64,000 bases of DNA, from contig NZ_SAUF01000005.1 in NCBI RefSeq assembly GCF_004023665.1, positions 806,001 to 870,000 on the forward strand, in the 5' to 3' direction. Numbering within the stretch: position 1 is the stretch's first letter; each line of letters opens with the position of its first letter. Below, piece after piece: positions 1 to 64,000 of the stretch. The translations under genes were made by a program, and so were the position numbers. Below the pieces are notes generated by a model, which ran no database searches, had not been told where the DNA came from, and saw only the letters and a program-made list of their open reading frames with translations. The stretch comes from Afifella aestuarii. GTDB taxonomy: Bacteria; Pseudomonadota; Alphaproteobacteria; Rhizobiales; Afifellaceae.

Positions 1-222
1 GCGCTCTCCTGCGACACGGATGGGATCGACGGCTCCGAAGACAATGCCGGCGCGCTTTGTGCACCCGACACGCTCGCACGTGCCAAAGACCTCGGTCTCG
101 ACGCGCACGACTCTCTGGCGCGCAACGATGCCTACAGTTTCTTCGAAGCTCTCGGCGATCTCGTCATCAGCGGTCCGACGCTGACGAACGTCAATGACTT
201 TCGCGCGATCCTGGCTCTTTGA
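1..222 (+). CDS. Glycerate 2-kinase / MOFRL family, C-terminal part (5' truncated by window)
   Basis: The frame is open from the first base to the TGA at 220-222 and encodes the last 73 residues. The segment carries the MOFRL-domain signature: a TDGIDG motif near the beginning, an AGA run, and the closing GPTxTNVNDFR motif followed by a short hydrophobic tail. Family members (TtuD/GckA type) phosphorylate glycerate, or were once annotated as hydroxypyruvate reductases, in cytoplasmic glycerate and glyoxylate metabolism. The ATP-binding N-terminal part lies outside the window, so which product is made (2- or 3-phosphoglycerate) cannot be judged. The end of the protein looks normal, with no truncation. 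Confidence 0.88.
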
Positions 223-295
223 GGGGCGCACTAACGCGCCTCAAACAACATTCTGGATCAGGAAGTTAGAGACATTTCTCGATTCAAAAGATCAA

Positions 296-371
296 TGGCG
301 ACCCCGGCAGGATTCGAACCTGCGACCATCGGCTTAGAAGGCCGGTGCTCTATCCACTGAGCTACGGGGCC
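296..371 (-). tRNA. tRNA-Arg (anticodon TCT)
   Basis: The minus strand folds into a full cloverleaf. The acceptor stem runs from GGCCCCG to CGGGGTC (with one G-U), there is a D-arm with AGCTC/GAGC, and the T-loop is TTCGAAT. The anticodon loop CTTCTAA gives TCT, for Arg AGA/AGG codons. CCA is encoded at 296-298. The outermost anticodon-stem pair (27-43) reads as a C-A mismatch, which relatives usually have as a Watson-Crick pair. The rest of the fold is regular, so I regard it as functional. Confidence 0.93.
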
Positions 372-390
372 GGAAGGCGCAAAGGCGCGC

Positions 391-696
391 CTAATGGGTC
401 CACGGCACCTGCCGATTGAACTTGAAATTGTCGGAGTAAGAAATCGTCGCCCGCTTCTTTTCCTTCGGCTCATAGACGCGATAGGCGATCTTGTTGCGCT
501 GCGCGTAGGCCACGGCCTCCTCCTTCGAGGGGAAGCGCAGACGCACCTGCGAGCGCATATCGCTTGAAGCCGTATAGCCCATCAAGGGCTCGATCGAGCG
601 CGGTGTTTCCGGCTCGAATTCCAATACCCATTCATGCGTCTTGGCCTGGCCCGAGCTCATCGCCGTGCGAGCCGGTTTGTAGATGCGCGCCTGCAT
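391..696 (-). CDS. Complex I accessory subunit, NDUFS4 (ETC_C1_NDUFA4) family
   Basis: This is a 101-residue protein beginning MQARIYKPARTAMSSG, a typical opening of bacterial NDUFS4-like subunits. It continues through WVLEFEPE and GYTASSDMRSQV, followed by an SKEEAVAYA helix and the C-terminal FKFNRQVPWTH. The subunit binds at the NADH-oxidising arm of respiratory complex I and is characteristic of alphaproteobacteria and mitochondria. The frame is open further upstream, but the extra residues are low-complexity and unlike the family. I therefore set the start at the ATG at 694-696, behind an AAAGGA stretch. It stands alone between tRNA-Arg and the divergent gamma-glutamyltransferase gene. 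Confidence 0.93.
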   Translation of the reverse strand: MQARIYKPARTAMSSGQAKTHEWVLEFEPETPRSIEPLMGYTASSDMRSQVRLRFPSKEEAVAYAQRNKIAYRVYEPKEKKRATISYSDNFKFNRQVPWTH

Positions 697-1057
697 ACGT
701 CTCTGCCGTCCTTTGCCTTGCCGAAACCTTTCGCAGCGATTCCAGCCTTGCTTCAACAGAAGACTAGCAGGAATGCCGACAAATTCCATGCCATCGCGGC
801 CGGCTCGGCTGTCGTCTCTATAGGATCTGGTCGGGGCCACGGAAAGTCCCATCGGCGAGCAAACGCTCTCTGCGCACGCGGAATTTCGTCTCCGCCATCT
901 CAGACATCGACAGGGAAGCGAGGATCGCATGGGCTGGCTTGCAGAGGCGTGACCTCTGGGGGAAGCTGCCGAGATTGCCTGTCCAGCAAGCGCCAGCCGC
1001 TTCCCGCCGCGGAGAACGACCATCTCGGCCCTTTCCTACGACAATCCCTATGTCAGC
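697..1057. other. Intergenic region between NDUFS4 gene and gamma-glutamyltransferase gene
   Basis: About 360 bp lie between divergent genes and must hold the promoters of both. Reading frames here are remnants of open frames without codon bias or recognisable protein families. A GGAG sequence at 1011-1014 precedes an in-frame stretch that looks like the true N-terminus of the downstream protein (residues ALSYDNPY), so the last part of this region, from about 1022, may be coding. No terminator or operator palindrome was recognised. Confidence 0.5.
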
Positions 1058-2614
1058 GTGCGCACCCCGATCATGGCACGCAACATGGTCTCCACCTCGC
1101 AGCCGCTGGCGGCGCAAGCGGGCCTCCGCATGCTGCTTGCCGGCGGAAACGCGATCGATGCAGCACTTGCGGCGGCAATCACTTTGACGGTGGTCGAACC
1201 GACCGGCAACGGGCTCGGCTCCGACGCTTTTGCCATCGTCTGGGACGGGAACGAGCTCCACGGCCTCAACGCCTCCGGGCGTTCACCACGCGCCTGGTCG
1301 CCCGAGCGCTTCCGCGGTCTTTCCGAAATGCCGCAGCAGGGTTGGGAGAGCGTCACCGTCCCGGGGGCCGTCTCGGGCTGGGTCGCTCTGTCGGAGCGCT
1401 TCGGCGCCCTGCCCTTCGCAACCTTGTTCGAGCCCGCGATCGCCTATGCCGAAGAAGGGTTTGCGGTTTCGCCTTCGATTGCGCTGCTATGGTCGCGAGG
1501 CGCCGACAAATTGCGGCACGAACCCGGCTTCGCGCCCCACTTTCTCATCGAAGGCCGCGTTCCCCGGCCCGGCGAGACCTTTCGCAATCCGCACCTCGCC
1601 GGATCCCTCGAAAAAATCGCCGGTAGCCGCGGCGAGGATTTCTATCGCGGCGAGCTCGCCCGCAAAATCGCGGATTTCGCCCAGCAACATGATGCTGTTC
1701 TCGACGAAGAGGATCTCGCGGCCCATGCCTGCGATTGGTGCGGAACGATCAGCCAGCCGTTCCACGGCACCGAACTCCATGAGATCCCTCCAAACGGGCA
1801 AGGCATCGCGGCGCTGATCGCGCTCGGCATTCTGGACAGGCTCGAGCTTGAAAGCCTCGACCCCGACGGCGCCGAGGCCCTTCATCTTGAAATCGAGGCG
1901 ATGAAGCTGGCGCTCGCCGACGCGCATCGTTTCGTCGCCGACCCGGCCAACATGGAGATCTCACCCGACACTCTTCTCGACGACGATTACCTTGCTTCAC
2001 GCGCCGCGCTGGTCAATCACGACCGGGCATCCGACGCGACCGCCGGCGCACCGAGGCGGGGCGGAACGGTCTATGTTTCGGCCGCAGATGCCGCCGGACG
2101 CATGGTTTCCTTCATTCAGTCAAATTATGCGGGCTTCGGGTCCGGCGTGGTGGTGCCCGAAACCGGCATCCACCTGCAGAATCGGGGCTCCGGTTTCGTG
2201 CTCGCGCCAGGCCACCCAAACGAGGTCGCAGGCGGCAAGCTCCCCTTCCACACGATCATTCCGGGCTTTCTCATGGGTGACGGCACGCCCCTCATGAGCT
2301 TCGGCGTCATGGGCGGCGCGATGCAGGCGCAGGGTCACGTGCAGATGGTCCTGCGCACGCAGCTTTGGCGGCAGAACCCGCAAGCGGCGAGTGACGCGCC
2401 GCGCTGGCGCTTTATCGCCGGGCGCCGGGTTGCCCTCGAAACGGGCATCTCCACCGAGGTCGCAGCAGAGTTGGAACGGATGGGCCATCAGATCGAGCGG
2501 GTCGCACCGGACACGGATTTCAGCTTCGGCGGCGCGCAGCTCATTCATCGGCTCGCCGACGGCTATATTGCCGGCAGCGACCACCGCAAGGACGGTCAGG
2601 CGGTGGGCTACTAA
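1058..2614 (+). CDS. Gamma-glutamyltransferase family protein (Ntn hydrolase)
   Basis: The 518-residue product has the whole gamma-glutamyltranspeptidase-like fold. The N-terminal part has SQPLAAQAGLRMLLAGGNAIDAA, and the GGTVYVSAAD junction offers a candidate autoprocessing Thr337. The small-subunit core follows with VSFIQSNYAGFGSG and FGVMGGAMQAQGHVQ. These enzymes cleave gamma-glutamyl amides such as glutathione, or act as acylases. No signal peptide is seen, suggesting a cytoplasmic member. The listed start is a GTG without a Shine-Dalgarno; conserved-looking residues (ALSYDNPYVSVRTP) extend upstream to about 1022, where GGAG is followed at normal spacing by ATC rather than ATG. The last 51 coding bases are repeated downstream at 3243-3293. 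Confidence 0.85.
   Translation: MRTPIMARNMVSTSQPLAAQAGLRMLLAGGNAIDAALAAAITLTVVEPTGNGLGSDAFAIVWDGNELHGLNASGRSPRAWSPERFRGLSEMPQQGWESVTVPGAVSGWVALSERFGALPFATLFEPAIAYAEEGFAVSPSIALLWSRGADKLRHEPGFAPHFLIEGRVPRPGETFRNPHLAGSLEKIAGSRGEDFYRGELARKIADFAQQHDAVLDEEDLAAHACDWCGTISQPFHGTELHEIPPNGQGIAALIALGILDRLELESLDPDGAEALHLEIEAMKLALADAHRFVADPANMEISPDTLLDDDYLASRAALVNHDRASDATAGAPRRGGTVYVSAADAAGRMVSFIQSNYAGFGSGVVVPETGIHLQNRGSGFVLAPGHPNEVAGGKLPFHTIIPGFLMGDGTPLMSFGVMGGAMQAQGHVQMVLRTQLWRQNPQAASDAPRWRFIAGRRVALETGISTEVAAELERMGHQIERVAPDTDFSFGGAQLIHRLADGYIAGSDHRKDGQAVGY
2559..2609 (+). repeat. 51-bp direct repeat, copy 1 (inside 3' end of gamma-glutamyltransferase gene)
   Basis: By eye these 51 bases are identical to 3243-3293. 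Copy 1 encodes the last residues of the gamma-glutamyltransferase (GYIAGSDHRKDGQAVG) and contains an inverted repeat, CCACCGC ... GCGGTGG, at 2581-2587 and 2600-2606. Identity stops one codon before the stop codon: tactaa here, ttttag in the other copy. The arrangement resembles duplication of a gene's 3' end by an inserted segment. Confidence 0.9.
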
Positions 2615-2965
2615 CGGCAAGGCGAGTGGGCCACCGCAGCGACCATTCGATACTCAATCCAGGCTCACAGTCTCCATAGCCCCGACAATTTTTACTGCAT
2701 CTTCCATCCGCTTACATTACTAACTCCAGTCTGCTGATATACCTTATCTTTCACCCGAAGACCACGTGAGACACGTTTGTTCGGGATAATAATTCGCTAC
2801 TCATACAATCGGGAAGACTCGTTAAGTCCCTGACATAACCTGTCCTCCAACACCCATTCGCCCTCTCCTGAACACTCTTCCTACACGCACAAATATATGA
2901 TATTTTAAAATCGAGCAGATTAAATCATGAAATCTGCTTTCTAGATATGATGGGGGATAATTTAG
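2615..2965. other. AT-richer intergenic region with hairpin before the small ORF
   Basis: This stretch is visibly poorer in G+C than the genes around it and has no long coding frame. Positions 2890-2960 are especially A/T rich (runs such as AAATATATGATATTTTAAAAT) and probably hold the promoter of the 71-codon ORF. A perfect inverted repeat, AGCAGATT at 2914-2921 and AATCTGCT at 2931-2938, is followed by TTTC; it could be a weak terminator or a regulatory hairpin. The composition shift, together with the flanking 51-bp repeats, suggests inserted DNA. Confidence 0.55.
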
Positions 2966-3181
2966 ATGAGTGATCCCGCAGAGATCTTCACAAAGACACT
3001 TTCCGAAGGTAAGGCGGCAGGTGCGCGGGTAGTAAGCGAGGCAGCAGCCCGTGGAGAGGTGCTAACCACCCGCCAAGCCGTTCTGCGAGGTGCCGGAGCA
3101 GGCGCGCGGATTGGCGCCAAGAGGGGAGCGCAGTTCTTTCTGACAACCATGCTGAAAATATTGATGCGTGGAATACGTTAG
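2966..3181 (+). CDS. Small hypothetical protein (71 aa) between direct repeats
   Basis: The ATG at 2966 follows a purine-rich GGGGGAT about 8 bases upstream, a good ribosome binding site. The 71-residue product is alanine- and glycine-rich: an acidic N-terminus (MSDPAEIFTK), a helical middle (AAGARVVSEAAARGE), then a basic glycine-rich section (RGAGAGARIGAKRG) and a hydrophobic-basic end (FFLTTMLKILMRGIR) that could touch a membrane. I recognise no family. It is the only credible gene inside the AT-rich segment bounded by the 51-bp repeats and may have arrived with it. Copy 2 of the repeat, a hairpin plus TTTT, could terminate its transcript. Confidence 0.45.
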   Translation: MSDPAEIFTKTLSEGKAAGARVVSEAAARGEVLTTRQAVLRGAGAGARIGAKRGAQFFLTTMLKILMRGIR

Positions 3182-3242
3182 GGATTGCCGAAGCGAAAAC
3201 GCGACATCGGCGGGAACTGCCTCGCCAGAAGCTATCTGCCCA

Positions 3243-3293
3243 ACGGCTATATTGCCGGCAGCGACCACCGCAAGGACGGTCAGGCGGTGGGCT
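3243..3293 (+). repeat. 51-bp direct repeat, copy 2 (duplicated gamma-glutamyltransferase 3' end)
   Basis: This copy is identical by eye to 2559-2609 but detached from its gene; the upstream codons of gamma-glutamyltransferase are missing. It contains the inverted repeat CCACCGC (3265-3271) / GCGGTGG (3284-3290) followed directly by GCTTTTAG, which looks like a Rho-independent terminator for the small ORF. The copies lie 684 bp apart and bracket the AT-rich segment. Either an integration event duplicated the target 3' end, or this is the remnant of a second paralogue. Confidence 0.9.
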
Positions 3294-3356
3294 TTTAGGC
3301 ATGCGCCGCAACCATCGCCTTGGGGCGGAGGCTGCGGCGTCGTCAAATCTCCCGGG

Positions 3357-3788
3357 TCAGCCGACGAGGCTTGCCTCGAGTGTCACCTCGGCATTCAAGA
3401 GCTTGGAGACCGGGCAGCCTTCTTTGGCCTTGCCGGCGATCTCCTGGAATTTCGCTTCGTCGATGCCGGGCACTTTGGCTTTCAGCGTCAGGCGGCTGGA
3501 GGTGATGGTGAACCCCTCGCCCTGCTGCTCGATGGTCACGGCCGCGGAGGTGTCGAGCTCTTCCGGCGCCATCCCTTCCTGGGTCAACATCAGCGAAAGT
3601 GCCATCGAAAAGCAGGCGGCATGTGCGGCTGCGATAAGCTCCTCGGGGTTGCTGCCCTTGCCGCTCTCAAAGCGGCTCGCAAAGCCATAAGGATGCGCGT
3701 CAAGCGCTCCGGTCTCCGTTGAGATCGTGCCGCTTCCGTCCTTGATCCCGCCCTTCCAGACAGCTGATCCGTGTTTCGTGGTTGCCAT
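3357..3788 (-). CDS. OsmC family peroxiredoxin
   Basis: The 143 residues match the short OsmC subfamily in length. The two redox cysteines are Cys59 in an AHAACFSMALS helix and Cys125 in GCPVSKLL. The N-terminus (SAVWKGGIKDGSGTISTETGAL) and the PEELIAAAHA stretch are family hallmarks. OsmC proteins reduce organic hydroperoxides in the cytoplasm using a thiol reductant. The gene is monocistronic here, with the direct-repeat region beyond its 3' end. No OhrR-type regulator is next to it, so the OsmC rather than Ohr branch is likely. Confidence 0.93.
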   Translation of the reverse strand: MATTKHGSAVWKGGIKDGSGTISTETGALDAHPYGFASRFESGKGSNPEELIAAAHAACFSMALSLMLTQEGMAPEELDTSAAVTIEQQGEGFTITSSRLTLKAKVPGIDEAKFQEIAGKAKEGCPVSKLLNAEVTLEASLVG

Positions 3789-3932
3789 TGTCGATTGCTC
3801 CTTTGCCTGGGCTCCGCCGTCTTATCGAGCACTGCGAAGCCGTTTGCTTCGACACGATAGATGGGCCAGCGCGACCACTTGCAAAGGCGTGGATGGCGGC
3901 ATGGCCTGCGCGACGCCTGTCGGAGGCGATGC

Positions 3933-4682
3933 CTAGGACGCGATAGAGAGCGATTGCGGCTGTCGGAGACGATCTGAAGCGACAAGGGCGGCGAGCCCCG
4001 GATATCGATCGACATCGCCCTCGATCGCCTCGATCTCGAAGCGCGCGAAAAGCGATTCCGGCAGCCAGTCTTCGCCGCGCGCTTTCCGGATCGCCGTCGG
4101 ATGCTGCCCGTCACGATAGGCGAAGGCACGCATCGCATCCATGTTTTCCCAGATGCTGAAGGTCGCGAGCTGCAACAAGGGATGGGAGCCAAAACCGACA
4201 TGCCAGAGGCACCCCTCCGCCTCGCTGAGCGAGCGGTCGACCTCAGGCACCTGTCGCCAGAAGGACCGGACCCGCTTCGCAGCGACGCTCGCCAGGGTCA
4301 GAACCGCAAAAGGATGCCCGCCGACGTCGTGTCCCGAATAATCGAAGAGCGGCTCGCCGTCCCAGCTGCCATGGCCGCGCGCCGGACGGACGGTGAAATG
4401 AAGCTGCTCGATGCTTGGCCCCGCAACGCTGCGGTAAAGTCTGGTCTGGCGCAGCCCCGCCAAATCCTCCTGCCGCTCCGGAACGCCCATGAGACAGTAG
4501 CGCGTGAAGTCCGGGAGAATGGAAAAGCCGCTGCCACTTCCACAGCCCAGCAGGCGCAATTGACCGGAACGCTGCGTCGGGCGGTCGATCACCCCCGGAA
4601 ATCCCATGCGCAGAAAAGCGCCCCACGCTTGCCTGCGCGGGTAACGGAAGAAACTGAGAGTGACAAGTTTCGCAGGCACCAT
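3933..4682 (-). CDS. CrtA-like (spheroidene monooxygenase family) protein
   Basis: The 249-residue protein has landmarks of the spheroidene monooxygenase family: LVTLSFFRYP at the N-terminus, a GSGSGFSILPDFTRYCL block, a PVAVLTLASV-like segment (here PFAVLTLASV), RSFWRQVPEV, LLQLATFSIWENMDAMRAFAY with a following H, and a C-terminal LFARFEIEAIEG. CrtA inserts a keto group at C2 of spheroidene in purple bacteria and needs heme. No other carotenoid gene is in the window, so its substrate is open. It lies 120 bp downstream of the pseudoazurin gene on the same strand. The ATG at 4680-4682 is preferred over a TTG further upstream. Confidence 0.75.
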   Translation of the reverse strand: MVPAKLVTLSFFRYPRRQAWGAFLRMGFPGVIDRPTQRSGQLRLLGCGSGSGFSILPDFTRYCLMGVPERQEDLAGLRQTRLYRSVAGPSIEQLHFTVRPARGHGSWDGEPLFDYSGHDVGGHPFAVLTLASVAAKRVRSFWRQVPEVDRSLSEAEGCLWHVGFGSHPLLQLATFSIWENMDAMRAFAYRDGQHPTAIRKARGEDWLPESLFARFEIEAIEGDVDRYPGLAALVASDRLRQPQSLSIAS

Positions 4683-4802
4683 GGACGATCTCAGGTCGCA
4701 GCAATTGAAGAAAACGTTCAAGGATTGAGGAATGATCCCCTCGCTCAGATCAACGATGCTTTGCCGCGACAGCTTGGCGCGCAGCCGGAATCGGGGAGGC
4801 CC

Positions 4803-5231
4803 TCACTTGCGATTTTCGGTGAGGATCTCTTCCAGCCTTTGCCGCGCCCGCCTGGGCAGGCCGTCTGGAAGAACGACCGTCGCTGGATCCGCCTCTTCTC
4901 CGACGGCGATCATCATCACCATGCCCATGGCGTAGTGAGGGCTGCATTTGAGGCCATAGATGCCCGGCGTCTCAGCCACCACATCCGCCGTTTCGCCGAG
5001 AGGCGTCTTGATTTCCTCCGCACCTTCGGGCGCCAGCCCGGCGATGGTCCGGGCGTTATGACCCGGTGTCGTCGCAAGGAAACGGATCGTATCGCCCGGC
5101 GCCACGCGCAGGAAATCCGGCTCATAAATCATCGCGCCCTTCTCTCCCCGGCTCAGCATCTTCACCTCGAAGGTCTCGGCATGCGCGAAGCCGCTCACAA
5201 GCACTAGCGCCAGAACCAGAACCCCCTTCAT
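4803..5231 (-). CDS. Pseudoazurin (periplasmic type I blue copper protein)
   Basis: The 142-residue precursor starts with a signal peptide (MKGVLVLALVLVSGFAHA, cut near residue 18). The type I copper ligands are in place: His58 (TTPGHNART), then Cys96-x2-His99-x4-Met104 in GLKCSPHYAMGM, the exact pseudoazurin spacing. Pseudoazurins carry single electrons in the periplasm, classically to nitrite or nitrous oxide reductase. The gene begins 2 nt after the btuD stop, behind TAGGAGTTTGATC, so it should be co-transcribed with the riboswitch-controlled cobalamin importer. No denitrification gene is nearby. Confidence 0.9.
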   Translation of the reverse strand: MKGVLVLALVLVSGFAHAETFEVKMLSRGEKGAMIYEPDFLRVAPGDTIRFLATTPGHNARTIAGLAPEGAEEIKTPLGETADVVAETPGIYGLKCSPHYAMGMVMMIAVGEEADPATVVLPDGLPRRARQRLEEILTENRK

Positions 5232-5233
5232 GA

Positions 5234-6019
5234 TCAAACTCCTACAGGGTTATTTTCTTGTGATAGCGCAAAGCGCAGGATGGACTCGCCGTTCGCCGGG
5301 TCGCCGATTGAGCGCGAGCAGACGTCGAAAACCCGTTCGATCCGAGTGGCGGTCAGGATGTCTTTGGGGGTGCCCACTGCCTCCAGCTGCCCTTTCGCCA
5401 TCAACCCCAGCCGGTCGCACACCATCGCCTGATTAAGATCGTGCAGAGCCACGACCACCGTGATCGGCAGGCGCCGGACAAGCGCGAGAATCGAAAGCTG
5501 GTGGTGGATATCGAGATGGTTCGTGGGTTCATCCAGGATCAGGATGTCGGCCTTTTGGGCCAGAGCGCGGGCAATATGGGCGCGCTGGCGTTCGCCGCCT
5601 GAAAGCGTCTGCCATCGACGCTCGGCGAGATGCGCAATGCCGGTTTCGGCGAGCGCCGTCTCCACGATTTCATCGTCGTCCGCGCTGAAGGGAGTAAGAG
5701 GTCCCAGCCATGGCGTGCGCCCGAGCTCGACCGTCTCGCGGACGGTAAGCCGGTCGGAGGTATCGAGTTGTTGGGCGACGATAGCGATCCGCCGCGCGAC
5801 CTCGCACCGCGTGATTTTTTGAATATCGACATCACCGACCATCACCTGGCCGCGGGATGGTTTCCGCAATCCCGAGAGCAGCAACAACAATGTCGACTTG
5901 CCGGAGCCGTTCGGTCCGACAAGACCGAAAAGCTCGCCAGGCTCGATCGTCAGATCGATGTCCGACACGATCGGAGTGCGGCCGGCGGACCAGCCGAGAG
6001 CATGCGCCGTCAGCGTCAT
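5234..6019 (-). CDS. btuD: Cobalamin ABC transporter ATP-binding protein (BtuD-like)
   Basis: The 261-residue ATPase of the FecE/BtuD type has Walker A GPNGSGKST, Q-loop VAQQLDTSDRLTVRE, signature LSGGERQRAHIARAL, Walker B ADILILDEP and the switch histidine in VVALHDLNQA. It energises import across the inner membrane together with the preceding permease. The start is the ATG at 6017-6019, which overlaps the permease stop by 4 nt (ATGA). Sequence alone does not separate cobalamin from siderophore or heme transport; the upstream cobalamin riboswitch decides for cobalamin. Pseudoazurin follows after 2 nt. Confidence 0.88.
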   Translation of the reverse strand: MTLTAHALGWSAGRTPIVSDIDLTIEPGELFGLVGPNGSGKSTLLLLLSGLRKPSRGQVMVGDVDIQKITRCEVARRIAIVAQQLDTSDRLTVRETVELGRTPWLGPLTPFSADDDEIVETALAETGIAHLAERRWQTLSGGERQRAHIARALAQKADILILDEPTNHLDIHHQLSILALVRRLPITVVVALHDLNQAMVCDRLGLMAKGQLEAVGTPKDILTATRIERVFDVCSRSIGDPANGESILRFALSQENNPVGV

Positions 6020-7065
6020 CGCGCCCCTCCGCGACCGCGCACCAGGATCAGCGCGAAGGCCGGCGCACCGACGAGCGCCGTCACGACACCGATCGGCAGA
6101 ACCTGGCCCGGAATGATGATTCGCGACACGATGTCGGCGAAGATGAGAAAAACGGCGCCGGTGATCGCCGTCATCGGGATGAGCCGACCATGGCGCGGAC
6201 CGACCAGAAGCCTTGCCGCATGCGGGACAACCAGTCCGACGAAGCCGATTGCACCCACGATGCTGACCATAACGGCCGTCACCAGAGCGGCCGCCCCGAT
6301 CAGGATCGCCTGCGTCTTCAGCACGTTGATGCCCAGAGAGGCAGCCGCATCCGATCCGAAGGCGAACGCGTCGAGCGCCCGCGCATGGGCCGTGATGATG
6401 ACAAGCACCAGGATCGCGACGGGTGCGGCGAGCCATACATCAGGCCAGCGCACACCGGACAGATTGCCGAGCAGCCAGAAGATGATGCCGCGCGCCTGTT
6501 CGGCATTGGCCGAGTGCGCGATGATCAGCGAGGTCAGGGCATTGAAAAGCTGGGCCCCGGCCACGCCGGCAAGGATCACCTGACCGGTCGATGTTCCCGC
6601 AAAGCCACCGGCGGCCCGCGCCAAAGCGATGACGAGCGCAAACGCCACGAGGGCGCCGACGAAAGCGCCGGCCGAGAGCGACACGAGACCGCCGCCGATG
6701 CCGGCGATGGTAACAGCCACAGCTCCGGTCGATGCGCCGGCAGAGATCCCCAAAATGTAAGGGTCAGCGAGCACATTGCGCAGCAGGGTCTGAAGCACCA
6801 GCCCCGACACGGCCAAGCCTGCGCCACAGCAGGCCGCGACGATTGCCCGGCTGAAGCGGTAATTCCAGACGATGCCCTGGTCGATCGGATCGACAGGATA
6901 GCTTCCCCCGAACACCTTCATGGCAAGCACCTGCCCGACCGTTTCCAACGGGATGCGTGTCTCTCCGATCGCAGCCCCGAGGATCAGAGCGGCCCCCAGA
7001 ATTGCGAGTTTCGACGACAGCGATGTCAGAAAACCCGGCCAGCGGCCGGGTCGTTGAATGGCCAT
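6016..7065 (-). CDS. btuC: Cobalamin ABC transporter permease (FecCD/BtuC family)
   Basis: The 349-residue integral membrane protein has about ten hydrophobic segments. It shows the FecCD landmarks RFSRAIVAACCGAGLAVSGLVLQTLLRNVLADP (early), GISAGASTGAV, and GFVGLVVPHAARLLVGPRHGRLIP near the coupling helix. It forms the dimeric channel for substrate delivered by the binding protein. It starts 12 bp after the binding-protein stop and overlaps the ATPase start by 4 nt, so the three genes form one operon. The length is normal for the family. Confidence 0.9.
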   Translation of the reverse strand: MAIQRPGRWPGFLTSLSSKLAILGAALILGAAIGETRIPLETVGQVLAMKVFGGSYPVDPIDQGIVWNYRFSRAIVAACCGAGLAVSGLVLQTLLRNVLADPYILGISAGASTGAVAVTIAGIGGGLVSLSAGAFVGALVAFALVIALARAAGGFAGTSTGQVILAGVAGAQLFNALTSLIIAHSANAEQARGIIFWLLGNLSGVRWPDVWLAAPVAILVLVIITAHARALDAFAFGSDAAASLGINVLKTQAILIGAAALVTAVMVSIVGAIGFVGLVVPHAARLLVGPRHGRLIPMTAITGAVFLIFADIVSRIIIPGQVLPIGVVTALVGAPAFALILVRGRGGAR

Positions 7066-7077
7066 GTCCGGGCTCTG

Positions 7078-8085
7078 CTATTTCAGCTTGGGAAGTTCAT
7101 CGGCGAGCATCTCGAGTGCCGAGATGTTGCGGATGGAGGGATCCATGGAATGGGCATCCATGACAAGAATCCGCCCCGCCTTGACGGCGTCCATTTCCTT
7201 GGCGACCGGATCCGTCTTGAGGAATTCGAGCTTCTTTTCGACGTCGTCGGCAGGAAAGCGGCGGCGGGTCATCTCGGCGACGACGATGATGTCGGGATTG
7301 GCCTTGGCGATCGTCTCCCAGCCAACGGTCGGCCATTCCTCGTCGCTTTGCACGACGTTGCGAACGCCGAGCTTTTCCATCATCCAGCCCGGAACGCCCT
7401 TGCGCCCGGCGACATAGGGATCGACGTCCATTTCGGCAGACGAAAACCAGAAGACCGCGGAAACGTCGTCCGCCTTCGCCTCTTTCGCTTTCTCCACGGC
7501 AACGGCTTCGCGCTCCGCAAGATCGCTGATGAGTGCCTCGCCCTCCGCCGTGACGTCGTGGATCTCCGCAAGTTCGCGGATCGCACGATAGAGGGCGTCG
7601 GTGCTGTACATCTCGAGCCTGGTGCCATCGACGCCAGCGGAATTGTCTTTCACGCAATCGGTCGGAAGGATGTAGGTCGGGATGCCGACGTCATGGAACT
7701 GCTCGCGGGTCCCGACAATTCCCTGCGGCCCGATATGCCACTCATAGGAAACCGCAACGAGGTCCGGCTTCTTGGCAACGACGCTTTCGAAACTTGGGTC
7801 GTTGTCCGCGAGCCGATCGATGCCGCTGTTGAGTTCGGCAAACTCCGGCAGCACATCGCTGAACCAGACTGAGGTCCCGACGACCTTGTCGCCAAGGCCG
7901 AGCGAGTAGAGAATCTCAGTCGCAGACTGGCCGACCGAGACATCGCGCTCAGGCGCAGCCTCGAACGTGATGGTTTGTCCACAATTGTCGATGCTCAGCG
8001 GGTAGCTGGTTTCGTTCGCATGCGCGGCGTCGATGAGCGAAAGACTGGCCAGTGCTGCAAGGCCGATCGCGGCGTTTCGGTGCAT
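7078..8085 (-). CDS. btuF: Cobalamin-binding periplasmic protein (BtuF/FecB type)
   Basis: The 335-residue class III binding protein has a signal peptide (MHRNAAIGLAALASLSLIDAAHA). It keeps the family pattern: the ERDVSVGQSATEILYSLGLGDKVVG opening with a strand-helix motif, VAKKPDLVAVS, a long linker helix, then NPDIIVVAEM and the closing AGRILVMDAHSMDPS segment. It captures ligand in the periplasm and docks on the BtuC-type permease. It is the first gene behind a cobalamin riboswitch, which supports B12 or a cobinamide as ligand. An AGGATAG sequence precedes the ATG. The 148-nt gap to the aptamer can hold the expression platform. Confidence 0.88.
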   Translation of the reverse strand: MHRNAAIGLAALASLSLIDAAHANETSYPLSIDNCGQTITFEAAPERDVSVGQSATEILYSLGLGDKVVGTSVWFSDVLPEFAELNSGIDRLADNDPSFESVVAKKPDLVAVSYEWHIGPQGIVGTREQFHDVGIPTYILPTDCVKDNSAGVDGTRLEMYSTDALYRAIRELAEIHDVTAEGEALISDLAEREAVAVEKAKEAKADDVSAVFWFSSAEMDVDPYVAGRKGVPGWMMEKLGVRNVVQSDEEWPTVGWETIAKANPDIIVVAEMTRRRFPADDVEKKLEFLKTDPVAKEMDAVKAGRILVMDAHSMDPSIRNISALEMLADELPKLK

Positions 8086-8612
8086 TGTGTCTGCTATCCT
8101 GGTTCCGAGAGAGAACCGCGGGGGCAGGCGGAATGGATTGCCCGAAAAGAGACTCGCGCATTGTCGTCGACGACAAGATTGTCATCTCGATCCTTCCCCC
8201 GACATCCCCGCCGGGTCTGGTTGCATGATGACGGCAGGTCTCTTGACTTGCGGGTCTCTGCTTCCCCGAGCCTTCCCAGGCGTTAGACGGTCTCCGTCGC
8301 ACGCCCAGTGGCATCGTTCGGGGTCGCTCTCCGCTCACAATTGCGGGGGCAGTCACGGATTTGGCGCCTACTGGCTACACCGCACCGTATTCCCTTTTCA
8401 CCCAGCGAAGTCTTCGTTTCGCTGGAAACCATCGACAGAGATAAAGGCTGGATGGTGTCGGAGTGTCAAGCCGGGTGCACGCCACATTCCGTCCCGGTTG
8501 CGCAGGCTCAAACAAGCCGGCGCGCCACGCCCGCGATCGCTCAGACACGCATCCTTCGGACTTCGGTCAGGTGGAGCCAAACGCCCCGCGTTCGCGGCCC
8601 CGCCCGATTCGC
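8086..8612. other. Leader and intergenic region of btuF, with palindromes
   Basis: This stretch holds no gene. On the minus strand it carries the cobalamin aptamer (separate entry) and its expression platform. A perfect 16-bp palindrome, TTGTCGTCGACGACAA at 8161-8176, sits in the leader between aptamer and start codon and can fold as a TCGA-capped hairpin. A second perfect 8-bp inverted repeat, CCAGCGAA (8402-8409) / TTCGCTGG (8418-8425), lies just 5' of the aptamer; it has no U-tract on either strand and could mark the end of the acyl-CoA synthetase transcript or the btu promoter region. Confidence 0.6.
8230..8392 (-). promoter_or_regulatory. Cobalamin riboswitch
   Basis: The minus strand shows the conserved cobalamin aptamer pieces in order. 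They are GGTGC at about 8386-8382, AAATCCGTG near 8362-8354, the TGCCCCCGCAA core at 8351-8341 followed by a TGTGAGCGG segment, the B12 box GCCACTGG around 8312-8305, a CCTGGGAAGGC strand near 8280-8270, and the closing AGAGACCTGCC at 8243-8233. The aptamer lies 148 nt ahead of btuF. Such elements shut off B12 uptake genes when adenosylcobalamin or another cobalamin is abundant. The terminal element reads GTCAAGAGACCTGCC where GCCAGGAGACCTGCC is usual, a small departure from consensus. Confidence 0.92.
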
Positions 8613-10130
8613 TTATGCTTGGCTGAGCAACCTGCGAAGTTCGATTTTGAGCACCTTGCCGTAATTGTTCTTCGGAAGCTCATCCAGAAAGACATAGTCC
8701 TTCGGGCGCTTGAAGCGGGCGATTTCCTCGCGGCAGAGCGCATCGAGTTCTTCGACATTCGGCGTGTTCTCCGGCGCGACGACGAAGGCGACGACGTCCT
8801 CACCCCATTCGGGGCTCGGCCGGCCGACGACAGACACTTCCTGAACGGCGGGATGCCGCAAGAGCACCTCTTCGACCTCGCGCGGATAGATGTTGGTGCC
8901 GCCGGAGATGATGACGTCTTTGGAGCGATCCATCAGCGTCAGGAAACCGTCCTCATCCATCACACCGACATCGCCAGTCCAGAGCCAGCCGTCGCGCAGA
9001 GTTTCCGCACTCGCCTTCTCGTTTTGCCAGTAGCCGGCCATGACGCTCGGACCGCGAACCAAAATCTCACCGCTCTCGCCAGGGGCGAGCGTATGACCAT
9101 CGCCGTCCGCCACCCGCACATCGACGCAGGATTGCGCGGTGCCGACGGAGCCGAGGCGTTCGTTCCAGCGCGGATGGCTCCTGTCGGCCACGAGATCGCG
9201 AGAGAGGGCCGTGATCGTCATCGGGCTTTCGCCCTGACCGTAGATCTGCACGAAGCGCGGTCCGAAAAGGGAAACCGCCTCTTCGATATCGGCGACGTAC
9301 ATCGGCCCGCCACCATAGACGATGGTCCGGATCCCCTCGCCGTCATAGCCGGTCGTCTTCGCGTGCTGGACGAGACGGCGGACCATGGTCGGCGCGGCGA
9401 ACAAGGACAGACTGCCGACCGAACCGGCTAGCGAAACGATTTCCGTCGCATCAAATCCACCTGATTTTGGAACGACATGGCGGGCACCGCGGAGAACGTA
9501 CATGAAGTTGTAGAGCCCCGCCCCATGCGACATCGGCGCGGCATAGAGCGCGGCATCCTCGGTGTGCACCTCGTCGACATCGACAAAATAGGCAAAGCTC
9601 ATCGCCTGCAGATTGGCGACCGAGAGCATGACGCCTTTCGGATTGCCGGTCGTGCCGGAGGTGTAGAAAAGCCAGGCGAGCGCATCCGACGACATCGCAT
9701 GTGGCGCGGCAAGCGGTTCGGCGGCAAGGAGCTCCTGGTACGCCGCGCCAGGCGCCGTGACCAGACGCACGCCCTCATCGAGCCGCTGCGCCAGCACCTC
9801 GTCTCCCTCAGAAATGAAGACGAGACCCGCTCCTGAATCCTTGACGATGTAGGCCGCCTCGCGCGGATGGAGCTTGTGGTTGATCGGCACGGCGGCCGCG
9901 CCGGCCCACCATACCCCATACATGATCTCCAGATACTCGGTCGAATTGGCCATGAAGATCGCGACCCGGTCTCCCGGTGAAACGCCATGCACCTCTTTGA
10001 GCGCGCGCCCGAGCCGTGCGGCCCGTTCGGCAAACTCTCCGTAGGTCGCCACAAGTTCATCACCACGCAAAAGCGCCGGTGCTTCGGGCATGCGCCGCGC
10101 CGTGCGAAGAAGCCAGTCCGCGAGGTTCAT
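8613..10130 (-). CDS. Acyl-CoA synthetase (AMP-forming)
   Basis: The 505-residue ANL-superfamily ligase has the P-loop LFYTSGTTGNPKGVMLS, the adenylate motif YGQGES, the hinge TGDVGVMDEDGFLTLMDRSKDVIISGG, and a catalytic Lys in the C-terminal PKNNYGKVLKIE. It activates a carboxylic acid as acyl-AMP and then acyl-CoA in the cytoplasm. Its start lies 3 nt behind the thiolase stop, making it the last gene of the long TRAP/Hyu operon. This pairing suggests it activates the oxo-acid or carboxylate that the thiolase then cleaves. The exact substrate cannot be read from sequence. Confidence 0.9.
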   Translation of the reverse strand: MNLADWLLRTARRMPEAPALLRGDELVATYGEFAERAARLGRALKEVHGVSPGDRVAIFMANSTEYLEIMYGVWWAGAAAVPINHKLHPREAAYIVKDSGAGLVFISEGDEVLAQRLDEGVRLVTAPGAAYQELLAAEPLAAPHAMSSDALAWLFYTSGTTGNPKGVMLSVANLQAMSFAYFVDVDEVHTEDAALYAAPMSHGAGLYNFMYVLRGARHVVPKSGGFDATEIVSLAGSVGSLSLFAAPTMVRRLVQHAKTTGYDGEGIRTIVYGGGPMYVADIEEAVSLFGPRFVQIYGQGESPMTITALSRDLVADRSHPRWNERLGSVGTAQSCVDVRVADGDGHTLAPGESGEILVRGPSVMAGYWQNEKASAETLRDGWLWTGDVGVMDEDGFLTLMDRSKDVIISGGTNIYPREVEEVLLRHPAVQEVSVVGRPSPEWGEDVVAFVVAPENTPNVEELDALCREEIARFKRPKDYVFLDELPKNNYGKVLKIELRRLLSQA

Positions 10131-10133
10131 GGG

Positions 10134-11294
10134 TCAGACCTCCAAAGGCTCGAGGATCGAAACGTAACTGGCAACGGCGCCTCCACCCATGTTGAAGCAG
10201 AGGCCGAGTTTCGGATCGGCGAGCTGCATGTCCGCCGCTTCCCCAGTGAGCTGACGGGCGGCCATGACGTGCATGGAAACGCCCGTCGCGCCAACGGGAT
10301 GGCCCTTGGCCTTCAGGCCGCCCGAACGGTTGATCGGCAGCCTGCCGTCCTTGTGCGTGACGCCGTCCGTAACGAGGGCACCCGCCTCGCCGGGGCGCGC
10401 CAGCCCCATCGCCTCCATCGTCATCAGCTCGGCTATGGTGAAGCAGTCATGCACCTCCGCGAAGGAGATGTCGTCGACGGAGACTGCGGCGGCCGCATAA
10501 GCCTGCCGAAACGCTTCGGCCGGCCCTTCGAGCCGCGTCAGATCCTTGGCTGAAAGCGGTAGATAGTCGTTCACCTGCACGCGGGCGCGGAAGCTGACGG
10601 CCTTCTTGAACTCGCCGGCGCGGTCGGCACGGCAGACGACGATCGCCGCCGCGCCGTCGGAGACGAGCGAGCAATCCGTCTTCTTCAGCGGCTCCGCGAT
10701 CATCGGGTTCTTTTCGGAAACCTCGCTGCAAAAGGCGAAGTCGAGCGGCTTCCTGAGCTGAGCCAGCGGATTGTCGACAGCGTTTGCATGGTTCTTCACC
10801 GCAATCCGCGCCATTGCCTCGCTCGGGTCGCCGAAACGCTCGCGATAGGCACGGGCGAAGCGGGCGAAAATCTCCGGGAAGGAGACGCCCGCCTCCTCCT
10901 TCTGGTAGCTCGCCGCGCCGAGGGAGGCGGTCACTTGTGCACCCGGCAGATGGGTCATCTTCTCCGCCCCGGCGACGAGAGCGACATCGATCCGCCCGGC
11001 CTCGATCGCGTCGATTGCCGCATAAATCGCGGCCGAGCCCGAGGCGCAGGCATTTTCGAGCCGCGTCGCGGGCTTGAAGCGCATGCCCTCGCCCGCCCCG
11101 AGCACCATGGAGGATGCAAACCCGTCCGCCACCATGCCGGCGTTGAAATGGCCGAGAAAGGTCGCGTCGACGTCCTCGCCGCCGATGCCCGCATCAGCGA
11201 GTGCCTCCGAGACCGCAGCCCGGACGAGCCCTTCGAAGGACAGCTCGGATTTTCCGAAAGCCGTGTGGCCCCAGCCGACGATCGCAACATTCAT
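10134..11294 (-). CDS. Thiolase family protein (SCP-x / acetyl-CoA acetyltransferase type)
   Basis: The 386-residue protein opens with MNVAIVGWGHTAFGK and carries the nucleophilic cysteine in ENACASGSAAIYAA. EVHDCFTIAE follows, then NRSGGLKAKGHPVGATG with the conserved His, and CFNMGGGAVA with the distal Cys. This is the SCP-x-like thiolase branch, which cleaves beta-ketoacyl-CoA. An earlier ATG at 11300 exists, but only the one at 11294 is properly spaced from GAGGG. The gene lies between the HpcH aldolase and the acyl-CoA synthetase. The natural reading is thiolysis of a CoA-activated beta-keto acid made by this operon. Confidence 0.9.
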   Translation of the reverse strand: MNVAIVGWGHTAFGKSELSFEGLVRAAVSEALADAGIGGEDVDATFLGHFNAGMVADGFASSMVLGAGEGMRFKPATRLENACASGSAAIYAAIDAIEAGRIDVALVAGAEKMTHLPGAQVTASLGAASYQKEEAGVSFPEIFARFARAYRERFGDPSEAMARIAVKNHANAVDNPLAQLRKPLDFAFCSEVSEKNPMIAEPLKKTDCSLVSDGAAAIVVCRADRAGEFKKAVSFRARVQVNDYLPLSAKDLTRLEGPAEAFRQAYAAAAVSVDDISFAEVHDCFTIAELMTMEAMGLARPGEAGALVTDGVTHKDGRLPINRSGGLKAKGHPVGATGVSMHVMAARQLTGEAADMQLADPKLGLCFNMGGGAVASYVSILEPLEV

Positions 11295-11340
11295 TGTCAT
11301 GCCCTCATTCGAGACGTCTGTTCGGCAAAGATGCCAGCTC

Positions 11341-12093
11341 TCAATCGATCGCGAGCGCCGCGGCGGCACCGGCCCTCAGAAACCCCTGGTCGGTCTTGAC
11401 AAGGAAGAAGCTCGCACCCGCTCCCTCCCAGTCCGGGATCTCTTTGGCGCGGCCGACAAACATGCCCGTGCGCGCCCCATCCCCGATGGCAACCGCAACG
11501 ATCTTCCGACAGAGCGCGCGAAGCTCATCCGATCCCGCCTCCAGACCAGAGGCAATGCCGAGATCGACCGGGCCGACGAAGAGACCGTCGACGCCTGGAA
11601 CGGCAGCAATCTCGGCGGCTGCAGCAGCGCCGTCCGGATCCTCGATCTGGCAGATGAGCACGCTCTCCCTGGCCGAAAGCTCAAAATGTTCGGCGACGCT
11701 GCGCTGCCCATAGCCGGCCGCTGGCGTCGACGGCGAGAAGCCGCGTCCGTCCTGCCCGAAACGCATCGCGGCCGCGATCGCCGTCGCCTCCTCCGGCGAG
11801 TGCACATGCGGCGCCATCACGCCGGCAGCGCCGCAATCGAGCACGGTCATCGTCCATTCGAGGCTCGCGACCGGCACGCGCACGACCACCGGAATGCGGG
11901 CGGCCCGCGCCGCCAGCAGACAGAGGTCGATCGCCTCGCGCCCGAGCGCGGCGTGTTCGGCATCGAGCACCAGGAAGTCGAGCCCGACCGAGCCGAGAAT
12001 CTCGATCACCGCCGGGCTCGGCGTCTTGACGAAAGTGCCGACGAGCCGCTCGCCGTCCTTCAGACGGGTGGCGAAGTCCGCATTGACCTTCAT
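11341..12093 (-). CDS. HpcH/HpaI family aldolase
   Basis: The 250-residue class II aldolase has the TIM-barrel landmarks GTFVKTPSPAVIEILGSVGLDFLVLDAEHA, VVVRVP, VMAPHVHSPEEA, the metal-binding CQIEDPDG segment and LFVGPVDLGIASG. Members reversibly split 2-oxo-4-hydroxy acids to pyruvate plus an aldehyde, or release glyoxylate or oxaloacetate fragments. The start is the ATG at 12091-12093. It sits 8 nt behind hyuB and 46 nt before the thiolase in the same operon. It could cut a hydroxy-oxo-acid intermediate; the substrate is not predictable here. Confidence 0.9.
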   Translation of the reverse strand: MKVNADFATRLKDGERLVGTFVKTPSPAVIEILGSVGLDFLVLDAEHAALGREAIDLCLLAARAARIPVVVRVPVASLEWTMTVLDCGAAGVMAPHVHSPEEATAIAAAMRFGQDGRGFSPSTPAAGYGQRSVAEHFELSARESVLICQIEDPDGAAAAAEIAAVPGVDGLFVGPVDLGIASGLEAGSDELRALCRKIVAVAIGDGARTGMFVGRAKEIPDWEGAGASFFLVKTDQGFLRAGAAAALAID

Positions 12094-12101
12094 CACGGCG
12101 C

Positions 12102-13646
12102 TCAGGCTCCGAAGCCGCCGCCACCGGGCGTCACCATGAAGACCTCGTCGTCCGGCTGCATCTCCATCTTGCGCGTGTCGAGAACCGATTTGCCGTTGAT
12201 CTCGAAGCGGCCGGGCGAACCGTCGCTGCCGCCCTTCAGGCCTTCCGGCGCAGACTTCAGTCGGCTCGGAATGGTGTTGAGGAGCCACGGCGTCTTGGTG
12301 CGCATGCGATAGCCGATGCGCTGGCCGTCGCCACCCGGCTGGGCGCCCTTGCCGCCCGTGCCACGTTCCAGTTCCTTGCAGGTGAAGGCGATCGGATAGG
12401 AGGCTTCCAACACCTCGACCGGCACCGCCGCGACGCCCGTCGGATAGCAAATGGCCGAGAGACCAGGCTTCGTCGCACGCGCGCCCATGCCGCCAGAGTA
12501 ATTGAACATGGAGCTGATGAAGGGCCGCCCGTTCGCATCGCGGCCCTGGATCTGCACGGTCCAGACGGCGCCGGAGCCTTCCGCCACCACCCGGTCGGGA
12601 GCGACTTCGGAGAGCGCCTTCAAGATCGGGAACGGCACATACATGCCGACGACGTGGCGGGCATTCACCGGCGAGGGATAGCGCGCATTGACGATGCATT
12701 CCTCCGGCAGCGCGAGCTTGATCGGCGCCAGGCTGCCGGCGTTGTTCGGCAGGTCCGGATTGAGCGTGGAGCGCACCGCGAAGGTCGCGTAGGCATGCGT
12801 ATAGGCCGGCACGACGTTGATGCCCGATGATGCGGGCCTCGAAGAGCCGGCAAAATCGATGGTGATCTCGCCCGCCTCGGCGTCGACCGTGACGGCGGTC
12901 TTCAGCTCGACCGTCTGCCCCCCCGGCACGTCGAAACTCGAAGCGCCGTGATAGGTGCCGCCCGGAAGCTTGCGGATCGCCTCGCGCATCGCCGTCTCAG
13001 AACGGGAGATGATTTCTTCCGAGAGGTCGGAGATGTCGTCGAGGCCGTAGCGGTCGCAGAGCGCGTTGAGGCGTTCAGACGCGATCATGCCGCTCGAAAC
13101 CTGCGCCCCGAGATCGCCGAGAAGCGCATCTGGCGTGCGGACGTTGCGCTTGATCATCTGGAAGAGCGTCTCGTTCGGCTTGCCGGCCTCGTAGAGCTTC
13201 ATGACTGGGATCCACAGCCCCTCCTCGTGGATGTCGCGCGCGCCGGAGCCGATGCCGTAGCCGCCGATATCCGTGTGGTGGATGGTGGAGCCGGCATAGG
13301 CGATGATCCGGTCGCCGCGGAAGATCGGCGACAGCACGGTAATGTCGAAGAAGTGGCCGGCCGACATCCACGGATCGTTGGTGATGAGGACGTCGCCCGG
13401 CTTGAGGCTGTCGACGTCGATCTCGCTCAGAAGATTGCGGGCCGCCGCCGCGAGCGAATTGATGTGGCCCGGCGTTCCGGTCACCGCCTGGGCGACCATG
13501 CGTGCCTTCTCGTCGAAGAGGCCATTGGCGAGATCGCCCGCCTCGCGCACGATCGGGCTGAAGGCGATGCGCTGGAGCGCGCGCGCCTGCTCGGAAACGA
13601 TCCCGATGAGATTGCTCCAGAGGATTTGCAGTTCGACGCCGTCCAT
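12102..13646 (-). CDS. hyuB: Hydantoinase B / oxoprolinase beta-type subunit
   Basis: The 514-residue protein of the HyuB family begins MDGVELQILWSNLIGIVSEQARALQRIAFSPIVREAGDLANGLFD. It contains DVLITNDPWMSAGHFFDITVLSPIF, GGYGIGSGARDIHEEGLWIP, and ends with DDEVFMVTPGGGGFGA, all family hallmarks. HyuA/HyuB pairs are ATP-dependent hydantoinases, 5-oxoprolinases, or relatives of acetone/acetophenone carboxylases. The start codon overlaps the hyuA stop (TGATG), implying translational coupling. The family also includes carboxylases, so ring opening and ketone carboxylation both remain possible. Confidence 0.93.
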   Translation of the reverse strand: MDGVELQILWSNLIGIVSEQARALQRIAFSPIVREAGDLANGLFDEKARMVAQAVTGTPGHINSLAAAARNLLSEIDVDSLKPGDVLITNDPWMSAGHFFDITVLSPIFRGDRIIAYAGSTIHHTDIGGYGIGSGARDIHEEGLWIPVMKLYEAGKPNETLFQMIKRNVRTPDALLGDLGAQVSSGMIASERLNALCDRYGLDDISDLSEEIISRSETAMREAIRKLPGGTYHGASSFDVPGGQTVELKTAVTVDAEAGEITIDFAGSSRPASSGINVVPAYTHAYATFAVRSTLNPDLPNNAGSLAPIKLALPEECIVNARYPSPVNARHVVGMYVPFPILKALSEVAPDRVVAEGSGAVWTVQIQGRDANGRPFISSMFNYSGGMGARATKPGLSAICYPTGVAAVPVEVLEASYPIAFTCKELERGTGGKGAQPGGDGQRIGYRMRTKTPWLLNTIPSRLKSAPEGLKGGSDGSPGRFEINGKSVLDTRKMEMQPDDEVFMVTPGGGGFGA

Positions 13647-15724
13647 CAGTCGCTGTCCTTCTTCTTCTCGGCAACCAGGCTGCCGGTCTCGTGCACGCCG
13701 AGGGTCCAGCCCTCGAGGATGAAGATCGTGGTTTCCCGTTCTTCGATGATCGCGGGGCCGACGACTTCGTCTTCCCGAGTGAGCTGTCGGCGCTGATAGA
13801 TCGGCACATCGCGAGGCTCGCCATGGAGCCAGACGGTACGGGTCGGAACGGCCTCGGCGTATGAGCCGGTGCCGGCGGTCGCGGTCTTGCGTTCCGGCTT
13901 CAGGCCGCTGCCGGTCACGCGCCAGTTGACGACCTCAATGGCGATGTCGTCGAGCTTGAGGCCATACTGGGCCTCGTATTCCGTCTCGAAGAGATCGCGG
14001 ATGGCGGCGGTATCCCGCGCGGCGCGCGGATCGCCCGGCAGATCGATCCTGAGCTCGGACTGCTGGCCGAGGTAACGCATGTCGACGGAAAAGGTGAAGT
14101 TGAGGTCTTCCTCGCGGATGCCGGCCTCTTTCAGAGCTTCGCGGCTCTCATCGACCATCGCCTGAAGCGTCGCGTCGACCGCCTCCCAGTCGAGCGCGTC
14201 GAGGAGAGAGACGAGGCTTTTCACGAGATCGATTTGCGCCGGCGTGACGAGCGTGCCGAAAGCGGAAAGCACGCTCGCAAGGGGCGGGTAGATGATCTTC
14301 TCGCCGTCGACGAGTTCGGCGACCATACAGGCATGGACCGGACCGGCGCCGCCGAAAGCGAGAAGCGGCAGGCCGCGATAATCGATGCCACGATCGGTGG
14401 CGTGCGTGCGGGTCGCCGCCGCCATCTGCTCACAGACGACTTCGAAAACGCCCCAGGCAGCTTTCTCGGCGGAGAGGCCGAGCTTCTCGCCGAGCGCGCC
14501 AAGCGCCTTGCGGGCGCCGGCAGCATCGAGCTTCATGTCGCCCCCAAGGAAGCGATCCGGATCGATGATGCCGAGGACGACGTCGGCGTCGGTGACGCAA
14601 GGGTTCTCGCCGCCACGACCATATGAGACCGGGCCCGGGATGGAGCCGGCGCTCTCCGGGCCGGTCTTGAGGAGCCCCAGCGCATCGATGGAGGCGATCG
14701 AGCCACCGCCGGCGCCGATCTCGATCATGTCGATCGACGGCACCGTGATCGGCATGCCGGAGCCTGGCTTGAAGCGGTAGCGCCGATCGACCTCGAAGGT
14801 GCCGGTGACGAGCGGCTCGTGGCCCTGGATGAGGCAGGCCTTCGCAGTCGTGCCGCCCATGTCGAAGGAGATGAGGTCCGGAATGCCGAAGAGACGCGAG
14901 AAGTAGCAGGCGACGAGCGCGCCGGCAGCCGGGCCGGACTCGATCATCCGTACGGGGAAGCGCCCTGCCCGCTCGGCCCCGATGACACCCCCGTTCGACA
15001 GCATGATCAGCGGCTGCTGGGAGAAGCCGCGCGTGTCGAGCTCCTCGATGAGCGCGGTCAGATAAGGACGCGTGATCGGCACCGTGTAGGCATTGATGGC
15101 AACTGTCGAGGCGCGCAGATATTCGCGCATCTGCGGGGCGATCTCGCTGGACACCGAGACGTAGATCTCCGGCGCCTCTGCGGCAAAAATCTTTCGCACC
15201 GCTTCTTCGTTCTCGCCATTGCGGTAGGCATTGAGGAGGCAGACGGCGACGGAAACGATGCCCGCCTTGCGGCATTCGGCGATGGTCTTGCGAACCTCAT
15301 CCGCATCGACCGCCTTCTCCACCGTGCCGTCGGCGAAGACACGCTCGTTGAGCGTGAAGGTCCGCTCCGACGGGATCAGCGGCTCGGCGAACTCGATCTG
15401 CGGATCGTACATGTCATAGCGGTGCTCTTCGCGGATATAGAGGATGTCGCGAAAGCCCTCGGTGAGAACGAGACCGACTGGCGGCCCCTTGCGCTCGATC
15501 AGCGCGTTGGTGACGACGGTCGTCGCATGCACCACGACATCGTCGATGTCCTTCGGGCCGACACCGGCGCGGCCACAAACGAGGTCCACGCCTCGAAAGA
15601 ACCCTTCCAGAAGATCTCCATGCGTTGTCAGCGTCTTATCGACGAAGCTTCGTCCGTCGGAGGCAAGCAGGACCGCATCGGTGAACGTGCCGCCGATGTC
15701 GATCGCCAGCGAAAATCGCGTCAT
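13646..15724 (-). CDS. hyuA: Hydantoinase A / oxoprolinase alpha-type subunit
   Basis: The 692-residue HyuA-family ATPase starts MTRFSLAIDIGGTFTDAVLL, with the DIGGTFTD phosphate-binding motif of the ASKHA-like fold. It includes VVHATTVVTNALIERKG, FDMGGTTAKACLI (second phosphate loop), GAGGGSIASID, DRGIDYRGLPLLAFGGAGPVHA and C-terminal EERETTIFILEGW. It supplies ATP-driven activation of the carbonyl substrate to the HyuB partner. The ATG overlaps the upstream iclR stop by 4 nt; a longer frame starting at 15742 lies inside iclR and is unlikely. The length is normal for the single-chain HyuA branch. Confidence 0.93.
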   Translation of the reverse strand: MTRFSLAIDIGGTFTDAVLLASDGRSFVDKTLTTHGDLLEGFFRGVDLVCGRAGVGPKDIDDVVVHATTVVTNALIERKGPPVGLVLTEGFRDILYIREEHRYDMYDPQIEFAEPLIPSERTFTLNERVFADGTVEKAVDADEVRKTIAECRKAGIVSVAVCLLNAYRNGENEEAVRKIFAAEAPEIYVSVSSEIAPQMREYLRASTVAINAYTVPITRPYLTALIEELDTRGFSQQPLIMLSNGGVIGAERAGRFPVRMIESGPAAGALVACYFSRLFGIPDLISFDMGGTTAKACLIQGHEPLVTGTFEVDRRYRFKPGSGMPITVPSIDMIEIGAGGGSIASIDALGLLKTGPESAGSIPGPVSYGRGGENPCVTDADVVLGIIDPDRFLGGDMKLDAAGARKALGALGEKLGLSAEKAAWGVFEVVCEQMAAATRTHATDRGIDYRGLPLLAFGGAGPVHACMVAELVDGEKIIYPPLASVLSAFGTLVTPAQIDLVKSLVSLLDALDWEAVDATLQAMVDESREALKEAGIREEDLNFTFSVDMRYLGQQSELRIDLPGDPRAARDTAAIRDLFETEYEAQYGLKLDDIAIEVVNWRVTGSGLKPERKTATAGTGSYAEAVPTRTVWLHGEPRDVPIYQRRQLTREDEVVGPAIIEERETTIFILEGWTLGVHETGSLVAEKKKDSD

Positions 15725-16503
15725 CCAAAATACTCCGTGCAACCGAGATTGATGGAGATCGAGCGGGCGGCTTCGCGCACGGCGTCGATCTGTGAAGGGT
15801 CGGGATCCGGCAGGATCGTTTGAACCGAACCGACGATGTTGAGCGAGCCGATCATGGCGTTGGAGACGTCGCAGATCGGCGCCGACACGGCGTTGACGCC
15901 CGGCAGGGATTCACCGGGTGCTGCTGCCCAGCCGCGCCGGCGGACCTCGGCGACCTCCGCCTCGAGGCGCTTGATGTCGGTGTTGGTTTCTTCCGTCAGG
16001 CGGACAAGCGGACGCGCGCGCACCTGCGCCCAAAGTTCCGGCTTGCCGAAGGCGAGCGCGAGCTTGCCTTGAGCAGACGCGTGAAAATCCATGAGCGCAC
16101 CCGGCTTCGTCACGATCTGCACCGGCGTCTCCACGCGCACGATGTCGATGACGCGCATGCCGTCGTCTTCGAGCAGCGAAAGCGTCGTCGTCAGATGCAA
16201 GGAATCGCGCAAGCGGATCATCACCGGTCGCGCCACGGTCAGGAGCTGCGTGCCATCGGCGATCGCCTGACCGAGATGGAAGAGCTTCAGCGTCAGCCGG
16301 TATCTCTCCGTCTCCGGGTCCTGGTCGACATAGCCGATGCTCATCAGCGTCTGCAGGAAGCGATAGATGCGCGGCTTCGGCATTCCGAGCCGGCGGGCGA
16401 GATCGGTGAGGCGAATGCCCTCGCCTAGCGGCGCCATCTCCTCGATGATGCGAAAGGCGACCTGGGTCGACTGGTTTGAGGTCTTGTCGAGCTGTTCGCC
16501 CAT
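15721..16503 (-). CDS. IclR family transcriptional regulator
   Basis: The 260-residue regulator has an N-terminal winged helix (residues about 14-75: VAFRIIEEMAPLGEGIRLTDLARRLGMPKPRIYRFLQTLMSIGYVDQD) and a C-terminal IclR effector domain (about 85-255) with the family's SAQGKLALAFG and GESLPGVNAVSAPICD blocks. IclR proteins bind carboxylate or aromatic effectors and control catabolic operons. Unusually, the gene is embedded inside the operon, 3 nt after dctM and overlapping hyuA, so it probably autoregulates the whole unit from the dctP promoter. A candidate operator lies at 19845-19856. Confidence 0.93.
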   Translation of the reverse strand: MGEQLDKTSNQSTQVAFRIIEEMAPLGEGIRLTDLARRLGMPKPRIYRFLQTLMSIGYVDQDPETERYRLTLKLFHLGQAIADGTQLLTVARPVMIRLRDSLHLTTTLSLLEDDGMRVIDIVRVETPVQIVTKPGALMDFHASAQGKLALAFGKPELWAQVRARPLVRLTEETNTDIKRLEAEVAEVRRRGWAAAPGESLPGVNAVSAPICDVSNAMIGSLNIVGSVQTILPDPDPSQIDAVREAARSISINLGCTEYFG

Positions 16504-16506
16504 TTC

Positions 16507-17784
16507 TCAGTCTCCGAACATGGCGGGCAGCATCAGCGAGAGCTGCGGCACGGTGGCGATAAGGGCGAGCACGAAGACGCAGATGCCGATCATGGGAAGG
16601 GCCGCACGGCTCACCCTGTCGAGCGGCTCCCGTCCGATAACGCTGACGATGAAGAGGCAGAGCCCGACCGGCGGCGTGATCATGCCGATCATCAGGTTGA
16701 AGACGATCATGACGCCGAATTGCACCGGATCGAGCCCGAGCATCGGGGTGATCTGGTTGAGGATCGGCATGGCGAGAACGAGCGCGGCCAGCGGCTCCAG
16801 AAAGAAGCCCAGAACGAGCAGGACGACGTTCAAAAGGATGATGAGAAGTGCCGGCGATTCTGTCAGAGATAACATTGCCTGTGCAATGGCTTGCGGGATA
16901 TTCTCGATACCGAGGATAAAGGAGGTCATCGAGGCCATGGCGACGACGAGCATGACGCCGGCCGACATCGTCGCCGTCTCATAAAAGCATTCCGCAACAC
17001 GTCGCGGCGACAGCGTCCGATAAAAGACCATGCCGACGATAAGCGCGTAGACGGCGGCGACGGCGGCCGTCTCGGTCGGGGTAAAGACACCGCTCCTGAT
17101 GCCGCCGACGATGATGACCGGCAAAAAGAGCGCCGGCAGGGCCCGAGCGATGATGCCGCGGCGTTCATCGGCCGGTACCGGCGTCGGCAGAGGATGTCCC
17201 TCGCGTTGCGCCTTGATGAGCGCGTAGCCGACGAGAAGAGCGCAGAGCAGAAAGGCGGGCACGATACCGGCCAGGAAGAGGTCGGCGATCGAGGTTCCGG
17301 TCAGAACGCCGTAAAGAATGAGCGACAGCGAGGGCGGCACGAGCGGCCCGAGAAGCGAGCCCGTCGCCGTCAGTGCGGCGGCATAGGCCGGGGGATAGCC
17401 ATCACGGCGCATAGCCGGGATCATGACGGAGCCGAGCGCGGCCGCCTCGGCCGTCGCCGCGCCCGAAACGCCTGAGAACATCATCGAGGCGACCACATTC
17501 ACGGCCGCCAGCCCTCCCCGCACCCGACCGACGAGAATCTGAGAGAAGCGGACGATCTCCTGCGTCAAGTTCGCGGCGTTCATCAGATTGCCCGCCAGAA
17601 TGAAGAACGGGATCGTCAACAGAACGAAATTGTCGATGCCGGCGAGCATCTTCTGCGGGAAGGCCATGAGCAGCATGACATTGCCGGTCAGCACCAGATA
17701 GGCGAGCGACGCGAGCCCCAGAGAGAAGGCGATCGGTACGCCGATGATGAGAAAGAAAAAGAAGGCCGCGAGATAGAGGGTCAT
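16507..17784 (-). CDS. dctM: TRAP transporter large permease (DctM)
   Basis: The 425-residue membrane protein has about twelve hydrophobic segments and DctM landmarks: IPFFILAGNLMNAANLTQEIVRFSQILVGRVRGGLA, MMFSGVSGAATAEAAALGSVMIPAM, GSLLGPLVPPSLSLILYG, and FNLMIGMITPPVGLCLFIVS near the end. It forms the sodium-coupled translocation unit with DctQ. The start ATG overlaps the dctQ stop (ATGA). A longer upstream frame would run through dctQ and is not real. TRAP systems carry carboxylates, in line with the downstream CoA ligase. Confidence 0.94.
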   Translation of the reverse strand: MTLYLAAFFFFLIIGVPIAFSLGLASLAYLVLTGNVMLLMAFPQKMLAGIDNFVLLTIPFFILAGNLMNAANLTQEIVRFSQILVGRVRGGLAAVNVVASMMFSGVSGAATAEAAALGSVMIPAMRRDGYPPAYAAALTATGSLLGPLVPPSLSLILYGVLTGTSIADLFLAGIVPAFLLCALLVGYALIKAQREGHPLPTPVPADERRGIIARALPALFLPVIIVGGIRSGVFTPTETAAVAAVYALIVGMVFYRTLSPRRVAECFYETATMSAGVMLVVAMASMTSFILGIENIPQAIAQAMLSLTESPALLIILLNVVLLVLGFFLEPLAALVLAMPILNQITPMLGLDPVQFGVMIVFNLMIGMITPPVGLCLFIVSVIGREPLDRVSRAALPMIGICVFVLALIATVPQLSLMLPAMFGD

Positions 17785-18350
17785 TCGGCGACCCCTTCGG
17801 GACCGATCGGACGGAGATCGCCGACGCTGCCGCCGCTCGCTATCAGGCGGACGTAGTGCACGATGTCGACGAGGAGGCGCACGGCCATGAAGGCCATGCC
17901 GAGTGGCAGAGAAAAATAGACCCAGAAGACCGTCGGGACGTAGCTCTGCGGCCAGCCGAACGTGTCCTCGAACAGGAAACGCAATGCCGGGATCGGCTGC
18001 GAGCCGACCATCTCCGCATAGCGCCAGCCGTAATAGACGAGCGCCAGGCACAGGATGGCGGCGGCAAGGTTGCAGAAGATGGCGAGCCCCAGGCCAATCC
18101 GCCTCGGCAGAGCATCCCGCAGCAGCGTCATGGCTGCGATCTCGCCCTTCTCATAGGAGAAGATGCCGGCAATCAGCGACACCCAGATCAGGAGATAGCG
18201 ACAGACCTCCTCCGCCCAGATCAGCGAGGCGCTGAAGCTGTAACGCATGACGATCTGCAGCGTCATCACGGCGAGGAGAACGCCGATCAGAAGGACGAGC
18301 AGCGCCTTCATCACCGTCTGGAAAAGCCTGTGGAACGTGCTGATAGCCAT
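17781..18350 (-). CDS. dctQ: TRAP transporter small permease (DctQ)
   Basis: The 189-residue DctQ-type protein has four transmembrane segments. The first starts near residue 12 (VMKALLVLLIGVLLAVMTLQIVMRY), and the conserved motif FSASLIWAEEVCRYLLIWVSLIAG follows. The start was set at the ATG at 18348-18350, giving a normal short N-terminus; a TTG at 18428 in the same frame would add 26 residues of low resemblance. The gene lies between the cupin gene and dctM, in the usual P-Q-M order with a cupin inserted between P and Q. Confidence 0.9.
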   Translation of the reverse strand: MAISTFHRLFQTVMKALLVLLIGVLLAVMTLQIVMRYSFSASLIWAEEVCRYLLIWVSLIAGIFSYEKGEIAAMTLLRDALPRRIGLGLAIFCNLAAAILCLALVYYGWRYAEMVGSQPIPALRFLFEDTFGWPQSYVPTVFWVYFSLPLGMAFMAVRLLVDIVHYVRLIASGGSVGDLRPIGPEGVAE

Positions 18351-18447
18351 GGTTTCTTGAACCGCTTGCTGACGCTTCGAGGGTGAGCTTCCCTGTTCGC
18401 CCGGCGGGTACCGGACGGCCGTCGTCAAAATCGAGAGGGCTTCTGCC

Positions 18448-18825
18448 TCAGTCGGCGGGGTCGAAATCGCCTTCCTGATAGGCCGTCAGATGCCGGTAAT
18501 CGTCGCGAACGGGCGCGAAGACATCGAGGTTGACCGCCACTTCCTCGCCCACCGGCTCACCGCAATGGAGGACGTCCGGCGGAATGCGGACGACCTGCCC
18601 CGCACCGACTTCCACCACGTCATCGCCAATGGTGAAGCGCACACGCCCGGAAAGAATGTAGGCGAGCTGCTCGAAGGGATGCGAATGGGGCTTCACCTCC
18701 ATTCCTGGCTCCAGCCAGTTCATCACCATCAAGGCGTTGTCGCCTCGAAAGGCTGTGCGGGTGACGCCCTTGCGCACGTCCTCGCGCGGCAGTTCCGTCC
18801 AGGTATAAACGTTCGCCTTCGTCAT
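18448..18825 (-). CDS. Cupin-domain protein
   Basis: The 125-residue single-cupin protein has both cupin motifs: the first, HSHPFEQLAYILSGRVRFTIG, includes two histidines and a glutamate for metal binding, and the second, VVRIPPDVLHCGEP, includes a histidine. It starts 1 nt behind the dctP stop and is inside the TRAP/Hyu operon. Small cupins in catabolic operons act as isomerases, decarboxylases, dioxygenases or ligand-binding proteins; nothing here decides among these. It is a plausible first-step enzyme or substrate-binding accessory. Confidence 0.85.
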   Translation of the reverse strand: MTKANVYTWTELPREDVRKGVTRTAFRGDNALMVMNWLEPGMEVKPHSHPFEQLAYILSGRVRFTIGDDVVEVGAGQVVRIPPDVLHCGEPVGEEVAVNLDVFAPVRDDYRHLTAYQEGDFDPAD

Positions 18826-18826
18826 C

Positions 18827-19807
18827 TCAGCGCTCCGCCTCGACTGCGTCATAGAATTTCTGGATAAGCGGATCCTTGCCGAGCCATTCCTCGACGACGG
18901 GTTTCGTCTTCGCCCGCATCGCGTCGAGATCCTCGAGCTTTCCGATCGTCACGCCGTTCTCTTTGAGCAACGCCGTCGTCTCGTCTTCCTGCTCGGCCGC
19001 ACGCGTGTAAGCGGCTTCCGTCGCCTCGTGACCGGCCTCGATCATGGCCTCTTTGACGTCATCAGGTAGGCGCGACCAGGTGATGTTCGAGACCATGATG
19101 ACGCCCGGCCAAAAGTAATGTCCGGTGAGCGTGACGTGCTTCGCCGCCTCGTAGAGGCTCTCGGTGCGAACGGAGGAAAGGTTGATCTCGACGGCGTCGA
19201 TCGTGCCGGTCTCCAGAGCTGAGTACACCTCGCCATACGCCATACCGACCGTGTTGACGCCGATCGCCTCCCATGTCGCCTTGTGCAACGGAATCGGGAC
19301 GATGCGCGTCTTCTGGCCGGCGAAATCGGCAAGCGTCGCGACCTGTTTCTCGCGAGACAGGAAATGACGCTGACCGGCCTCGATGTAGCCGAGGCCTTTG
19401 ATCTGCTTCGCCTCGAGAGAATCGAGAAGCTCCTGCCCCACCGGCGATTCCAGGACCGAGGCAAGCTCCTCATAGGACGAGACGACGAAAGGCAGCTGAA
19501 GCGCATCGAACGCGGTCGCGCCGATCACGAGCGGCAGCGTCGGGGAGGAAACGAGCGCGCCGTCGATCGTGCCGATCTGCAGACCTTCCAGAAGCTGCTT
19601 GTCGTCACCGAGTTGACGGTCGCCATAAACCTCGACCTTGACGCGCCCTTCGGTCTTTTCCGCAACCCGCGCGGCAAAGTCTTCCAGCCCCGTCTGAAAC
19701 AGGTGCTTGGACGATGCTGCGTGGCCGAACTTCAGCGTGAATTCCTGCGCATGCGCCGTGCTGAGCATCAGCAGGCACGCACCCGCCAGCGCGATCATTC
19801 GTCTCAT
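18827..19807 (-). CDS. dctP: TRAP transporter solute-binding protein (DctP)
   Basis: The 326-residue DctP-family protein has a signal peptide (MRRMIALAGACLLMLSTAHA, cut near residue 20). The mature part opens QEFTLKFGHAASSKHLFQTGLEDFAARV and includes GDDKQLLEGLQIGTIDGAL and the diagnostic NTVGMAYGEVYSALETGTIDAVE segment of the ligand cleft. It binds a carboxylate in the periplasm and hands it to DctQM. It is the first gene of the roughly 11-kb operon, behind AGAGGGACGCGG and a low-GC promoter region. Confidence 0.93.
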   Translation of the reverse strand: MRRMIALAGACLLMLSTAHAQEFTLKFGHAASSKHLFQTGLEDFAARVAEKTEGRVKVEVYGDRQLGDDKQLLEGLQIGTIDGALVSSPTLPLVIGATAFDALQLPFVVSSYEELASVLESPVGQELLDSLEAKQIKGLGYIEAGQRHFLSREKQVATLADFAGQKTRIVPIPLHKATWEAIGVNTVGMAYGEVYSALETGTIDAVEINLSSVRTESLYEAAKHVTLTGHYFWPGVIMVSNITWSRLPDDVKEAMIEAGHEATEAAYTRAAEQEDETTALLKENGVTIGKLEDLDAMRAKTKPVVEEWLGKDPLIQKFYDAVEAER

Positions 19808-20302
19808 CCGCGTCCCTCTGAGTTGTTTTATTATTCGAAACTCGATATTGAAATATGAAACGATGTCGAGAAAACTGTCAAGAGGTCGCAGGCCACCCGT
19901 CGCAGGGCTTTGTCTACGAAGGTCTGGACGCGAAGGAGTTTGGGCCCCGAGAAACGGTGTCCGTGCCGGATTGCCGGCATGCGATGAGTGCAGACGGACG
20001 GCTACAGGGCCGGCTCGACAACACGATCCGGCCAGGCCACACCACGACAAGCCGCTGGACACCATCGGCGCCTCGGCTTTGCAGATCCGACTGAGGATTC
20101 CTGGCAGCGCTCGCACGGCGGATGCCGATCCGCCCGAGCAATTGGACCCTTGTACGCGTTTGGAGCGCGCCGTCCGGCTCACCATCGAGCAGAAGACGCT
20201 CCCCGAAAGAGAGGGGAAATCAAAGGCGCGGAGGCCGATTCGTCCTCCCGCGAGGACAGACGCCGCGCGAAGCGACACCTGCCCTACCGGTCGCCGAGAT
20301 GC
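19808..20302. other. Promoter region of the TRAP/Hyu operon; no gene seen
   Basis: About 495 bp separate the TRAP operon from the aldehyde dehydrogenase gene. The part nearest dctP (19820-19880) is AT-rich and likely contains the promoter. It holds a 12-bp inverted repeat, ATATT-GA-AATAT at 19845-19856, a plausible operator for the IclR regulator. The rest is of average composition. A 79-codon frame starting at 19855 resembles no protein and has no ribosome site. I see no RNA gene or terminator. Confidence 0.5.
19845..19856. promoter_or_regulatory. Candidate operator palindrome upstream of dctP
   Basis: ATATTGAAATAT forms a near-perfect dyad (ATATT, 2-nt spacer, AATAT) about 40 bp upstream of the dctP start codon, in a locally AT-rich tract. 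Its position fits control of the TRAP/Hyu operon by the IclR regulator encoded within it. The assignment to IclR is inference; the dyad itself is direct observation. Confidence 0.35.
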
Positions 20303-21745
20303 CTACCACTTCGCCATGACGTGGCGCACGACGGTGTAATCCTCGAGCGCATAAAGGCTCATATCCTTGCCGTAACCGGAGCTCTTCATGCCGCCATGGG
20401 GCATTTCATTGCACAGCATGAAATGCGTGTTGATCCAGGTGCAGCCGTATTGCAGCTGCGCGGCCGCGGCCATGGCGCGGCCGACATCCTTCGTCCAGAC
20501 GGATGATGCGAGACCATATTCGCTGTCGTTGGCCCAGGCGACCGCCTCGTCGACCTCGGAAAAGCGCGTCACGGAAACGACGGGACCAAAGACCTCGCGC
20601 TGCACGATCTCGTCCTTCTGCAAGGCGCCGGCGATCACCGTCGGCCTGTAGAAGAACCCTGGCCCTTCGGCCGCGCTGCCGCCCGTGACCGCCTCCATGT
20701 GCCCATGCGACAACGCCCTTTCGACGAAGCTCGCGACACGTGAGCGCTGCCTTTCGGAGATCAGTGGGCCGATCTCGACGCCCTCTTCCTCCGGAGCACC
20801 GAATTTGAGCGTCGAAACCGCATCGGCGAGATCGGCCACGAGCCGGTCATGGATCTTCGGACCGGCATAGACGCGGCAGGCCGCCGTGCAATCCTGGCCG
20901 GCGTTGAAATAGCCGAAGGTTCGTATGCCTTCGATCACCGCTTCGAGATCGGCATCGTCGAAGACGATGACCGGCGCCTTGCCGCCGAGTTCCAGATGTG
21001 TGCGCTTCATGGCACGGCTTGCCGCCTGCAGCACCTTCTGCCCGGTCGCCACATCGCCCGTCAAAGACACCATCCGCACCCGCGGATGTTCGACGAGCGG
21101 TGCCCCCACCGTCTCGCCTCGTCCGGTGACGATGTTGAGGACACCTTTCGGAAAGAGATCGGCGACGAGTTCGGCGAGGAACAACGTCGTCAGGGGCGTC
21201 TGCTCCGATGGCTTCAGGACGGCGGTGTTGCCCGCGGCAAGCGCCGGGGCGAGCTTCCAGGCCGCCATCATCAAAGGATAGTTCCAGGGCGCGATCGAGC
21301 CCACGACGCCGACGGGATCGCGACGGATCATACTAGTATATCCCGGCAGGTATTCGCCGGCCGCCATACCCGGCAGGCAGCGTGCCGCACCGGCAAAAAA
21401 GCGGAAGCAATCGACGATCGCCGGCACTTCGTCAGCAAGTGCCGAAGCATAGGGCTTGCCGCAATTGAGGCTTTCAAGGCTCGCAATCGCCTCCGCCTCC
21501 TTCTCGATCCGGTTCGCCAGTTCCAAAAGGAAAGCAGAGCGCTCGGCCGGCGTCGTACGAGCCCAGGCCGGAAAAGCTTCCTCGGCGGCGGCGACCGCCG
21601 TGTCGACCTGTTCGGAGGAGGCTTCCGGGATGACACAGATCGCCTCGCCCGTGGCCGGGTTGAGGATCGTCTCATCGGCGCCCGCACCGGTAACGAACTC
21701 CCCTCCAATGAGAAGTTTCGCAGGCAGTCTCGGCGGTAACTTCAT
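20303..21745 (-). CDS. patD: Gamma-aminobutyraldehyde dehydrogenase-like aldehyde dehydrogenase (PatD/YdcW)
   Basis: The 480-residue NAD(P)-dependent ALDH has all catalytic residues: Asn155 in [14 protein letters not shown], the general base Glu252 in LELGGKAP and the nucleophile Cys286 in [11 protein letters not shown]. The C-terminus ([41 protein letters not shown]) is that of the aminobutyraldehyde dehydrogenase branch. It would oxidise 4-aminobutyraldehyde, made from putrescine, to GABA. The start ATG follows a strong GGGAGGAG site. It is the last gene of a ydcSTUV-like operon, the same order as in E. coli. No putrescine aminotransferase is in the window. Confidence 0.85.
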
Positions 21746-21773
21746 GGTCTCACTCCTCCCTTGGAATGGAAAT

Positions 21774-22601
21774 TCACTTGCCTCCCCCTTCCGCAAAGGC
21801 GCTCGAACGTGTCGCCCAGTAAGCGGTCAGGATCGGAATGAAGGTGACGGCAATGACGAAAACGGCGACGACATTGGTGACGGGGCGCTGACGCGGACGC
21901 ACCAGCTCCGACAGCATCCAAATCGGCAAAGTCGTCTGCTGGCCCGCGGTGAAGGTGGTGACGATGACCTCGTCGAAGGACAGCGCGAAGGCGAGCATGC
22001 CGCCAGCAAGAAGCGCCGTCGCGAGGTTCGGCAGAACGACATAACGGAACGTCTGAAAGCCATTGGCGCCAAGGTCCATCGACACTTCGATGAGGTTGCC
22101 TGAGGTGCGCCGCAGGCGGGCGACGGCGTTGTTGTAGACAACGACGACGCAGAAGGTCGCGTGGCCGACAACGATCGTCCAGAACGAGAAGGGTATGTCG
22201 GCGAGGCCGAAAGCGGAGCGCAAGGCGATACCCGTGACGACACCCGGCAGAGCAATCGGCAAAATGACGAGAAGGCTCACCGCCTCGCGACCGAAAAATC
22301 GAGCCCGACTGACCGCGGCCGCCGCGAGGGTCCCCAGGATGAGCGCCATCACCGTCGCGGTCAGGGCGACCTGCACGGACAGCGTCAGCGCATCCCACAC
22401 ATCCTGCCGCCCCCAGGCGACGGCGAACCATTTGAGCGTCAGGCCCGGCGGGGGAAACACATAGGATTTGTCCTCCGTCGTGAAGGCATAGAGGATGATG
22501 AAGGCCATCGGCACATGCAGGAACAGGACGCAAAAGACCGTTCCGAGCTTCAACAGAAAGCTCGCCCGCGGCCTTGCGCTGGCATGACGTCTAGAGCGCA
22601 T
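21774..22601 (-). CDS. ydcV: Polyamine-type ABC transporter permease (YdcV/PotC-like)
   Basis: The 275-residue permease has six hydrophobic segments and the EAA loop ([44 protein letters not shown]) near residues 165-215. The C-terminal half matches PotC-type permeases, ending in the [12 protein letters not shown] segment. It forms the channel together with the preceding permease, which it overlaps by 11 bp. The 28-nt gap to patD suggests co-transcription. The cargo is assigned by similarity of the whole operon to ydcSTUV; putrescine is likely. Confidence 0.88.
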
Positions 22602-23571
22602 TGAAAGCCCCCAGACGCTTGGCGATCATCAGATAGGCCGCCATGATGACGATGGGCACGGTGGAGAAAGCAGCCGCCAGAGGCAGGTTGCCGGCCGTTC
22701 CCTGATGCAAATAGACCGCCTGGCCGATGAAGAGCCGCGACGAGCCGACGACGCCCGGGATGATGTAGTCGCCGAGCGTCAGCGAGAAGGTGAAGATCGA
22801 GCCCGCGACGACGCCCGGAAAGGCGAGCGGCAGGATCACCTTGCGAAAGGTCATCCCCGGCCGCGCCCCGAGATCGGCGGACGCATCCGTCACCGTGCGC
22901 GGCACACGTTCCAGAGCCGCCTCGATCGGCAGGATCATGAACGGCAACCAGATGTAGAGAAACACCAGGAACATGCCGATATAGCTGACGGAGAGGCTCG
23001 GGCCGCCGATCACCGGCAACGCCAGGAGGGCATCGAGAAGCCAGCTCAGCCCAGTATGGGCCGCGATCCAGCTGATGATGCCTTCCTTGGCCAGAATGAG
23101 TTTCCAGGCATAGAGGCGGACGAGATAGCTCGACCACAGTGGCAGCATCACCGCGAGATAGAGAAGCCCCTTGATGCGAGGGCCGGCATAGCGCGCCATG
23201 TAATGCGCCAGCGGAAAACCGATGATCGCCGCACCCACCGTCACGCAGGCCGCCATCGTCACGGTGCGCATGATGATGTCGAGGTTTGCGAGGGTGAAGA
23301 GCTGCTTCCAGGTCGCCAGGGTCAGCTCGTATTTCACCATCCCGGTGAACGGGTCGATGGCGAAGAACGAGTTGAGCAGAAGAGCAAACAGCGAGCCGAC
23401 ATAGACGATGCCGAGCCAGAGAAGCGGCGGCAGAAGAAGCAGCAGGAGAAAGATGCCCGGCCGGCCATAAAACCAGCGCGAGACGCGACGGCCGATTCCA
23501 ACAGGCGACCCGCCGGCATCGCCGGAGGGTGCCGTCAATGTGTCAGTTGGAGAGACGGACGGGTCGGTCAT
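22591..23571 (-). CDS. ydcU: Polyamine-type ABC transporter permease (YdcU/PotB-like)
   Basis: The 326-residue permease has a cytoplasmic N-terminus of about 30 residues, then six membrane segments. Its EAA motif ([44 protein letters not shown]) lies in the second half. PotB-type landmarks such as [23 protein letters not shown] are present. The start ATG overlaps the ATPase stop by 4 nt and the stop overlaps the next permease by 11 nt, so translation is coupled across the transporter operon. Confidence 0.9.
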
Positions 23572-24569
23572 TTCAAGGCCTGCGTCGTGCCCTCCGCCCA
23601 GGCGAGGCGGACTGGTGTGCCGACGGCGAAGGCGGTGTCGCCGGTGAGTACATTGGGCGAGGTGACGAGAAGTGCGGCCTCTTCCACACCTTCGACGGCG
23701 ATGCGGTAGCGCGTGGCGGCCCCGATGAAGTTGACCTCTCGAATGGTGGCGGCAATCCCCTCCCCGTCGCGTGACAGGACGATCTTTTCCGGTCGGATCG
23801 AGACCGGCTCAGAACTGCCAAAAAGCCGTTCGGCGAGACGCCCTTCGACGATATTGGAGGCCCCGACGAAAGAGGCGACGAAGCGGGTCAGCGGGCGGTC
23901 ATAGACCTCCTGCGGCGTGCCGATCTGTTCCACGCGCCCCTTGTTGAAAACGGCGAGACGGTCCGACATCGACAACGCCTCTGTCTGGTCGTGCGTGACG
24001 AAGACGAAGGTGATGCCGACCTCGCGCTGCAGCTCCTTCAGTTCCACCTGCATCTCTTCGCGCAGTTTCTGGTCAAGCGCGCCGAGAGGCTCATCGAGAA
24101 GAAGAACACGCGGACGGTTGATGAGGGCGCGGGCGAGCGCCACACGCTGGCGCTGGCCGCCCGAAAGCTCGATCGGGCGGCGGTGCCCGTAGCCTCCGAG
24201 GCGGACGAGTTCGAGCATCTCTTCCGCCTGTTTGCGCCGCGCTTTCTTGCCGACGCCGCGCACCATCAGCCCATAGGCCACGTTGTCGGAGACGCTCATA
24301 TGCGGGAACAGGGCATAGTCCTGAAACACCGTGTTGACGTCGCGCTCGAACGGCGGCAGCCGGGTGTCGTCTTTCCCATGAATGTAGACGTGGCCGGACG
24401 TCGGATACTGAAAGCCGGCGACCATCCTGAGGCAGGTCGTCTTGCCGGAGCCGGACGGCCCCAGAAGGGTGAAGAACTCTCCTTCGGCAATGTCGAAGGT
24501 CACGTCGTCGACGGCGATCACGGAGCCGAACATGTAGGTCACGTGATCGAAGCGCACCTCGGCTTGCAT
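23568..24569 (-). CDS. ydcT: Polyamine-type ABC transporter ATP-binding protein (YdcT/PotA-like)
   Basis: The 333-residue ATPase has an N-terminal nucleotide-binding domain (Walker A GPSGSGKTT, signature LSGGQRQRVALARAL, Walker B LLLDEPLGALD, switch VTHDQTEALSMSD) and a C-terminal TOBE domain (about 240-333) with SIRPEKIVLS. It drives the YdcU/YdcV permeases. The gene lies 82 bp behind the binding-protein gene, the largest gap in the operon, and overlaps the next permease by 4 nt. Everything expected for the family is present. Confidence 0.92.
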   Translation of the reverse strand: MQAEVRFDHVTYMFGSVIAVDDVTFDIAEGEFFTLLGPSGSGKTTCLRMVAGFQYPTSGHVYIHGKDDTRLPPFERDVNTVFQDYALFPHMSVSDNVAYGLMVRGVGKKARRKQAEEMLELVRLGGYGHRRPIELSGGQRQRVALARALINRPRVLLLDEPLGALDQKLREEMQVELKELQREVGITFVFVTHDQTEALSMSDRLAVFNKGRVEQIGTPQEVYDRPLTRFVASFVGASNIVEGRLAERLFGSSEPVSIRPEKIVLSRDGEGIAATIREVNFIGAATRYRIAVEGVEEAALLVTSPNVLTGDTAFAVGTPVRLAWAEGTTQALK

Positions 24570-24651
24570 CTTCTATCCCTGGCGCGAAATGACGGAGGAC
24601 GACTGGCGCGCCGCCTCATAGGCGGAGCGGCGCGCCGGCTATGCGGGTCGT

Positions 24652-25815
24652 TCAACGGCCGCCGAGAACGGCGATGTAATCGGAGACCCAGCGATAATAG
24701 GGGACGCAGCTCTCCTGGCTCTCGCACTCGGCCCTGGGCGTCCGCCAGAAATGGATCTCGTCGAACTTGCCGAAACCGTTCGTTTCGCAACCTTTGTCGC
24801 CGAGGAGCTCGTTGTCCTCGCAGGCCGCGGGAACGGACGGATTGGCGCCGAACCAGGCGGCGACGTCGCCCTGCACCTTCTTGTCGATGGAATGCTCCAG
24901 CCACTTATAGGCGCAGGTCGGATGTGCGGCTCCGGAATGCATCATCGTGGTGTCGGCCCAGCCCGTCGCCCCTTCTTTCGGAATGACGCTCTCGATCGGC
25001 TGGTTCTCCGACTTCAGGAGGTTGACCTGGAACGGCCAGGAACTGGACGCGGCCACCCCTTCATTGGTGAAATCGTCGATCTGCACGAAGGCGTCGTGCC
25101 AGTAACGGTTCACCAGCTTGCGCTGCTCGCGGAGAAGCTCGAGCGCCGCCTTGTACTGGTCTTCGTTGAGCTCATACGGGTCCTTGATGCCGAGTTCGGG
25201 TTTGGTGCTCATCAGATAGAGCGCGGCATCGGCGATATAGATCGGCCCGTCGAATGCCTGGACGCGCCCTTTGTTGGTTTTGCCGTCCGGCAGATCCTGC
25301 TCCTCGAAGACAACATTCCAGGAATCGGGCGGTGAATCCTTGAACACATCGGTGTTGTAGGCGAGCACGTTCGGGCCCCATTGATAGGGCACGCCGTAAT
25401 GCTTGCCCTCGACGGTGTGCCAGGGCGCATCCTTCAGCCGATCGTCGAGGCTGTCCCAGGAGGCAATGAGTGCGGTGTTGATTTCCTGGACGCGGCCGCC
25501 GGCGATCAAACGAAGCGAGGCATCGCCCGAGGCGGTGACGAGGTCGAAGCCGCCCTCGTTCATCAGCGCCACCATTTCATCGGAGGTGCCGGCGGTCTTC
25601 AGGTTGACCTTGCAGCCCGTCTCCTTCTCGAAGGCGGTCACCCAGTCATAGGCGGCATCGCTTTCGCCACGTTCGATGTATCCCGGCCAGGCGACGATAT
25701 CGACCTCGCCCTCTGCCTCACCGAGCGTTTGAAGTGGTTCGGCAAGGGCCGGACCTGCGGCCAGAACAAGTGCGGTGGTTGCTGCCACCACCCGGCGGAT
25801 TCTCTTCTCGCGCAT
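24652..25815 (-). CDS. ydcS: Polyamine-type periplasmic binding protein (YdcS-like)
   Basis: The 387-residue precursor has a signal peptide (MREKRIRRVVAATTALVLAAGPALA). The mature protein strongly resembles E. coli YdcS: VDIVAWPGYIERGESD, FEKETGCKVNLKTAGTSDEMVALMNEGGFDLVTASGDASLRLIAGG in successive blocks, HYGVPYQWGPNVLAYNT, GWADTTMMHSGAAHPTCAYKWLEHS, and the end SCVPYYRWVSDYIAVLGGR. It binds putrescine or another polyamine in the periplasm. It is the first gene of the operon and lies just downstream of a co-oriented LysR regulator. Confidence 0.9.
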   Translation of the reverse strand: MREKRIRRVVAATTALVLAAGPALAEPLQTLGEAEGEVDIVAWPGYIERGESDAAYDWVTAFEKETGCKVNLKTAGTSDEMVALMNEGGFDLVTASGDASLRLIAGGRVQEINTALIASWDSLDDRLKDAPWHTVEGKHYGVPYQWGPNVLAYNTDVFKDSPPDSWNVVFEEQDLPDGKTNKGRVQAFDGPIYIADAALYLMSTKPELGIKDPYELNEDQYKAALELLREQRKLVNRYWHDAFVQIDDFTNEGVAASSSWPFQVNLLKSENQPIESVIPKEGATGWADTTMMHSGAAHPTCAYKWLEHSIDKKVQGDVAAWFGANPSVPAACEDNELLGDKGCETNGFGKFDEIHFWRTPRAECESQESCVPYYRWVSDYIAVLGGR

Positions 25816-25907
25816 GACGTTGCTCTCCCCTCTTCGAGCCGCGCCGCAATCGGCGAGAGGAAGCTAATCGGAAATCTTTCGCAGTGAGAAATATGAAAAA
25901 CTAAGCG

Positions 25908-25935
25908 GGCCTATGAAAAAAATCGAACGGCCTAT
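25908..25935. promoter_or_regulatory. Direct repeats GGCCTAT upstream of ydcS
   Basis: GGCCTAT occurs at 25908-25914 and again at 25929-25935, exactly 21 bp apart (two helical turns), separated by an A/T-rich tract. The pair lies about 95-120 bp upstream of the ydcS start codon in the only sizeable gap of the locus. Two half-sites on one face of the helix suit an activator such as the adjacent LysR protein; that assignment is inference. Confidence 0.35.
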
Positions 25936-25980
25936 CGATATGCTCATCGCGCTTATTTTTCAGGCAGTGCGACCGAGGTC

Positions 25981-26907
25981 TTATCGGCCCGGCCGCGACT
26001 GGCGGGCGCGCAGCTTCGCCTGCTCACGGGCAAGCTCGATGAAGGCCCGCGCCGGCTCCGGGAGAAGGCTTCCCTTCCGCCAGGTGAGGCCGATATCGAT
26101 CGTCGGAAAAACCTCTTTCAAAGGGCGAACCTCGACGCGATCGCCCTCGAGCGACCACGGGCGGTAGGTCATGTCGGGGAGAACTGCGAGGCCGATGCCG
26201 GTTCCGACGAGCGAGCGGATCGCCTCCACCGAACTCGTTCGCAGGACGGTCCGCGGCTTGATGCCGGCCTCGCGCCAATGCCGCTGCGTGATCGCGTGCA
26301 TGTCGTCGGTGGTGAGCTGCACCAGCGGCTGGTCCGCGAGATCGCTGAGCGACGGCTCGTCGAGCGCCAACAGCCGATGATTGGCCGGCAGCCAGACGAG
26401 ATAGGGCGAACGCAGCAAGGTGTCGCTGGCAAGAGCGTCCCGATTTGCAAGCGCCGAGGAGATGAGAAGGCCGACATCGATTTCGCCGCCGATCAAGAGA
26501 TGCTCAAGGAAGCGCTGCTGGTCTTCCACGACCTTGACGTCGACCTCCGGATAAACGCGCTGATAGCGCGCCAGAAGGTCGGCGAGATAATAGCCTGCGA
26601 CGAGCGCCGTCACGCCGATCGTCAAGGTTCCGCCGCCGGTTGGCTCGCGAACCTTGAGCGCGCGCCCGGCATCGGCCACGACCGCCATGATGCGCTCCGA
26701 GTGGCGCAGGAATTGGTGACCCTCCTGGGTCAGCACCATGCCCCGCGGGGTGCGCAGGAAGAGCGCCGCCCCCACTTCCTGCTCCAGCTGCTTCAATGCG
26801 ACGGTGATCGCCGATTGCGAGATGTGCAGATCGCGCGCTGCAAGCGACACCGACTGGCCGCTGGCGACAGCTATGAAATAGCGCACCTGCTTCAGCGTGA
26901 TGTTCAT
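25981..26907 (-). CDS. LysR family transcriptional regulator
   Basis: The 308-residue LysR-type regulator has an N-terminal winged helix (MNITLKQVRYFIAVASGQSVSLAARDLHISQSAITVALKQLEQEVGAALFLRTPRG) and a two-lobed effector domain (about 90-295; GTLTIGVTALVAGYYLADLLARYQRVYPEV at its start). The start was set at the ATG at 26905-26907, since the 48 additional upstream residues are unrelated to the family. It lies directly upstream of the ydcSTUV-patD-like operon on the same strand, and most likely controls it, perhaps with a polyamine or GABA-related effector. Confidence 0.92.
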   Translation of the reverse strand: MNITLKQVRYFIAVASGQSVSLAARDLHISQSAITVALKQLEQEVGAALFLRTPRGMVLTQEGHQFLRHSERIMAVVADAGRALKVREPTGGGTLTIGVTALVAGYYLADLLARYQRVYPEVDVKVVEDQQRFLEHLLIGGEIDVGLLISSALANRDALASDTLLRSPYLVWLPANHRLLALDEPSLSDLADQPLVQLTTDDMHAITQRHWREAGIKPRTVLRTSSVEAIRSLVGTGIGLAVLPDMTYRPWSLEGDRVEVRPLKEVFPTIDIGLTWRKGSLLPEPARAFIELAREQAKLRARQSRPGR

Positions 26908-27145
26908 GCGAGTTTGCCATGCTCGAAGGCGGGGATAGAAGACTAGCGCAATTCGCGAAACGAAAGCGAGGCGCGGCAAAAGCGAGATGGGCGCCGCCGC
27001 CATTCCTGAAGACCGTGACGTCTTCCGCCGATTTGCGGCCGCTGACAGCAAAGCCGGTCAGCTCCTAGAAAACTCGGGGAACGCTCACCTCGGAGATGAC
27101 GCCCTCCCCCGATCGGGATGGCGAGCTCGCCATGGACGGATCAAA

Positions 27146-28450
27146 ATGCACAACACCCGCAGATATCTCGGTGCAATTCTTCTTGTTTGCACAGGCTTTA
27201 TGTCCGCCGCGAGAGCCGCCGACGTCATTCCTTTCGACACGTCCTCACCCGGACAGATCAGAACGGGAGCGCCGACCGGCCGGGCACAGGCAAACGTCGG
27301 TCAGTTCGTGACGCTGACCGATTTCGGCGCATCGACCAGTGGCACCCAGGCGCAGAACACGTCCGCGGCGCAGAATGCGATCGAGGCCCTGTCGTCACAG
27401 GGCGGCGGCACACTTTACATACCGCCCGGCACCTATTCGATCTGCGGCCTGATCCTCAGATCGAAAATCCACATAACGGGCGCCGGCCGAAACGTCACAA
27501 TATTGGACGGCAGCTCGTGCAATTCGGCCGACGCCATCGTTTACGGCCCGTCGAATGCTTATTCACTCTTCAAAACAAGGGCTTCAGCCGGGATCTTTGA
27601 TTGGGCGTTGAAAGACATCACGATCAAAGGAAACCTGTCGCACAGCCATGTCGATTGCCTCGGCACCTACGGATATCGATTTACAGTTGATCAAGTCGAA
27701 TTGACTGAGTGCGGACGCAATGGCTGGCACACAGAAGGAGGTAATGCCACGCGCGGCCCGATGGAATCTTACGTGAACAACCTTCTCGTCTATACCGTGA
27801 ACGCTACCGGCATATTCAATAACGGCCCGCACGATTCCAACTTCGACAATGTCATCATCGTCGATGCCGGACAGGGCGCCCACGACACCTATGCCGGAAT
27901 GTATCTCGGCAGACATACCAACGTCCGCGCCAAGGGATTTCACGCCTGGCACAGATCGACGGCAACAAACAGGGTCCGCAACGCGCTGCATGTCGAAGGA
28001 TGGGGGTCGACGTTCACCTCATCCAATTTCGAAGGCAGTTTCGGACCGCCCGTCCTGGTGGGCACGGGCGCATCCATGAACCAGTTTGCTTGTGACAATG
28101 CCTATTACAACAGATTTTCACCCGGCCCTCTCATTCTGATCAGGGGCCCGTCGAACTACATATGCGGATCCGCGATGAACAACGATCCGGGAACGTTGCC
28201 CACCAGCGTCGGCATTCAGCTCGGCGACCATACGCGTGGGGAGAATGTCAGCAACAATATGATTTCTCTCCAGCAGGAGAGCAACAATGGCGGCTCCATC
28301 GACTTCTCGAATGACGGCGGCGGCAACATGATCAGAATCGTGGGATACCAATCGTCAGGCCCGAAATTTCTGGGAAGACCACACCCCTCGGACGACATCG
28401 ACCTCATCGTCACCGGCGTCGAAGGATCGAACCTCCACCAACATCCCTGA
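27146..28450 (+). CDS. Secreted right-handed beta-helix protein (pectate-lyase-3 / GH28-like)
   Basis: The 434-residue protein starts with a signal peptide (MHNTRRYLGAILLVCTGFMSAARA). The mature part has VTLTDFGASTSGTQAQNTSAAQNAIEALSSQGGGTLYIPPGTY, the opening of the pectate lyase superfamily beta-helix, then short G/N/D-rich coils through to the end. Such proteins bind or cleave polysaccharides, or act as phage-tail or alginate epimerase-like modules. No other carbohydrate-active or phage gene is adjacent. Codon use is visibly less GC-biased than in its neighbours, hinting at recent acquisition. The stop is followed after 24 nt by the convergent LacI gene. Confidence 0.75.
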   Translation: MHNTRRYLGAILLVCTGFMSAARAADVIPFDTSSPGQIRTGAPTGRAQANVGQFVTLTDFGASTSGTQAQNTSAAQNAIEALSSQGGGTLYIPPGTYSICGLILRSKIHITGAGRNVTILDGSSCNSADAIVYGPSNAYSLFKTRASAGIFDWALKDITIKGNLSHSHVDCLGTYGYRFTVDQVELTECGRNGWHTEGGNATRGPMESYVNNLLVYTVNATGIFNNGPHDSNFDNVIIVDAGQGAHDTYAGMYLGRHTNVRAKGFHAWHRSTATNRVRNALHVEGWGSTFTSSNFEGSFGPPVLVGTGASMNQFACDNAYYNRFSPGPLILIRGPSNYICGSAMNNDPGTLPTSVGIQLGDHTRGENVSNNMISLQQESNNGGSIDFSNDGGGNMIRIVGYQSSGPKFLGRPHPSDDIDLIVTGVEGSNLHQHP

Positions 28451-28474
28451 CGTAGAGTCTCGCGCCCCCGCGCC

Positions 28475-29545
28475 TTACGTCGACCCGCGCTCGATCAGAC
28501 GCAGCGGGATGTTCCGGATCGCATGTCGCGCCCGCGTTTCCTCCGGCTGCGTCTCCTGCAGCCGGTCGAGAAGCATCTGCCCGGCCACCGCGCCGAGCTT
28601 CCGTGTATCCGCGGCGATGGTCGTCAGGCCGGGCATGATTTCTTCCGCCAGCGTCGAATCACCGAAACCGGCAATGGCGATGTCGCCAGGGACGTCCAGA
28701 CCTCTCCCACGGGCCTCAAGCAGGGCACCGATCGCGAGAAGATCGCTGGCGCAGAAGACGGCGTCGACGTCGGAGCCTTCGCCGATCAGGTCCTGCATGG
28801 CCTGACGCCCCTCGGGAATGCCGGAAACCGTGTCGCGGCTGATGCACCGACAAAGCTTAAGGCCGAGCCGCTCGCAGCTTTCCGCGAAACTGTTGAGACG
28901 AAGCATGCCACGCCCGCCGCTGCGGCCAATGAAGGCGACCTTGCGATAGCCCTTGGCGGCAAAGTGCTCCGCCACCATGCGCGCACCATCGGCGTTTGAG
29001 AATCCAACCAGCATGTCGATCGGATCGCGTGCCAACGCCCAGCTCTCGACGATGGGAATGCCCATGTTGCGGAGGAAGGTGCGGTTCGATTCCAGCTCCA
29101 TCACGCCGGTGATGAAGACGGCAGCCGGACGGATCGCCGTGAGCGAACGGATCAGCGTCGTCTCTCGTCCGTAAGAGTAGGAGGTGCGGCCGAGCGCGAC
29201 CTGAAAACCGGCCGCCTCCAAGACGTCGGACAGGCCTTCGATGGCGAGGCTGAACTGCTCGCTCAGGATATTGGAGACGAAGGCGGCGACGATGTCGGAG
29301 CGGCCGCTCTTCAGCGCCTTGGCGTGGGGATTTGAGGAATATCCGGTCTCCTCGACCGCCTTCATGATGCGTTCGCGGCGCACCGCGGACACCATCTGCG
29401 GCCGACGCAGAGCACGCGACACGGTGATCGGAGAGACCTGGGCGAGGCGCGCCACCTCCTCGATGCGGACCGGCCCGTGTTCGGCCTGGCTGTCCGCCTC
29501 GGGCGAAGCGATTCGCAAGACGTCGTCGAATGTCGCGTCGCTCAT
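28475..29545 (-). CDS. LacI/GntR (GalR) family transcriptional regulator
   Basis: The 356-residue repressor has an N-terminal arm of about 28 residues, then the LacI DNA-binding domain (VRIEEVARLAQVSPITVSRALRRPQMVSAVRRERIMKAVEETGYSSNPHAKALKSGRS) and a periplasmic-binding-like effector domain (about 90-350). It is the last gene of the minus-strand amino-acid catabolic operon, abutting a deacylase gene. A GTG at 29575 could give ten more residues. The best candidate operator is the palindrome at 35310-35323 in the divergent promoter region; closing the operon with its own repressor gives autoregulation. Confidence 0.9.
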   Translation of the reverse strand: MSDATFDDVLRIASPEADSQAEHGPVRIEEVARLAQVSPITVSRALRRPQMVSAVRRERIMKAVEETGYSSNPHAKALKSGRSDIVAAFVSNILSEQFSLAIEGLSDVLEAAGFQVALGRTSYSYGRETTLIRSLTAIRPAAVFITGVMELESNRTFLRNMGIPIVESWALARDPIDMLVGFSNADGARMVAEHFAAKGYRKVAFIGRSGGRGMLRLNSFAESCERLGLKLCRCISRDTVSGIPEGRQAMQDLIGEGSDVDAVFCASDLLAIGALLEARGRGLDVPGDIAIAGFGDSTLAEEIMPGLTTIAADTRKLGAVAGQMLLDRLQETQPEETRARHAIRNIPLRLIERGST

Positions 29546-29575
29546 CGCTTTCTGTTCCGGCCCGTCAGCATGCAC

Positions 29576-30619
29576 CTAGCCTTCGATTTCGGCGGCCGCC
29601 TGCACAAGGCAATCGCCAGCCTGACAATTGGCGTGCAAGCGTCGCGAGATGACGATCCCGCCACGGCGGAACCGCAGGATTTCCGGGTCGCGATCAAGGC
29701 GCTCCAGGTCGTGGTAATAGCCGGCGACATCACTGGCTTCGACGGATTGCCCGAGGGTGACGACCGGTTCGAACCAGCCGCGGCGCGTCGCGTAAATCGC
29801 CTGTTCGTGACTTTCCAGCGCCAGCACGGTCGTCGCCACCGGCGCCCTCACCTCGCTGATCAGCGGGGTCTCGGTGATGCCAAGCCGCAGAAGCAGATTG
29901 TCGATCGCGCGCTTGGTGTTCTGCATGGTCTTTGGCGTGACGGTGGCGCCGCCACCGAATTCACCGCTGACACCGATCGCGCCGGCGCGGGCGACCGCAC
30001 CCATTGAGGTTGGGGAATCGTAGCCATTCTGCGCGACAAAAGCGTAGTCCTGGCCAAGATGCTCCAAGAGATCGCGCGCCTTTGCCATCATTTCCGGCGT
30101 CGGCTGCCGTTCGATCAGCGCCGTGGTCAGATGCTCCATCGACGTGCCACCGGAATGGATGTCGAAAACCACGTCATGCTGGGGAAACAACTGGTGTTCA
30201 AGATAGTACGCCAGACGTTCCGTTGGCGTGCCGGTCGGGTTGCCTGGGAAAGCGCGGTTCAGATTGCCGTCGTCGAGGGGAGATCGGCGCCGCCCGGCCA
30301 TGACGGCGAGGACGTTGCTCATCGGCAGGATGGTGACGGCGCCGTGGATGCGGTCGGGATCGAGGGCGTGCAGGACATGGCCGAGGGCGAAAACGCCTTC
30401 ATATTCGTCACCATGATTTCCGGCCATCAATAGGAGCCGCGGGCCGTCGCCGTTCTTGAAGCGGAAGATGGGAATCTTGACCTGAAAATAAGGCGAGCGG
30501 TCGATGGAATAAGGAATGCTGAGATAGGTCGAGGAGCGACCGTCGGCATCGAGGTCGAGATCCGTCAGAATACCGGTGTGCACGTGAGTTTTTCCAAATG
30601 TTATCGGACGGGACCGCAA
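29576..30619 (-). CDS. M14-type zinc deacylase (succinylglutamate desuccinylase/aspartoacylase family), copy 1
   Basis: The 347-residue protein has AstE/AspA-family zinc ligands His69 and Glu72 in GNHGDEYEG and His155 in VFDIHSGG, plus the substrate Arg/Asn segment NLNRAFPGN. The family removes N-acyl groups (succinyl, acetyl) from amino acids; the DoeB/EutE branch deacetylates N-acetyl-diaminobutyrate in ectoine breakdown. It lies 24 nt behind the RidA gene and abuts the LacI gene. The listed TTG start is weak; a GTG at 30581-30583 behind GGAAA is an alternative. It is paralogous to the protein at 35361-36401. Confidence 0.85.
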   Translation of the reverse strand: MRSRPITFGKTHVHTGILTDLDLDADGRSSTYLSIPYSIDRSPYFQVKIPIFRFKNGDGPRLLLMAGNHGDEYEGVFALGHVLHALDPDRIHGAVTILPMSNVLAVMAGRRRSPLDDGNLNRAFPGNPTGTPTERLAYYLEHQLFPQHDVVFDIHSGGTSMEHLTTALIERQPTPEMMAKARDLLEHLGQDYAFVAQNGYDSPTSMGAVARAGAIGVSGEFGGGATVTPKTMQNTKRAIDNLLLRLGITETPLISEVRAPVATTVLALESHEQAIYATRRGWFEPVVTLGQSVEASDVAGYYHDLERLDRDPEILRFRRGGIVISRRLHANCQAGDCLVQAAAEIEG

Positions 30620-30643
30620 CTGGCCCCGCCCTGTTCTTAAGGC

Positions 30644-30991
30644 TCAGAGAGCCGCGACCGCCGTCATCTCCACACGCAGATCGGGATCTGCCAGGCGGGC
30701 CTCGACGCAGGCGCGCGCAGGCGGATTGGCGGGGTCGATCCATTTGTCGTAAACGCTGTTCATCGCGTCGAAATCGATGATGTGCGGCAGGAACACATTG
30801 ACCGCCACGATCTTCGACTTGTCTGATCCGGCGCCCTCGACGAGGGCCAGGATTTTTGCAAGGACTTCCTCCGTCTGTTGCTCGATGGAAGCCTTGCGGC
30901 TGTCGGCCACCTGGCCGGCGACATGGACGAAGCCGTTGGCCGCAACGGCCTGGCTCATGCGCGGGCCGCTTTCGTAACGCGTAATGGTCAT
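30644..30991 (-). CDS. ridA: RidA family reactive imine/enamine deaminase
   Basis: The 115-residue RidA/YjgF-family protein has the sequence VAANGFVHVAGQVADSRKASIEQQTEEVLAKI, the DFDAMNSVYDKW segment and the active-site region PPARACVEARLADPDLRVEMTAVAAL with the conserved arginine. It hydrolyses enamine/imine products of PLP-dependent dehydratases to 2-oxo acids plus ammonia. That function fits its position between an amino-acid ABC transporter and a deacylase, in a locus with two PLP dehydratase-like enzymes. It is a divergent RidA, likely specialised for the local substrate. Confidence 0.88.
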   Translation of the reverse strand: MTITRYESGPRMSQAVAANGFVHVAGQVADSRKASIEQQTEEVLAKILALVEGAGSDKSKIVAVNVFLPHIIDFDAMNSVYDKWIDPANPPARACVEARLADPDLRVEMTAVAAL

Positions 30992-31018
30992 GTCTTTCCG
31001 TCTACTCTCTTTTTTCGA

Positions 31019-31804
31019 TCAGATGTGAGGCAGGTTATCCTGCTTCACGTTGAACCACTTCTCCTGCAGCTCCGGCAGCTTGCCGTTCATACGATTGGAG
31101 AAAAGGAAGGTGTCCAGCCAGCGCAGCAAGTCCGGCTCGCCATGACGGATGCCGATATGCGCCGGCGACTGGCGGATGAGGAACTTGAGGTCCATCTCCA
31201 CGTCCGGATTGTTCTTGGCCGCTTCGGCAACGATGGCGCTGTTTTCGGCAAACGAGCTCGCCTGACCGGCCATATAGGCGGAAAGCACCGAGGGAACGTC
31301 TTCGAAGCGGATGAGATTGGCGTCCGGCGCATTATCGCTCAGCCACAGATCGAGCGTCGTGCCCTTGGCAACGGCGATGCTCTGGCCGGCGAGCTGGTCG
31401 GGCGTTTCGGCCTTTTCCATATCGGCCGGGCCGTAGACACCAAGCTGGACGGCGGCATAGGGCTGCGAGAAAGCAACCTGCTGGGCGCGTTCCGGCGTGG
31501 CACCGAGCGCTGCCACGAGAACGTCGACCTTGTCGGCGAGCAGGCTCGGAATACGGTTGGGACCGGTCACCTGAACGAGCTTCAGGTCAACGCCGAGATC
31601 GTCCGCCAGAAGATTGGCAACATCGACGTCGAGCCCGGCGGGGTCGCCGTTTTCGTCTTTGAAGCCCCAGGGCGCAACATCGAGCAGCACGCCGACGCGG
31701 ATTTCGCCGGCGGACAGAATGTCCTGAAGCTTGTCGGCCTTGGCGGGGATGGTTGAAGCAATCGCGATGCCGACGGCGATCGCAAACGCTTTCAGCTTGA
31801 ACAT
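31019..31804 (-). CDS. Polar amino acid ABC transporter substrate-binding protein
   Basis: The 261-residue family-3 binding protein has a signal peptide (MFKLKAFAIAVGIAIASTIPAKA). The mature part includes AGEIRVGVLLDVAPWGFKDENGDPAGLDVDVANLLADDLGVDLKLVQV, then VTGPNRIPSLLADKVDVLVAALGATPERAQQVAFSQPY, typical of polar amino acid receptors. It binds an amino acid or derivative in the periplasm. It lies 12 nt behind the ATPase gene and 27 nt before the RidA gene. The acidic pair and Arg of the usual alpha-amino/carboxylate site cannot be confirmed by eye. Confidence 0.92.
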   Translation of the reverse strand: MFKLKAFAIAVGIAIASTIPAKADKLQDILSAGEIRVGVLLDVAPWGFKDENGDPAGLDVDVANLLADDLGVDLKLVQVTGPNRIPSLLADKVDVLVAALGATPERAQQVAFSQPYAAVQLGVYGPADMEKAETPDQLAGQSIAVAKGTTLDLWLSDNAPDANLIRFEDVPSVLSAYMAGQASSFAENSAIVAEAAKNNPDVEMDLKFLIRQSPAHIGIRHGEPDLLRWLDTFLFSNRMNGKLPELQEKWFNVKQDNLPHI

Positions 31805-31816
31805 GGCTGTCTTCCT

Positions 31817-32548
31817 CTAGTGACGGTGTGAGCCGATGAAGCTCTGGAGCTCCGGCGTCTTGGGATTTGCGAACAATTCCGCGGGTGGTCCTTCTTCCCA
31901 GACCTTGCCCTGATGCATGAAGACGAGCTTGGTCGCCACGTTGCGGGCAAAGCCCATTTCGTGGGTGACCAGGATCATCGTCATGCCCCTCCTGGCCATG
32001 TCCTCCATGACCTTGAGAACTTCCCCGACGAGTTCGGGATCGAGCGCCGACGTGACCTCATCGAAGAGCATGAGATTGGGCGACATCGCGAGACAGCGCG
32101 CAATCGCCACGCGCTGCTGCTGGCCGCCCGAAAGCTGTTCGGGGTAGGCGTCGATCTTCTCCGCCAGCCCGACTTGCGTGAGCACCTTCTCGGCAAGGAC
32201 GCGCGCGCCCGCCTTGTCGACCTTTTTCGTGCGGATCGGCGCCAGCGTGATGTTGCGCTCTACCGTCAGGTGCGGGAACAGATTGAAGGCCTGAAAGACG
32301 ATGCCGACTTTCTGGCGCAGTTCGCGCAGGCCCTTCATCTTCGGAGAGACGCTCTGTCCCTCGACCCGGATCTCGCCGGCCTGAATGGCTTCGAGCGCGT
32401 TAATGCAACGCAAGAGAGTGCTCTTGCCCGAGCCACTGCGCCCGATGATCGTGACGATCTCGCCTTCCTCGATATTGAGCGAGACGTCCTTCAGCACCTC
32501 CAGATCTCCGAAGGATTTGCGGACGTTCTTGATTTCAACCAGTGCCAT
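31817..32548 (-). CDS. Polar amino acid ABC transporter ATP-binding protein
   Basis: The 243-residue GlnQ/HisP-type ATPase begins MALVEIKNVRKSFGDLEVLKDVSLNIEEGEIVTIIGRSGSGKSTLLRCINALE. It has signature LSGGQQQRVAIARCLA, Walker B LMLFDEVTSALDPELVGEVLKVM, and switch LVTHEMGFARNV. These are textbook landmarks of polar amino acid uptake ATPases. The start ATG at 32546-32548 lies inside the last codons of the upstream permease (14-nt overlap). The extra 23 upstream residues of the open frame are not family-like. Confidence 0.94.
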   Translation of the reverse strand: MALVEIKNVRKSFGDLEVLKDVSLNIEEGEIVTIIGRSGSGKSTLLRCINALEAIQAGEIRVEGQSVSPKMKGLRELRQKVGIVFQAFNLFPHLTVERNITLAPIRTKKVDKAGARVLAEKVLTQVGLAEKIDAYPEQLSGGQQQRVAIARCLAMSPNLMLFDEVTSALDPELVGEVLKVMEDMARRGMTMILVTHEMGFARNVATKLVFMHQGKVWEEGPPAELFANPKTPELQSFIGSHRH

Positions 32549-33185
32549 TGAGACGCGCCTCGAGTGAACGGGACCAGGTGGTGAGCGGGAAGCAGATCGC
32601 GAAATAGACCGCCGCAACGATGGAGTAGACGAAGATCTGCTGGAACGTCGCGGCGGCGGCGATCTGGCCAGCCCGCGTCAGCTCCACGAAGCCGACGACG
32701 GCCGCAAGCGACGTGCCCTTGATGAGCTGGACAAGGAAGCCGACCGTCGCCGGCAGCGAGATCTTCAGCGCCTGCGGCGCGATAATGAAGCGGAATTGCT
32801 CGTAGCGGCTGAGCCCGAGCGAGGCCCCCGCCTCCCATTGGGTGAATTTGACCGCCTGGATGCCGCCCCGCCAGATTTCGCCCAGGAAGACGCCGGAATA
32901 GATGGAGAAGGCAACCGTCACCGCGGCCAGCGACGGCACCTCGACGCCCAGGAACACCGGCATGCCGAAATAGAAGAACATCAGGAGCGCCAGCAGCGGC
33001 ACACCCTGCACGATTTGCAGGATGAGCGCGGCAAACAGGCGGAGCGGCAGGAACGGACTCGTGCGCAGAAGCGCCAGAACGAGACCGAGCAGGCCGCCGA
33101 AGAAGAAGGAGAGCGCGACCAGCACCAGCGTCCACTGGAAGCCGTGCAAAAAGGCGATGAGGTCGACAGTCGAAAGGCTGCGCAT
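32535..33185 (-). CDS. Polar amino acid ABC transporter permease, second subunit
   Basis: The 216-residue HisM-type permease has about five hydrophobic helices and the family segments LVALSFFFGGLLGLVLALLRTS, QGVPLLALLMFFYFGMP and the EAA loop EAGASLGLSRYEQFRFIIAPQALKISLPATVG. It pairs with the permease encoded just upstream to form a heterodimeric channel. The start is the ATG at 33183-33185. It overlaps the ATPase gene by 14 nt. The family takes up polar amino acids and compatible-solute-like amino acid derivatives, ectoines included. Confidence 0.92.
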   Translation of the reverse strand: MRSLSTVDLIAFLHGFQWTLVLVALSFFFGGLLGLVLALLRTSPFLPLRLFAALILQIVQGVPLLALLMFFYFGMPVFLGVEVPSLAAVTVAFSIYSGVFLGEIWRGGIQAVKFTQWEAGASLGLSRYEQFRFIIAPQALKISLPATVGFLVQLIKGTSLAAVVGFVELTRAGQIAAAATFQQIFVYSIVAAVYFAICFPLTTWSRSLEARLNGTG

Positions 33186-33207
33186 CTTGGGCGTATCTCC
33201 GGAAGGC

Positions 33208-33876
33208 CTAGCGGCGCACGGGCCAGCGGAAGGCAAGCGCTCCGATGGCGGCGAACATGACCCGGCTTGAGACGACGACGACGACGTAGATCGCGGAAAT
33301 CAGCGCATAGACCTCAAAGGAGCGGAAGGTGCGCGATTCCACGAAGGTCGCCGTGTGGAAGAGCTCCGTCGCCGCGATCTGCGAGGCGACCGACGTGCCG
33401 AGAAGCAGCAGGACGAGCTGGCTGGTGAGCGAGGGATAGATGTTGCGCAACGCCGGCGGAAGAATGACGAAGCGGAACACCTCAAAGGACGTCAGGCCGA
33501 GGCATTCGCCCGCCTCAATCTGGCTCTTCGGGATCGAATTGAGGCCGGAGCGGATGATCTCGATGGCATAGGCGCCGAAATAGATGCTGAGCGCGACGCA
33601 GGCGGCCGGGAACGGCGACAGGCGCACCCCAATGCTCGGAAAGATGAAGAAGATGATGAAGAGCTGGATCAGCGGCGGCGTATTGCGGATGATCTCGATG
33701 TAGCTCTTCAGGAGGATGCGAACCGGCTTCGGCCCGCGGGTGAGGAGAACCGCACCCAAGACACCGATGAGAAGCCCAAAAAAGGCGGAAATGCCGGTCA
33801 TCTGCAATGTTGCCAGCAGGCCGTCGATGAATTCCTCGCGATATCGCAAGACCTGCTGGAAATTGAGATTCTGCAT
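33208..33876 (-). CDS. Polar amino acid ABC transporter permease, first subunit
   Basis: The 222-residue HisM-type permease has FIDGLLATLQMTGISAFFGLLIGVLGAVLLTRG at the start, IIRNTPPLIQLFIIFFIFPSIGVRLSP (substrate-gate helix pair) and the EAA loop EAGECLGLTSFEVFRFVILPPALRNIYPSLTSQ. It starts 6 nt behind the D-serine-dehydratase-like gene, so enzyme and importer are in one operon. The two permease subunits differ enough to be heterodimeric partners, not a recent duplication. Confidence 0.92.
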   Translation of the reverse strand: MQNLNFQQVLRYREEFIDGLLATLQMTGISAFFGLLIGVLGAVLLTRGPKPVRILLKSYIEIIRNTPPLIQLFIIFFIFPSIGVRLSPFPAACVALSIYFGAYAIEIIRSGLNSIPKSQIEAGECLGLTSFEVFRFVILPPALRNIYPSLTSQLVLLLLGTSVASQIAATELFHTATFVESRTFRSFEVYALISAIYVVVVVSSRVMFAAIGALAFRWPVRR

Positions 33877-33882
33877 GAAACC

Positions 33883-35238
33883 TCAGCCGAAGAAGGTTTG
33901 ATGGACCGACGTGACTCGATGCGCGTCGTCGATCACGAAGAAGGCACGCCAGCGGTCGAAGCAGGTGCAAGGATGCGAAATGCCGAATTCGACGATGTCG
34001 CCTACCGACAGCGAAACCTCTTCGCCGATGCGGAGAAAACCGTGCTGGTCGTTGAGCTTCTCGATCGCCGCAACGCCTCGAAGGTTCTCGCCCTTCTCCC
34101 CTCCCCGCCATGCGGCAAGCGCGATCGGGAAACCCTGATCGAAAGAGACATCGCGCATGCCGAGACCGCAGATCGCGAGACTCGGCTCAGGCCGCGAAAG
34201 CACTTCGGCCCATAGCCGCATCGCCGGCTTGAAAACGTCGGACGCCGCCACGATTTCACCGTCGCGCACAAAGCCGCGACGGGCATCCATCCGCTGAAAA
34301 GCGCGCGCGTAGACGCCGTGATCATGAAAGAAGATCGCGCCGCTCCGCAGCATCAGATCCGCATCGCCGTCGGCGTCGACGACCGCCGTCAGTTTCTCGA
34401 CGACGAGGTCGAAGAACTGCGAGCCGCCGGCCGACAGGAAGAGGCGGCGTTTCGGTTCGGCCTTGCGCACGCTGGCAAACACATCGGCCGCCAGGTGGTT
34501 CAGGGCCGCGATAGCCTTCTGCGTCGCAGCTTCGTCCTCGCTTGCAACAGCACCTTCATAGGCGGCCACACCGGCAAGCGCGATTTTCAGCGTGTTGCAA
34601 GCGATATCGATGAGGCGCTGAGCTGCCTCCGCCGTCCGGCATCCGGCACGCGCGAGCCCTACCTCGATCATCACAGACTGTGGCCGTCCGGCCACCTCGC
34701 CTGCGCGCGCGGCCGCTGCCAATGCGGTTGGCGAATCGACAAAAAGCACGATCTCCGCCTCCGGATAGCGTGCAAGCAGACGTCCCAGACGTTCGCCATT
34801 CACCTTACCGCCGATCTGGTTGGCGAGAAGCAGACGTTTTACGCCCGCCTTGAGCAGCACGCTCGCCTGCTGGAGATTGGCGGCGGAAAGCCCCCATGCG
34901 CCATGGGCGACGAGATCGCGTGCGAGCGCCGTCGACATCGGGGTCTTGGCATGCGGGGCGAGAAGCGCGCCCGCCTCACGGGCATAGGCGAAAATTGCGT
35001 CCCTGTTCGAGCGATAGGCACTTTCCTGCAACGTGAGCACGGGACAGGCGAGATCGCCCGCCGTCGGAGACCAGGCACGCGCGGCAATCTCCGCACCCGG
35101 GAAGGGGTCCGTTCCCGCCGGAATGCCGCGAAGCGTGTCGTCGACGATAAAATCATGCGCCATCTCGGCGGCCAGCGATCCGTCGCCACTGCCAACGCTC
35201 GTGCCGCCAGACGCGGCTGCCGATGCATCCATCACCAT
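33883..35238 (-). CDS. D-serine/D-threo-3-hydroxyaspartate dehydratase-like (fold-type III PLP enzyme, DSD1 family)
   Basis: The protein of about 451 residues has the alanine-racemase-type N-terminal barrel with the PLP lysine in LLAPHAKTPMS, followed by LLLANQIGG and VMIEVGLARAGCR. The C-terminal DSD1-like domain carries the zinc ligands in GISHPCTCFDRW (His-x-Cys pair, as in eukaryotic D-serine dehydratase). Relatives eliminate water from D-serine or D-threo-3-hydroxyaspartate, or act as D-threonine aldolases. It is the first gene of the transporter operon. The start is uncertain: the ATG at 35238 is listed; 35232 and 35163 are alternatives. Confidence 0.85.
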   Translation of the reverse strand: MVMDASAAASGGTSVGSGDGSLAAEMAHDFIVDDTLRGIPAGTDPFPGAEIAARAWSPTAGDLACPVLTLQESAYRSNRDAIFAYAREAGALLAPHAKTPMSTALARDLVAHGAWGLSAANLQQASVLLKAGVKRLLLANQIGGKVNGERLGRLLARYPEAEIVLFVDSPTALAAAARAGEVAGRPQSVMIEVGLARAGCRTAEAAQRLIDIACNTLKIALAGVAAYEGAVASEDEAATQKAIAALNHLAADVFASVRKAEPKRRLFLSAGGSQFFDLVVEKLTAVVDADGDADLMLRSGAIFFHDHGVYARAFQRMDARRGFVRDGEIVAASDVFKPAMRLWAEVLSRPEPSLAICGLGMRDVSFDQGFPIALAAWRGGEKGENLRGVAAIEKLNDQHGFLRIGEEVSLSVGDIVEFGISHPCTCFDRWRAFFVIDDAHRVTSVHQTFFG

Positions 35239-35309
35239 GAAATCCCGCTCGCCCCCTGCAGACGTTTCGTGCCCCAAATGACGAGGTTGACGTTGTGGAC
35301 ACGGAGTAA

Positions 35310-35323
35310 TGACAACGTTATCA
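35310..35323. promoter_or_regulatory. LacI-type operator palindrome in divergent promoter
   Basis: TGACAACGTTATCA is a 14-bp dyad with a single mismatched pair around the central AACGTT, the CG-centred form typical of LacI/GalR operators. It sits in the roughly 120-bp gap between the divergent dehydratase/transporter operon and the deacylase/dehydratase operon, so one bound repressor could shut both. The LacI gene at the end of the minus-strand operon is the obvious candidate. The dyad is seen directly; the protein assignment is inferred. Confidence 0.65.
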
Positions 35324-35360
35324 TTTTTGTTATGGATGACAACCCCTGGGCTGCAGGCAA

Positions 35361-36401
35361 GTGCAATTGACCGTTTTCAATGAGAAGAGACCCCGCAAAA
35401 GCACGGCTTTTGCGACGATCGATTTCGAGCATGAAGGCCGCCAGACCGGCCATATTCACATTCCGCATTCGCCGCATGACGACGCCTGGGGGGCGGTGCG
35501 AATCCCCATCGCGGTGATCAAGAACGGCAATGGGCCGACGGTGCTCCTCACCGGCGGCAATCACGGTGACGAGCACGAGGGACCGATCGTGCTTGGCGAA
35601 CTCTTCCGCGAATTGAGGCCGGAGGACATTTCGGGCCGCGTCATCATCGTGCCGGCGCTCAACCTGCCGGCCGTGCGGGCTGCGCATCGCACCTCGCCCG
35701 TCGATAGGCTCAACCTCAACCGCACCTATCCGGGCGATCCGGCCGGCACCATCTCGCAGCAGATTTCGGCCTTCGTCTGCGACCGCCTCTATCCGATCGC
35801 CGATGCGTTCATCGATCTGCATTCCGGCGGTTCTTCGCTCGACATTCTGCCGAGCGCCATCGTCGAGCCGACAAGGGACCCCGAGCATCTGAAGCGCAAC
35901 ATCGAGGCCGTGCTCGCCTTCGACGCGCCGCTGACCGTCGTCATCAGCAATCTCGGCGAGGAGCGGACCTCCACCGCGGCCGCCGTCCATGCGGGGCTGA
36001 CCACGGTCGGCACGGAGATGGCCGGCGCGGGCACCGTCTCGCTCGAAGCGCTGTCGATTGCCAGACGCGGCGTGCGCAATGTGCTACGCCATCTCGGCGT
36101 CATCGCCGGAGAGCCAAACAAAGCGCAGGGAGAACGGAACGTCCTGGAGATACCTGGCGAGCGCGGTTACGTCTTCGCGCCAGAGGCCGGCGTCTTCGAG
36201 CCCTTCCATGCCAATGGAACCTGGGTGAAAAAGGACCAGCCGGCGGGACGCATTCATTTCGTCGACAATCCGACACGCGCCCCGCTCGATCTTGCCTACG
36301 GCCAGGACGGCATTCTCTATGGCCGGCGACATCCCGGGCGGGTCGATCCCGGCAATTGCTGTCTTGTCGTCGCCGCGCCCTACCAGAAGGATCTCACATG
36401 A
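35361..36401 (+). CDS. M14-type zinc deacylase (DoeB/EutE-like aspartoacylase family), copy 2
   Basis: The 346-residue enzyme has zinc ligands His68 and Glu71 in GGNHGDEHEG and His153 in FIDLHSGG, with NLNRTYPGD and the C-terminal beta domain (VFEPFHANGTWVKKDQPAGRIHFVD). The central part closely resembles N-acetyl-diaminobutyrate deacetylases of ectoine catabolism (SPHDDAWGAVRIPI, RVIIVPALNLPAVR). It is paralogous but not near-identical to the copy at 29576-30619, so the two probably differ in acyl donor or stereochemistry. A GTG start follows a weak AGG; the stop overlaps the dehydratase ATG (ATGA). Confidence 0.88.
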   Translation: MQLTVFNEKRPRKSTAFATIDFEHEGRQTGHIHIPHSPHDDAWGAVRIPIAVIKNGNGPTVLLTGGNHGDEHEGPIVLGELFRELRPEDISGRVIIVPALNLPAVRAAHRTSPVDRLNLNRTYPGDPAGTISQQISAFVCDRLYPIADAFIDLHSGGSSLDILPSAIVEPTRDPEHLKRNIEAVLAFDAPLTVVISNLGEERTSTAAAVHAGLTTVGTEMAGAGTVSLEALSIARRGVRNVLRHLGVIAGEPNKAQGERNVLEIPGERGYVFAPEAGVFEPFHANGTWVKKDQPAGRIHFVDNPTRAPLDLAYGQDGILYGRRHPGRVDPGNCCLVVAAPYQKDLT

Positions 36402-37333
36402 TCGATCTCGACGACGTTCGCGACGCAGCCCGACGGATCGACGGCTATGTCCGGCGCACGCCCCTCTTGCCGGCAACGCAGCTTCGCAATCCCGTCTGCC
36501 CGGGCAGCCTCCATCTAAAGCTCGAATGCCTGCAGCCTTCCGGCTCGTTCAAAGCGCGCGGGGCCGCCAACAAGCTCCTCGCCTCCGATCCGAAGGATGT
36601 CGAGCGCGGCCTGGTGGCGGCGTCGGGCGGCAATCACGGCCTCGCCGTCGCCCGCAGCGCGAGCCTCAAGAACGTCCCGGCCACCATCTTCCTGCCGGAA
36701 AACGTTCAGGCCGAGAAAGTCGACAAGATGCGTCGCTGGGGCGCCGAGACGGTGATTGGCGGCGCCAATTTCGACGAGGCCAATGCCGGCGCACATGCTC
36801 ATGTCGAGAGGACCGGCGCACTTTACTTCCACTCCTTCGCCGACCCCCTGATCGTCGCCGGCCAGGGAACCGTCGGCCTGGAGATTATCGACGATCTTCC
36901 AGATGTCGAGACGGTGGTCATTGCCGTCGGCGGCGGCGGGTTCATCACCGGGGCCGCCGTGGCGCTCAAGGCGCTGAAACCCTCGATCCGGATCATCGGA
37001 GTGGAGCCGGTCGGATCGCCGACGCTCCATGCCTCGCTCAAGGCCGGGCATGTCGTCACCCTGGATCAAGTCACCAGCAACGTGCCGACGATGGCATGCC
37101 AGCGGAGCGACGAGCGGCTGTTTGCGCTGACGCGGCAGGTCGTCGACGAAGTGGTCCTGATCGAAGATGCCGCCATGGAAGCGGCGGCCAAGCAGCTCTG
37201 GTTCGAGTTCGGTCTCGCTGCGGATTCGAGCGGGGCGGCCGCGATGGCAGCGCTTGCGACCGGCTCCATTCCGACGCGGGACGACGAGATTGTCTGCGCG
37301 CCGGTTTGTGGCGCCGGCCTGCCGCCTCTGTGA
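36398..37333 (+). CDS. Threonine/serine dehydratase-like (fold-type II PLP enzyme, EutB-like)
   Basis: The 311-residue enzyme has the PLP lysine Lys52 in QPSGSFKARGA, the phosphate-binding glycine loop VGGGGFITG, and SGGNHGLAVARSA. This group includes L-threonine and serine dehydratases, serine racemase, L-threo-3-hydroxyaspartate dehydratase and EutB of hydroxyectoine catabolism. It makes an enamine from a beta-hydroxy or beta-substituted L-amino acid, substrate for the local RidA. Translationally coupled to the upstream deacylase. The C-terminus (VCAPVCGAGLPPL) departs from the usual CGGN motif, a hint of altered substrate or metal preference. Confidence 0.87.
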   Translation: MIDLDDVRDAARRIDGYVRRTPLLPATQLRNPVCPGSLHLKLECLQPSGSFKARGAANKLLASDPKDVERGLVAASGGNHGLAVARSASLKNVPATIFLPENVQAEKVDKMRRWGAETVIGGANFDEANAGAHAHVERTGALYFHSFADPLIVAGQGTVGLEIIDDLPDVETVVIAVGGGGFITGAAVALKALKPSIRIIGVEPVGSPTLHASLKAGHVVTLDQVTSNVPTMACQRSDERLFALTRQVVDEVVLIEDAAMEAAAKQLWFEFGLAADSSGAAAMAALATGSIPTRDDEIVCAPVCGAGLPPL

Positions 37334-37725
37334 CCGGAGCGATTCGCCACCGGCGTGGCCACATGATCTGGCCGAGCTGGTCTCCGAATCGCATCTGGCG
37401 GATACGCCTGACGCTTTGCGGACAGCTCCTGGCTTGCCTTTCGGATGGAAAGATGAGCCGTCAGGTACCGACTGATGAGATCGGCGACGCAAGCGTGGTC
37501 GAGCGCCGTTTCGCGGATGCGCCGCGGCAACTCCGGCCGTATCGCTTGCGGCCGTGCGGCACCACACTTGGCCCTTGAGTTTGAATGGCTGGCGGACGGA
37601 GATTTGCGCGAGGGCTCCAAGGTCGGCGGCTTCAACGCCAACTGCGCAGAATATAAAGGCCTTACACACGTCGTTTTCAGACGACACGAAAAGCCCAAAA
37701 ATCTCTTGATTATCAGAAGCTTAAA
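37334..37725. other. Intergenic region after the dehydratase; no gene seen
   Basis: About 390 bp between the plus-strand dehydratase and tRNA-Pro. Open frames on both strands exist, but none has recognisable residues, a ribosome site and family-like composition together. No hairpin followed by a T-run was found by eye, so where the dehydratase transcript ends is unclear. Composition falls from GC-rich to more mixed toward 37700, as expected upstream of a tRNA 3' flank. Confidence 0.4.
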
Positions 37726-37802
<77 letters not shown>

Positions 37803-38059
37803 ACGCCGCAATGGCGCGGAAATTAGGAGGCTGAGGCCGCCGGCGCAAGCGGGAAAGTGAGGGTGAAGGCGAAAGCCGAAAATTCCGGAAACCGGCACCA
37901 TCACCCCCTTCCCCCCCGCCCCCTACCCCGCACCCCCGACACCTTCAAACTCAGCTTGCGTTGTGCTCAGCCCGCTTCCGGCACGCTCCGGCCTTCCTTC
38001 CGGACATTGTCCAGAACGTCGGCACTCTGCTAAGCCGCTCGCAACATTGGAGAAAGAGA

Positions 38060-38425
38060 ATGATGACTGACGCGCCCGCAACCGAGCAACCGATATCCAC
38101 ATCGTCGCCGGCGGAAGAATCCCCCTCCTCCAAGGTGGCCCCGGAAGACGGGATCCTCTGGAGAGGGCGCCAATGGGCGGTGACCGATTTTGGGCTGGAA
38201 CGACTGGGTGGCGGACAATCCGTCCCGACCGACCGCCTGTTTGAAGACATCTCTGTCTATTCCTGGGTCCGCCGCATGGGCGACAGGCCCGATGTCGATC
38301 TCGACGATTTCACCACCGCGTTCATGGTGGCGCTCGTCCTCCACGGCTTCGTCACCAATCTGCCCGGCGCCAAGGTTTTGGAGGATTACCAGAAGGCTGA
38401 ACGAAAGCGGGCCCGATCAGCCTGA
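38060..38425 (+). CDS. Hypothetical protein (121 aa)
   Basis: The ATG at 38060 lies behind GGAGAAAGAG, a good ribosome site. The product has a polar, probably disordered N-terminus (residues 1-30, rich in P/S/T/E), then a compact part with WRGRQWAVTDFGLERL, DISVYSWVRRMGDRPDVDLDDFTTAFMVALVLHGF and a basic tail (QKAERKRARSA). I recognise no family. The tryptophan-containing middle and clean start make it likely to be real, though nothing in the neighbours (tRNA-Pro, DUF192 gene) suggests a function. Confidence 0.6.
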   Translation: MMTDAPATEQPISTSSPAEESPSSKVAPEDGILWRGRQWAVTDFGLERLGGGQSVPTDRLFEDISVYSWVRRMGDRPDVDLDDFTTAFMVALVLHGFVTNLPGAKVLEDYQKAERKRARSA

Positions 38426-38497
38426 ACGCAGGCGCGAAACAGCCGATCGAACGCGGCCTATCTGCTTCACATCTTGCGAGGGCGAACAGACGGCGGA

Positions 38498-38950
38498 TCA
38501 GTTTCGCTCGATCGCTTTGCCGGAAACCTGGTCGCCCGGCCGGATATGAAGCCGGTCCGCCGTCCCACCAGCGACCTCGAGCACGAAACGCACCGGCCGC
38601 TCAGAGGCGATCGTCGTCTCAGACAAGGGCGTGGTCTCCTTGGCGATGCTCTGCACTTTGTGGTCGGACCCGATGAACACCATGTCGAGTGGCACATAGG
38701 TGTTTTTCATCCACATGGTGATCGGGCGATCGGAGCCGAAATCGAAGAGCATGCCGGTCCCGCGTGGCACCTCCCGGCGATACATGAGACCGCGAGATCG
38801 TTCCTGTTGGGTGAGAGCGAGCTCTACCTCGAAGGTGTGCGTGCCCTTGGCGCTCTTGATGGTGAGCGGCTCTGTCGCGCCTTGCGCGACGGCGCCTGCC
38901 GCAAACAAAACGAGACTGACGAAGAAAGAGACCAGCCGGACGGCCATCAC
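38498..38950 (-). CDS. DUF192 family protein
   Basis: The 150-residue protein has a signal peptide (MMAVRLVSFFVSLVLFAAGAVAQ) and one DUF192 domain (about 30-148). Landmarks are FEVELALTQQERSRGLMYRREVPRGTGMLFDF, ITMWMKNTYVPLDMVFIGSDHKVQSI, RPVRFVLEVAGGTADRLHIRPGDQV. Function of the family is unknown; members are periplasmic or secreted and widespread. The gene is followed by the antisense end of the hypothetical gene and preceded by the cold-shock gene, both in the same orientation group, but spacing (about 110 bp) suggests separate transcripts. Confidence 0.9.
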   Translation of the reverse strand: MMAVRLVSFFVSLVLFAAGAVAQGATEPLTIKSAKGTHTFEVELALTQQERSRGLMYRREVPRGTGMLFDFGSDRPITMWMKNTYVPLDMVFIGSDHKVQSIAKETTPLSETTIASERPVRFVLEVAGGTADRLHIRPGDQVSGKAIERN

Positions 38951-39059
38951 ACCAAGCCTTCAGTTCAAGATGAGAAATATGGTCCCGATCGCCTGAGACA
39001 TCGTGGACCCCAAGATATCGTCGCCCCCGAGACCTTGGGCCCCCGAGACCTCGTGGCCC

Positions 39060-39650
39060 TCAGTGGGACACGGGAATATGGCCGCCCGAATGTGGCCGGA
39101 TCTCGGCGGCCATGAGGCCCTTTTCGCCTTCGCCGTAGCGCACGAGAACGAGCTGCCCTGGGCGAAGCTCGGCCATTCCGAAGCGCCGCAAGGTTTCCAT
39201 GTGGACGAAAATATCCGGAGCGTCTTCGCCTTCCGTGACGAAGCCGTAGCCCTTCAAACGGTTGAACCATTTGACCGTCGCCGTGACGAGCGGACTCGTC
39301 GGCGTGACCGTGCTGCGCTGGCTCGTCGGCGGCAATGTGGATGGATGCGGCGCCTCGCTTTCGTCCATGGCAAGGACGCGCATCGCCTGCAGCCCTTTCG
39401 CGCCCGGCAGCACTTCGCACACCACGCGGGCACCCTCATAGGCAGCCTGGAACCCGTCACGTCTGAGACAGGTGACATGCAACAGCACGTCCGGCATGCC
39501 GTTGTCGGGCACGATGAAGCCATACCCTTTGGCGACATCGAACCATTTGATATGGCCCGAAACTTCGATCACCTCAGACGCGGCCTCGTCGCGAACAGCG
39601 TCTTCGCGGACATCCGCTTGCGGCTTGAAGCCCATACGAGACCACTCCAT
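39060..39650 (-). CDS. Tandem cold-shock-domain protein
   Basis: The 196-residue protein has two cold-shock domains: the first at about 29-95 ([32 protein letters not shown]) and the second at about 122-190 ([32 protein letters not shown]), each with RNP1 (KGYGFI/V) and RNP2-like strands, joined by a P/S/T-rich linker. It binds single-stranded nucleic acid in the cytoplasm. The two-domain form is common in Hyphomicrobiales. Two ATGs (39650, 39635) each have a fair ribosome site, so the first five residues are uncertain. Confidence 0.92.
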
Positions 39651-39772
39651 CGAGGACCCTCAAGCCTGCCAACGGCAGCGCTTCCAAAATCGGTCCATTG
39701 ATTCGTGCAAAAAAGCATAACATCGGTGCGGCCAGAGGCCACAAGACCTTTAAGAAGTTTTCACGGCTTTCC

Positions 39773-40564
39773 TTACCCACCACCGCTCAGCTCGGGAAAT
39801 AAAGCGCTAAGAAGCGCACCGATCTCGCCCGAAAAACAGCTGTCGGCGACGTCATCGAGGGGCGTCTCCTCCCGGTTCAAGATCACCAGCCTCGCCCCGG
39901 ATTGCTTGGCAACGAGCGGTATTGTGGCCGCCGGATGGACCACCAGCGACGAGCCCAGGACGATCATCAGATCGCATTCGTTGGCAAGCTCGAACGCCCG
40001 CCGCATCTCATGCTCGGGCATCGCCTCGCCGAAGGAAATGATCGCGCTCTTGATGAAGCCGCCACAATCCGGGCAGCGCGGGCTTTCACCTTTCGCTTCG
40101 ATCATTTTGCGGACTTCGCCGAGCGTGAAAGGCTCGCGACAGTCGAGACAATGCGCGTAGGTGGCATTGCCGTGAAGCTCGACGAGATATTCCGGTGGGA
40201 GACCGGCCCGCTGGTGCAATCCGTCGACATTCTGGGTGACGACACCCGGCGAGCGCCCTTCCGCCACCAGATGCGCAAGGACCCGGTGCGCGATGTTCGG
40301 CTCGGCCTTCGAATATATTTCATCGAGCATGAAACGCCGCCGCCAGTCCTCGAGCCGAACCTCCTCGCTCGCCATGAATTCCTGGTAGGTGATTGGCTCC
40401 ATTTTCGACCAGATGCCGCCCGGCGAGCGAAAATCGGGAATCCCCGATTCGGTCGAGATGCCGGCCCCGCAGAAGGCGACGATCGCCTTCGCGTCATCGA
40501 CCAGCCGGTGGAGATGCGCCGCCTCACCCACGAGCGTGTCATTGTCAGTTTGGATCTGTGCCAT
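39773..40564 (-). CDS. NAD-dependent protein deacylase (Sir2 family)
   Basis: The 263-residue sirtuin has the NAD-binding motif [15 protein letters not shown], the catalytic stretch [12 protein letters not shown], active-site His131 (LHGN) and a zinc module Cys139-x2-Cys142 and Cys164-x2-Cys167. It removes acyl groups from protein lysines. The start was set at the ATG at 40562-40564, since the further upstream frame lies in the divergent glyoxalase gene. Only 34 bp separate it from that gene, so both promoters overlap the neighbouring coding ends. It stands alone on its strand. Confidence 0.93.
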
Positions 40565-40598
40565 AAGCTTTCCCGCCAACCCACTCACGGAGGCATAC

Positions 40599-41039
40599 AT
40601 GAAATATCTGCACACTATGGTGCGCATCAAAGACGTCGACCAGTCGCTCGACTTCTACTGCAACAAGCTCGGGATGGAAGAGGTCCGCCGCAGCGAGAGC
40701 GAGAAAGGCCGCTTCACCCTGATCTTCCTCGCGGCGCCGGATGACAAGGCCCGCGCAGAGACCGAACGCGCGCCTCTCCTGGAACTCACCTACAATTGGG
40801 ATCCGGAAGAGTACGACGGCGGCCGGAATTTCGGCCATCTCGCCTTCGCCACCGACAACATCTACGACACCTGCCAGAAGCTGATGGATGGCGGTGTGAC
40901 GATCAACCGCCCCCCGCGCGACGGCCATATGGCGTTCGTGCGGTCGCCGGACGGGATCTCGATCGAGCTTCTACAAAAGGGTGACGCTCTTCCGCCGGCA
41001 GAGCCCTGGGCCTCGATGCAGAACACCGGCTCCTGGTAA
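40599..41039 (+). CDS. gloA: Lactoylglutathione lyase (glyoxalase I, VOC family)
   Basis: The 146-residue VOC protein has the glyoxalase I pattern: [26 protein letters not shown] with metal ligand His5, [34 protein letters not shown] with a second His, and [16 protein letters not shown] with the metal Glu. It isomerises the methylglyoxal-glutathione hemithioacetal to S-lactoylglutathione. A CGGAGG site precedes the ATG. It is divergent from the sirtuin gene with a 34-bp gap, and tRNA-Glu follows on the same strand. Confidence 0.95.
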
Positions 41040-41174
41040 GAGCGCTTTTGTGCAGGCGCGCGGCCCGCGCCGACCGCCTGCGCGAGAGGGCAGACAAGGG
41101 CAATCAAATTTCCTTCATGATTTTCGTTGCATGACTTGTTTGCGGCGCCGCGCCCGACTATAAGGCGCCGCGAC

Positions 41175-41250
41175 GCGCCCATCGTCTAGCGGTCTAGGAC
41201 GCCGCCCTTTCACGGCGGAAACAGGGGTTCGATTCCCCTTGGGCGTACCA
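41175..41250 (+). tRNA. tRNA-Glu (anticodon TTC)
   Basis: The plus strand folds into a cloverleaf with acceptor stem GCGCCCA/TGGGCGT (closing G-U), anticodon arm CCGCC-CTTTCAC-GGCGG giving TTC, and T-loop TTCGATT. CCA is encoded at 41248-41250. The length is 76 nt. Confidence 0.95.
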
Positions 41251-41441
41251 TTCTCCCGGCGTCGCACATGCGATTCGCCAGGAGGATGCGGCGCGAGGCG
41301 CCTTTCTTCTCTCACATCCCCGTCAAATCGCGTCCCATGACCGCGAGCGCCCGCCGATACGCCCGCCGAGGCCGCGTCTCGTGTCCTGATGCAGTGCGAT
41401 TCCAGCCCGCTGAGCGAATCAGGCGAGCCGGAAACGTTGAA

Positions 41442-42980
41442 TCAGATCATCAGTTCGATCAGGAAGGGCCCGTCGCGTTCGAAGCTCGCCTGCATCAGGT
41501 CTGCGAGCTCATCGAGTGTCTCGGCGCGTGCGGCTTCCACGCCCATGCCTTTGGCGAGATTGATCCAGCCAAGATCGGGATTGCCGAGATCAAGCATCTG
41601 CATCGCCGTCTCTCCCGGCGTCGCACCGACATTGGCGTACTCGCCGAGCAAGATCGCATATTGGCGGTTGTTCAAGATGACGGTCGTGACCGGCAGTCGC
41701 TCACGCGCCTGCGTCCATAGCGACTGGATCGTGTACATCGCCGAACCATCGGCCTGGAGATTGATCACCCGGCGCCCCTCGCCTGCAACGGCCGCTCCCG
41801 TCGCGACGGGCATGCCGTCGCCGATCGCTCCGCCGGCGAGGTGCAGCATGTCGTGCGCCGGCGCGGCATAGGTCTCATCGTACAAGCCACGGCTATAGGA
41901 GATAGCCTCCTCGCAGAGGATGGCATTCTCCGGCATGAGGGCCGCAACGGTACGGGCGAGACCTTCAGACGTCGGCGCGCCGTGTGCCACCTCCGGCCGC
42001 GGTCCCGGATCCGGCATTGCCGCAGGAGGAGCTCCAAGCTCATCGACGAGCGCCTGGAGCGCGACCACAACATCCTGGTCGCCGCGCGCCAATGTCTGCA
42101 GCTCTGCCTCCGCACGATATTCAATCGACGGCTGACCGGGATACGCGAAGAAGGAGACCGGCGGCTTTGCGGCGACGAGGATGATCTGCTCGAATCGCTC
42201 AAGTGCGGCCCGCGCGGCTTCGGCGACATAGGGGACCCGGGCGAGCGGCACACGCCCACGCCCCCGCGCCACCTGCCCGCAGACGAAATCCGCCATAAGC
42301 GTGGCACCAGTCGCCTGCGCCACGCGCCAGGCGAGTTCCTGGGCCGGCTCGAGAAGCCCGGCGCCTCCGAGAAGAATGAGGGTTTCGCGGCCGTTCCGCA
42401 GCATCCGTGCGGCCGTCTCGACGGCCTGGGGGTCGAGTGGTGCCGCGGGCAGAGCCGGCAGCGCATCGGCGACGATCCCGCCCTCGTTCCAGCAGGTGTC
42501 GGACGGCAGGATCAGGGTTGCGACCTGCCCCGGCAGCACACGCGCGGCCTGCGTCGCGGCCGCAGCATCCCGCCCGACATCGGCAGCGCAAGTCGATGCG
42601 CGCACGAAGCCAGAAACCGTATGGGCAAGGCTGCTCGTATCCATCGTCAGTGGCGCGTCGTGCGGGCGATGATACGTCGCCTGGTCACCGACGATGTTGA
42701 CGATCGCGGCTCTTGCACGGCGCGCATTGTGGAGATTGGCAAGGCCGTTCGCGAGGCCTGGCCCGCAATGCAGGAGCGTGCAGGCGGGCTTGCCCGCGAT
42801 CCGCGCATAACCATCGGCCATCCCCGTGACGACGTTCTCCTGCAGTCCGAGGACACAGCGCATGCCCTCGATCTGGTCGAGCGCCGCAACGAAGTGCATC
42901 TCGCTCGTGCCGGGATTGGCGAAACAGGTATCGACACCTTGATTGAGGAGCGTTCTGACGAGGCTATGTGCGCCGTTCAT
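41442..42980 (-). CDS. ThDP-dependent enzyme, acetolactate synthase / benzoylformate decarboxylase-like
   Basis: The 512-residue ThDP enzyme has the cofactor-activating Glu48 in VLGLQENVVTGMADGYAR, a middle domain, and the C-terminal ThDP/Mg site LQADGSAMYTIQSLWTQARERLPVTTVILNNRQY (the classical GDG reads ADG here). It resembles the large-subunit-like proteins annotated as acetolactate synthase but lacks an adjacent small regulatory subunit and ilvC, so a decarboxylase or carboligase role is more likely than branched-chain synthesis. It is a lone gene between tRNA-Glu and the FabF-type gene. Confidence 0.85.
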   Translation of the reverse strand: MNGAHSLVRTLLNQGVDTCFANPGTSEMHFVAALDQIEGMRCVLGLQENVVTGMADGYARIAGKPACTLLHCGPGLANGLANLHNARRARAAIVNIVGDQATYHRPHDAPLTMDTSSLAHTVSGFVRASTCAADVGRDAAAATQAARVLPGQVATLILPSDTCWNEGGIVADALPALPAAPLDPQAVETAARMLRNGRETLILLGGAGLLEPAQELAWRVAQATGATLMADFVCGQVARGRGRVPLARVPYVAEAARAALERFEQIILVAAKPPVSFFAYPGQPSIEYRAEAELQTLARGDQDVVVALQALVDELGAPPAAMPDPGPRPEVAHGAPTSEGLARTVAALMPENAILCEEAISYSRGLYDETYAAPAHDMLHLAGGAIGDGMPVATGAAVAGEGRRVINLQADGSAMYTIQSLWTQARERLPVTTVILNNRQYAILLGEYANVGATPGETAMQMLDLGNPDLGWINLAKGMGVEAARAETLDELADLMQASFERDGPFLIELMI

Positions 42981-43307
42981 CGCATTGTCCTTCTTGGAGG
43001 GTCCTTTTCGGAGACTTCTCTTCTGTGCCCCCCAACCCAGAAACGAGGTTCCGGTTGAAGTGCAGAATGGGGCCGTGCTCCGCCCTGGTCGGTCGCTTCC
43101 AGCGGCGACGGACGCCTCCCACCCGCCCCGTCCTATGGGACGGCACGTGTGGCGACAATGAGTTTTACGAGATGAAAAAGCCGCGGCTAAAAAATCCGCG
43201 AGTCGCGCCGGCCGGGCTGCTTATCCGCCGCCCGGCCAATGACGCTGATACAGACGAAGGGCGGCTCACCACATGAGCCGCCCTTCCTGAAAAATTGATC
43301 TGCGCCG
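42981..43307. other. Intergenic region with fabF-side hairpins
   Basis: About 325 bp between two minus-strand genes. It must carry the promoter of the ThDP-enzyme gene and the end of the ketosynthase transcript. Besides the strong hairpin at 43256-43286, a second perfect inverted repeat, GGCCGGGC (43210-43217) / GCCCGGCC (43230-43237), follows in the direction of minus-strand transcription, then a T6 run (minus strand, near 43190-43195). No coding frame is convincing. Confidence 0.6.
43256..43286 (-). terminator. Terminator-like hairpin downstream of the FabF-type gene
   Basis: A perfect 13-bp stem, GAAGGGCGGCTCA / TGAGCCGCCCTTC, has a 5-nt loop and starts 22 bp after the stop of the ketosynthase gene. 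There is no immediate T-run on the minus strand (GTCTG follows), so it may act together with the second hairpin and T6 run further down, or protect the 3' end. Confidence 0.65.
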
Positions 43308-44579
43308 TCAGTTCCAGCGCTTCAGAACGACGCTGGCGTTCACGCCGCCAAAGCCGAAGCCGTTCGACATGGCGACATCGATCTTCTGCTCACGAGCTTC
43401 CGGCCCGATGAGATTGAGCCCTTCCGCACCCTCCATCGGACTTTCCAGGTTGAGGGTCGGCGGCAAAATGCCATCGCGCAGCGCGAGAATGGTGAAGACC
43501 GCTTCCAATCCGCCGGCCGCACCGAGAAGGTGGCCTGTCGCCGATTTGGTCGACGAAATCGCCACTTTGTGGTCGCCGAAGACGGACCTGACACCGGCAA
43601 GCTCACCGGCATCGCCGACGGGCGTCGACGTCGCATGCGCGTTGAGATAGCCGACGGCAGAAGGTTCAAGGCCAGCCTGCCAAAGCGCGATGGCCATGGC
43701 GCGGCGGTTGCCCGCCCCATCTTCCGGACCCGCCGTCAGATGATAGGCGTCGGCAGTGGTCCCGTATCCGAGGACTTCCGCGATCGGCGTCGCGCCGCGT
43801 GCCTCAGCATGTTCAAGGGTCTCCAGCACCAGCATGGCTGCCCCCTCGCCCATCACGAAGCCGTCGTGATCGCGATCGAACGGCCGCGAGGCCTTTTCCG
43901 GCGTCTCGTTGAAATGCGTGGAAAGCGCCCGTGCCGCCGCAAAGCCGCCAAGGCTGACGCGGTCGATGCAGGCCTCCGCGCCACCTGCCAGAATCACATC
44001 CGCTTCGCCGTTCCGGATCAGCCGTGCGGCATCGCCGATCGCCTGCACGCTTGCCGCACAGGCCGTGACCGGCGCGCCAATCGGCCCGCGAAAGTGATGA
44101 CGGATCGAAACCTGGCCGGCCGCGAGATTGACCAGGAACGACGGCACGAGAAACGGCGACAGACGCCGTGCACCGCGGGCCGTGGTCAGGTCTGCGGCCG
44201 CCCGCATTGCCGGAAAGCCGCCGACGCCCGAGCCGATCACCGTACCGGTGCGCTCGCGCTCTCCTTCATCCTCGGGATGCCAGTCGGCCTGCCCGAGGGC
44301 CTCTTCCGCCGCCACCATCGCCATCTGGATGAAACGGTCCATCTTCTTGAGGTCTTTTTCGGGCACCACGCGCGTGGGCTCGAAGCCGCCGTCCGCATCA
44401 TCTGAAACGGAGGGAACGACACCGCCGATCTTGGACGGGATATCCGGGACGACGTCGTCGGGGAGTGCGCGGATACCAGAGCGGGCTTCGACCAACCGGC
44501 TCCAGACGAGGTCCACACCGCAGCCGAGCGGCGAGACGACGCCGAGCCCTGTCACGACCACACGCTTGTTCGGGTTCAT
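43308..44579 (-). CDS. Beta-ketoacyl-ACP synthase II (FabF type)
   Basis: The 423-residue ketosynthase has the condensing-enzyme triad: Cys174 in PVTACAASVQAIGDA, one His in YLNAHATSTPVGD and one in SSTKSATGHLLGAAG. The start MNPNKRVVVTGLGVVSPLG and the end NGFGFGGVNASVVLKRWN are typical. It extends acyl-ACP with malonyl-ACP. No acpP, fabG or fabD is adjacent, unlike the main fab cluster; an extra ketosynthase outside the cluster, for example for long or specialised acyl chains, is possible. A hairpin ends the transcript. Confidence 0.92.
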   Translation of the reverse strand: MNPNKRVVVTGLGVVSPLGCGVDLVWSRLVEARSGIRALPDDVVPDIPSKIGGVVPSVSDDADGGFEPTRVVPEKDLKKMDRFIQMAMVAAEEALGQADWHPEDEGERERTGTVIGSGVGGFPAMRAAADLTTARGARRLSPFLVPSFLVNLAAGQVSIRHHFRGPIGAPVTACAASVQAIGDAARLIRNGEADVILAGGAEACIDRVSLGGFAAARALSTHFNETPEKASRPFDRDHDGFVMGEGAAMLVLETLEHAEARGATPIAEVLGYGTTADAYHLTAGPEDGAGNRRAMAIALWQAGLEPSAVGYLNAHATSTPVGDAGELAGVRSVFGDHKVAISSTKSATGHLLGAAGGLEAVFTILALRDGILPPTLNLESPMEGAEGLNLIGPEAREQKIDVAMSNGFGFGGVNASVVLKRWN

Positions 44580-45001
44580 GGAAACATCCTGACGTTCACA
44601 TTCTCAGAAAGACGATTCGGCGCAACCTGCACTCCGGAGCCGCATGTGCAAGGCGGCATGACGCGCATTGCGCCATTGCACGGATCGACTCAAGCCTCCC
44701 GGAAATCAGCCGGTCGCCGATGCCGACCTCGGTCACTTACCGTCTTGCGCAGATCGAATAGCCTGACCTGGCGCCGCCGACCGCCCTAATCTGATGTCAT
44801 TCACAAGAGCCTACAAGCGCCACGCAGAGATCGGGCTCTCCCCCCGGGACGCGGCGCATCGCCAGTGCATGGGCAACGAGCCACATGGTTCTTCTGTCAC
44901 ATAGTCGTACAAACTTGACCGCAATCAGCGGGCCATGCAATCGGACGCTGAGTGTCGGCGCTGCCTGACGCCAACGATGAGAACGAGTTCTGGGGGAGTG
45001 G
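44580..45001. other. Divergent intergenic region between FabF-type gene and sugar ABC permease
   Basis: About 420 bp separate the two divergent genes and hold both promoters. Near 44915-44945 a TTGACC stretch precedes a CATGCAAT segment at suitable distance for a sigma-70-like promoter reading right, but this is weak. A GGGGGAG ribosome site stands directly before the permease ATG at 45002. No palindrome, RNA gene or coding frame was recognised. Confidence 0.4.
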
Positions 45002-46084
45002 ATGACGACAACGCCCGCCTTTGAGCCAAATGCGCCGACGCCCGGCGCAAGCACATCCTGGCGCGAGCGGCTATGGCCGCGCGGCGGCAGCGGATCTGGC
45101 GAGAACCTGCGGCTCCTCGCTCTGATCATCCTCGCTTACGTCGTCATCGTGACGTTTCAGTCGCCGGATTTCCTGTCGCTTGCATCTCTGTTCGACCTTA
45201 TCCGGACGGGCTCCGCCCTCACCATCGTCGCCCTCGGGGTTCTCGTCGTCATGGTCACTGGCGGGATCGACGTGTCCTTCCTTGCGAACGCGATTCTGTC
45301 GGCCTGGATCGCCACCGCTTTGTCCAACGCTCTCGGGATCGACAGTCTCGCATTCGCGCTCACCGTCGCGATCGGCATCGGCACCTTCGTCGGCCTCGTC
45401 AACGGCCTGATCATCTATCTGTTTTCGCTTCCGACCTTGATCACGACCCTTGCGATGCAGGGGGTTCTGCAAGGCGTGCTCATGGTCTTCCTCGGTGCAC
45501 GGCCGATCACCGCGGGCTTCATGCCCTCCTCGCTGCGCGATTTCGGCACCTCAGTCCTGTTTGAGATCCCGGCCGGCCCCGGCTTCACCGGGCTCTCGGT
45601 CTTCGCAATTCCCCTCGTGATCGTGATTGCGCTCACCTGGTATCTTCTCAACCGGACGCCGATCGGCCGGGCGAGCTATGCCCTCGGCTCCAATCCCCTC
45701 GGCGCCGTGCGCTCCGGCGTCGAAGTCTTGAAGATCAACCTCGTCGTCTACGGCTATGCCGGCGCGCTTGCGGGCCTCACCGGCCTCATGATGGTGTCGG
45801 AAATCCGCCTCGTGAACCCGGTCTCGCTCGTCGGCAACGAGCTCATCGTGCTCGCGGCCGTCGTCATCGGAGGCGCGAAGCTGACAGGCGGCACAGGCTC
45901 GGTCGGCGGCGTCGTTCTCGGCATGGCGCTGATCACGCTCTTGAGCAACACGCTGGTGACCCTTGGGCTTTCCGCCTCGTGGAACCGCTTCTTCATTGGC
46001 GCAGCCATGGTGGCCATCGCCGCCATCTCTCATTACCGGGCGAAGCAGCGCAATCTAAAGCTCCTCAACTTCCAGGATGTGTGA
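45002..46084 (+). CDS. Sugar ABC transporter permease (RbsC family), subunit 1
   Basis: The 360-residue RbsC/XylH-type permease has ten predicted membrane helices and the family motif VVMVTGGIDVSFLANAILSAWIATAL, followed by GLVNGLIIYLFSLPTLITTLAMQGV. The N-terminal 36 residues are polar and cytoplasmic. The gene is the first of a plus-strand trio (two permeases and an SIS protein). The cognate ATPase and binding protein are on the opposite strand, converging on it. The start follows GGGGGAGTGG. Permeases of this family form a dimer; two different subunits here suggest a heterodimer. Confidence 0.9.
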   Translation: MTTTPAFEPNAPTPGASTSWRERLWPRGGSGSGENLRLLALIILAYVVIVTFQSPDFLSLASLFDLIRTGSALTIVALGVLVVMVTGGIDVSFLANAILSAWIATALSNALGIDSLAFALTVAIGIGTFVGLVNGLIIYLFSLPTLITTLAMQGVLQGVLMVFLGARPITAGFMPSSLRDFGTSVLFEIPAGPGFTGLSVFAIPLVIVIALTWYLLNRTPIGRASYALGSNPLGAVRSGVEVLKINLVVYGYAGALAGLTGLMMVSEIRLVNPVSLVGNELIVLAAVVIGGAKLTGGTGSVGGVVLGMALITLLSNTLVTLGLSASWNRFFIGAAMVAIAAISHYRAKQRNLKLLNFQDV

Positions 46085-47151
46085 GCACGGTCATGGCTGA
46101 TACAACGCCTTCTCACCCCGCACCAACGAGCAAGCGGCCAGGATTGCAGGCCCGCCTCAACGAAGAATTCCTGGCCGAAGTCGTTCTCTACGGCATCGCA
46201 GCGATCGTGCTCGCTCTGATCGCCCTGCGTCTTGGTGGTGCGTTCTTCAATGCCACCAACCTCGTCTCGGTTCTCGAGCAGGTGCCGGAATTCGCCCTCT
46301 TCTCGCTCGCCATGGCGATTGCCATGATCACCGGCGGCATCGATCTTTCCGTGATTGCGGTCGCCGACCTGTCGGCGATCTTCGCGGCCTACATCATGAC
46401 CAACCCGAGCATCGTCGACGCGCTCGGGCCCGACGGCGCGATCGCGCTTGCCACCGTCGTGGCGCTCGGAGCCTCCGTGCTGATGGGGCTTTTCAACGGC
46501 ATCATCATCGCCCGTTTCGGCGTCCCGGCGCTGGTGACGACGCTTGGCACGATGCTGCTCTATTTCGGCCTCGCATCGGGGCTGACGGGCGGCGTCGGCA
46601 TCACCGGCATGCCTTCGGCGTTTACCGACATTTTGATGCTGAAGCTCGGGCCGATCCCGGTTTCGTTCTGCGGATTGGCGGTGCTGTTCGTCCTCGCATC
46701 CTTCTACATCCGCAATTCGCTGTTTGGAAAAACCCTCTACCTCTACGGCGACAACAAGGTCGCGGCCCTCTTCACCGGCCTGCCGATCAACCGCGCCATC
46801 ATGATTTCCTATGCGCTTTCCGGCCTCCTTGCCGGGGCCGCCGGCCTCATCATGCTGGCGCGCTTCAATTCCATGAAGGTCGGCTTCGGCGACACGTTTC
46901 TGCTGCAGGCGATCCTGGTCGCGGTCTTGGCCGGCATGGATCCCTATGGCGGCCGCGGGCGGCTTCTCAACGTGCTCGCCGCCGTCCTGCTTTTGCAATG
47001 CGTGGAGAACGCCTTCACCATCGAAGGGCTCTCGCCTTACGCCAAGAAGATGATTTGGGGCGGTCTTCTCCTCATCTTCATGGCGCTGAACTTCTTCGTG
47101 CGCAGGATCGTGAGGCGCTCACTGACGCGCGCCGCGCTCCGTGCTGGCTGA
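46081..47151 (+). CDS. Sugar ABC transporter permease (RbsC family), subunit 2
   Basis: The protein of about 356 residues belongs to the RbsC family, with AMAIAMITGGIDLSVIAVADLSAIFAAY and NGIIIARFGVPALVTTLGTMLLYFGLASGLTGG. The GTG at 46081 overlaps the first permease's stop (GTGA) and has AGGA upstream; the ATG at 46093 would shorten it by four residues. The C-terminus is basic (RRIVRRSLTRAALRAG). It is paired with the preceding permease as the translocation unit of a class-2-type sugar importer. Confidence 0.9.
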   Translation: MSTVMADTTPSHPAPTSKRPGLQARLNEEFLAEVVLYGIAAIVLALIALRLGGAFFNATNLVSVLEQVPEFALFSLAMAIAMITGGIDLSVIAVADLSAIFAAYIMTNPSIVDALGPDGAIALATVVALGASVLMGLFNGIIIARFGVPALVTTLGTMLLYFGLASGLTGGVGITGMPSAFTDILMLKLGPIPVSFCGLAVLFVLASFYIRNSLFGKTLYLYGDNKVAALFTGLPINRAIMISYALSGLLAGAAGLIMLARFNSMKVGFGDTFLLQAILVAVLAGMDPYGGRGRLLNVLAAVLLLQCVENAFTIEGLSPYAKKMIWGGLLLIFMALNFFVRRIVRRSLTRAALRAG

Positions 47152-47164
47152 TCAGGAGATGACA

Positions 47165-47725
47165 ATGGAAACGATCACAAGCGGCTTTGAACGTGCCGTC
47201 GACGAGCTGAGCCAGGTGGCGAAGCGCCTGGATGAAGCCGAGATCAGCGCCTTCATGGACGCGATCATCAAGGCGAAGCGGGTCTTTTTGATCGGTGTCG
47301 GGCGCGAAGGCCTGTCGACCCGGGCCTTCACCATGCGCCTCATGCATCTCGGCAAGGAAGCGCATTGGATCTGGGACGACACGACGCCCTCGATCGGGCC
47401 GGGTGATCTGCTGATCGCCACCTCGGGCAGCGGTTCGATCGGCCATATCGATTATGTGCACGACCAGGCCGTCGGGGCCGGCGCCGCCACCATCGTGGTC
47501 ACCGGCGATCCGAGCGGCACGACGGCGCAGAAGGCGAAACAACGCCTGTTCCTGCCGGCCGCCGTCTTCAAGGGTAAGGCCAACGTGGTGCCATCCACGC
47601 AGCCGATGGGCAATCTCTTCGAGCAGGCCCTGCTCATTCTCTTCGACCAGATCGTGATCGCGCTTGCCGAGAGCATGCAGGTCGACCGCGAAACCATGGT
47701 CGGGCGTCACCGCAACGTCGAGTGA
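47165..47725 (+). CDS. SIS-domain sugar isomerase (6-phospho-3-hexuloisomerase/HxlB-like)
   Basis: The 186-residue SIS protein has the HxlB pattern: AKRVFLIGVGREGLSTRAFTMRLMHLGKEAHWIWDDTTPSIGPGDLLIATSGSGSIGHIDYV, then VTGDPSGTTAQKAKQRLFLPA. HxlB converts 3-hexulose-6-phosphate to fructose-6-phosphate in the ribulose monophosphate route; relatives isomerise other ketose phosphates. The ATG at 47165 is spaced 6 nt from AGGAG. It is translated directly behind the two sugar permeases, so it probably handles the imported sugar after phosphorylation. No kinase or HxlA-type partner is in the window. Confidence 0.85.
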   Translation: METITSGFERAVDELSQVAKRLDEAEISAFMDAIIKAKRVFLIGVGREGLSTRAFTMRLMHLGKEAHWIWDDTTPSIGPGDLLIATSGSGSIGHIDYVHDQAVGAGAATIVVTGDPSGTTAQKAKQRLFLPAAVFKGKANVVPSTQPMGNLFEQALLILFDQIVIALAESMQVDRETMVGRHRNVE

Positions 47726-47782
47726 CGTCGCGGCTTTTCCAGACGCTTAAGCTCTCGATCGAAATCGAAACCGACAGGACGC

Positions 47783-49273
47783 TCAGTCGTCCTGCCGGAT
47801 CGTTGCGGCGATGCGAGCCGATGTAATCTCCGGACCCGAAAATTCCTCGACGATCCGTCCCGTGCGGAAGACGAGGACGCGATTGCAGCTCATGGCGAGC
47901 TCGTCGAGATCGTCCGAAATCATGATGACGCCGCAGCCTTCGCGTGCCAGCGTCTGCACGATTTCATGGATCTCGGCCTTTGAGCCGACATCGATGCCGG
48001 CCGTCGGATTGTCGAGAATTAGGATCTTCGGCTCGGTCGCCAGCCATTTGGCGAGCACGACCTTCTGCTGATTGCCGCCGGAGAGGCTCTGCACGGGTTC
48101 TGCGGCCGATGGGGTTTTCACCCGCACCTTCGTCACCCATTCGTCGCCGATCGTCGCTTCCTTGTCGCTCGAAATGAGCGATAGCGCGCCCTTGATGCGC
48201 TCATAGATCGACGAGGCGATGTTCATGCGGATCGGCTTGCGGCCGAAGAGCCCCTGGCTCGCCCGATCTTCCGAGACGAGGACGATCCCGGCGCGCACGG
48301 CATCCTGCGGCGAGGTGATGCGCAATTCCGCACCGTCGACGAGCACGCGGCCGGACTTCGCCGGATTGAGACCGAAGAGCGAGAGCGCGGTCTCCGTGCG
48401 CCCCGAACCAGTCAGGCCGGCAAAGCCCAAAACCTCGCCCGCGCGCAGCGTGAAAGACAGATCGCGGTACTGGCCGTCACGCTGAAGATCCTGAACTTCG
48501 AGGAGGACAGGCGCATCCGCCCTCACCTCGTCGCTCTTTCCGGCAACGACGCGCACACCCGTCATCAGGAAACCAAGCTCGCTGACGTCGATATCGGCAG
48601 GCGCGTACTCGCCCACTTCCTTCCCATCGCGGAGCACGTAGATGCGGTCTGCGATCTCGAACACTTCGTCGAGCTTGTGGCTGACGAAGATGACGGAAAT
48701 TCCGCGTTCCTTGAGGCGCCGCACCATGGTCAGCAATTGCTCGACATCGCGCGCCGGCAGCGCGCTCGTCGGCTCATCCATGATCAGCAGGCGGCATTCC
48801 TGTGTCAGGGCGCGCGCAATGGCCGTCGTCTGCTTCGCGCCGAAGGACAGATCACCGAGCCTGGCATCGAGCGGCAGCTTCGCCCCGAGGGAGGCAAGCG
48901 CATCTTCCGCCGTCTTTCGGCACGCCTTCCAGTCGACCCACAATCCCTTGCGATGCTGGATCTCGTGGAACGCAATGTTCTCGGCGACCGTCAGGTCGGG
49001 GAAGATCGCCAGATCCTGATAGATGATCTGGATGCCAAGGCGCATCGCCTGCGACGGGCTCAAGCGCTGATAGGCATGGCCATCGAAAACGATGTTGCCG
49101 GAATCCGGCTCCTCGGCACCGCAGATGCACTTCATGAGCGTCGACTTGCCGGAGCCGTTCGTGCCGGCGATGCACAACACCTCGCCGGCGGCAATCGACA
49201 GGTCGACATGATCGAGGGCCTGGGTCGCGATATATCGCTTGCTCAGGCCCTCCAAGCGGATCAGTTCAGCCAT
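47783..49273 (-). CDS. Sugar ABC transporter ATP-binding protein (RbsA/XylG type, two ABC domains)
   Basis: The 496-residue double ATPase has an intact first domain (Walker A GTNGSGKST, signature LSFGAKQTTAIARAL, Walker B LLIMDEPTSAL) and a second domain whose Walker A is degenerate (GLTGSGRTETALSLFG) with LSGGNQQKVVLAKWL and ILILDNPTAGIDVGSK. This asymmetry is normal for class-2 sugar importers. It must serve the permeases encoded convergently at 45002-47151. It lies 21 bp behind the binding-protein gene in one operon. Confidence 0.93.
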   Translation of the reverse strand: MAELIRLEGLSKRYIATQALDHVDLSIAAGEVLCIAGTNGSGKSTLMKCICGAEEPDSGNIVFDGHAYQRLSPSQAMRLGIQIIYQDLAIFPDLTVAENIAFHEIQHRKGLWVDWKACRKTAEDALASLGAKLPLDARLGDLSFGAKQTTAIARALTQECRLLIMDEPTSALPARDVEQLLTMVRRLKERGISVIFVSHKLDEVFEIADRIYVLRDGKEVGEYAPADIDVSELGFLMTGVRVVAGKSDEVRADAPVLLEVQDLQRDGQYRDLSFTLRAGEVLGFAGLTGSGRTETALSLFGLNPAKSGRVLVDGAELRITSPQDAVRAGIVLVSEDRASQGLFGRKPIRMNIASSIYERIKGALSLISSDKEATIGDEWVTKVRVKTPSAAEPVQSLSGGNQQKVVLAKWLATEPKILILDNPTAGIDVGSKAEIHEIVQTLAREGCGVIMISDDLDELAMSCNRVLVFRTGRIVEEFSGPEITSARIAATIRQDD

Positions 49274-49294
49274 GATCGCTGAGCATCCCCTGGG

Positions 49295-50296
49295 TTAGAA
49301 CTTGTAGTCCTTCCAGTTCTCTGCGGTCAGGATCAGTGTCGCATCGCCATAGACGACACCGTCCTCGATGGTGACTTTGTCGTAGCCCGGCCGCTTCAGG
49401 TCCATGCCCGCCTCGACGGTTTCGCCGTTCAGAAGCTTGTAGGCGACAAAGGCGGACGCGTAGCCGGCATCGGCAGGACGCCAGCAGAGCGCCACATTCT
49501 GATAGCCGTCCTCGAGATACGGGCCATTGATGCTCGGAAGGCCGAGACCGACCACGGCGATGTCCTTGCGGCGCAGTTTCTCGACCGCGAGGGCCGCCAT
49601 CGAGGTGCCAGACACCGAGCAGCCGACGATACCCTTGAGGTCCGGGTAGCGCTTCAGCACCTCGTTGACCTTGTCGAGCGCAGTCTTCTCGTCGTTGTTG
49701 TCCTCGATCGGCTCGGACAGGACGAATTCCATGTCCGGGTAATCGGCCTTGATGTGCTCCATGCCGGCATTGAACCACTGCATGTGCGTTTCCATCGTCA
49801 GCGCACCGACGATCGCGACGAACTTGCCTTCGCCATTCATGGCCTTGGCGAGCTTATCGAACATGAGGGCGCCGAAATCTTCGTTCTTGAAGGCTTCGAC
49901 ATCGTAATCGGCCGTGCCCGCAAGGCTCTTCGCCTCATGGCTGACGATGACGATACCCGCGTCCTTGGCCTTCTGGAGCACCGGCTCCATGGACTTCGGA
50001 TCGTTCGGGACGACGAGGATGGCGTCGACATTCTTGGCGATCAGGCTTTCGACCATCTGCGCCTGCTTGGCGGGGTCTCCGGTCTCGGGTGCGATCTGAT
50101 AGGCGTTGACGCCGAAATCCTTGGCGAAATCCTCCACGCCCGTGCGCATGTCGTCGAACCAGGAGATACCCTCCTGCTTGGCGCACATGACGATCTCGAA
50201 CTTCTTGGGCTGAGCCCAGACTTTCGACGCTCCCGGAAGCGCGGCACCAGCCGTCAGAAGGGCGGCGGAACCGAGCAATGTTCTTCTTGTAATCAC
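49295..50296 (-). CDS. Sugar ABC transporter substrate-binding protein
   Basis: The 333-residue class I binding protein has a twin-arginine-like leader (MITRRTLLGSAALLTAGAALPGASKVWAQ). It has the family order ETGDPAKQAQMVESLIAKNVDAILVVPNDPKSMEPVLQKAKDAGIVIVSHEA, then GALTMETHMQWFNAGMEH and GIVGCSVSGTSMAALAV. It resembles the RhaS/LsrB group of sugar and autoinducer-2 receptors. The start is GTG behind AAGGAGA. A perfect FNR-type box lies about 61 bp upstream. Ligand identity is open; a hexose or hexulose would fit the HxlB-like isomerase. Confidence 0.9.
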   Translation of the reverse strand: MITRRTLLGSAALLTAGAALPGASKVWAQPKKFEIVMCAKQEGISWFDDMRTGVEDFAKDFGVNAYQIAPETGDPAKQAQMVESLIAKNVDAILVVPNDPKSMEPVLQKAKDAGIVIVSHEAKSLAGTADYDVEAFKNEDFGALMFDKLAKAMNGEGKFVAIVGALTMETHMQWFNAGMEHIKADYPDMEFVLSEPIEDNNDEKTALDKVNEVLKRYPDLKGIVGCSVSGTSMAALAVEKLRRKDIAVVGLGLPSINGPYLEDGYQNVALCWRPADAGYASAFVAYKLLNGETVEAGMDLKRPGYDKVTIEDGVVYGDATLILTAENWKDYKF

Positions 50297-50356
50297 TGTT
50301 GGTCTCCTTTGTCTCCGAGGAGGAGAGCACGCTGCGCCCGCCCTTTTAATTGCACC

Positions 50357-50370
50357 TTGATTTGCATCAA
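50357..50370. promoter_or_regulatory. FNR/FixK-type box upstream of sugar-binding protein gene
   Basis: TTGATTTGCATCAA matches the FNR/FixK/Anr consensus TTGAT-N4-ATCAA without mismatch and extends symmetrically to CCTTGAT...ATCAAGG. It is located 61-74 bp upstream of the GTG start of the sugar-binding protein gene, within its promoter region and facing minus-strand transcription. FNR-family factors act in response to oxygen limitation. No other perfect match was noticed in the window. Confidence 0.75.
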
Positions 50371-50467
50371 GGACAATTTTGAGCCCGATCGTCGCGCAAA
50401 AGCGTCAGCCTGGCGGTAAGGGGTGGCCTAAGAACGCCACCCGCACGAGCGCACCAAAGCCCGCGGC

Positions 50468-51871
50468 TCAGACGATGAAGGCAGCCTCTCCCGGCCTTTC
50501 GTCGAGAAGCCGTTTGAGGCGCCAGAGCCCGTCTTCCACCCGCGAGTGAGACGCCTCATGGCTGAGGCAGAGGCGAACCGCGGCAGGCGCGACGGCGGGA
50601 TCGACGCAAAAGGACTGTGCGGAGCGCAAGGCGACACCCTCACGCTGCGCCGCCGCTTCGAACGCATCCGGCCGCCATCCCTTCGGCAGATGCAGCCAGA
50701 GATGGAAGCACGCCAGATCGGCCGCCAAGCGGCTCCCTTTCAACGTCGCACGCGCCAAGGCCTGCCGAGCCTCAGCAGCCTGACGCTTCTCTTCGTTGAG
50801 GCGCTCCGCCGTCCCATCCTCGATCCAGCGTGTCGCGATCTCCGCCATCAGCGGCGGCGGCATCCACGAGGAGAGTGCGACTCCCGCCCGCAAAGCTCTC
50901 TCATGGCGCATGGGCGCGCTCAGATAGCCCACGCGCAGACCCGGCGCGAGGCTCTTTGAGGTGCTCGCCACATAGATCGTCTGATCGGGCAGCCAGGCAC
51001 CGAGAGGCGCAGGCCGCGAGCGCGGCAGAAAGCCGAAAACATCGTCCTCCAGAATGTCGATGCCGTGACGCTCGGCGACTTCGGCGACGGCCCGACGGCG
51101 CGCCTCGGACATCGTCGCAGTCGTCGGCGTGTGCAGCGTTGGCATGGTGTAGAGAAGTCGGGCGGCCGTCGCCTTGCATTGTTCGTCGAGAGACTGAGGT
51201 AAGAGCCCCTCCCCGTCCATGGCGACAGGAAAAACCCTGAGACCGAGACGCTCGGCCGCTGCCAGGACGGGTGCATAAGAGAGCGCCTCGGCGAGGATCG
51301 CATCGCCAGGCCGCGCCAGCGCCAGGAGCGCCACGAAGAGCCCCTGCTGCGAGCCGTTGGTAAGCACGATCGACCGCCCCTGATGGGGAAGCCCCAGCGT
51401 TTCGATCCATGCGCCCGCGGCCTCTGCGTGCCGCTCTGCCGTTCGCCCCGGCCAGTGATCGAGAAAAACCCCGAGCCCCGGCTCGCCCGAGATTGCGCCC
51501 AGCGTTTCTGCAAGTTGCCTTTCCGCCCCGCCGAGCGGCGGCAGATTGTTGGCGAAATCGATTGCATCGCCCGCGGGCCGCGCGAGCCCCGCATTCCATG
51601 CACCACTTGCCGCGGCGGTGACCGCTTTCGCATCGCGCACATAGGTGCCGCGCCCGACGCTGCCTTCCAGAAAGCCCCGACGCACCGCCTCGCCATAGCC
51701 GCGCGTCACCGTCGAGAGCGACAAGCCCAGCCGCCAGGCGAGATCGCGCTGCGGCGGCAGCCGCTCGCCGGCACTTAAACTCCCATCGGAGATCGCCGTG
51801 CCGATCGCCTCGGCGAGTGCTGTGTAGGCCGGGCCGGAAAAGCGGGAAAGATCAGGGATCCACATTGCCAT
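50468..51871 (-). CDS. MocR-type PLP-dependent regulator (GntR HTH + aminotransferase domain)
   Basis: The 467-residue protein fuses a GntR-type winged helix (about 1-75: AYTALAEAIGTAISDGSLSAGERLPPQRDLAWRLGLSLSTVTRGYGEAVRRGFLEGSVGRGTYV) to a fold-type I aminotransferase domain (about 100-460). The PLP lysine is in IYVASTSKSLAPGLRVGYL. MocR regulators sense amino acid or vitamin ligands through PLP. The gene is divergent from a DMT permease, its likely target, with repeated CAATACAAT boxes between them. The start at 51871 or 51865 avoids a nonconserved N-terminal extension. Confidence 0.92.
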   Translation of the reverse strand: MAMWIPDLSRFSGPAYTALAEAIGTAISDGSLSAGERLPPQRDLAWRLGLSLSTVTRGYGEAVRRGFLEGSVGRGTYVRDAKAVTAAASGAWNAGLARPAGDAIDFANNLPPLGGAERQLAETLGAISGEPGLGVFLDHWPGRTAERHAEAAGAWIETLGLPHQGRSIVLTNGSQQGLFVALLALARPGDAILAEALSYAPVLAAAERLGLRVFPVAMDGEGLLPQSLDEQCKATAARLLYTMPTLHTPTTATMSEARRRAVAEVAERHGIDILEDDVFGFLPRSRPAPLGAWLPDQTIYVASTSKSLAPGLRVGYLSAPMRHERALRAGVALSSWMPPPLMAEIATRWIEDGTAERLNEEKRQAAEARQALARATLKGSRLAADLACFHLWLHLPKGWRPDAFEAAAQREGVALRSAQSFCVDPAVAPAAVRLCLSHEASHSRVEDGLWRLKRLLDERPGEAAFIV

Positions 51872-51923
51872 CAATACAATAATCCGATTGCATTCAATAC
51901 CGCACGAGACATACCAATACAAT
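51872..51923. promoter_or_regulatory. MocR operator candidate: repeated CAATACAAT boxes
   Basis: CAATACAAT is found at 51872-51880 and 51915-51923, 43 bp apart (four helical turns). An inverted relative, ATTGCATTCAATAC, lies between them, near 51887-51900. The block fills the 79-bp gap between the divergent MocR gene and the DMT permease gene and overlaps both promoters. Repeated ATACAA-like half-sites are the known pattern of MocR/PdxR operators; the match of this particular regulator is inference. Confidence 0.6.
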
Positions 51924-51949
51924 CACACACATCTTCTCATGGAACGGTG

Positions 51950-52885
51950 ATGTCCACGTCGCATCGTACCGGCATTCTCTACGCCCTTTGTTGCCTCGCC
52001 ATCCTATCGGCGATGCCGCTCATCGCCGATGCGCGTCCCGAAGGATCGAGCGGCCTCTCCTTCGCCATCTGGCTCACCTTTTGGCAGCTTATCGCGGGTC
52101 TTCCCCTCTTTATCGTCGAGCTCCGACGCGGGGTGCCCGCAAGCACGGCAGCGCAAAGACCTTCCGCCCGAACGCTCGCAATCGCGCTCTTGACCGGCGC
52201 GATGTTCGCGGTGGCGACCTACATGTATGTGGTGGCGGCCAAGAAGGCCGGGCCCGTCAGCATGGTGATCGCGCTGCAGGCCTATCCGCTCTTCGCCATC
52301 CTTCTGGAGGCGGTTCTTCTCGGCAAACGCAAGAGCACCACCGAGCTCGGTTTCACCGCACTCCTACTCGCAGCTCTGGTCTATCTCACCACCGGCGGCA
52401 CGTTTCGCGTGGCGGACATCTCATGGTGGTCGGCCTATGCCCTCGGCATCCCGGCATTATGGGCCATCGCACATGTGCTGCTGCGCCAGGTTCTGACGAC
52501 GACGTCGATCACGCCAAACCAGGTGACCGTCACCCGCCTCGTTACCTCCGGCATCGTGCTTCTCGCCCTTCAGGCGGTCATTGGCGAACCGGGCGCTCTC
52601 TTGCAGGGTTTCACCGATCCGACCTTCCAAAAGGCCGCGATCCTTCTTGGCGTCGCCTACTATCTGGAGCTCGTCCTGTGGTTCAACGCCATCCGCCATA
52701 TCGATGTCTCCGTCGCGAGCTCGATCACGGTACCGACCCCAGCGGTCACCATGCTCATTACTGTGGTCGTTCTCGGCGGGCACGTGGAGACATTTCAGAT
52801 CCTGGCGATGGTCGTCATCTGCGTGGCGCTATACGGGCTCCTCTTCGCCGGCCGTCAGGCGCGCCGCGCGCCCTCACCCGGATGA
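51950..52885 (+). CDS. DMT superfamily (EamA) transporter, MocR-linked
   Basis: The 311-residue EamA-type permease has ten hydrophobic segments arranged as two EamA repeats (about 10-145 and 165-300), with FAVATYMYVVAAKKAGPVSMVIALQAYPLFAILLEAVLLGKRKSTTELGFT at the end of the first. Such proteins export or import amino acids and other small metabolites across the inner membrane. It is divergent from the MocR regulator. The start is the ATG at 51950 behind GGAA. The substrate would be an amino acid or related compound sensed by the regulator. Confidence 0.88.
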   Translation: MSTSHRTGILYALCCLAILSAMPLIADARPEGSSGLSFAIWLTFWQLIAGLPLFIVELRRGVPASTAAQRPSARTLAIALLTGAMFAVATYMYVVAAKKAGPVSMVIALQAYPLFAILLEAVLLGKRKSTTELGFTALLLAALVYLTTGGTFRVADISWWSAYALGIPALWAIAHVLLRQVLTTTSITPNQVTVTRLVTSGIVLLALQAVIGEPGALLQGFTDPTFQKAAILLGVAYYLELVLWFNAIRHIDVSVASSITVPTPAVTMLITVVVLGGHVETFQILAMVVICVALYGLLFAGRQARRAPSPG

Positions 52886-53006
52886 CGATCACCGCCAGCA
52901 ACGGAGACAGCAACACCGTGCGAACCGGTGCCTGATCTCACCGTGACGCCGGCCATGCCATCAGGCGTTGGTGGCTCGCCTTGCGGCTTTGTGGCAAGGA
53001 CGGCGA

Positions 53007-53960
53007 ATGGCATCGCTCCCCTCCTCTCTGACCAACACGCCCGCCGAGATGGTGCGCGGCATCATGATCTTTGTCGCCGGCGGCATAATCATCCCGACGA
53101 TGGATGCCTTGAGCAAGCTCCTCATCACGCAGCACGGCCTTTCGGCCGGCGAAGTCGGAGCCGTTCGTCTCTTTCTCCAGGGCGTGCTGATCTTGCCCCT
53201 GCTCCTTCATTGGGAAGGGACCGCCGCTCTGCGCATTCCGCATCTCGGGCTCAACCTCCTGCGGGGTGCCTGTCTCGGTTTCGGCAGTCTCGCCTTCTTC
53301 GCCGCGCTGCGTTTCCTGCCGCTCGCCGACGCGATTGCGATCTTCATGATCGAACCGATGATCGTGACCCTTTTGTCCGGCCTATTCCTCGGCGAAAAGG
53401 TAGGATGGCGGAGGATCGTCGCGGTTCTGGTCGGATTTGCCGGAGCGCTCATCATCATCCAGCCGAGCTATGCGGTCTTCGGGCTGCCCGCTCTCCTGCC
53501 GGCGCTGACAGCATTCCTCGTCGGAATCTATTTCATCTTGAGCCGGCACGTGGCGCGCGGTGCGAGCGCCTTTGCGATGCAGTTTTATGCAGCTCTCGGC
53601 GGCTTTGCGGTCATCGTCGCCGCGATGATCGTCTGCCGTCCATTCGGCATCAAAGATCTTGCCTTCTCGTGGCCGGCAAGCACTCTTGCCTGGACCTTGT
53701 TGCTGGCGACAGGCGTCATCGGAACGTTCGCCCATCTTCTCTTCAACCGGGCCTACCAGCTCGCCCCGGCTTCGGTCCTCGCCCCTTTTGGCTATACCGA
53801 GATCGTCTCCGCGGTGGCTCTCGGCCTCCTGGTCTTCGGCGACCTCCCGAATGCTCCGAAATGGGCCGGGATGGCGATCGTCGTCGGCTCCGGCATTTTC
53901 ATCTATCTGCGCGAGCATCGCATCGCCCGCACCACGGCAAAGCCGCCGGTCACGCACTGA
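53007..53960 (+). CDS. DMT superfamily (EamA) transporter
   Basis: The 317-residue, ten-helix EamA transporter has the first repeat ending FLPLADAIAIFMIEPMIVTLLSGLFLGEKVGWRRIVAVLVGFAGALIIIQP and the second ending APFGYTEIVSAVALGLLVFGDLPNAPKWAGMAIVVGSGIFIYLREHR. An AGGACGGCGA site precedes the ATG. It follows the MocR-linked permease by 121 bp on the same strand. It is not a close copy of that permease. The exported compound cannot be predicted. Confidence 0.88.
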   Translation: MASLPSSLTNTPAEMVRGIMIFVAGGIIIPTMDALSKLLITQHGLSAGEVGAVRLFLQGVLILPLLLHWEGTAALRIPHLGLNLLRGACLGFGSLAFFAALRFLPLADAIAIFMIEPMIVTLLSGLFLGEKVGWRRIVAVLVGFAGALIIIQPSYAVFGLPALLPALTAFLVGIYFILSRHVARGASAFAMQFYAALGGFAVIVAAMIVCRPFGIKDLAFSWPASTLAWTLLLATGVIGTFAHLLFNRAYQLAPASVLAPFGYTEIVSAVALGLLVFGDLPNAPKWAGMAIVVGSGIFIYLREHRIARTTAKPPVTH

Positions 53961-53998
53961 GGCGACCGACGGCTCGAGAGGCTCAAGCGTTCAAGCGC

Positions 53999-55531
53999 TC
54001 AGAGCGGGATGTTGTCGTGCTTCTTCCAGGGATTGGCGAGTTCCTTGCGGCGCAGGAGCCGGAAGGCGCGGGCAACCCGCCGTCTGGTCGATTGCGGCAT
54101 GATCACGTCGTCGATATAGCCCCGCTCCGCCGCCACGAACGGATTGAGGAAATGATCCTCATAGGTCTTGGCGTGCTCGGCGATCTTCTCCGGATTGTCG
54201 ATATCCTTGCGGAAGATGATCTCCACCGCACCCTTGGCGCCCATGACGGCGATCTGCGCCGTCGGCCAGGCATAGTTGATATCGCCGCGCAGATGCTTTG
54301 ACGCCATCACGTCATACGCGCCACCGAAGGCCTTGCGCGTGATCACCGTCACCTTCGGTACCGTCGCTTCGGCATAGGCGAAGAGGAGCTTGGCGCCGTG
54401 TTTGATGAGGCCGCCATATTCCTGCGACGTGCCGGGCAGGAAACCCGGAACGTCGACGAAGGTCAGGATCGGAATGCCGAAGCAATCGCAAAAGCGCACG
54501 AAGCGTGCCGCCTTCCGTGAGGCGTCCGAATCGAGGACGCCGGCCAGAACCATCGGCTGGTTTGCCACGACACCGACCGTACGTCCCTCGATGCGGCCGA
54601 AGCCGGTGAGGATGTTCTTCGCATGGTCGGGCTGAATCTCGAAGAAGGCCGCTTCGTCGAGCGTCTTCAGGATGGCTTCTTTGATGTCGTAAGGCGTGGT
54701 CGCCGAATCCGGGACCAGCGTATCGAGAGATTTCTCCTGCCGATCCCAAGGATCGTGGACCGGGATTTCGGGCAGTTCGGCCTTGTTGTTGAGGGGCAGG
54801 TAATCGTAGAGGCGCCGGATCTCCAAAAGCGCCTCGACGTCGTTTTCAAAGCCGCCATCCGCCACGGACGACTTCACGCAATGCACCGATGCGCCGCCGA
54901 GCTCTTCGGCTGTCACCGTCTCGTTGGTCACGGTCTTCACGACATCCGGGCCGGTCACGAACATGTAGGACGTGCCGCGCACCATGAAGATGAAATCGGT
55001 CATTGCCGGCGAATAGACATCGCCGCCCGCGCAGGGCCCCATGATCACCGAAATCTGCGGAATGACGCCGGAGGCAAGCACGTTCCGCTGGAAAATCTCG
55101 GCATAGCCGCCAAGTGCCGCGACCCCCTCCTGGATGCGCGCGCCGCCGGCATCGAAAAGCCCGATGATCGGCGTGCCGTTCCTAAGCGCCATGTCCTGGA
55201 CTTTGCAGATCTTCTCCGCATGCGCCTCGGAAAGCGAGCCGCCGAAGACGGTGAAGTCCTTGGCGAAAACGTAGACGGGGCGGCCGTTGATCGTCCCCCA
55301 CCCGGTGACGACGCCGTCGCCCGCGATCTTCTGCTCCTCCATGCCGAAGGCCGAAGAACGGTGCTCGACGAACATGTCGAACTCTTCAAACGAGCTGTCA
55401 TCGAGAAGCACCACCAGGCGCTCGCGCGCCGTCAGCTTGCCCTTGTCATGCTGGCCCGCAATACGCTTCTCGCCGCCGCCCGCGCGCGCATTGGCGCGCC
55501 GCTTTTCCAACTCCACTAGAACGTCACGCAT
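53999..55531 (-). CDS. pccB: Acyl-CoA carboxylase carboxyltransferase (propionyl-CoA carboxylase beta type)
   Basis: The 510-residue carboxyltransferase has [26 protein letters not shown], the [24 protein letters not shown] oxyanion region, [22 protein letters not shown], and the second half [54 protein letters not shown]. It transfers CO2 from carboxybiotin to propionyl-CoA to make methylmalonyl-CoA, a route that continues through a B12 enzyme. The biotin carboxylase alpha subunit is not next to it, so it may be further upstream or elsewhere. The ATG follows GGGGGGTAGA. Confidence 0.9.
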
Positions 55532-55739
55532 TCTACCCCCCAATCAGATTGATCTTGTTCCCATGGCCATTAGCCGGTTTAGAATCTCGCCTTCATATAA
55601 CGGCCTACGCCAATCAGCGGCATTTGTTGAGAGAGATCGGATGCGAATCTGGCGTTGATGTGAAGAGGCATGACCGCTTCGTGACATTGCGCGCCATAGC
55701 GGACGCTATATTCATGGGGATCACGAAGGGAATGCACCA

Positions 55740-56570
55740 ATGCCAGAGCCGGCCGAACCGCAAACGGAAATCGTCTACCGGCACGGATGGGCAACGCGCA
55801 TATGGCACTGGCTGAACGCGTTCTGCCTCTTCTTCCTTCTCGCGAGCGGTCTGCAGATCTTCAACGCGCATCCCGCGCTCTATCTCGGCACCCAGTCGAA
55901 CTTCTCCAACTCCCTCGTCTCCATGACCGCCATGCGTACGGGTGACGGCAGCCTGCGAGGAATTACAGAAATCGGCAGCATGGACTTCGACACGACCGGC
56001 TTTCTGGGCGCCTCACGCGACAGCAGCGGGGCACTTGTCGCGCGCGGTTTTCCCGCCTGGGCGACCATCCCGAGCTACCGAGACCTTGCGACCGGTCGGA
56101 TCGTGCATTTCTTCTTCGCCTGGGTGCTGGTGGCGAGTGGCCTCGCCTATGTCTGCGTCAGCCTTTTCAACGGCCATTTCCGCCGCGATCTCATCCCCCG
56201 CCGCGGCGAGCTACGCGCCATGCCACGCGCGATCGGCGATCACCTCCGCTTCCGCTTCGGACGAGAGGCTCATTACAACATTCTGCAAAAGCTCTCCTAC
56301 CTCATCGTCATCCTCGGCCTCATTCCAACGATGGTCGCCACCGGTCTCGCCATGTCGCCGGGGATGGATGCTGCCCTGCCCTGGCTTCTCGATCTGTTCG
56401 GTGGACGCCAGTCGGCACGCACGCTGCATTTCATGACGATGAGCCTGCTCGTCCTCTTCTTTGTCGTTCACATCGTCATGGTTCTCGCGGCAGGTCCGAT
56501 CAACGAGATGCGCGCCATCATCACCGGACGGTACCGCGTGCGGCCCGAGGCGAAGGGAGAAACCTCATGA
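55740..56570 (+). CDS. Cytochrome b (cytochrome b561/Ni-Fe hydrogenase b-type) membrane protein
   Basis: The 276-residue membrane protein has four main transmembrane helices. His15 and His23 lie in YRHGWATRIWHWLNAFCLFFLLASG; further histidines in TGRIVHFFFAWVLVASG and LHFMTMSLLVLFFVVHIVMVLAAG are probable heme ligands. It should receive electrons from or give them to the quinone pool. Its stop overlaps the ATG of the next gene (ATGA), a molybdopterin oxidoreductase. The pair forms a cytochrome b-anchored periplasmic oxidoreductase. Confidence 0.85.
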   Translation: MPEPAEPQTEIVYRHGWATRIWHWLNAFCLFFLLASGLQIFNAHPALYLGTQSNFSNSLVSMTAMRTGDGSLRGITEIGSMDFDTTGFLGASRDSSGALVARGFPAWATIPSYRDLATGRIVHFFFAWVLVASGLAYVCVSLFNGHFRRDLIPRRGELRAMPRAIGDHLRFRFGREAHYNILQKLSYLIVILGLIPTMVATGLAMSPGMDAALPWLLDLFGGRQSARTLHFMTMSLLVLFFVVHIVMVLAAGPINEMRAIITGRYRVRPEAKGETS

Positions 56571-57328
56571 CCGTCTCCCTAACCCGTCGCGGCCTCATCC
56601 GGGCCGCCGCCATTGGCGGTGGAGCCGCGCTCATGTCTGGTTGCGACCGCATCGTCCAGAATCCGATGGCACGCGCTTTCTTGCAGCGGGCCGAAGATCT
56701 GACGATGACCGCGCAGCGCAGCCTCCTCGATCGCGAGGCCCTGGCGCGCGAGTATTCCGAAAGCGAGATCATCCAACCGCAGCGTCCGAACGGCTCGATC
56801 AGTCCGCGCGATCCGGATTATCGGAGGATGGCCGCGAATGGCTTCGCCGATTGGCGTCTTTCCGTCACCGGCCTCGTCGAGCGACCGCAATCCCTGTCGC
56901 TCGACGAATTACGCGGCATGCCAGCGCGCACGCAGATCACGCGGCATGACTGCGTCGAGGGATGGAGCTGCATCGCGAAATGGACGGGCGTGCCCCTCGC
57001 CGCGGTTCTCGATGAAGCCGGTGTCAAACCCGGTGGCAGCTACGTGGTCTTCCGCTGCGCCGACACGCTCGGTCGCGAAAAATACTACGAATCGATCGAT
57101 ATGATCGACGCACGTCACCCGCAGACGATCCTCGCCTACGGCCTCAACGATGAAACCCTGCCGGTCGCAAACGGTGCGCCGTTGCGCGTGCGCATCGAAC
57201 GCCAGCTCGGCTACAAGATGGCGAAGTACGTCATGGGCATCGAGGTCGTGGGGAGCTTCGCCTCAATCCGCGGCGGCAAGGGCGGCTATTGGGAAGACCG
57301 CGGCTACGAATGGTATGCCGGCATCTGA
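56567..57328 (+). CDS. Molybdopterin-dependent oxidoreductase (sulfite-oxidase-like), Tat-exported
   Basis: The 253-residue protein of the SUOX/YedY fold has a Tat leader with twin arginines (LTRRGLIRAAAIGGGAALMSGC), where Cys26 could also be lipidated. The Mo-ligating Cys129 lies in ITRHDCVEGWSCIAKWTGVPLA. RIERQLGYKMAKYVMGIEVVGSF and the end GGYWEDRGYEWYAGI are family hallmarks. Members oxidise sulfite or reduce methionine sulfoxide and other S/N-oxides. It is fused operonically to the cytochrome b gene by a 4-nt overlap. The direction of electron flow and the substrate are undetermined. Confidence 0.87.
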   Translation: MTVSLTRRGLIRAAAIGGGAALMSGCDRIVQNPMARAFLQRAEDLTMTAQRSLLDREALAREYSESEIIQPQRPNGSISPRDPDYRRMAANGFADWRLSVTGLVERPQSLSLDELRGMPARTQITRHDCVEGWSCIAKWTGVPLAAVLDEAGVKPGGSYVVFRCADTLGREKYYESIDMIDARHPQTILAYGLNDETLPVANGAPLRVRIERQLGYKMAKYVMGIEVVGSFASIRGGKGGYWEDRGYEWYAGI

Positions 57329-57360
57329 GCCATGACCGCCAGCGGAAACGGAAGGACAGT

Positions 57361-58152
57361 TCAGGCGCGCAGCACCATCGCGGCCACCGAGAACTCAGAG
57401 CCGCGACGCTCACGCCGCTCCTTCGCCTCGAAATCCTCACCCCATTGCGAGATGTTGAAATCCTCGTCGACATGCGCAGCGGCCCAGGCAGCCTCGGCAT
57501 CGATCACACCTTCCGCCAGGGCGAGCGCGATTAGTGCCGATCCGGTCAGCGTGGTTGCCGTGTGGAGAGCCGCGAGCGACAGCGGCTCGTCAAATCCCTC
57601 GAGAGCCTCGCGCACGGCCTGAAGCCCCTCTTCCGGTTGATCGACCGGCATGACCCCTTCGACCAGACGGAAGCGAACCGAAAAGCGGCTTTCTGCCCAG
57701 GCAAGCAGCGGGTCCCAGATCGCGCGCTGCCGGGCGACGAGAGCTTCCGGCTCGCCGGCACGGTAAAAGAGAAGGTCCGTGCCCGCATAAGCCGCCACCT
57801 CTTCGCGCACCGCAGGCATTTCGTCGGCCACCCCATCGATCGCCACATTGGCGAGACGTGTGAGCGGCATTGTCAGAGGATCGATGCGTTCTCCCTGAGC
57901 GTCCCATTCCTCGGCAAGGCTTTGACCGAGAGCTGCGCGCGCGACGGCAAGCGGCTTCTTACCCGGCGTGCGGGCCGGACGCCCGTCGAGGCGAAGCTCG
58001 AAACCGGATTCCGTTTCAACGGCTTCGGCCCGTTTATAGAATCTCTTTGGCAGCTCCCTTGCCGCATGCTCGCGCGCCTTCGACATCGCATCGTCGGGCT
58101 TTGCAGGAAAATCGGGCAACAGGCTCTCCTTGCTCAATAGATCTGGGCTCAC
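57361..58152 (-). CDS. ATP12 family F1-ATPase assembly chaperone
   Basis: The 263-residue ATP12-type protein has RELPKRFYKRAEAVETESGFELRLDGRPARTPGKKPLAVARAALGQSLAEEWDAQGERIDPLTMPLTRLANVAIDG at the start and CAGTDLLFYRAGEPEALVARQRAIWDPLLAWAESRF-like middle (here YAGTDLLFYR). It binds the F1 alpha subunit during ATP synthase assembly; the family is restricted to alphaproteobacteria and mitochondria. The listed start is GTG (58152); an ATG at 58086 would remove 22 residues. It faces the oxidoreductase gene convergently. Confidence 0.92.
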   Translation of the reverse strand: MSPDLLSKESLLPDFPAKPDDAMSKAREHAARELPKRFYKRAEAVETESGFELRLDGRPARTPGKKPLAVARAALGQSLAEEWDAQGERIDPLTMPLTRLANVAIDGVADEMPAVREEVAAYAGTDLLFYRAGEPEALVARQRAIWDPLLAWAESRFSVRFRLVEGVMPVDQPEEGLQAVREALEGFDEPLSLAALHTATTLTGSALIALALAEGVIDAEAAWAAAHVDEDFNISQWGEDFEAKERRERRGSEFSVAAMVLRA

Positions 58153-58182
58153 TGGGTCTGGGCGTAGTCAGGGTCCAACATC

Positions 58183-59091
58183 TCACGCGCCCGGCGGAAC
58201 GACACGGCGGACCGGCGCAGGCCTGTTCACCAGATAGATACCGCCGGCGACGAGCAAAAGGGCAAGGCCGTGGCGCCAGCCGACAGGATCGCCAAGGAGC
58301 ACCGCCCCGAAGAAGACGCCGGAGACCGGAACGATAAAGGTGAAGGCGTGGAGCAGCGGCGCGGAATGGGTTCTCACCAGCCAGAACCAGGCGAGATAGC
58401 TCGCCCCGGCGACGACCACACCTTGATACAGGAAGGCGAGGAGTTCGATCGAGGTCACAGGCCCGATCCCCGCCTCCCCGACAAGGAACGACAAGGCAAA
58501 GCCGAGCGGGGCCGAGACCAGCAACTGATAGAGAAGGATTTCTTCGGCGGGCGCTTCGCGCAAGCTCGTGCCCTTCACGACCAAAGTCGTCCCGCCCCAG
58601 AACACGGCGGCCAGAATGCACAGCACGTCACCAGCGGCCGTATTGAGCGTTCCTGGGCTTAGCCCGTCGAGGAAGGCGACCACGATCCCCACGAAGGCGA
58701 GCGCGAGCCCAGCGGCTTTTGCCGCAGAAATCCTGTCTCCCAGCCAAAAATGGGCTCCGACGGCGACAAAGAAAGGAGCGGTATTGAGGAAGACGACGCT
58801 GCGTGAAGCCGTCGTCATCGTCAGACCGAAGAACACGAGAGCGAACTCCATCCCGAACAATATCCCGGTCAGGACACCCGGGCCGAAACGCCGACCCGAC
58901 CGAAAAACCGGCACGCCGCGCGCAAAGCACCAGAGAAGCACCAGACCGCCGGCCACGGCAGAACGCAGCCCCATCTGCAGCATCGGCGGGAAGCCACCGA
59001 GTGCCACTTTGATGGCGACCTGGTTGAGCCCCCACATCACAGTCAGGAGCACGAGCAGAGAGGCGGGCTTCGCCCCAAGCGCTTGCGACAT
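58183..59091 (-). CDS. DMT superfamily (EamA) transporter
   Basis: The 302-residue, ten-helix EamA permease starts MSQALGAKPASLLVLLTVMWGLNQVAIKVALGGFPPMLQMGLRSAVAGG, has the repeat motif ASRSVVFLNTAPFFVAVGAHFWLGDRISAAKAAGLALAFVGIVVAF, and ends with FTFIVPVSGVFFGAVLLGDPVGWRHGLALLLVAGGIYLVNRP. The start is at 59091; a TTG at 59100 overlaps the preceding stop. It lies directly behind the pseudouridine synthase gene (about 5 nt) and so is probably co-transcribed with it. Substrate unknown. Confidence 0.88.
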   Translation of the reverse strand: MSQALGAKPASLLVLLTVMWGLNQVAIKVALGGFPPMLQMGLRSAVAGGLVLLWCFARGVPVFRSGRRFGPGVLTGILFGMEFALVFFGLTMTTASRSVVFLNTAPFFVAVGAHFWLGDRISAAKAAGLALAFVGIVVAFLDGLSPGTLNTAAGDVLCILAAVFWGGTTLVVKGTSLREAPAEEILLYQLLVSAPLGFALSFLVGEAGIGPVTSIELLAFLYQGVVVAGASYLAWFWLVRTHSAPLLHAFTFIVPVSGVFFGAVLLGDPVGWRHGLALLLVAGGIYLVNRPAPVRRVVPPGA

Positions 59092-59096
59092 CGCAG

Positions 59097-60092
59097 TCAA
59101 ACGGCCTCGGCCGCAGCCTCCCCGCCAGTCTCGTCAAAGCCGAGCACGGCCCAGCTCTGCGCCATATGCGGCGGCAGCGGTGCCGTCACATCGAGAATGC
59201 CCCCGGTGGGATGAGGCAAAATGATTCTCCGAGCAAGGAGATGCAGCCGGTTTTGAATGCCGCCTGGCAACTCCCAATTCTCAACATCGAAGTACTTCGA
59301 ATCGCCAATGATCGGATTGCCGATATGCGCGGCATGGGCTCGAAGCTGATGCGTGCGCCCCGTCACCGGCCGCATGATGAGCCACGAGAGCCGCGAGCCA
59401 GCCTGATCGGCCACCGCGTAGTGCGACAGGGCATGATCCGCTCCCCGCTCGCCGTGACGAGCGACCCGCATACGCTCCGCATCGTCGCCCTCGCCGCGTA
59501 CCAGAAACGTCGAGATCTTGCCCTGCGGCGGCTTCGGAACGCCCTTCACCAGCGCCCAATAGAGCTTGCGGCTCTCCCGCTCCTTGAAGGCCTTGCCGAA
59601 AAATGCTGCGGCACTTCGCGTGCGAGCCACGACAAGCACGCCGGCCGTGTCGCGGTCGAGACGATGAACGAGCCGCGGCTTACGGCCGTGGCGATCGCGA
59701 AACGCCTCCAGCATCCCGTCGACGTGACGATTGACGCCCGATCCGCCCTGGACCGCGAGACCGGCAGGCTTGTTGAAGACGTAGACTTGGCTGTCCTCGT
59801 AAAGAAGTGCATCGTTCAGCACATCGACATCGCGCCGGTCGCGGATGGTCGCTTTGGTCTGCGGGCGCACATCGCCTGTCGCAAGCGGCGGCACGCGCAC
59901 CTCCTGACCGGCGACGAGACGGGTCGAGGTTTTCACGCGCCCCCCGTCCACACGCACCTGGCCGGAGCGAAGAAGCTTCTGCAGATGGCCGAAACCGAGG
60001 CCCGGATAATGCTCCTTGAACCAACGATCGACGCGCATACCGGATTCGTCCCGGTCGACGCGCCGCATCACGACGGAGGCCGGGGCACTCAT
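59097..60092 (-). CDS. RluC/RluD family 23S rRNA pseudouridine synthase
   Basis: The 331-residue enzyme has an N-terminal S4 domain (about 15-75: MRVDRWFKEHYPGLGFGHLQKLLRSGQVRVDGGRV) and the catalytic domain with Asp in RLVHRLDRDTAGVLVVARTRSAAAFFGKAF. It isomerises uridines of 23S rRNA in the cytoplasm. The start at 60092 follows GGAG; the long upstream frame has no family resemblance. The end is followed directly by the EamA gene. Subtype (RluC or RluD) is not clear; the GRTHQLRAHAAHIGNPIIGDSKY segment supports RluC. Confidence 0.92.
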   Translation of the reverse strand: MSAPASVVMRRVDRDESGMRVDRWFKEHYPGLGFGHLQKLLRSGQVRVDGGRVKTSTRLVAGQEVRVPPLATGDVRPQTKATIRDRRDVDVLNDALLYEDSQVYVFNKPAGLAVQGGSGVNRHVDGMLEAFRDRHGRKPRLVHRLDRDTAGVLVVARTRSAAAFFGKAFKERESRKLYWALVKGVPKPPQGKISTFLVRGEGDDAERMRVARHGERGADHALSHYAVADQAGSRLSWLIMRPVTGRTHQLRAHAAHIGNPIIGDSKYFDVENWELPGGIQNRLHLLARRIILPHPTGGILDVTAPLPPHMAQSWAVLGFDETGGEAAAEAV

Positions 60093-60281
60093 GCCAGGCT
60101 CCCGGAGACTGGCTCGCGGTGTGACCGCGACACGAGGGTCACGGGGCTGACACGAGAGTCGGAATATCGGTCGCGGACGATAAGGAGAACTTGCTTCATA
60201 ACCTGAGCGCTTAGAGCGTTTTGTCGGCCGAATGAAGCCCGCCTCGCGACGACCGCGCGTTTTTGCATCCCGAACGTCAAC

Positions 60282-60312
60282 AAAAAAGGGCGCGGGGTAA
60301 CCGCGCCCTTCT
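60282..60312 (-). terminator. Rho-independent terminator of the BCCT gene
   Basis: On the minus strand AAGGGCGCGG-TTACC-CCGCGCCCTT (10-bp perfect stem, 60286-60310) is followed by TTTTTTG. It begins 25 bp after the BCCT stop codon. The plus strand has no T-run beside it, so it acts on minus-strand transcripts. Confidence 0.92.
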
Positions 60313-60334
60313 TCAGAACCGAGGTTTTGACGGA

Positions 60335-61969
60335 TCAGGCCGTCGCCTCTGCCTCCTTCGCTTCGACGAGCGCCCGCTGCTCGCCCTTCAAGCCCTGATA
60401 AATGCACCAGATCATCAGGAGCAGGATGAGCGCAAAGGGAAAGCCCGTAGCGACAGCGGCCGATTGCAGAGCTTTGAGCCCGCCTCCGAGAAGGAGCGCG
60501 ATTGCCACCAGCCCCTCGAAGGTCGCCCAGAAGACGCGCTGCGCGACCGGTGCATCGACCTTGCCACCGGCCGTGATCGTATCGATCACCAGCGAGCCGG
60601 AATCCGACGAGGTGACGAAGAAGACAATCACCAGGACGATGCCGATGAACGACGTGATCGAAGCAAGCGGCAGATGCTCCAACATCAGGAAGAGCTTCAC
60701 AGGCAGCTCGGCACTGACGGCCCCGTCATAACCATTCATCAGCTGCGAGATCGCGGTCCCGCCAAAGGCCGTCATCCAGAAGATGCTGACGACCGTCGGG
60801 ATGATGAGGACGCAGATCATGAACTCACGCACCGTCCGCCCATACGAAACGCGCGCAATGAACATGCCGACGAAAGGCGACCACGAAATCCACCACGCCC
60901 AGTAGAAAGTCGTCCAGCCATTGCGGAAACCGTCATCGCTCCGGCCGATCGGGTTCGACAGCGGAATGATATCGCGCGCATAGGCGACGATGTTCTCAAA
61001 AAAGCCGGAGACGATCGCAAGGGTCGGCCCCACAGCCACGACAAAGACGAGCAGCAGGAAGGCCAAAGCCATATTGATCTCGCTCAGCCGCTTCACGCCA
61101 GCGTCAAGGCCGGCCAGAACCGAGGTCAGTGCGCAGCCGGTGATGGCGACGATCAGCCCAACCTTCCATGGATCGGTCGCGGGGATGCCGAAGATGTGGT
61201 TGAGACCGGCCAGTGCCTGTTCCGCACCGAAGCCGAGCGAGGTCGCCAGGCCGAAAAGTGTCGCAAACACCGCGAGCGTATCGATGACATGGCCGAGCCA
61301 GCCCCAGACAGCCTCACCGAAGATCGGGTAAAAGGCAGACCGGATCGTCAGCGGCAGGCCCTTATTGTAGCTGAAAAGCGCAAGGGCGAGCGCGACGACG
61401 GCATAGATCGCCCAGGGGTGCAAACCCCAGTGGAAGATCGTGGCCGCCATGGCGAGCCGCCTTGCACCTTCCGGATTGTCGGGCGCACCCATCAAAGGCG
61501 CATCGCTACCCGCCTGCGCGGCATCTGATGCAACGGACGCGTTGTAATGCGTCAAAGGCTCCGACACGCCGTAGAACATCAGCCCGATACCCATGCCCGC
61601 GGCAAAGAGCATGGCGAACCACCCAGAGTAATTGTACTCCGGTCTTGCATCAGGACCGCCCAGTCGGATTTTCCCGAGAGGCGAGACGATCAGAAACAGG
61701 GAAAACAGGACGAAGACGTTTCCGGCAATCAGGAAGAGCCAATCGAGGTTCGATGTCAGGAATGGTCGCAGCCAGGTGAAGAAGCTCTCCGCGCCCTGTT
61801 GAAAAAGGAGGGTGAAGACGACGAACAGAATAATCGTCAGCCCTGACACGATGAATACGGGGTTGTGAAAATCGAGACCAAGGACCTGGATATTGTCCTG
61901 ACCGACTTCATAGTCGGTCGGAATATCCTCGGTCGCGTCGCCTGTTTGATCCACCGTCTGTTCGCTCAT
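60335..61969 (-). CDS. BCCT family betaine/carnitine/choline transporter
   Basis: The 544-residue transporter has twelve transmembrane segments. Family signatures are GWFAMLFAAGMGIGLMFYGVSEPLTHY, and the Trp-rich segment WTTFYWAWWISWSPFVGMFIARVSYGRTVREF. It has an acidic N-terminus of about 30 residues and a short charged C-terminus. GMGIGL is the form found in Na+-coupled betaine uptake members rather than in the CaiT antiporter. It probably takes up glycine betaine or a related compatible solute under osmotic load. A strong GAGGAG precedes the ATG; a Rho-independent terminator follows the gene. Confidence 0.93.
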   Translation of the reverse strand: MSEQTVDQTGDATEDIPTDYEVGQDNIQVLGLDFHNPVFIVSGLTIILFVVFTLLFQQGAESFFTWLRPFLTSNLDWLFLIAGNVFVLFSLFLIVSPLGKIRLGGPDARPEYNYSGWFAMLFAAGMGIGLMFYGVSEPLTHYNASVASDAAQAGSDAPLMGAPDNPEGARRLAMAATIFHWGLHPWAIYAVVALALALFSYNKGLPLTIRSAFYPIFGEAVWGWLGHVIDTLAVFATLFGLATSLGFGAEQALAGLNHIFGIPATDPWKVGLIVAITGCALTSVLAGLDAGVKRLSEINMALAFLLLVFVVAVGPTLAIVSGFFENIVAYARDIIPLSNPIGRSDDGFRNGWTTFYWAWWISWSPFVGMFIARVSYGRTVREFMICVLIIPTVVSIFWMTAFGGTAISQLMNGYDGAVSAELPVKLFLMLEHLPLASITSFIGIVLVIVFFVTSSDSGSLVIDTITAGGKVDAPVAQRVFWATFEGLVAIALLLGGGLKALQSAAVATGFPFALILLLMIWCIYQGLKGEQRALVEAKEAEATA

Positions 61970-62363
61970 ATAGCTCCTCGTTTGTCTGTTGGACGAACGA
62001 AAGCACCGCTCCGAGGCGGGATCCGTCGCACATCTTTTTGAAGCCCAAAAGGAGGTAGAAGGCGGCGACGCAGGGTCAAGGAAGAGCACGCCAGATTTTT
62101 GCCACCTCAAGACCCTTTTGTGGTGACAATCGTCTCCAAGGGGCTCTTATGCCACTCGGGTCGAGTGCCGTAGCCGAGGCGGATATCTCCGGATTGTCAG
62201 GCACTTGCCCCGCAATGCCACGTTCGCGGTTGAGGCTCTCACCGCCGCTCGGAGCCTCCTTGAATAAATCCGTCGATTCTTTCGAGGCAAATGGCCGCCC
62301 GAGCGAGAGAAAGCCATTTGCTCGCCAGAACGCGATGCCAATTGGCATCAGGCGCACGATCGA
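61970..62363. other. Intergenic region between BCCT and rarA, with two inverted repeats
   Basis: About 395 bp without a gene. Near rarA it holds two perfect inverted repeats: GCAAATGGC (62287-62295) / GCCATTTGC (62313-62321), and the 16-bp palindrome GATGCCAATTGGCATC (62334-62349). Both lie 15-75 bp beyond the rarA stop, so they can fold in its transcript, but no T-run follows. The BCCT promoter should lie between about 61970 and 62250. Confidence 0.55.
62287..62349. repeat. Pair of inverted repeats downstream of rarA
   Basis: The first element is a 9-bp perfect inverted repeat with a 17-nt spacer (GCAAATGGC ... GCCATTTGC). The second is a 16-bp unbroken palindrome, GATGCCAATTGGCATC. They could serve as a bidirectional end signal of rarA transcription or as binding sites for a regulator of the BCCT gene about 320-380 bp away. 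Their closeness and symmetry are direct observations. Confidence 0.7.
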
Positions 62364-63689
62364 TCAGGTCTCGTCTTCGCCTTTGGCACGTTCGCGCCGC
62401 ACCCGGTCCCAATGATCGAGCCGTCGTTTGAGCTCCGCTTCGAACCCACGTCCGGTCGGCACGTAAAAGTCCTGACGCTCCAGTTCGTCGGGGAAATAAT
62501 TCTGCCCCGAGAACGCCTCTTCCTGAGCATGGTCATAGGCGTAGCCGGCCCCATAGCCTTCCGACTGCATGAGCTTGGTCGGGGCATTGAGGATGTGCTT
62601 CGGAGGTTGGAGCGAGCCGGCCTCCTTGGCCGTCCGGCGCGCGGCGCCATATGCCTTGTAAAGGGCGTTCGATTTGGGTGCCGTTGCGAGATAGACCACG
62701 GCCTGGGCAATGGCGAGTTCGCCTTCGGGCGAACCCAGCATGTGGTACGCCTCTTTCGCAGCATTCGCCTGCACGAGCCCCTGCGGATCGGCGAGGCCGA
62801 TATCCTCCACCGCCATGCGGATCACCCGTCGGGCCAGATACATCGGGTCTTCGCCCGCATCGAGCATGCGCCCCAGATAGTAGAGAGCCGCCTGCGGGTC
62901 GGAACCGCGCACCGATTTGTGCAGGGCCGAAATCAGGTTGTAATGACCATCCCGGCTCTTGTCGTAGATCGGCGCCCGCCGCTGCAGAACCTTCTGCAGA
63001 CGCTTCGCATCGAAGGTTTCGTCCTTTCCCGCCGCGCGCCAGACCTCTTCGGCGAGCGCGAGAACGGCCCGTCCGTCGCCATCGGCCATACGCAGAAGAA
63101 CGCCGCGCGCTTCCTCGTCGAGCGGCAGCTTTCGCCCTTCCTCTATCTCGGCACGTTCGACGAGCTTGCCGAGCGCGTCAGAATCGAGCGGGCGAAACAC
63201 CAGAACGGCTGCACGCGACAGAAGCGCCGCGTTGAGCTCGAAAGACGGGTTTTCGGTGGTCGCCCCCACGAGCGTCACCGTCCCGTCCTCCATGACGGGA
63301 AGAAAACTGTCCTGCTGTGCGCGATTGAAACGATGGATTTCGTCGACGAAGAGAAGCGTCCCCTGCCCTGTCTGCCGCCGCCCGCGCGCCGCCTCGAAAT
63401 GCTTCTTGAGATCGGCGACGCCGGAAAAGATCGCCGACAGCTGCTGGAAATAAAGGTCCGTTTCGCGGGCCAGAAGCCGCGCGACCGTGGTCTTGCCCGT
63501 CCCAGGCGGCCCCCAGAAGACCAGAGAGCCGAGAGAGCGCGTCCGAAGCATCCGGGTGAGCGTGCCGTCCTCACCCGTCAGATGCGGCTGGCCGACAACA
63601 TCGGCGAGCTTTTTTGGCCGCAGCCGGTCAGGCAAGGGCTGCGGCGCGCTCTTTTCCAATCCGGCTGCTGTGAAGAGATTGTCCGACAA
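62364..63689 (-). CDS. rarA: Replication-associated recombination protein RarA (MgsA)
   Basis: The 441-residue AAA+ ATPase has Walker [11 protein letters not shown], Walker [12 protein letters not shown], the [40 protein letters not shown] block and C-terminal [29 protein letters not shown]. It acts at stalled replication forks. I set the start at a TTG (63687-63689) because the sequence then begins [28 protein letters not shown], the usual family opening, behind GAGGGG. Two GTGs further upstream would overlap the protease gene. It lies 8 nt behind the protease stop. Confidence 0.9.
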
Positions 63690-63696
63690 ATGCCCC

Positions 63697-64000
63697 TCAT
63701 CCACCGATGACAAGCCGCGAGAGCCGGCCACCACGGTTGACCGTGATCCGCCACAATCGCTGCTTTTGGCTCGTCATACGTTTCAGCTCGCTCGACGATT
63801 CGACACCGTGCCCCTGCAAGGCAACGACAATATCACCCGGCTGCAGGCCTAGCTGCGCGGCGGGTGACCGCGGCTCCACCTTGGTAACCGCGACGCCCTC
63901 TTGATCACTCGGCAGCCGCAGTCTCTCCGCAAGCCTCGGCGAGAGATTCGCGACCGTCGCCCCGGTCAGCGGCGAATAGCCGTCAAGAAGCTGCTCGTCG
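63697..64000 (-). CDS. Deg/HtrA-type serine protease, C-terminal part (5' truncated by window)
   Basis: The frame is open to the window edge and encodes the last 100 residues. It contains a PDZ domain: [29 protein letters not shown], then [26 protein letters not shown] and a closing [20 protein letters not shown]. The second PDZ of DegQ/DegP-type proteases ends in the same way. The catalytic domain lies outside. A periplasmic quality-control protease is most likely. It is followed, almost without gap, by rarA. Confidence 0.88.

Follow-up and report, generated by a model that had tools for sequence, protein, structure and literature searches.

We identified in Afifella aestuarii a ten-gene divergent locus that we judge, with about an even chance of being right, to be a locally regulated catabolic unit for N-acyl beta-hydroxy-alpha-amino acids, most likely N-acyl 2-amino-2-deoxy-aldonic acids. 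The mechanism itself, in which an N-acyl beta-hydroxy amino acid would be imported, deacylated and subjected to elimination, is the probable part of this reading; that the substrate is an amino-sugar acid is close to an even call, if anything slightly under it. The locus lies in a 64,000-nucleotide stretch of DNA, the whole of which we call the window. A preliminary description had reported a divergent ten-gene locus here, and we found ten open reading frames at the coordinates and on the strands it gave, with Pfam families that agree with its enzyme and transporter names. The features are:

28475..29575, minus strand: LacI-family regulator; best NCBIfam match gluconate GntR, 236 bits (cut-off 400)
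29576..30619, minus strand: M14a, AstE/AspA/DoeB-like deacylase, putative D arm; PF24827; DoeB model 211.9 bits (cut-off 402.7)
30644..30991, minus strand: RidA-family enamine/imine hydrolase; PF01042 (Ribonuc_L-PSP)
31019..31804, minus strand: polar-amino-acid-type solute-binding protein; PF00497 (SBP_bac_3); alpha-ammonium Asp replaced by Asn188
31817..32617, minus strand: ABC ATPase; ABC_tran; 323 bits to GlnQ (cut-off 379)
32535..33236, minus strand: ABC permease B; PF00528 (BPD_transp_1)
33208..33876, minus strand: ABC permease A; PF00528 (BPD_transp_1)
33883..35277, minus strand: DSD-like fold-III PLP dehydratase, putative D arm; Ala_racemase_N and D-ser_dehydrat; PHAKT and HPC motifs
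35309..35324, no strand: palindromic LacI-type operator ATGACAACGTTATCAT, within the divergent promoter
35361..36401, plus strand: M14b, DoeB-like deacylase, putative L arm; AstE_AspA (M14); DoeB model 309.6 bits (cut-off 402.7)
36398..37333, plus strand: fold-II threonine-dehydratase-like enzyme, putative L arm; PALP; ATGA overlap with M14b

The ATG at 36398, not the TTG at 36356, is the most likely start of the fold-II gene and gives a 4-base ATGA overlap with M14b. For the DSD-like gene, 35238 is a more probable start than 35277, and the ABC ATPase probably begins near 32548. The palindromic operator at 35309-35324 was absent from the preliminary description.

We infer the following pathway, including each reaction, the assignment of arms to stereoisomers and the ligand. 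Candidate substrates are oxidized amino sugars, such as N-acetyl-D-glucosaminate, together with acids of the opposite C2 configuration. The ABC importer would take up the N-acylated acid, M14a would deacylate the D form, water would next be eliminated by the DSD-like enzyme, and RidA would hydrolyze the enamine to yield a 2-keto-3-deoxy acid and ammonia. M14b and the fold-II dehydratase would carry out the equivalent steps on the L form. In the case of glucosaminate, the product would be KDG, which would pass to Entner-Doudoroff enzymes encoded elsewhere: the ten genes of the locus include neither a KDG kinase nor an aldolase, and KdgK-like, eda, edd, pgl and zwf genes are present at other places in the genome.

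The genes, their conservation, the operator, the modular history and the residue changes set out below can be read directly from the sequence. Judged from their relatives, the eight minus-strand genes (DSD-like enzyme, amino-acid ABC importer, RidA, M14 deacylase and LacI) form a conserved block in many alphaproteobacteria and in Achromobacter, and their order is conserved much more than chance would allow. Of 80 named DSD loci, 57 have the importer together with DSD and LacI; counted singly, the LacI orthologue (at least 45% identity) is found in 57/80, M14a in 74/80 and RidA in 64/80. By threshold, RidA is lacking in 18 of 94 loci and M14a in 7 of 94, four of which also have no M20 gene. M14a relatives at about 40% identity exist within the class.

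The palindrome ATGACAACGTTATCAT is a single site in the 3.9 Mb genome, allowing up to one mismatch, and it sits between the two divergent arms, so that the M14b-dehydratase pair shares promoter and operator with the core. Among relatives, the palindrome precedes the DSD gene in 62/62 that carry the LacI gene and in 0/32 that do not. The LacI protein would bind this site and repress both arms until substrate arrives; both its role as binder and the sign of regulation are predicted. Its nearest family is that of the gluconate repressors.

The binding protein is compatible with an N-acyl ligand. Its carboxylate-binding arginine is retained in 65 of 66 aligned rows, and the aspartate responsible for binding a free alpha-amino group is absent in 64 of 66; in the 63 orthologues, a count that leaves out three rows from other transporters, it is replaced by asparagine without exception. 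The aspartate is retained in 7 of 10 other aligned PF00497 family members of the same genome, and two further members carry serine (one) or glutamine (one). Loss of the ammonium-binding residue with retention of the carboxylate arginine fits an N-acylated acid, which we predict the importer carries. Fold comparison recovered only the amino-acid-binding fold and did not identify the ligand.

The DSD-like enzyme has the features of a DSD-type metal-dependent D-amino acid dehydratase. PHxKT and HPC motifs, which we take to be the PLP lysine motif and the His-x-Cys metal site of these enzymes, occur in 94/94 related DSDs, and HPC is found in 107 of 108 rows of a wider alignment, the exception being BhcC. 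M14a carries NHGDE and HSGG motifs. M20 and M14 deacylases usually favor L substrates, a point against the proposed reading.

We based the proposed nature of the substrate on the gene neighborhoods of relatives, where the presence of sugar ABC importers, lactonases, a glycosidase-like protein and sugar oxidoreductases suggests a sugar acid. A ribose/arabinose-type ABC importer occurs in 30 of 100 loci, 29 of which also encode a fuconolactonase-like PF04909 protein; this lactonase is found in only three (L062, L119 and L122) of 62 amino-acid-importer loci, and L119 and L122 are hybrids with both importer types. A gluconolactonase, an SDR and DSD are grouped in L039, L040 and Novosphingobium; the lactonases beside relatives' DSDs come from two families. 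In Tsukamurella, a DSD with 34% identity is accompanied by KDPG aldolase, a KDG-type kinase, D-aminoacylase, RidA and a gluconate symporter. The closest solved fold to the glycosidase-like protein is PgaB, and some M14b-dehydratase modules lie beside Gfo/Idh/MocA oxidoreductases and sugar-type ABCs. By contrast, certain distant DSDs lack sugar-acid neighbors. At the window locus itself, the lactonase, the glycosidase-like gene and the sugar ABC are absent, and we found no match to an AA10 LPMO in the genome. Given the fuconolactonase-like neighbor and a 2-keto-3-deoxy-acid aldolase adjoining the distant DSD of L041, the core might handle a 6-deoxy amino-sugar acid instead of glucosaminate.

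These neighborhoods also bear on a simpler reading, in which the locus would convert N-acyl beta-hydroxy amino acids such as N-acetyl-D/L-serine or -threonine, from peptide or cell-wall debris, to pyruvate or 2-oxobutyrate. The fold-III relative OngC also deaminates D-serine and D-threonine (PMC9537276), so the fold alone does not single out sugar acids; the closest solved DSD relative is labeled a D-serine deaminase, serine/threonine dehydratases are the nearest matches of the fold-II enzyme, and the locus lacks downstream sugar-acid enzymes. Against this, the sugar-type ABCs, lactonases, SDR and Gfo/Idh/MocA proteins beside the same enzymes in relatives do not fit serine or threonine, and the regulator is closest to gluconate repressors; we consider this reading unlikely.

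For the L arm, comparison of gene neighborhoods indicates that M14b (32.8% identical to M14a) and the fold-II dehydratase form a module of their own, which in most cases sits elsewhere and was recruited to the DSD locus in the window's clade. Across 397 genomes, the dehydratase adjoins M14b at 26 of 33 M14b places; the pair is at the DSD locus in only 2 of 31 genomes and is missing from most core loci. The pair could thus be a mere neighbor of unrelated function, with the core serving a D compound alone, but three findings make this quite doubtful. The arms face each other across the operator, which is present in 9/9 fetched loci with a dehydratase beside DSD. Three loci in which both M14 genes are missing (L070, L083 and L098) retain the dehydratase and gain one M20 ArgE/DapE-like deacylase gene, preceded by the operator in two of the three; from this arrangement, we conclude that the M20 deacylase takes the place of both M14 genes. 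Finally, 5 of 20 fetched stand-alone M14b-dehydratase modules have a related PAAT importer, and all five of the binding proteins have likewise lost the aspartate. By the preliminary description's own criterion, its reading would fail if deacylases and dehydratases belonged to unrelated operons; this is true in part, because the pair usually sits elsewhere, although at this locus promoter and operator are common to both arms. The description's proposal of import, deacylation and elimination from two stereoisomers gains indirect backing from the aspartate loss, the M20 replacement of both M14 genes and the operator between the arms.

The fold-II enzyme also matches EutB, BhcB and threo-3-hydroxyaspartate ammonia-lyase. 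It has glycine at the re-face serine position of serine racemase, which we take to be Ser84 of the human enzyme, within an AASGGNH motif shared by the window enzyme and 9/9 relatives; the aligned residue is serine in 5cvc and alanine in TdcB (2gn0). We rejected a racemase assignment because the re-face serine is missing.

By the features tested, the locus is not a member of the ectoine, beta-hydroxyaspartate or ong systems. The substrate first proposed for it, N-acyl-3-hydroxyaspartate or a hydroxyectoine-derived N-acyl hydroxy-diaminobutyrate, is improbable and we set it aside: DoeB/EutE is the nearest M14 family, the fold-II enzyme has the matches just listed and BhcC is the sole NCBIfam match of the DSD-like enzyme, but all scores lie far under curated cut-offs, HPC is present in every related DSD, unlike the single BhcC aligned, and the sugar-like neighborhoods of relatives argue against it. 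Like eut-doe-ehu loci, this one combines a PAAT importer, an M14 deacetylase (DoeB/EutE) and a EutB-type fold-II dehydratase; it differs in having a DSD-like enzyme and LacI and, as the preliminary description had claimed, neither ectoine hydrolase nor a cyclodeaminase is among its ten proteins (Pfam). Neither M14 protein reaches the DoeB/EutE equivalog cut-off (scores above), and the EutB (239.9 versus 413 bits, PRK07476; 215.4 versus 413.35, TIGR02991) and EhuB (44.6 versus 190.9) equivalog cut-offs are not reached either. The beta-hydroxyaspartate cycle (bhcABCD) likewise uses a fold-II dehydratase alongside a D-specific enzyme of fold III, whereas our locus adds deacylases and an importer; BhcC (74.7 versus 690 bits) and BhcB (181.2 versus 550) fall below their equivalog cut-offs, and BhcA aminotransferase and BhcD reductase are absent among the ten proteins.

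The closest parallel in logic is the ong cluster for oxidative chitin utilization, whose pathway acts on N-acetyl-D-glucosaminate. This cluster is described from Pseudoalteromonas prydzensis and relatives, in marine and some terrestrial Gammaproteobacteria and in one Achromobacter, and includes the deacetylase OngB, the deaminase OngC, OngD (RidA) and KdgK (PMC9537276). As described there, both systems would share deacylation of an N-acetyl amino-sugar acid, water elimination by a fold-III PLP enzyme, a RidA helper and a repressor, and the ong logic resembles D-amino-acid catabolism. OngB, however, is a D-aminoacylase-like amidohydrolase, whereas both window deacylases are PF24827/M14, and the described ong features include an SSS importer, an RpiR regulator, in-cluster KdgK and hexosaminidase, and no L arm. 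A RidA gene is present in our locus; an in-cluster KDG kinase is not found among the ten genes, the KdgK-like gene lying elsewhere. We rejected direct ong membership because the deaminases belong to different clades: the Klebsiella OngC-type protein, 29.6% identical to the window DSD, joins 3gwq (D-serine deaminase) outside the 98-row window clade (SH-aLRT 92, in a quick tree with long branches flagged). A D-aminoacylase-like protein in some Mesorhizobium-type loci was considered as OngB and rejected, as it better matches N-acyl-D-glutamate deacylase (268 bits, versus 224 for PpOngB). In Cupriavidus, genes for glucosaminate deaminase and KdgK (with eda) similarly suggest ammonia removal from 2-amino-2-deoxy-gluconate en route to KDG; neither an N-acyl step nor an L arm is described in the accessible text (PMC3734047, PMC2842291).

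Overall, we tentatively propose, at somewhat less than even confidence, a widespread and previously undescribed proteobacterial route for oxidized amino sugars that would have evolved in parallel to ong with M14 enzymes replacing the D-aminoacylase, and in which the window's clade would have brought two once-separate modules, of opposite stereospecificity, under a single operator, so that both C2 configurations would be used. A literature search, with subscription journals mostly outside its reach, found no paper that deals with an alphaproteobacterial GlcNAc1A route or with these genes as a set. If correct, the proposal would provide a second route for acids from oxidative breakdown of chitin and other amino-sugar polymers, one that is unrelated to ong and common among alphaproteobacteria of soil; an example in which a single promoter unites two presumably stereospecific modules; and a single residue change that predicts ligand type for two importer families. 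It would also assign a function to a gene set present in Bradyrhizobium, Mesorhizobium, Azospirillum, Achromobacter and others. In plasmid records, these genes are annotated as "alanine racemase", "amino acid deaminase" and "succinylglutamate desuccinylase".

All ten ORFs of the locus (28475..37333) lie where the preliminary description placed them, and Pfam matches bear out the families it assigned. The minus-strand core block encodes a LacI regulator, an AstE/DoeB-like deacylase (M14a), RidA, the binding protein, ATPase and two permeases of a polar-amino-acid-type (PAAT) ABC importer, and a D-serine-dehydratase-like fold-III PLP enzyme (DSD); on the plus strand, an ATGA overlap joins a second deacylase (M14b) to a fold-II dehydratase-like gene. 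When the enzymes and binding protein were compared with models of characterised ectoine, hydroxyaspartate and serine/threonine proteins, every match fell under the curated cut-off. Two features flank the locus:

26987-28450 (+), ORF whose start resembles a signal sequence and whose repeats recall those of right-handed beta-helix polysaccharide lyases; 25 bases separate its end from the LacI gene
37726-37802 (-), tRNA-Pro gene about 400 bases past the fold-II gene, where the locus may have been inserted

We searched the DSD-like protein against genome contigs and retained the best 80 of 220 relatives as loci; 20 further loci came from 25 genomes with a DSD match among 397 genomes of the order Rhizobiales, giving 100 in total. 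Gene presence was called at 40 to 60% identity, set gene by gene. Within the best 80, M14a accompanies DSD in 74 loci, RidA in 64, and the PAAT importer together with LacI in 57. Host genera are for the most part alphaproteobacterial, with betaproteobacterial Achromobacter also represented. Four loci with window-clade DSDs (L117, L121, L113 and L039) have no M14, RidA or PAAT importer gene nearby at these thresholds.

The second arm is found at a DSD locus in only a few relatives. M14b and the fold-II gene occur together there in 6/100 loci (L026, L046, L047, L054, L065 and L074); three more (L070, L083 and L098) carry the fold-II gene, lack the M14 genes and RidA, and have an M20 ArgE/DapE-like deacylase instead. 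Clustering gave another M20 match in L105, distant from its DSD. In a quick DSD tree, with SH-aLRT support and without bootstrap, all ten fold-II-bearing rows, window included, fall inside one 19-row clade (SH-aLRT 99), whose remaining nine rows (Stappia-type, Roseibium) have no fold-II gene. Across the 397 genomes, M14b matches occupy at least 33 places in 31 genomes, a lower bound since at most five candidates were scored per genome. By coordinate comparison the fold-II gene directly adjoins M14b in 26 of the 33, and one of the other seven lies at a contig end. Eleven of the 31 genomes also have a DSD match; only two, the window's own and a sister, have M14b at the DSD locus, and in G188 and G209 a distant DSD lies about 20 kb from M14b on the same contig. 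Since the pair usually lies away from a DSD locus, we conclude from this gene distribution that the window clade joined two modules. We sampled 20 module places, 17 with M14b and three with the fold-II gene only. Five have their own PAAT importer; at other places, clustering with scanned representatives identified sugar ABC genes of the ribose or maltose type, along with oxidoreductases of the Gfo/Idh/MocA family. L223, L232 and L233 have fold-II relatives (55-58%) with no M14b match close by. In Aliihoeflea, a D-aminoacylase-like amidohydrolase (L065:6184-7827, -) comes after the M14b-dehydratase pair, in the same orientation. One contig of G209 (C2; L230, L042) holds, within about 20 kb, the pair, a D-aminoacylase-like gene, an RpiR regulator, an SDR, an orphan GH-like gene, a Gfo/Idh/MocA gene and the distant DSD.

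Between the two arms lies a predicted operator:

35309-35324, palindrome ATGACAACGTTATCAT, predicted LacI operator

Allowing up to one mismatch, the pattern ATGAYAACGTTRTCAT has a single site in the window's own genome, and its reversed control has none. We surveyed the 94 loci whose DSD reaches 40% identity, excluding six of the 100 with more distant DSDs. Upstream of DSD, the 14-base core with at most one mismatch is present in 62/62 loci with LacI and 0/32 without it, and because of this strict co-occurrence we take LacI to be the palindrome's likely binder. Further sites stand ahead of the importer (L070, L083), between a lactonase-like gene and DSD (L062), and at the front of the M20 gene (L083, and L098, there inside an over-long ORF call); the same core search found none ahead of the L070 M20 gene.

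M14a and M14b are 32.8% identical, and each retains the NHGDE and HSGG metal motifs; DSD retains PHxKT and HPC. Because glycine replaces the serine racemase serine, the fold-II enzyme is likelier to be a dehydratase than a racemase. The binding-protein model (pLDDT 89.3) matches amino-acid-binding proteins. In this fold (SBP_bac_3, PF00497) we take an arginine to hold the amino acid's carboxylate and an aspartate its alpha-ammonium group. The arginine is retained in 65/66 aligned rows, and the aspartate is replaced by asparagine in 64/66. Three rows are other transporters (L036, Asn; L092 and L120, Asp); with these set aside, asparagine is found in 63/63 orthologues (62 loci plus the window). 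The window's own genome has 14 SBP_bac_3 matches, of which a control alignment covered 11; the other three, all within a single very long ORF, were omitted. Apart from the window protein, aspartate occurs in 7/10, with one serine, one glutamine and one gap; among these seven, L137 lacks the arginine. The PAAT binding proteins of five stand-alone M14b modules have alanine (three) or asparagine (two). Because the ammonium-holding aspartate is replaced, we infer that the ligand would have no free amino group; ligands of opine-binding proteins likewise lack a primary alpha-amino group.

The preliminary description proposed import, deacylation and dehydration of an N-acyl beta-hydroxy amino acid, with N-acyl-3-hydroxyaspartate or a hydroxyectoine-like compound as substrate. 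We consider this mechanism class likely, and an N-acyl amino-sugar acid the best single substrate reading, at roughly even odds. A ribose/arabinose-type ABC importer stands beside the same DSD and M14a in 30/100 loci, 26 of them with RidA and 29 with a protein of a PF04909 cluster; the member of that cluster that was scanned comes closest to the L-fuconolactonase model (101 of 400 bits). L119 and L122 carry both importer types, and L062 pairs the amino-acid importer with its lactonase-like gene. Sugar ABC genes, gluconolactonase, SDR and DSD are consecutive in L039 (DSD 43%); L040 has gluconolactonase, DSD and an SDR named by sequence alone. Distant DSDs neighbour gluconolactonase, SDR, RidA and aldolase (Novosphingobium), aldose epimerase, SDR, RidA and aldolase (Agrobacterium larrymoorei), or D-aminoacylase, a 2-keto-3-deoxy-gluconate (KDG)-type kinase, KDPG aldolase, RidA and a gluconate symporter (Tsukamurella). 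Sugar-acid-type neighbours are absent from the Mitsuaria locus and from that of Phyllobacterium (peptide-type ABCs, FAD oxidoreductase, RpiR); in Pantoea a PAAT importer and RidA adjoin DSD, with no deacylase or sugar gene there. An orphan family of about 392 aa with many invariant residues (31 loci, e.g. L069:12743-13921) has no Pfam match at cut-off. It is modelled as a TIM-barrel (pLDDT 86.9) whose best solved matches are the PgaB glycosidase domain, including GlcNAc and GlcN complexes (query TM 0.50 to 0.57, rmsd about 6 to 7), a modelled resemblance at fold level only.

The oxidative chitin utilisation (ong) pathway offers a parallel. In Pseudoalteromonas, OngB removes the acetyl group of N-acetyl-D-glucosaminate, OngC then forms KDG and ammonia from the deacetylated product, KdgK acts next, and deletion of ongD, the RidA gene, abolished growth on N-acetyl-D-glucosaminate (PMC9537276; PMC12017989). 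By analogy, the window locus may work like ong. A Klebsiella plasmid (L126) carries an ong-type cluster by its annotation, and because its OngC-type protein falls outside the window DSD clade (SH-aLRT 92 for that clade, quick tree), the window locus is, on this placement, not a member of ong. The window's own genome has no AA10 LPMO match; in it, a KdgK-like gene (288.8 of 400 bits) sits together with eda, edd, pgl and zwf.
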